Assembly (NCBI GenBank): GCA_034687125.1
Contig: JAQGBZ010000003.1
Coordinates: forward strand, 434,001 to 498,000
DNA: 64,000 nucleotides
DNA from: Neelides folsomi
Lineage: Eukaryota; Arthropoda; Collembola; Neelipleona; Neelidae
Reading direction: 5' to 3'
Below the pieces are notes generated by a model. The model was not told where the DNA came from and made no database searches. It saw only the letters and a list, made by a program, of their open reading frames with translations. Of the stretch, positions 1 to 64,000 are shown one piece after another. Position numbers and translations under genes: made by a program. How positions within the stretch are numbered: position 1 is the first letter of the stretch; the number at the start of each line of letters is the position of its first letter.

Positions 1-3000
1 TTAAACACTCTGGTTCTCTGCAAGTTAATTATTTATTGAAAAGGAGATAATCTCTCAATTAGGCTCATATTGAGTTAGAATGAATAAATAAAGCGTAAAA
101 AGTGAGAATTGAAAGCTTCTTTCGTGTGGTTGAGCACGAAGAGCCTTTCATCTCTTTACTCGTTTCTTGGAGAGACAATCTACTTATGTTACCCCTTCAC
201 ATCAAAGTAGTACAACATTACTTTAATCATGTCTTCATCTAATATACTTTCGATACATTCTCTCCAAGTCTTGTATGTCAAAAGTAAAAAATACAGAGAA
301 TTCTTAGACAATGTTTGACAACTTTTACACATTTTTTTAGTATTAATTGGACCAATTTCAATGATGCTTTGGACCATTTTTTTACATTTATATCAATTAA
401 TTGAATTAAACTGCTATTGAATAATTTAACATTCAGAAAAGTATGTATTGAATAACGCAACACCCATTTAATTACTTACTATTTATTATTTTATAAGCTG
501 ACTTTATTGAAGTTGTCTTATCGAAGAAAGTTCGAAGTTTCGTGTAAGGATGTTTAAGTTGATTAGTGGCCGCGGTTGAACCTCCGAGACACTTTCTCCC
601 CCATGTTTTCCTTCAGCGCATAAAAGTAATTAAATAATTAATTATTTATCCATTAACCTCCCCCCAAATGGCCTACTAGAAAAATAGTTTATTAGTCTTT
701 TCCGCATTAACCCTGTCGAGTCTGGTTGGTAATAATATATTATAGTATAGAAGTAGGACTCGGAAGCTCGATTAGACATAGATTAAGATTGAGCCGCCTT
801 TATTTTGAGAGGAGATGCCTGATGACTAATTAAAAGGAGATGGGTTTTAATTGAATTTCCACTAAACAAATATATTTCTCTATTACATTATCCACTTATG
901 GTCTTTTCTAAAATTTTGTGTTGACTATTCTATAGATTAAGATCTTTAAAAGTTGAGAAAGATACACTCTTATACAAATAGATATTTGCGATGTTTCCTC
1001 GTAATATTCGTGTTCATTTTATATTTGCATAGGATGGATAAACATCCGGAATATGAAGAGGGAGGGTTCATAATCGCCATTAATATAAGAGAAGATTAAA
1101 ACGAGAGACTCCATTGTTTTAAGAGTGAATAATATTGTTTTATATTATTTCGGCTCGTGCGTTTCTCAACTCCACTTTCTCTACTTTATGTTTATACACG
1201 TCGGGAGTAGGAAAGGTTTCTTTTGTCCGTTATCTGTATCGATTTACTCACCCACTCACTTTCAACATCATACACACAACCTTCAAACTCTCAACACCGC
1301 CGCTGCTCTTATGCATAATGCTATCATTAATTCATACGTGGTGATAGGGGGCATTAAATCTACATTAACATTAAGAAAGAAAAAGGTCGAATGAAACATG
1401 TGAATTTATGGGCCAGACGAAAAAGAAAAGGTTTAAGAAGTAACGAAGAAGTGATTGACGTTTCCTCATTTGGGAAAGTTGATATTTCGGCAGTTTATTT
1501 TTCTTTAATAAATGTTGACCTCAATTTATTTGTTCATGACCGTTTCATTTTACAAGGCTTCAAGTTATTCTACCCTTAATCAATTTTTAATATTTATTTT
1601 CCTAAAAATTGATTCTACAAGATGAATATTCAAAAATAATAATTCTTTAAAGATTGTTTGCTATCATAACTGACTGACGGAATCTTAACAAATATCTCGA
1701 AGCTTAAATTTTAATAAAACTGAAAAATATTCTATAGCTAATACTTATTGTTTTCAATTAAGTAAATACAGTGATTTTTAATAAAATTCCTTTGGACTAT
1801 TGTTGTTAAAACAGTAGCACTCTGATCTCCTTATGAGTATCTTTTCATTTAAAATGAAGAGTATCGTATCTCTATGTATTACCAAGTTGGTAAATAGGTC
1901 TCGAGTGTAGTTGAGAAGAAGACTATGAGTTTGAATTAAGACTCAACAATCTTCATTTTCTTTTCTGAGCGGTGAGTCGAGGATGTTTGAAGGTGCTTGT
2001 GAGAAGAAGAGCTAATCAATGGAGGGAAATGAAAAGAAAGCAATTCTCACTCACTCGATGGAAAAGTCCCCTCAGGCGAACATTTTCTTTTCAAACCTTT
2101 TCCAACCTCCTCCCTTTGTTCTCACGAAGGATGGAGGAAATGGTTAATATAAAAAACCAGAAATCTCATCCTCCAAACCCCTTTCACTTCCCGGCATCCT
2201 CAATTTTCAAAGGAGTCCATGACTCGATGAACTTTCCTTGCAAATTATTTTCTATTTTATCAAACATGATTTTAACGATTTTGACGTTGAGAATGAAAAG
2301 GAGACAAGAAAGGCATTTTATTTAAATGGGGTATCTAACAAAGCTTTTTTGAAAGCTTATACAGTAGCTTATCGTACAACTCGAACTAATGTTAAGTGCA
2401 TACATACGAGTATAATAAGTGTAGATATTATATTGTACTAACTAAATGTAAGTACATAAATATACAAAGTATTAAGTATCGTTACGATTTATTTCATAAC
2501 AGATACAAGATTGTGTAATTATTTTGATTAACGTTTCTATTTTATTTTAATTATTGACACATCTACTCAAGTGTAATTCAAAGACCAATGTTCACCACAT
2601 GAAGTTTTTCTAGTTAATTAATAAGCAGATTTGAGAGCTTTAACCACTTTAAGAGTTAAACTATCTGTTTGTATGTTATGTGCATTTAAGCTGAACACAC
2701 CTTCAGCCCGTTTATGTAAACTGACCAAATTCAATGAAACTCGAGTTGATTCTGCTTTACGTAAAACACGATTGAAGTAATGAAATGTTTAAACATTGAT
2801 ACATAGGTATACCACCGATTTATTTATGACTTAATTTGATTGACAGTTGAGATAGGAGCTGTTGAATATATTGGTCCCTGGACCACTTGAATTTCCATAT
2901 CATGCATACATAAAATAGAGGAATTGAGAATTTCGCTCAAATCGAGCATTTGTTGTATACCGAGATTTTTGTGCTTGTGCATAAATCTGTCTTATATTAA

Positions 3001-3413
3001 TATTGGATTTATACAAATATATTAAATATAAATCATTTTAAATACCTACACTTGTCAGGAAATGTAATTTACATTATAAAACACTGTTAGAGAGGCCAAT
3101 TAATTTCTTTTAGATTGTATTAAGTGTTCAGTTCGAATTCCCAAGATAAGAAATTGATAAATAATCTTTATAATTAAAATTGATCATCTATTGTTATTTC
3201 TCGATGACCAAACTTTAAAATCTTTTTTGTTGATAATTGAGTTTACAAAGAACTCCATTTTTCTCGCTTAGTATTTTTTTAAATAAATCCCTACAGGTAA
3301 TCGCTAATTACCTCAGACTTTATTTTCTAGAACTTGTAAAACTTTGTTAATTAGCAAACAACACGTCAGCGACCTAATTTGTGAACTATTTGCGATTAAT
3401 TGCGAAAAGTTGG
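1..3413. other. AT-rich stretch, no gene recognised
   Basis: Several short open frames occur on both strands, the longest being about 117 codons around 1972-2325 on the plus strand. None shows a recognisable domain, a signal peptide or a convincing exon structure. It may be intergenic DNA or part of a large 5' intron of the dunce gene, whose N-terminal exons lie upstream of 13849 and were not found. Confidence 0.5.
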
Positions 3414-3420
3414 GTATAAA

Positions 3421-3840
3421 ATGCCCCAAGTTTTAATCCAACGTCAGTTGTCTGACGAGTCGAATAAGATTTCTGAAATGAGGAAAAGGTACAGAAGATT
3501 TCAAGGATTTGCTTGGATTCGAGAACCTTCAGCATCTTCAACAATTAAAGAAACGGAACCCACAAGTCCAATCATTAAGCCAACGGTAAAAGTCGTCAAC
3601 AGACGGGTTTTTGGAAAGAAGGGTACTACGAAGCCCTCGTTGAAAATTCGACTTCCAAAAGTTGAAGTGAAACAGCCCAAAGAGGAGAAAAGTTTAAATA
3701 ACTCCTCTTTTCTTAATAACAATTATAAAAATGCACCGGTTACAATTTCAATTTGCACGCCTAGTTCAGATGAAAGTGAAATTTGTTCTTCTTGGGATGA
3801 AATTTCTGAGATTTCAAGTTCATTGCCCACTCGGTATTAA
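3421..3840 (+). CDS. Possible intronless gene, basic Ser-rich protein of unknown function
   Basis: An ATG-to-TAA frame of 139 codons stands out in surroundings where stop codons are dense. The product is basic in its first two thirds (RKRYRRFQGF at about 22-31, then several Lys-Pro-rich stretches) and turns acidic and serine-rich at the end (SSDESEICSSWDEISEISSS). There is no signal peptide, membrane segment or cysteine pattern, so it would be a largely disordered intracellular protein. A TATAAAA sequence lies at 3414-3420, directly against the first ATG. If that is a TATA box, transcription would begin near 3445 and translation at the next in-frame ATG, 3478 (120 residues). I recognise no family. 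A chance frame or one exon of a larger gene is possible. Confidence 0.45.
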   Translation: MPQVLIQRQLSDESNKISEMRKRYRRFQGFAWIREPSASSTIKETEPTSPIIKPTVKVVNRRVFGKKGTTKPSLKIRLPKVEVKQPKEEKSLNNSSFLNNNYKNAPVTISICTPSSDESEICSSWDEISEISSSLPTRY

Positions 3841-6800
3841 ACATTTAATGTTCAATTCATACCTTTAAGTTGAAATTCAAAAATCAATTATACTTTATGA
3901 ATATGATAAAACGATACGATTTAAGGTTAATACTAAGCGTAGTGCATAGATAAAAAGTAGGAGTTATACATACTCAAGTTTTAATGTTAGTTTTCATTAA
4001 TCAATCTCATTATTAGTACCTACACAATTAATTAAGTTGATGAAAATTTACTTCATGAGTGTGCCAGCTCTGCATTATGGTCAATTCCATTTAAATCAAA
4101 TACAAAATTTAATGCGGTAAAGTTTAACCATAAATTAAATTCAAGAGGTATTCGTGTTTGTTTAAGACCGGTAAAATTCCACCATTAATTTTAATATAAT
4201 TGACGATGAGTACTATATTTCATAACTCTTTCTTAAATTACTTTCAATGTTTAATGCTTTAATGCAGTTTTCAATTATTATGAGCTATGAGCCCATTATA
4301 TTCTCATTTAAAGTTAATAAAGTTTGATTTGAAATCATAAATAATCATGAATAAATAAATAACTGCTTTGTTAATTTCAAATATTTGTGATGTCATATGA
4401 AATTGACAGTCTACAGGATCATTCAAAATAAATCTATTATTGCATAGGAAAATTCAGGCATCATGCATTAGTGGTGAATTTACCTCTTTTGGAAGAGTGT
4501 ACACTTTGAATTTTTGTATACAGTGGTTGAAAGTAAAATTGATAGATTCGAAAGACGCGATGAGCATGATAAAGTGGAAAAAGAAGATTTTCACATTCAG
4601 ACAACGTGAGTTCATTTTATTCTGTCTTGAGTGAGATAAAAATGTATCTCGTCTTATCTTTCCTTTCTTTCGCTCCAATTCAGATTCAGCCCGCATGTCT
4701 TTCCCTCAAAATTTAAGTACAGACACACTAAAGGATAATGTGATGTTAAAAATGCCAAAAGGAATTGAGGGAAGGTCCATGAATTTGAAGTTTGCTGTTC
4801 TTTCTTTCTCCTCTTCCTATCCAATGTGTATGTAGCTCCTATTTAACTGTAGTTGCCTCACTTGAACCTGTTAATACAGACGAGAGAAAATTTATTTATG
4901 AGTTATTTTGATTCATACTACGAAATTGTACAATATTTATGAGGTACCAGATTAATTAAAACTTGTTAATTTGACCAAAGGGCTATCCATATTCTGTAAA
5001 GTGAAATTATCATCTACGGTGTATTTACTTACCCTTTGTGTAAACAATATTTTGGCTCCCAAGATGAATACAATTAGTTTATTGTAATTTGAAGTTTTAA
5101 AATGTTAAATGTATTGTTTATGAGAAACTCATCATTGGATTTAATACAGACAATTGATAAAGTTTGGAATATTAGATTTTTGTTATAAAGCTATAAGAGA
5201 TGTTTCAAAGTATTCCCATTATTTTCAGCCTTTCTAAATTTAGTATAAAATGAGAAATAGTTCGTCTTTAAGCCAAGTTTGCTTTATGAACATTGTGGTT
5301 AGAAATATTTTGAAATGAGGAGAAAGGACGGAGCTTCCTCTTCCGCTCAATTATCCCTCGCTCTTTCTCATTTACGCCAGCAGAAATATTATTTAGAATC
5401 TTTGTGTAATATAAAGCAATGTTCGAGCTTTGCATCATCCTCCTCTTGCCAGGTTCAAAGAGGAGTTTATATAATGGAATAGAAAGAGTCCAAATGCACT
5501 ACGAAGAGACCTTTGCTAGGCAATGCATATTACTCCACACAATGGCCAACATCAGACATTTTGATATAATAATTCATGTCAGACCTTAATATTATCATAT
5601 GTATATCACATTATAATACTTGTGTGCGAGTATTACTCCTTCAACTATTCACAAATAATCTTACTTTATATATGTATAAACTGTAAGAGTTGAAAGATGA
5701 TTTTGATATAAGAGAATAGATGCCAGAAACGAATGTTTTGAAGATATGCTCTCTTCCTATTTTCCCGGACCGAGCATTCCAATTTCTCTTTCCTTTGTTG
5801 TGGGGTTTCACTTTGGGTTTCCTCTTGGAATGGGAAATGGAAATCTGGAAGGATTCAAATACCCAACTCACTTTACCCAACGAGCCTCCATATGTGATAG
5901 CGAAAAGAAATGTTTTTTTGCCAAAGTTTTTTTAAAGGATTTCAGTGTGGCCGCGGCGAAGTTCACATCTTTCACTTTTTGGCCCACTTTTTCCCTCCTC
6001 GTTCTTCCGACTCATCGAACCACTCCTATCCACTCTCATATAATTATTATTCTCGGAGAGATTTTGATGAGGGGTAGGAGCAGGAGGAGATAAAAGCGGA
6101 GCTCTGAAACCTGACCTCGCTTCGATGGTCGCTAATGGGGAGCCGCTTTCCCTTTCATTCTCATCTTTCACTCTCCAATTGATAAATTTTGGTCAGGCGT
6201 CATTTATAGTCCATATGCAATTTATGTGGTTTCCTTTAATATGGAGAGCTTTCATCAGCTCTCACGAGCATTTACGACCTTTTTTTATATTTTTGGAATG
6301 GCCCATTTCTTCCCTCACTTTACTTTTTCTCATTTTTATGGCTAGTTTAACTTGTTTAAATAAACACTAAATTATACGCATGATATCAAATTAGCCCCTT
6401 GTCTTTTTTGGATGTGTTTTTTTGCATGATAGTTAATCTTATAAAAATATTGTCAAACTTTGTGATTTACATATTTTAATAATATTATTGTTTGAATGAT
6501 TTCATGTAAAAAAAGTAATGTGCTCATATAGTAATATGTTTCCTTTGTAAGAGGATTTTCACAAAAAATTTTCCTCCATTTGTTATATGGATTTTGAAGA
6601 GAGAAAGAGTTTCAACTCATTTTAAACAATATGGAATTAAGTTGTGAAATAAACTTACGTCACCCGATTCTTAAACCGTTTCTTATTTTAGAAAAGATTA
6701 AGACCGGGAAAGAAAGAAGGAACAAGAAGGAAAATTATCAAGTTATCTTTTATAGGCTTTATTATTTAAGCTCCTCCATAGTTTTCTCTTCCAATTTCCA

Positions 6801-9800
6801 TTTCAATTTTATCCGAGCACCTTCGAAGGACTGCGTGAAGCTAATTTGAGAGTTGATCCGCGTTGCATGTTCATCCTTTGCTTAAATTGAAATTTACTCC
6901 TCTTCACGTCATTCCGTAGTGGAGGATGAGTGGAAAATATTTCCCTGCCTCAGCAAAGAAGTGGATGAGATAATGGAAGGGAATCAGGCCACTAGTCAAT
7001 TAATTTTTCTATTTCCAATCTTCTTATCTCAAAGGGATATAGCTTGACCCTAAAAGATTTTTATTAACATTTTATTGATTCTTTTTTATTTCCTTCGGAT
7101 GCATATTTGTAAGATATTTGTTTCAAGATAAAGGCAAAAATTGAACATTTTATAATATTACTTATATAAAATGTCTAAAGAGGAATTTGAAAAAAATCTC
7201 ATCTGATATTTGATTCCAAGATTTAAATCATTTTGAAGCAATTTATTTACTCATTTTTTGACACTAATGTTCCATAAAGGTATATTATTTATTGTAATGA
7301 TCTCAGTTTTGAAGTACGGTATTTTGCAAATTGTATTTTTTCTTGGAAAGTGTTTTTTAGTTATTACTTTAGTTTGTTCTGTGAAGATGTAAAATTGGAA
7401 AGTTGAAAAGTTGAGTAGGAGAAATATTCTTTTTGGATGTCGGTGGCTGGAGGTTTAAACTCTTTAAATTCGTTTTCGTGAGGGAGTGGAGAAGAGCTGT
7501 GAATCCGAACACGAACCTCTTGAATCATCTCCGTTGGATATTTTCCCCGCATTACACCCCAACTAAACCTCTTATGAGGAGGAACTCCTTTCACTTTTAT
7601 TACCCCTCTTTAATATTAAAGACATATGGACCTAAGCTCATCTTCCATAGTTGTGAGCTTGAGCCGAAATCCTCATTTTCTCTTATTGACGGCGAGAAAG
7701 TGCCGAGTATCCGCATCTTGGCCAACTTAAGCATTAGTAGGTATAGTAGGGACCCTGTAGTTAAAAGTTCCTAGGAAATTAATTTTTAAGCCGCTCAAAA
7801 TTCCCCATTCCGGCTTAATTACGTATTTATACCTAATATCCTCATATCTCACAATAATGACTTTTGGAATATTTGCTTTTAGGAAAAGAGAAAAATAATT
7901 GAGAAATACGGATTAGGATCTTTGGTGAAGTTTTTAGAAAATTAACATTAAATATTTATACGGAAGTAATTGAATCTGGAGCTTAATTCTTTTAGCAAAG
8001 TTAAAGAAGCAGTGTTGATTTAAAATTCATGTTTATAAACTGTATTAGCTAAGGTTCATATGGGAAGAGTGTTTTGGGTAATCCTCGTTGGTTCCTACGT
8101 CTTGAGGGCGATTAGGGATTTGTGTTCGGGGTCGATGATGTAATACGCGGCCTCTTCACGAGAACGTTAAGGCGGAGAGATTGAAGGTGCGGCAGTTCAC
8201 TTTAACGTTACGATCCGCCGTTCGGTTCAACAGGAGCGAAGTGCACTATACGGGTGTTGGTGTGGCTTCAACAAGTCGCTGTTTCCTCTTTTCCCGAGCC
8301 GAATTTCAGTTGAGCCGCGACGGCCTCTCCGACCACTTGGGTCCAACTCGCATTGAGAGACGCCTCGATACATTATAAATGGAAGTTCTTACGCCCCTTT
8401 TAAGCTCCCATTTCACGAACGAAAGACAGGTGAAATATGCAAATGTAATTGAATATTTCCCCTCATAATATTTACAAGTCTTTGTGAATTTTCTTTAAGA
8501 GGTTCGCCCTTCCGACTCTTCAAAACTCTTTTTATTTAAATTGTGTACAGTTCCACTTGAGTTGTCGAGAAGAGGGCTTTTAGGTGAATTAGACTTAAAA
8601 GTCTTCTCAATATATAACTATTACTTGCTCTCTTTAAACAGGAGGAGTGTGTCAACGGAGGACATAAAACCCCCTTTTTAACTTTACATTTCTCTTATAA
8701 ACTTTATGAAACTCGGGGTTTGAACACAGTCTGACACTCTCGCCGTGTGTGATGGTGTGGTGATGAAGAATTGGAGAAATTTTCAATTCGTTTTGTGACG
8801 GTTTCTAAAGTTGAATTTCTTGTTCCTCCTCCTCATTTGACATTCAGCTAGTGGTATTAAGAACAAAAGTTTTTCCTTAATTTCTCCTCTTTCGCAGTAG
8901 ACCTTCGGAAGGAGAGATGGTTAAAGTGAAAAGTTCAGTTTTTCCTATTTAATTCTTGGATTTCATTTCAGTCCTCTCAGAATAATTTTTTAAGGGTCTT
9001 CTTTTGTAAACTTTCATATTTATTATAACTTACCAACTCCTCTAAGCTTAATATAAAATACATACATTAGAATTTCATTGTGCTGACATTGCCGTTTTAT
9101 TATATCAAAAATATACAAATATAGGCTCAACATACTAAAAGAGACATCTGATTAATAAAAACTTGCATCCTAGATTTAAACTTTGCAACATTTATTTGCA
9201 AAGTTTTTTTCAAATTAGAGAACCCCACATGTACATAAAGAGCAAAGAAGAAGGTCAGAAAAGAGAAAAGTTGGAATATATGAAAGAAGTTGCCATACGG
9301 TTGAAATTTTACCTTTCTTCGAATCCACACGAACCAACATTGTGAGAGTTCCAAGAACGACAGTTTGCTTGAACTGTACCCAATTCCTGATTTTAACATT
9401 GAAACATATGAGAGGATGTGAGGGGATTTTATTCAAATTTGAGGAATGTCGCCGGCTCCTCTTTGGATTAAGCAAAATAAAAGTTTTCTAGTTCATATTA
9501 GAATGCAGACACCTTCACACGCACTACTTATTTATTTGCCCAAGGGAGAGACATTAGAATATTTCATTCGAGTGAATTAAATACATCTCCTTCTTAAATC
9601 CCCTTCTTAATATTTACATATTATTATTAAAAAAGTGAAATTGAAAAAGTTGGACAAATATCTCGTGACATTTAACATTATCAAACGTCGAAATCGGATC
9701 CTGAGTATTTTGACATCCTATTGTGATTTAACATTCCTTCATGCGAATTTTTGATTTCGTGACAAAATAATTGTTACAAATTTTGATAACTGATAATATT

Positions 9801-11338
9801 GTCAAAAAAGTGATTTTCGTGGAAGTAACACAAATTTTAAGTATGGATTAAAAGGGAATTTGAGATATAAAAGTTTCGTCATCACATTCGTCGTGCTCGT
9901 AAGAGGATTTAATTTGGAGAGGCTGGACTAATATGATTCACCTTTGAGTTCTGCGTGTCGAACGTGAATTTAATGTATCTAATGTGCAACACGACTTTTG
10001 TCGTCCTCGCTGTCGAGTGGAAGCTAAAAGTGTGAACTTTCTCACTTCCATTTTCACCGTATGACTTTCCTCTCTCTTTTTTTTCCACTCCTGAACGACT
10101 GGAGTGCAGTAGTGTGTGTGTGTTGACAGGTGAAAAGGGGTTGGAGATCAAACAGCAGCTCTTCTCCAAACTCTACTATTTTTACCTATAATGAGAGAAA
10201 ATGGATTTCCACTCTCTCTCCTCTCCTAGCGACTGACAGACAGTCGAATATAAACTTCACTTTTTCTCGATTGCTCCATTCTGTTCGAAATAATATTACG
10301 ATTTGAGTGCTTTTCCAATCTTCACATTGAGCCCATCAATCTATATCTTATAAAACAAACCGAAATCTAAAATAACTTCTTTTCTCTATATTGGTATTAT
10401 TGAATCCTTATATGGCTCCAAGTATTTCTATACTTCTTGTTCTCCACAATACAATCAAGGAATTCTTGAAATTGAAGAAGAGTGATGGATAAAACATCAA
10501 ATCGAACTTAAAATTCGGAGAGTGAAACGGAGACCGTAAAAGATTCAATTCAACTTTTCTCTTTGGGTGATGTGGAGTGATGTGAATTGACATAAATTGG
10601 CATCTTTTTCACTCTGAGCCATTGACAGAATTGAGGTCAGGAGGATTCTGGAAAATTAAAACGGGAAGCCTTAAATTTTCATCAAAGGAATTTCCAAATT
10701 ATTTTCTTCATTCAATTGGGGCATACATGTGGACACGAAAGCCAAGTCCACAGGACTCAATAACGACATGTGAACTTATATGTGAAAGATCATAAAGTTG
10801 AGCTCGGAGATAATCCTCGTCTATTATATAACTAACTAATATACTTAAAACCCACTACATAACTTCATACCTCACTCAACTTATCGTCAGTTGTATCCGT
10901 CGTGTGTATCAGCGTACTCCATTGTTTATATCTAAAACATTGCCCGGAACTAAACATTTAGCATTATATGAAGTTTTATATCCAGCTTTTTCATTTATTT
11001 AACTACGCTTATAAGTCATAAGTGTATTTGCGAAAAAGCAGATACCACTGGTGAGAGTTGGGTATAATTCCCTGCGGGTGTGAGGTGAGGGAAAGGAGGT
11101 CGTGGATGTGAATTGGAGCCCTAATGAGACGCCTTCGTATTCCACTAATAAATCTCGTAAAATTGGATTGGATAATTAGGAAAGAGTCATCACATATGAG
11201 ATTTAAGGAAGATATCCGAAGAGGGTTGGAATCCCGAAGTGGACCGACGAGCTTCATTTACACTGCGATTATTCCCATATGCTCACACTCTTAATCATCC
11301 TCGCCAAAGTGTTCATAAGGGGAGGAGTGAAAGCTAAA
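3841..11338. other. Gene-poor AT-rich region with one CpG-richer block
   Basis: No supportable coding region. Bases about 8090-8380 are richer in G, C and CpG than their surroundings and carry a short open frame (8181-8378) with no recognisable features; this could be an untranslated first exon or promoter. Another GC-richer patch near 5740-6190 has overlapping open frames on both strands, without a domain or splice structure. Short ORFs elsewhere look like chance. Confidence 0.45.
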
Positions 11339-11818
11339 ATGGAATTCGAGGAAATTGAGGAGGAGATGGCTATCTCGCCCGCATCAGCCCAGCGAACCCC
11401 AACCCCTGAGGGATGTGGTGGTCAACATATTGAAATTGAGATTGACCCGCCCCAGAGGAGCGGAAACAGGAAGGATTCTGAAGAGTCCACAGACAGCTTT
11501 ATTGGACCTGTTGGTTTACCTGGAAGAAATCGGAGTCGAAGTCACACTGGCACCCTCACACTTGGATCAAATCTTCCAACTGTTGACCATCGACCGAGAG
11601 GTTCTTTCTCGGGAGTCGGCACCGCAGGGATTTCCCTTCAGCCCCATAAAGCAACTTCGACTACTAAACTTCACCCTGGGACTAGTTCAAGAAGAACGAG
11701 TCAAAGCAGGAGGAGAAAAAGAATTAAATCTCATAGGTTCCGCTCTTTAAACAGACAATCCTTTATTCGTTTTAAATATTACTTTTTTACTTTAGAAAAG
11801 GATTTATTGATGGAGTAG
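11339..11818 (+). other. GC-rich island with two overlapping long open frames
   Basis: From the ATG at 11339 a frame of 159 codons runs to 11818. Its start is acidic (EFEEIEEEMAISPAS) and the rest is Ser/Thr/Arg-rich (SRRTSQSRRRKRIKSH). A second frame over about 11355-11750 is also open but has no ATG. The block is clearly more GC-rich than its flanks, as are the real exons in this window. It could be an N-terminal exon of a long dunce isoform, since it lies about 2 kb before the UCR1 exon. However, I find no good GT donor in the phase that exon needs (two bases before the split codon). Neither frame matches a family I know. Coding status is unproven. Confidence 0.25.
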
Positions 11819-13848
11819 CTTTTATCCTATGCTTTATATCGTGATCTGATTCTCCGATTCTGAGATATGAAAGAAACGATTTAATAATGGGAAATTGTTT
11901 CATCTTTGCATTCATCTCCATATATTATTTCTACTCTCGGAGGAATAGGGACAAATTCCTGGTTGATGAAGATTGATAGAGGAGGCGAAGAATTAAAATA
12001 TTCGTTCTTTGATGGATCGGCTCCATGTCGGCATTCGAGTTCTCTCGCCTTTCTTCCTTCGCGCGACAAGTGGATTAGCGATTCAATTTATTTTCCCAAT
12101 TTTTCCGAGGGGCGGATTTCCCATTTTCCTTCTTAAACCTACATACTATTAGATGAATATTGATGTTTTGATGGATAAAATGGAAAGGCTTTAACGTTAC
12201 AATGCAATTTTGCATATCTGCCTATTTATTTTGTAAAGCATTCTTTATTGTATTTCCTCCATTCATTTCTCAATCTTGTGTATGAAAAATTATTTTTGAT
12301 TTTCTTCAGCATTGCATGCCACCAACATGATCATTCTTCACTGTGGTATACTTAGGGTATGATATTGTAAAAGTATTATGGTAATGTTGAAAATAGATAC
12401 TATTATTATATGGAAAAAGATATTTTCGGTAATATATTATAAATATGGCTCGAAATTGTATTATCCATACTTTGGTCTATGGGATCATTTTGAAAGGAAT
12501 ATTTGCATAATATTGCGACATGTTTGATGATAAATTTATATGATCACTTGATCACTTCCCTTTCTTATGACTTGTGACAGATCCACTTAAGCTTAATAAG
12601 CTCTATTAGACAAATGAATTTTCTTCGATCTCACAAGTGAGAGTGAGAGTGGTGAGAAAATGGAAATTTTGCTTATTCATGTGAACAGAGGTGAAAAGAA
12701 AAAGCATTTTCATGTTGTTATACTTAATACATAAATAAGCGTGAATACAACACGAGTATAAATATTTTATACAATTCTATCCTTGCTGAACATTGTTAAA
12801 AAGCCCTCTATCAAGTAATACATTCAGTTTTATATCAATCTCAACACTCTATGTAGTATTTATATTTAATCTTCAATCTCCTCTCTCGTATGTTATTATT
12901 TAGAAAGTGGGATTTTCAATTTTTCAACTCTTTGGCTTCGGTGCCTTGGGTGGTCTGGAGAAATCCTCGCTCGATTTGTCATTTGTCCAATTAAATTGAT
13001 GGAGGTTGACTTTCATGTTGCTTTCCAGATGAGGAGGCCTGAGGGCCATCGTTATCTCTTCATCAAATTTATCGACGCTTTCGAGTCAATTTGCAATATA
13101 AAATTGAGGATTACAAAACCCTGAAGCTCGTTCAATCTCCTTTCTATCTCATTATATATTTATTTCCTGGTGAAGTTTACAAATACAAGCCATTAGCTTG
13201 AGTAAATTTCAAATGTATCTTTCATTTAAGAGGATTTGATACTGTTGAAAGAACCTTTCACCACACTTCACTCCTTATTTGAAATTGTTTTATCCGTTTG
13301 TTAGCTTTAGTTCTCTTTGACTCTCCAAAGTAAAACAAACCTTTGGTTCCTACTTATTGTATCAATTTCATTCAAAATTACACGTAATATAATATTTGCC
13401 AAGTATCATATTCGGGTTTGTCGCTTTGCTGCATTCTGCATAGTGGTTAAACGATTATGCTTTAAATTTGATCTGTCACCTCTCATACATTGTTACATAT
13501 AGTAAAATCGAGTATTGCATAAGAAAATCTATAATGGGCAATTTGTGTATAAAAAGGATTAGAATTCATTATCTCTCAATGGTATAACATGTTTAATTCA
13601 TCCTGATGCTAATCCCCAATTTTTCTCATTTTCGTTAGAAAACATATCTACACCACAGTGTAATTTAAAAAAAGTCATTTAAATATACAAATGGAAAATG
13701 AAATTCTCATAAATGATTCATTATAACTTCTGCTGAATATTTAATATTAAAGCAATTTCATGTTTCAAACACCTCATAAGTACCTATACTAGAGTTATGA
13801 ATTATGAGATAAATTGAGTTTAGCAATAATGAAATTTTATTTCCACAG
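11819..13848. other. Non-coding stretch before the dunce UCR1 exon
   Basis: AT-rich with no supportable gene. A 14-base match to the microRNA bantam near 12483 lacks a hairpin partner and was rejected. The end of the stretch is the acceptor of the UCR1 exon (tttccacag, ending at 13848). Confidence 0.5.
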
Positions 13849-49681
<35,833 letters not shown>

Positions 49682-49960
49682 CGCCGTCCCGCCCGCTCGT
49701 CCTCCCTTGTTCATCAGAGTCAATCAGAAGAGTCGCTGTCATCCTCTGACGACTCGGCGGCTTCCGTCGTTCTCACCTCCGCCCGCCCCCACACTGCTCC
49801 TGCCTCCGTGGGGAGATGTGTAGAAGAAGGGCAACCCCAAGCTTCCTCTTCCGCCTCGCTGAGGCCGCCGGAAGGAAGGCGGAACTCAAGAGGGAGGTCC
49901 GCTTCCCCCTCCATTTACAGGCGGGTTGTGAGTAAAATGCGCAGTCTTTGGAAACGGTGA
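49682..49960 (+). other. dnc: In-frame open extension after the dunce stop codon (possible readthrough)
   Basis: Directly after the TGA at 49679-49681 the same frame stays open for 92 codons and ends at a second TGA at 49958. The next base after the first stop is C, the context most often associated with leaky UGA in insects. The extension is very GC-rich, like the last exon and unlike the AT-rich DNA beyond 50000. It encodes a Ser-rich acidic part (SQSEESLSSSDDSAAS) and a basic tail (SASPSIYRRVVSKMRSLWKR). Other frames and the minus strand are also partly open here, as expected in GC-rich DNA, so a plain 3'UTR remains possible. Confidence 0.45.
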
Positions 49961-52900
49961 CGACGATCGACGAGCAGGGCAAACGTAAATATACGGAATA
50001 ATTATTATAATGGATATCAACCCATATACTCAAACTCTCTTCTCATCAATTCATCTTCGGATTCTTTACTAAACAGAACGTTGTTTTTTACCATATATTA
50101 TATAAATTGTATAAATATAATTATTGATATGTAAATCATTTATTATTATGAGGCTTCTTGGAAAAACGCGTTTAGCTCTAAATATAATGGATTTTCCTTT
50201 ACACAATATAAACAAAATTCTATACATGATATATTCTCGTAGGCTTAATTCTCCCTATATGACTTTCTTGTAGAGATAAAACAGTGTTCTAATAATTGTT
50301 GTATTAGCAATGTCGAATTATCAATAGTTTGACTTAGGGAGGCCAAATTATAAAAATGTCTAAAATTGTCCTTGAATCGAATCCATTTATAAAGGCAAAC
50401 GAAGAAGTCCTCGTTGTTTGAATGTGTAGACTGTTTTAGGGAGAGAATAATTAAAACTGTGTACCTTATTCGCGTATAGAAAATCGAACCTTGTACCTTC
50501 ATATATGGATTAGAATTACTAAAGATTTTAGATATTGAAGGTTACAAAAATAAGCCTAATATGTATGATAACATGCGTTGGTAAAACTGAAATATTTTAA
50601 GAATTTAACTAATTAAATAAATCCTCATTAGACCATTAGATATGTTATGTAATCTCTATAAATTGAGATTTAAAACTAAAGTGTAAATATTTAAATAGAC
50701 TTTAGATATTAGAAATACCTAATATTATAAGTAATGTATAAACTGGAATGATATGCGAGAGTTGAGAATATATGGAAAATTATAATTGATTATTTTTAGT
50801 TATTGAAGAATTCTCTTTTAATATAATTGAGGGAATAATGGGTACGCGTACGAATTTAACTGTATCTTAATTATTCAGATTCAATTTAAATTTTTTTCAT
50901 TTTTGACGAGTTTATATTGTAATTGATTTTTATTTTGTTTTTCCATTTACTCTATACCATTTATTCGGGTTCTTTAATAACGACTGTAAACGTCAAGCTT
51001 ACAATTAATCAACAGTCTTAAGAATTATTCATTTCCCTAGTTGGCTTGCTAAACCTGCTATTCGAGGTTAAACTAACGAGGAAGGAATAGACCTTATTAT
51101 TTTAAAATGAAAAGCATTTATTTTGTAAATAATTTTTTAATAGGGTGCGGTGTAGCAATTACTTAATTGATTTATCTCATAGGATGATTTGCCAAGCCAG
51201 TTGCAGGCGACTGGTCTTGGACTTTAATATTAAATATAGTTATAAATATTATAATTGTAGTTTTAATGAAAACAAATGCATGTTTTTGTCCCTGTTTAAT
51301 CTTTCATTTTACTTGTTCTTTCAATGAACTCCCATTATGTAATTTATTAATTTCTCAAGTTATTATGTTTGTTTGTTCGTGATTTGTGTGAGAAGAGTCA
51401 AACTAATGTACTGTTAGATTCTATTTATCCAGACTATTTTTAAAATATAACAATTCTATTCAATCATTAGTGTAATAATGAATTTAAACATTAAGGAGGT
51501 TTAACACATTCATTCATATTGTGCCACTCGCCCTTAATCATTTTATAAAAGTCTTTATAACCGTTTTGAATGAGATTTGAAAATGAGATGTGTGAAGCTT
51601 CGTTCGGGAATTATATTATACATTGGAATTGTGTAAACAGATATTTGTGGAATAATTGAATATTTAATATTATTGTTTTGGCCTGTACTCCTAAAGTAAG
51701 TAAACGAAGAGTGCGAATTGAATTTAAAATTATTATTAATTCAGATTTCCTTTAAAACCGTTAAAATTGAATGTTCTTCAAAATATAGCAAATGCTTTAT
51801 CTTTTACAATGCGCAATTGTTAAACATTATAACTTCAACTAACTACCTTAAATACACCTACTTAATAAAGAGACTTTGTAAAGAGTAAAAAACAACTAGA
51901 AATATGAGAAGAAAAAATTGGAAATTCCAAACAAGCCAACTTGGAATTAGATGTTTATGTTACACATATTTTTTGTTAATGCTATGTACAAGTCTCATAT
52001 TTGTTAAAAGTGGGTTGTAAATTTTTGAGTACATTAATCATATTTTAAAGCTAAAGTGAATAATTGTGACGAAGCCTTGGTATGGAAAGAAAGCGTGTAC
52101 ACATCAAATTCTGTAATCTGAGCCAAAAAAGTCTGTATTCAACAAAAAAGTATCTAACGATCTTGATATTTATATTGGATGACACCAATTTCATTTTGAA
52201 TGTATTAAATATATGAAATGTATAGTGAATTATATAAATATAGCTATATATGAAAATAGACTCTAAAAGTTCTATTATATGATAAAAATCGAGCTGCTAA
52301 TTGGATATTTACCTAATCACTTCGGAACGCTATAAAACTATAATGCTACTCCTTGTTCTATCAAATTAAAAATATATGCTAATTTAAGAAAATTAAAGCA
52401 AATTAATAATTATAGTATAGCAATGTTCAAGAAAAATGTAAAATTATGAAATAATTAATTAGATTCATTACAAATGTATGGGTCAAAGATTAGGAGTTGC
52501 CAGAAATTGTAGAAGTGGGTTGAATGAACTTCTGACAAAGCTTAATGTTTAATTGTATTAATTACTAAAATTCAAAGAGTGAAGGAAAATTACATGATTA
52601 GTATTATAAAATCAACAAAAACTGTTTTCTAAATTAAAGAAGTACTAAAATAATTAAACTTTGTCCCTTTTATAAATCGATGAATCGTATCTATTTAATG
52701 TATAAAAAGTAAATTACGTCCCTGTTTAGATTTACGTTAAAGGCTAAGGGTTACATCAAGGGAAAAGATTTAATGATTTGAAAAGGGATTAAGAAAAGGA
52801 TTAAGAAAATCCTATTACCGAAATGGAAAGTCCTGCTATAAAGCTCTAGGTATGAAAGACTTGGTAATAATGACTGGAATTAGGGTTGAGAAAACATCCT

Positions 52901-54331
52901 GGCGATGGTTTTAACATATTTTAAAAGTTAACTAACTTATGATAAAAGTCGATTGTCTGATTCTGGAATCATGATTGAACATTTTACAAAAATTGAAGGC
53001 TAAATGAAAGGATAAAATCATTTTTGCCAAAAAGTTTTCGTCTCTGCCGTAACTTTCTTATTGTTCTAACATAAAAATATTATATGAATCTTGACATTTT
53101 AAGCATTACTTTGAGATGAATGAATGGTACTGGTGACCTTCATCAACGTTGTATAATTAAGTAAATATTAAATAAAAGTGTGTCTATTGTAGTAGGAAAT
53201 ATTATATTGTATGATGATATAATAAGTAGAAAGAGGGAGTAAATAAAAAAATGAAAATAAATTGTAAAAATCCTTGTGTGTATTGCTTGTTAATAATGGA
53301 TTAATATTTATTATATAATATGTAAATTAACATAAAACCTAAATGTTGAAATACTATGTAAGCTAACTAAAATACAACTTACAAGTTAAAAATGCGGTGT
53401 GAAGCTTCGGGTAACTTTTCTAGTCAACATTGAAACAAACGAGAGATGGGTCAGGTATTAAATATAATGAGATGAATTGCTTTTTAGCTGAAAAGTGTTA
53501 AACAAATTATTTAAATTACCATAAATTATATATTAAATACATATTAGGCATTGTATTCTACAGGGCATTCACGTTAAAGTGTCATCAGTGGCTATTAAAT
53601 ATCTACAAGAAAAGCATTCGATAATTAGTTTAGACTGATAATGTTGAACGATTAAAAGTTAGACATCTTTGCGTGAAATAATTATATAAAAAAATACAAA
53701 TCTTTTTTCTTCTTTTCCTAAAGTATATTAAATCTCTGATATATACAATAAAATTAATATAAATCTAAAATGTTATAAAAATATTAACATATGAAATGAA
53801 GTATAAAATGTCTCGTTTGTCTTAATTTGCTGTAAGTGCAATGATGTTTTATGTCTTGTTGTGTCAATGTACTCTGTAGATGAAGCCCATTTAACTCTCA
53901 ATGTAATTCAAAAAATTACAAAGTTGAGAATTGAGAATCGTAACTACTCGGTCAAAAATCAATGGTTTGTGCTAATAAATCCTAAGAATCAAACGTTGGC
54001 CATTCATTTATAAAGCATTTGTCATTCATCAATTTGTCCACTATTTGCATACAATTAATCTTTTGTTTATAAACTTAAAAATCAAGTATTATTCGTTCGC
54101 ATTCAAAGATCATGAATGGTCAGCATTCAGCATGTTTTTGAATGCCTATTATTTGTATTATAATATGTTAGTATCCGCTATGCTAATATACCTGAATATA
54201 CATATATTATACACTACACATGAATATATAGGACAGAACTCTGCGTTTATTGTATTTATTTCAAACGTTCTTACTCTGTGTTGAATTGATTTTTAGTACG
54301 GAAGTAAAAATTTTATAACTCATTTGTTTCA
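49961..54331. other. AT-rich intergenic region with dunce 3'UTR
   Basis: No coding feature can be supported. The first part must hold the dunce 3'UTR; AATAAA-like hexamers occur repeatedly (for instance near 50636 and 53174), so the cleavage site cannot be chosen. The rest is short chance ORFs and A/T runs. Confidence 0.6.
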
Positions 54332-54416
54332 GTCGTAAAACAATCGGGTTTTGTTTAAGAAGTCAGGAGCTCCTGCTCATATTTTCATTTCATCACTTCA
54401 ACTCCGACCGGACAAA

Positions 54417-55382
54417 ATGGAGAAGGACCGTCCCGACCGTCGTTCCTTCAGGGACCGCATCACCAACTACCGTGCCCGGACTCCCCAACCTCCCAAAGCT
54501 CGTGTGATGACTCTTCCAAAGAAGATCGCAGTTTTCGAGGACGAATTTATTGTTGAGAAGATTCTGAGCAAAAAGATAGAAGATGGACGAGATTTTTATT
54601 TCGTAAAGTGGCTGAACTGGCCTGAGTAACTTACCTTACATCATTTTATTTAATTTTAATTTATTAAATAAATTAAAAGTACTTTTATTAATATTTTCAT
54701 TTAATTAAAAGTATCATTTTTGCTCATTTTTATTTAAATTAGGCACACCAACACTTGGGAGCCTATTGAACATCTTAGTAATTGCACCAAAAGTTTGCTC
54801 GATTTCGAAAGAACAAACAAAGGGACCAAAGCCGAAGAAGCAAAAAGTCCAACTTACAAAAAGTCCCCGAAGACTCTTCAGTTAACGCCATCGCCGTTAA
54901 AGATTAGAAAGAGGAGACGCTCTCCGATTTCACCCCGGCTGCTTCCACAACCGAAAAAACGCACCCCAGCTCCACGTAAGCCAGAACTGAAGGAACCCTC
55001 AGCGAAACCGGATACACCACCTCGACAAGAGCCACCACCCCGACAAGAGTCACCACCCCGACCAGAGCCATCACAGGAGAGAAGCATTACCCGGGTCGTT
55101 AACATGGTTGAGCTAAACAGTAAGTTTAAATTCAATCCTATTCAATTTTATAATCAATAAAATATTATAAATAATTGGCTTAATTAAATAATATTTGATC
55201 TCGTAGAAAAACTCTTCTTTTTGGTCGCATTCGATGACGACGATCATTGTTATTACGTCGTGGAGCCGAATAAAGTAAAAGAATCTTCTCCACTAGCAGT
55301 TATTGAATACTACGAGGGGGTTGCAAGCTTCATCCGTGAAGACTCAATTCCCCCAGAGGAACCAGAGGTTGAAGGGAATTGA
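54417..55382 (+). CDS. HP1-like protein with chromodomain and chromoshadow domain
   Basis: Three exons, 54417-54625, 54743-55119 and 55207-55382, encode 253 residues. An Arg-rich head precedes a chromodomain at about 41-95 (FEDEFIVEKIL, FYFVKWLNWPE, TNTWEPIEHL). The three cage positions that hold methyl-lysine in HP1 are all aromatic here: Phe44, Trp65 and Trp68. A long basic, Pro-rich hinge follows, with SPISPRLLPQPKKRTPAP and three six-residue repeats (PPRQEP, PPRQES, PPRPEP) at about 158-180. The C-terminal part (about 185-245; LFFLVAFDDDDHCYYVV, VIEYYEGVASF) matches a chromoshadow domain, which dimerises HP1 and binds partners. The order chromo-hinge-chromoshadow defines HP1/CBX proteins, which act on H3K9-methylated chromatin in the nucleus. 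The hinge is longer and the domains more diverged than in HP1a. A possible 5'UTR acceptor ends at 54332. Confidence 0.85.
55012..55071 (+). repeat. 18-bp tandem repeat coding PPRQE
   Basis: Three adjacent 18-base units of the type CCACC(C/T)CGACAAGAG plus three bases lie within exon 2 of the HP1-like gene. They encode Pro-Pro-Arg-Gln/Pro-Glu-Pro/Ser. In-frame units can expand or contract without shifting the frame. Confidence 0.8.
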
Positions 55383-55542
55383 GACCCTAGTTTCAATATT
55401 TTTATTAATTAAATCTCAGTTTATCTATATTTTATATCAATTTACAATACATATTTGTATATATATATTAATATTATTTTATTATTTTGTTAATGATCGA
55501 GGCATCATTTTCTGTCTTTAAATGAATTTGTTTTTTATATGA

Positions 55543-55593
55543 ATAAATTAAAGTTTCAATGTTTAATGAAACAAATTTTAACAAAATTTATTT
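55543..55593. promoter_or_regulatory. Facing polyadenylation signals of HP1-like gene and BiP
   Basis: A plus-strand AATAAA lies at 55543-55548, about 160 bp after the HP1-like stop. A minus-strand AATAAA (TTTATT at 55588-55593) lies about 345 bp after the BiP stop. With cleavage 15-30 bases beyond each signal, the two transcripts would end at nearly the same place or overlap slightly. Confidence 0.5.
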
Positions 55594-55936
55594 CTCATAC
55601 GATAAACACCCTTTCATCATTTGCTAACTTTCATACAATGTACATTCAATTTGTATTTTTAATAAGTTTGTCCCATCCTAACATTCACACTTTGAGAAAC
55701 ATTCTATAATTATTCAAACAATTAAACATGACGAAGACAACTCCACTCACTTGACAATTTGGAAGGGAGAGAACAAAAGGTAATAAATAGAACCAATCTG
55801 AATATAAATTAAATTTAAACAACAATTAAATTGGAGTGAAAACCCAAGTTCTTTTAACTCCACTCGTGACATCTTTACATTGAGGTGATTTTTAAATGTT
55901 TTTTTTAATAATGATCAATGAGAATGTTTGCGATTT

Positions 55937-58595
<2,659 letters not shown>

Positions 58596-59702
58596 CTTTT
58601 TGTTCAAAAGAGACAATTGGATCCGAGAATCGGGACAAGATGAGTTTGACGTGAGGTTTGTTCGGCGAGTGGTTCGTTCCCCTGTCCGGCTCTTCACTGC
58701 ATTCCTTCTTCAACCTTCTCTCGGGTTCGTGGCGAGATTTGATTCGATCTTCTGATCAAGTGACCAGCTGGCACCTTCCCATTCGCCAAACTCCTCGATG
58801 TGCAATTTTCAAATTCACCTTAACATACGAGGATTGAGAATTTGCTTATGTGCCTATAATATGTATTGCTAACCCTGTTAATCATGATTTTAATATGGAA
58901 ATGATCTAGTTTAACCATTAACATACTGTTGATTACATAGGGTGTATACGTGCAGGGTAATTGGATTGTCCACGTAGCTTTAACACAATTATCTTTCAAC
59001 TACAAAATAACTTTCCATTTATCAACTATTATTGCTAATCGAAGAATGTAAAATATGACGAAATTCTAAGAAGAATTAAAACATAACGGAACTTTCAAGA
59101 TAATATCTTGAGAGAATCTTTGTAAATAGCCCACTTACTTACAATTAGATGAATCGTCTTAAAAGATATTTACAATTATATTTATTTATGATTAATATGA
59201 AACCCCATTTACCGAAATATAAAAAAATGCATTCTTTCCACAATAAGTTATACAGGATTGGTTAGGTATTTAATGAACGAATTGTAGAATGAGAAATAAA
59301 TTGAAATTCAAGATTAGGTTTTATACCTTGAGTAATTGCTGAATGTTATTGCGTAAAATTAAATTGTTTATTTATGAATGAATTATAATGGAAATGCACT
59401 GACGAAGTTTTAATTTTGATACCGGTAAAAATTTATTGTTGTAAGATCTTATAAAGCAAAAGCTATATAAATGTATGTTGGTATTTAACCTTGTAGTTAA
59501 ATATATTTATATAAAAAGTTTGTAAATACATATACATTATAGGCATGTTATCATTTATCATATAAATTATATTTGTGAAATTATCCTAATTGAATTTATT
59601 TATGTAGGAATTACACGCGTCTTTAAGACTATATTACTATATGGTAATTTTTTAAAAAAGAATGAAAAAGGGATAAATTTGGTGAAGAGTTGGTTTGCTG
59701 AT
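58596..59702. other. BiP upstream region and Nup58 3' flank
   Basis: No gene. The part nearest 58600-58800 probably holds the BiP 5'UTR and core promoter. An ATTGG-ATTGT-CCACG arrangement at 58960-58974, about 375 bp before the BiP ATG, resembles an ER stress element (ERSE-II is ATTGG-N-CCACG) but with the wrong spacing. The rest is AT-rich and includes the Nup58 3' flank. Confidence 0.4.
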
Positions 59703-61126
59703 TCAATGTTTTGTCCTCTTCAATGATAAATTTTGATTTACTCCAAACAAACCCGTAGTGTCACCGGGAGGTGAAAGTGGTGACAAATAACTGGGAGAGC
59801 CATAAAGCGATGTATGTCCATAATCTAATAAAAAATAAAGAATTAATAAAAGTTTTATAGGTAATCAAATATTTAAAATTGTTTACTAGTTGTGGAGAAA
59901 ATTGGTCTGGAAGACGCGAGGTTTGAGAGAAGAGGATTCGGTTTGACAGTAGCTGACCCAATATTTGGAGGAGTTGCATAATAGGGCGTTTTCGAACTTC
60001 CAATTGGAGAAGAAAGAGTAGTCGTCAATTTTCCATAGTCCATCATACCTTAATATTTGAAAATATTAACAATTAGTATAAAATTTACCAAATAATCCAA
60101 TACACATCTAATATTGTATATTTTTAATATGGACCAGTGACAACTTACGAATGGGAAATAAAATTGTCGATTTCTCAATAGGAACTTGAGTTGATGAAAG
60201 AAAATCGTTGATGTGCTGATTCTCTTTAGGTTCTGGACAAATTAGTTCCGACGTCTCTCCAGTAACATATCTTTGAAGATTCCGATGAGTTTCCATTTCA
60301 GCCATAACTTTTTCGTTAACTTCCTGAATTTTGGCAGCCACTTTGACAAGCCCTTCTTTCAGTCTGTCTAGTGCTGCACATAAATCTAAAAACAAAAATT
60401 AAACTTATCATTAAATATTTATAAACAATTTTTCCTCAAATAATGTATCATGTCAAAAGTTCTCTAAATCTTATAATTAATGTTGTCTAAAATGAATAAC
60501 CTTCAGTGGAAATTTCCTTGCTTGGTGGGCAAGAAGTGAGAATTCCTTCTGCTTTAGCAATTTCCTTTCTATAGACTTCTAGTTTGATCTCAAAATCAGT
60601 AATTAAGTTATTGAAGTAAACTGTTGGTGCGGTATAACCAAGCTGAAGAGCTGATGGAGTGTCTTTTGTCTGGGTAGCCATTTCACCATACGCAATTTCC
60701 TAAAACATGAAAAATAATATTAAGATTTAACATTATTATAATGTTAATAAATGTTAATGATGATATACATTTAGTTTAATAATAATAAATGCTATTTTAA
60801 CTTACCCTTTTAAAAAGATTTCTCAATTCTCTTGCAGCAGTAGCGTGACGGTAAATTGTGTTTGATAAATTTCCAACATGAATGGCAACTTCATCGGCTT
60901 CTTCGTTCACTCTTTCAATCTCAGACTCTCCAGCTTTGTACAATTCTGCAAACTTGACCTTTTCGGCCTTAGTGTGGGCTTTTAACTCTTCAAGAATTGT
61001 ATAGATTTCAGGAGGAACTGGCGTCTCTTTTAATGCCCGATTTTCATGCTTTGGGCCACTTTCCAAAAATGCTGTTTTCTGGTTAAAGATATTGGCGATT
61101 CCTCCGAGGCCAGAATTCATTTGCAT
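59703..61126 (-). CDS. Nup58: Nucleoporin Nup58 (p58/p45), FG-poor
   Basis: Component of the Nup62-Nup54-Nup58 channel complex of the nuclear pore. Five exons, 60806-61126, 60501-60699, 60149-60385, 59887-60048 and 59703-59824, encode 346 residues. The helical core matches human NUP58 in order: PVPPEIYTILEELK near the start, LQLGYTAPTVYFNNLITDFE followed by LEVYRKEIAKAE, then STEDLCAALDRLKEG and HRNLQRYV. The C-terminus is basic (LKRTKH), as in the human protein. Human NUP58 has long FG-repeat segments on both sides of the core. Here the N-terminal side is only about 25 residues (MQMNSGLGGIANIFNQK) and the whole protein has one FG motif, GLFG at 331-334. The donor of exon 2 (GTTATT) is weak but needed to keep alignment. 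Upstream exons carrying FG repeats cannot be ruled out, though none was seen. Confidence 0.85.
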
Positions 61127-62572
61127 TGTGAACGATAAAGTTTTTTAATTATTAAAACTATGAAATATTTTTATTGGAGTAAATATCTGAGAATTTTGAG
61201 ATGAAAAGAAATTGAATTCGAGATGAAATGAAATGATGAAAACCGAACCGGACCGAAGAATAAATTCAAAAGTTGAGACTGGATTTATACGCAGTACACC
61301 ATTGGGAATCGTAAGACATTTGTAACGTTTGCACTTTGCATCATAATTGTAGATTAAATCTTAATCAGGCTGAATCAATATTTATTTATTAGAGATTCCT
61401 TTATACCAATATTAGACCAAATATATAATGATTTTTAAGTATTGTGTATGAAGTGATACAATATAAATCCGCCTAACTTTTGGGGGGAAATGCAATGATC
61501 ATCCCTATAATTATGACTTTAAAAACAAGAGTTGGGTTTATTATATCATATTTAAGGTAAAAAGTTAATAATGATATGTGTTATATATTACTTAATTTGT
61601 AATAATGATTATTGCTATAAGATGATGGCTAGACTGTTTCATTTATCCAAAAAATCTAAGAAAAATGACCGAGATTTTGTTCTTTTACTATCATTATTGT
61701 ACTGCTTCCATAAAACAATAAAAAATGTACCTAACAAAAAGCACATAATGTGCACTATACCTATATCTTCACACTCGAGATTACTTGGTTTACACAGGTT
61801 TATTAGATATATTGAATATAAACATTATACTGCGGCAAGATAGGTTAGGATTTTCGATGGACCACTCGTCTGTCACCTCTTTTAATGCATGAGTGGAATA
61901 CTTACATTCTCTTTATGTAGCTTTATAAGTATTTAATAAGAAAGTCTACGTCATATAGTCAGTATGTCAGCATTCTCAGCATAGCATAGTTAGTAGATAT
62001 AAAGTCCAAGTTAAAATGAACCTTGAAAGCGAGACTAATTTGCCTGGCAGGTGTATAGCTAAAGAAATCGCTTACCTTCTTCATTTCACACAACACTCTC
62101 AAAACTATCCCCCTTCTCCAATCATCACATATACAGAATTTACATCTTAATAGCAAATAGAGTTTTATAAGTTTGATTAAGGAAACTAATTTATAAATTA
62201 CATTACACACGTAAAATTTTCACGGTCTTTCTTAATAATTAGTTGTTATCTAAAACTAATTAATTCGAATAAAGTGCATTTTTATATGGACATTTAATAA
62301 ATTATGTTCCACACAACACTCTTAAGTTTAGTTTGATTTGATTTAGCGAATAATAACTTTAAATAAATACCGTGTATAATATTACCACAAATGAAAAGTG
62401 GTTAAAGTTTATTTATAATTTTTGTGTCTAAAAGTTGAGTTTAAAATAATCATCAAATAAAATATATGGTATAATATATGCCTATATAAATAAATAAAAA
62501 TCATTTAAATCATTAATAAAGTTTTAAAATTATAATAAAGTGCACCGTCTGTCTGTGAATAAAGTGCTTACA
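61127..62572. other. Divergent intergenic region between Nup58 and the elongase
   Basis: AT-rich. The two genes point away from each other, so the promoters of both must lie here. Short ORFs on each strand (61571-61843, 61959-62210) show no domain. A minus-strand ATGAAGAAG followed by GTAAGC near 62085 looks like a tiny first exon, but no second exon could be found. Confidence 0.5.
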
Positions 62573-64000
62573 ATGCGAGGACTTGTTAGAGATCTTGGGA
62601 GTAATGGAACGTGGGTTGAAGGAGAATTTCGCGAACTTCTCCTCGTGGACCGTGAATACATTCGTCCGTACCCATTTGAAGAAATGGATATTAACGCATG
62701 GAGACGTTGGATGGGGCGCTATTGGATTTACAGCATCTTTATATCGCTATTTTACATCTTTTGTATCTTTGGTGGTCAAAGGCTAATGAAGGATCGCAAA
62801 CCGTTTCGTCTTCGTTTAGTTTCCCTCGTATGGAATACAGCATTTGCCATTTTTTCTTTAGTCGGATTCTTTAGAGGAATTCCCGAATTTTATGTTCTTC
62901 TCAAGCAAGATATCTTTCAAGGATTCCATAATTATGTTTGTACATGGTGAGGGTTAAATAAAATTTTATTATAAATATTAAATCATTATTATAAGTATAT
63001 ATAATATTTATGGTAAATATAAAGTTAAGGCGTATGGTCATTAACTATTCGTAAAATTGCTATATTATATTATAAATGAATGAAAATTAATATATTTGAC
63101 TGATAGGGAAGAACACAACACTTCCGCGGCATTTTGGGTAATTTATTACCTATTTATTACCTAATAAAACATAGTTTCACACAAAGTTACTCACGGTATT
63201 ACTCAATTATGTATTTATTATGCAGTTAGATAATAACATTGAATAGGTATAATAATATATTTTATCAATTAAACTAACTAGGGTGGTGTTTATGCGGCAT
63301 CAAAATTTACTGAGCTAATAGGAACGGGATTAATCATCTTGAAAAAATCCCAGTTGCACTTTTTACACTGGTAAGTTTATATTTTTTACCTAAATAATTA
63401 TAAAATTATTTATTTCCTGTCTGAAGTCTGACGTAAGAATTCTATATTTGTTAAAAGGACTCATCATGTTACAGCATTTGTATACTGTTGTTACATTTAT
63501 GAATCCTACGACACCACAATGAGATGGAGCGGATTAACCAATTCATTTGTTCATGGAATCGTCTATTTGTATTTGGTCTTAAAGGTTGAACTTAACAATT
63601 TTAAACTTTTAATCACAGTTTAATTTCTTTTATAGGGGCTAGGGGCGAGTTTTGGGTATGAGGTTCCACGACACTGGGCTGTAAAAATGACCACTTTACA
63701 AATTGTTGAAATGCTCTGCGGCGTTCTTGTAAACTTCTATACTTTAAATGCAAAAAGTAATTGAGAGTTTTGCTGCGATAATCTTTATAAAATTAATATT
63801 TATATATCCCCTGTTACTTATATATACTTACCAATACTTTAAAGTGCATATATTCATATGATATGAGATATTAGTAGGTACAATTTATGTATGTTGTATA
63901 TGGTTTTATAAAATCTCATTGTCTGGATGATTTTTTAGCTAACGGAAAAAAATGCTACAGAACACTATTTCACATCAATTTGACGCTGGGACTCTACGCA
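62573..64000 (+). CDS. Very-long-chain fatty-acid elongase, ELOVL6-like (3' end beyond window)
   Basis: ER membrane enzyme of the ELO family that condenses malonyl-CoA with an acyl-CoA in fatty-acid elongation. Exons 62573-62946, 63107-63137, 63282-63370, 63458-63584, 63636-63756 and 63939 onward join in phase and give 268 residues before the window ends. Several hydrophobic segments are visible (YWIYSIFISLFYIFCIF, LVWNTAFAIFSLVGF). The diagnostic histidine box reads LHFLHWTHH (HxxHH), where ELOVL6 proteins have HWYHH. The preceding motif KxPELxDT is altered to KFTELIGT. A later motif NxxxHxxxYxYxxL is present as NSFVHGIVYLYLVL, followed by LQIVEMLCGV. The continuation GKKCYRTLFHINLTLGLYA fits the last part of the family. 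The missing end should hold the final membrane helix and a basic ER tail. ELOVL6 assignment is from overall order and is less certain than the family. Confidence 0.85.

Follow-up and report, generated by a model that had tools for sequence, protein, structure and literature searches.

In insect learning, the gene dunce controls the level of cAMP, and in Drosophila its product presumably carries a low-complexity tail after the FQVTLEE block, a tail that we take to be reached without readthrough. Stop codon readthrough in insects was surveyed by Jungreis et al. (2016; PMC5100048), the main text of which reports that readthrough is abundant in most insects tested, that Tribolium and Apis lie under the threshold for abundant readthrough, that no tested species outside Pancrustacea reached this threshold, and that RNA structure 3' of the stop is optional, being found in 9-10% of readthrough candidates. 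A search of the literature for dunce or PDE4 readthrough yielded one paper, PMC3786989, which concerns another gene, and neither dunce nor dnc occurs in the main texts of PMC5100048, PMC3840789 and PMC13170385, supplementary lists aside.

In the window (the whole stretch of 64,000 nucleotides that was analysed), the last six exons of dunce lie on the plus strand and join into one open frame (47350-49681), the sole stop of which is the TGA at 49679-49681. The first of these exons (47350-47513, ERELMKTF...SPALE) is where the Pfam PDEase_I domain starts; taken alone, this exon gave an E value of 1.3e-4 and 22.2 bits, below the Pfam cut-off of 24.8. Three exons with GT-AG introns follow (47588-47687, 47842-47996 and 48846-48968), then an exon that matched PDEase_I (PF00233) with an E value of 8.4e-21 (49075-49257), and then the last exon (49352-49681), which is the end of ORF1 including the stop and has strong period-3. 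In the PDB, the last exon matched PDE4 chains (best E 1.3e-25), 43 of the 45 sequences being named PDE4A-4D and the remaining 2 just 'Phosphodiesterase'. ORF1 has the PDEase_I catalytic domain and PDE4 as its nearest solved relative, and the assignment of the gene to dunce/PDE4 in the earlier note was borne out by both Pfam and the PDB. Two PDE4D sequences align to residues 1-104 of the 109 in the last exon, and ORF1 extends to the acidic TLEE block and stops five residues beyond it. The PDE4D chains in the PDB continue for about 26 residues past the match before they end, in agreement with the earlier statement that vertebrate PDE4 has a tail beyond this point.

Queried by itself, the tail of ORF1 matched nothing in the PDB, and a search with 24 residues of it returned ten designed proteins, which are irrelevant. 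The acceptor of the last exon (49320-49351) consists of an A-tract, AAAAAAAAATGTAG, and lacks a pyrimidine tract; on a simple scale it scored -5.24, the lowest of the five acceptors examined. Elsewhere in the window, exons at 55937-57582 on the minus strand were judged by eye from the open reading frames to encode an ER chaperone of the Hsp70 type with a C-terminal KDEL (BiP/GRP78), and three more phosphodiesterase-like matches in this genome (C144, C130 and C368; loci L002-L004) possibly belong to other PDE families.

The base after the dunce TGA (49679-49681) is C, and the same frame then stays open for 92 codons (49682-49957, plus strand) up to a second TGA (49958-49960), again followed by C, past which the frame continues into AT-rich DNA; all of this had been described before and was confirmed. 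We consider minority readthrough at the first TGA-C to be the best explanation of this second, Ser/Arg-rich open frame, the candidate extension, with a probability of about 0.38. A longer dunce protein is possible, and from the open frame, the stop context, the GC-rich block and the period-3 dinucleotide structure we infer that the extension may be translated, perhaps at a low level and perhaps with a function. In our judgement, low-level readthrough ranks barely above a 3' UTR that is ordinary but rich in GC, and both rank above splicing and above a recent nonsense change or an error of assembly.

If the stop leaks, most ribosomes would terminate at the TGA-C and produce the usual dunce PDE4, whole through the catalytic domain and the acidic IQFQITLEE block, and a minority would read the leaky TGA as an amino acid, which lengthens the protein by 92 residues. 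The added tail would consist of a Ser-rich acidic stretch and then a basic tail, perhaps ending in an amphipathic helix, and it could change phosphorylation, membrane binding or partner binding in a small pool of PDE4.

Chemosensory Pfam matches above cut-off in the 75-Mb genome comprised at least three to 7tm_6, at least two to PBP_GOBP and six to OS-D, and we take 7tm_6 and PBP_GOBP to be insect families. The very few odorant-receptor (at least three) and odorant-binding (at least two) matches in a genome of 75 Mb hint that this is an insect whose olfaction is reduced. With regard to RNA structure, four stretches of 60-120 nt after the stop showed no folding advantage over shuffles (z 0.04 to 1.06), folding of 309 nt gave a z of -1.05 with 14 of 100 shuffles equally stable, and the sequence CAGCAGCA was looked for and was absent. 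The dunce stop has the leaky context, TGA then C, and the earlier description of this context agrees with the main text of Jungreis et al., in which TGA-C is favoured among fly and mosquito readthrough candidates and is called leakage-increasing (PMC5100048). Readthrough is favoured here, by a very small margin, because the chemosensory gene families are of insect type, readthrough is abundant in most of the insects tested and TGA-C is preferred there, and a missing stem is usual among the candidates described in that text. Selenocysteine insertion through a SECIS, or the action of another known RNA element, was rejected, as no Rfam match up to E 1 was found on either strand of 49300-51800.

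The chief rival is usual termination, with the block as the start of a GC-rich 3' UTR and its open frame due to chance and composition, which we regard as a serious possibility short of an even chance. The open length of the extension is unremarkable and chance-expected: frame 0 was open in 0.163 of 5000 dinucleotide shuffles, so that 16% of shuffles are open anyway, as a 3' UTR would have it, and at least one of the three forward frames was open in 0.42 of them. In the extension, stops interrupt each of the six frames except frame 0, which speaks for translation.

The GC content of the block tells against an ordinary 3' UTR. Over the 276 nt after the stop it was 0.616 at dunce, the first in rank of 22 stops (dunce included) picked by codon score in 314 kb of genome rather than from annotation, some of which may be exon ends and not gene ends; the other 21 never exceeded 0.402, and the median was 0.30. 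The GC of the block is beyond chance expectation and unusual among the stops compared. It is not that of coding DNA, as the earlier note had it, the block having 62% compared with 45-53% in the six dunce exons. The sharp end at AT-rich DNA, also claimed before, was found in so far as a drop exists, but it sits beyond the second stop by about 25 nt, near 49985. The GC-rich remainder (49961-49985, plus strand) has a GC of 0.64, greater than that of the corresponding stretch after any of the other 21 stops (maximum 0.48), and the failure of the second stop to bound the block favours a 3' UTR. Just two other places in the 314 kb have 276-nt windows with a GC of at least 0.59, one inside a 148-codon open frame and the other judged by eye to be Gly-rich coding sequence on the minus strand. 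Fifteen of 27 other islands with a GC of at least 0.53 had a single-base period-3 power below 1.4, in a count that treats overlapping rows separately and includes some islands resembling real exons. Three GC-rich islands of the window (0.54-0.56; 8076-8398, 20270-20597 and 21593-21899), in this AT-rich genome, are without period-3 or amino-acid phase structure. The occurrence of GC islands without codon structure in this genome (three tested) is a further point for a 3' UTR.

Single-base period-3 was missing from the extension, again as expected of a 3' UTR: its power was 0.67 compared with a shuffle mean of 0.70 (p 0.44), whereas all six dunce exons were significant (p 0.035 or less), and just 2 of 50 coding segments were as low. 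When the extension peptide was recoded with the codon usage of the genome, the expected power was 2.8 compared with the 0.67 observed. The fraction of 2000 simulations as low as the observed value was 0.0005 with genome usage and 0.004 with dunce usage, and 0.12 with GC-biased and 0.25 with uniform synonymous choice, both of which allow the observed value. The GC3 of the extension (0.61) far exceeds the coding level of the genome (0.51 in dunce exons, 0.37 in long frames). Mononucleotide Fourier analysis taken alone pointed to a non-coding extension; it is weak for a Ser/Arg-rich sequence because Ser and Arg codons vary at all three positions.

The frame-0 codon score of the extension (-0.42) was below the 2nd percentile (-0.27) of 50 coding segments, with other frames equal or better, and in the comparison of 22 stops frame 0 was third among six frames. 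The codon score of the extension falls among those of open shuffles, a fraction of 0.63 of 300 reaching it, which is consistent with a 3' UTR. With a GC-adjusted score, 2 of 79 coding segments were as low as the extension in a first version, used for stop-free comparisons only, and 9 of 79 in a corrected version, in which frame 0 was the best forward frame and two minus frames (with 3 and 4 stops) were higher.

Dinucleotide period-3 argues in the opposite direction, for translation and against a 3' UTR. In the extension its z was 3.3 (p 0.005, uncorrected, as one of several successive statistics), with p values of 0.10 in the first half and 0.004 in the second, where most of the signal lies, and period 3 was the strongest among periods 2-8. 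Values as high as this were reached by 1 of 120 non-coding segments, drawn at random where long frames are absent. They were also reached by 2 of 29 segments that are rich in GC and lie outside frames of 110 codons, one of the 2 overlapping a 107-codon frame picked as coding by codon score; 30 of 76 coding segments were no higher than the extension and 46 were above it. Amino-acid composition differed from that of shuffles (p <0.05) in four of the six frames, including frame 0, which was not the strongest, and 18 frame tests on the three GC islands revealed no such deviation (lowest p 0.097). Under a codon model of disorder type, frame 0 of the extension ranked first of six, yet with a negative score (-6.0). 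Its halves scored -2.2 and -3.7, another frame winning in the second. Among 51 real disorder-type windows of the same length, the true frame ranked first in 42, and the 5th percentile was -2.4, a value near those of the two halves. Three GC islands scored -29 to -16 in frame 0, but in two of them individual minus frames (-4.5, -1.7 and -0.3) outscored the extension.

Taken together, the coding signature of the extension is faint, uneven and intermediate between coding and non-coding; the coding character proposed for it earlier is upheld by dinucleotide period-3 but not by single-base period-3, codon usage or codon score. An intermediate signature fits readthrough regions as the main text of Jungreis et al. 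describes them, and it fits a decaying tail too.

The acidic Ser-rich block and basic tail that the earlier note had pointed out, chosen by eye before the shuffle test, are unusual features of the peptide, being equalled in 0 and 1, respectively, of 1000 shuffles that stay open, and in 0 and 10 of 1000 when the halves were shuffled apart. The extension has 23 Ser residues compared with a shuffle mean of 12.9 (p 0.001). Its last 16 codons (SIYRRVVSKMRSLWKR, 49910-49957, plus strand) could form a basic amphipathic helix, with a hydrophobic moment of 0.664 over 16 residues; for this segment, picked post hoc, p was 0.019 against DNA shuffles and 0.047 against peptide shuffles, and for 11-residue windows it was 0.196 and 0.263, respectively. 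The 92 residues matched zero PDB chains up to E 10, and a Pfam match to DUF5435 (E 0.0058, 16.7 bits compared with a cut-off of 27) was rejected as low complexity.

A second rival, which we find doubtful, is that the block is a former coding tail, the TGA stemming from a recent nonsense change or from an assembly or sequencing error, and the tail being constitutive in relatives or decaying. The intermediate coding signature is that expected of a decaying tail, the PDE4D chains run beyond this point, and Jungreis et al. (2016; PMC5100048) treat recent nonsense changes and sequencing errors as false sources of readthrough signals, the former being excluded and the latter subtracted. However, a freshly cut tail should match the adjacent upstream tail of ORF1, the GC3 of which is 0.42 compared with 0.61 in the extension, and a single copy was found in the assembly, so that there is no second haplotype to compare. 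No relative was found in genome_contigs or viral_contigs, neither of which is an arthropod collection.

Alternative splicing that takes out the TGA is in our view unlikely. Two tracts on the plus strand resemble 3' splice sites, one at 49698-49717 with a CAG end at 49717 that is in phase 0 relative to the extension, and the other at 49901-49920 with a CAG end at 49920. Both have an ad hoc score of 5.88, above the five real dunce acceptors examined (best 4.98); such acceptor-like sites number just 0.047 per kb in the window, and two or more of them were found in 0.0007, and one or more in 0.05, of 3000 shuffles. The first could be joined to a real donor, from 49258 to 49717 in phase 0, and the second could end a frame-preserving intron of 243 nt at 49678-49920, after which a short tail, RVVSKMRSLWKR, would remain; both joins are open through to the second stop. 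Against splicing, the join from 49258 to 49717 truncates the catalytic domain at its end, the site at 49678 is a weak donor (-1.33), and the candidate intron has 63% GC compared with 17-46% in five real introns. Furthermore, Ser/Pro codons are enough to produce pyrimidine tracts, and the acceptor score and its threshold are ad hoc and were fixed after the sites were seen. A GTGAGT donor motif is present inside the extension at 49928-49933, soon after the 49920 tract, and scores 1.95 because of its poor exon side.

Antisense coding was rejected, as every minus frame of the block is interrupted (1-4 stops), and so was a duplicated or repeat-derived block, as there is one match only in the genome, by protein and by DNA.

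If minority readthrough occurs at the dunce TGA-C, there would be a second isoform with another C-terminus, overlooked by gene annotation, and readthrough would touch a central signalling enzyme. If the stop does not leak, the locus is an example of how far one can be misled by an open frame and its GC content where the genome is rich in AT. It seems improbable to us that the TGA-C is a conserved programmed switch for a fraction of dunce PDE4. Were it so, regulated readthrough would add a phosphorylation block rich in Ser and a basic, amphipathic helix that binds membranes, translation fidelity would determine the site of cAMP degradation in neurons, and the second TGA-C may be leaky too.

Compared with the insect readthrough genes that Jungreis et al. 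(2016; PMC5100048) describe, which are Drosophila and Anopheles candidates, dunce is alike in its TGA-C, its multi-exon structure, its intermediate downstream coding signature and its insect-type host, whereas it differs in being without a stem and without CAGCAGCA and in being known here from a single genome sequence. Compared with the vertebrate PDE4D tail, the candidate dunce extension would likewise continue past an acidic LEE-type block, but the PDE4D tail lies in the main frame.
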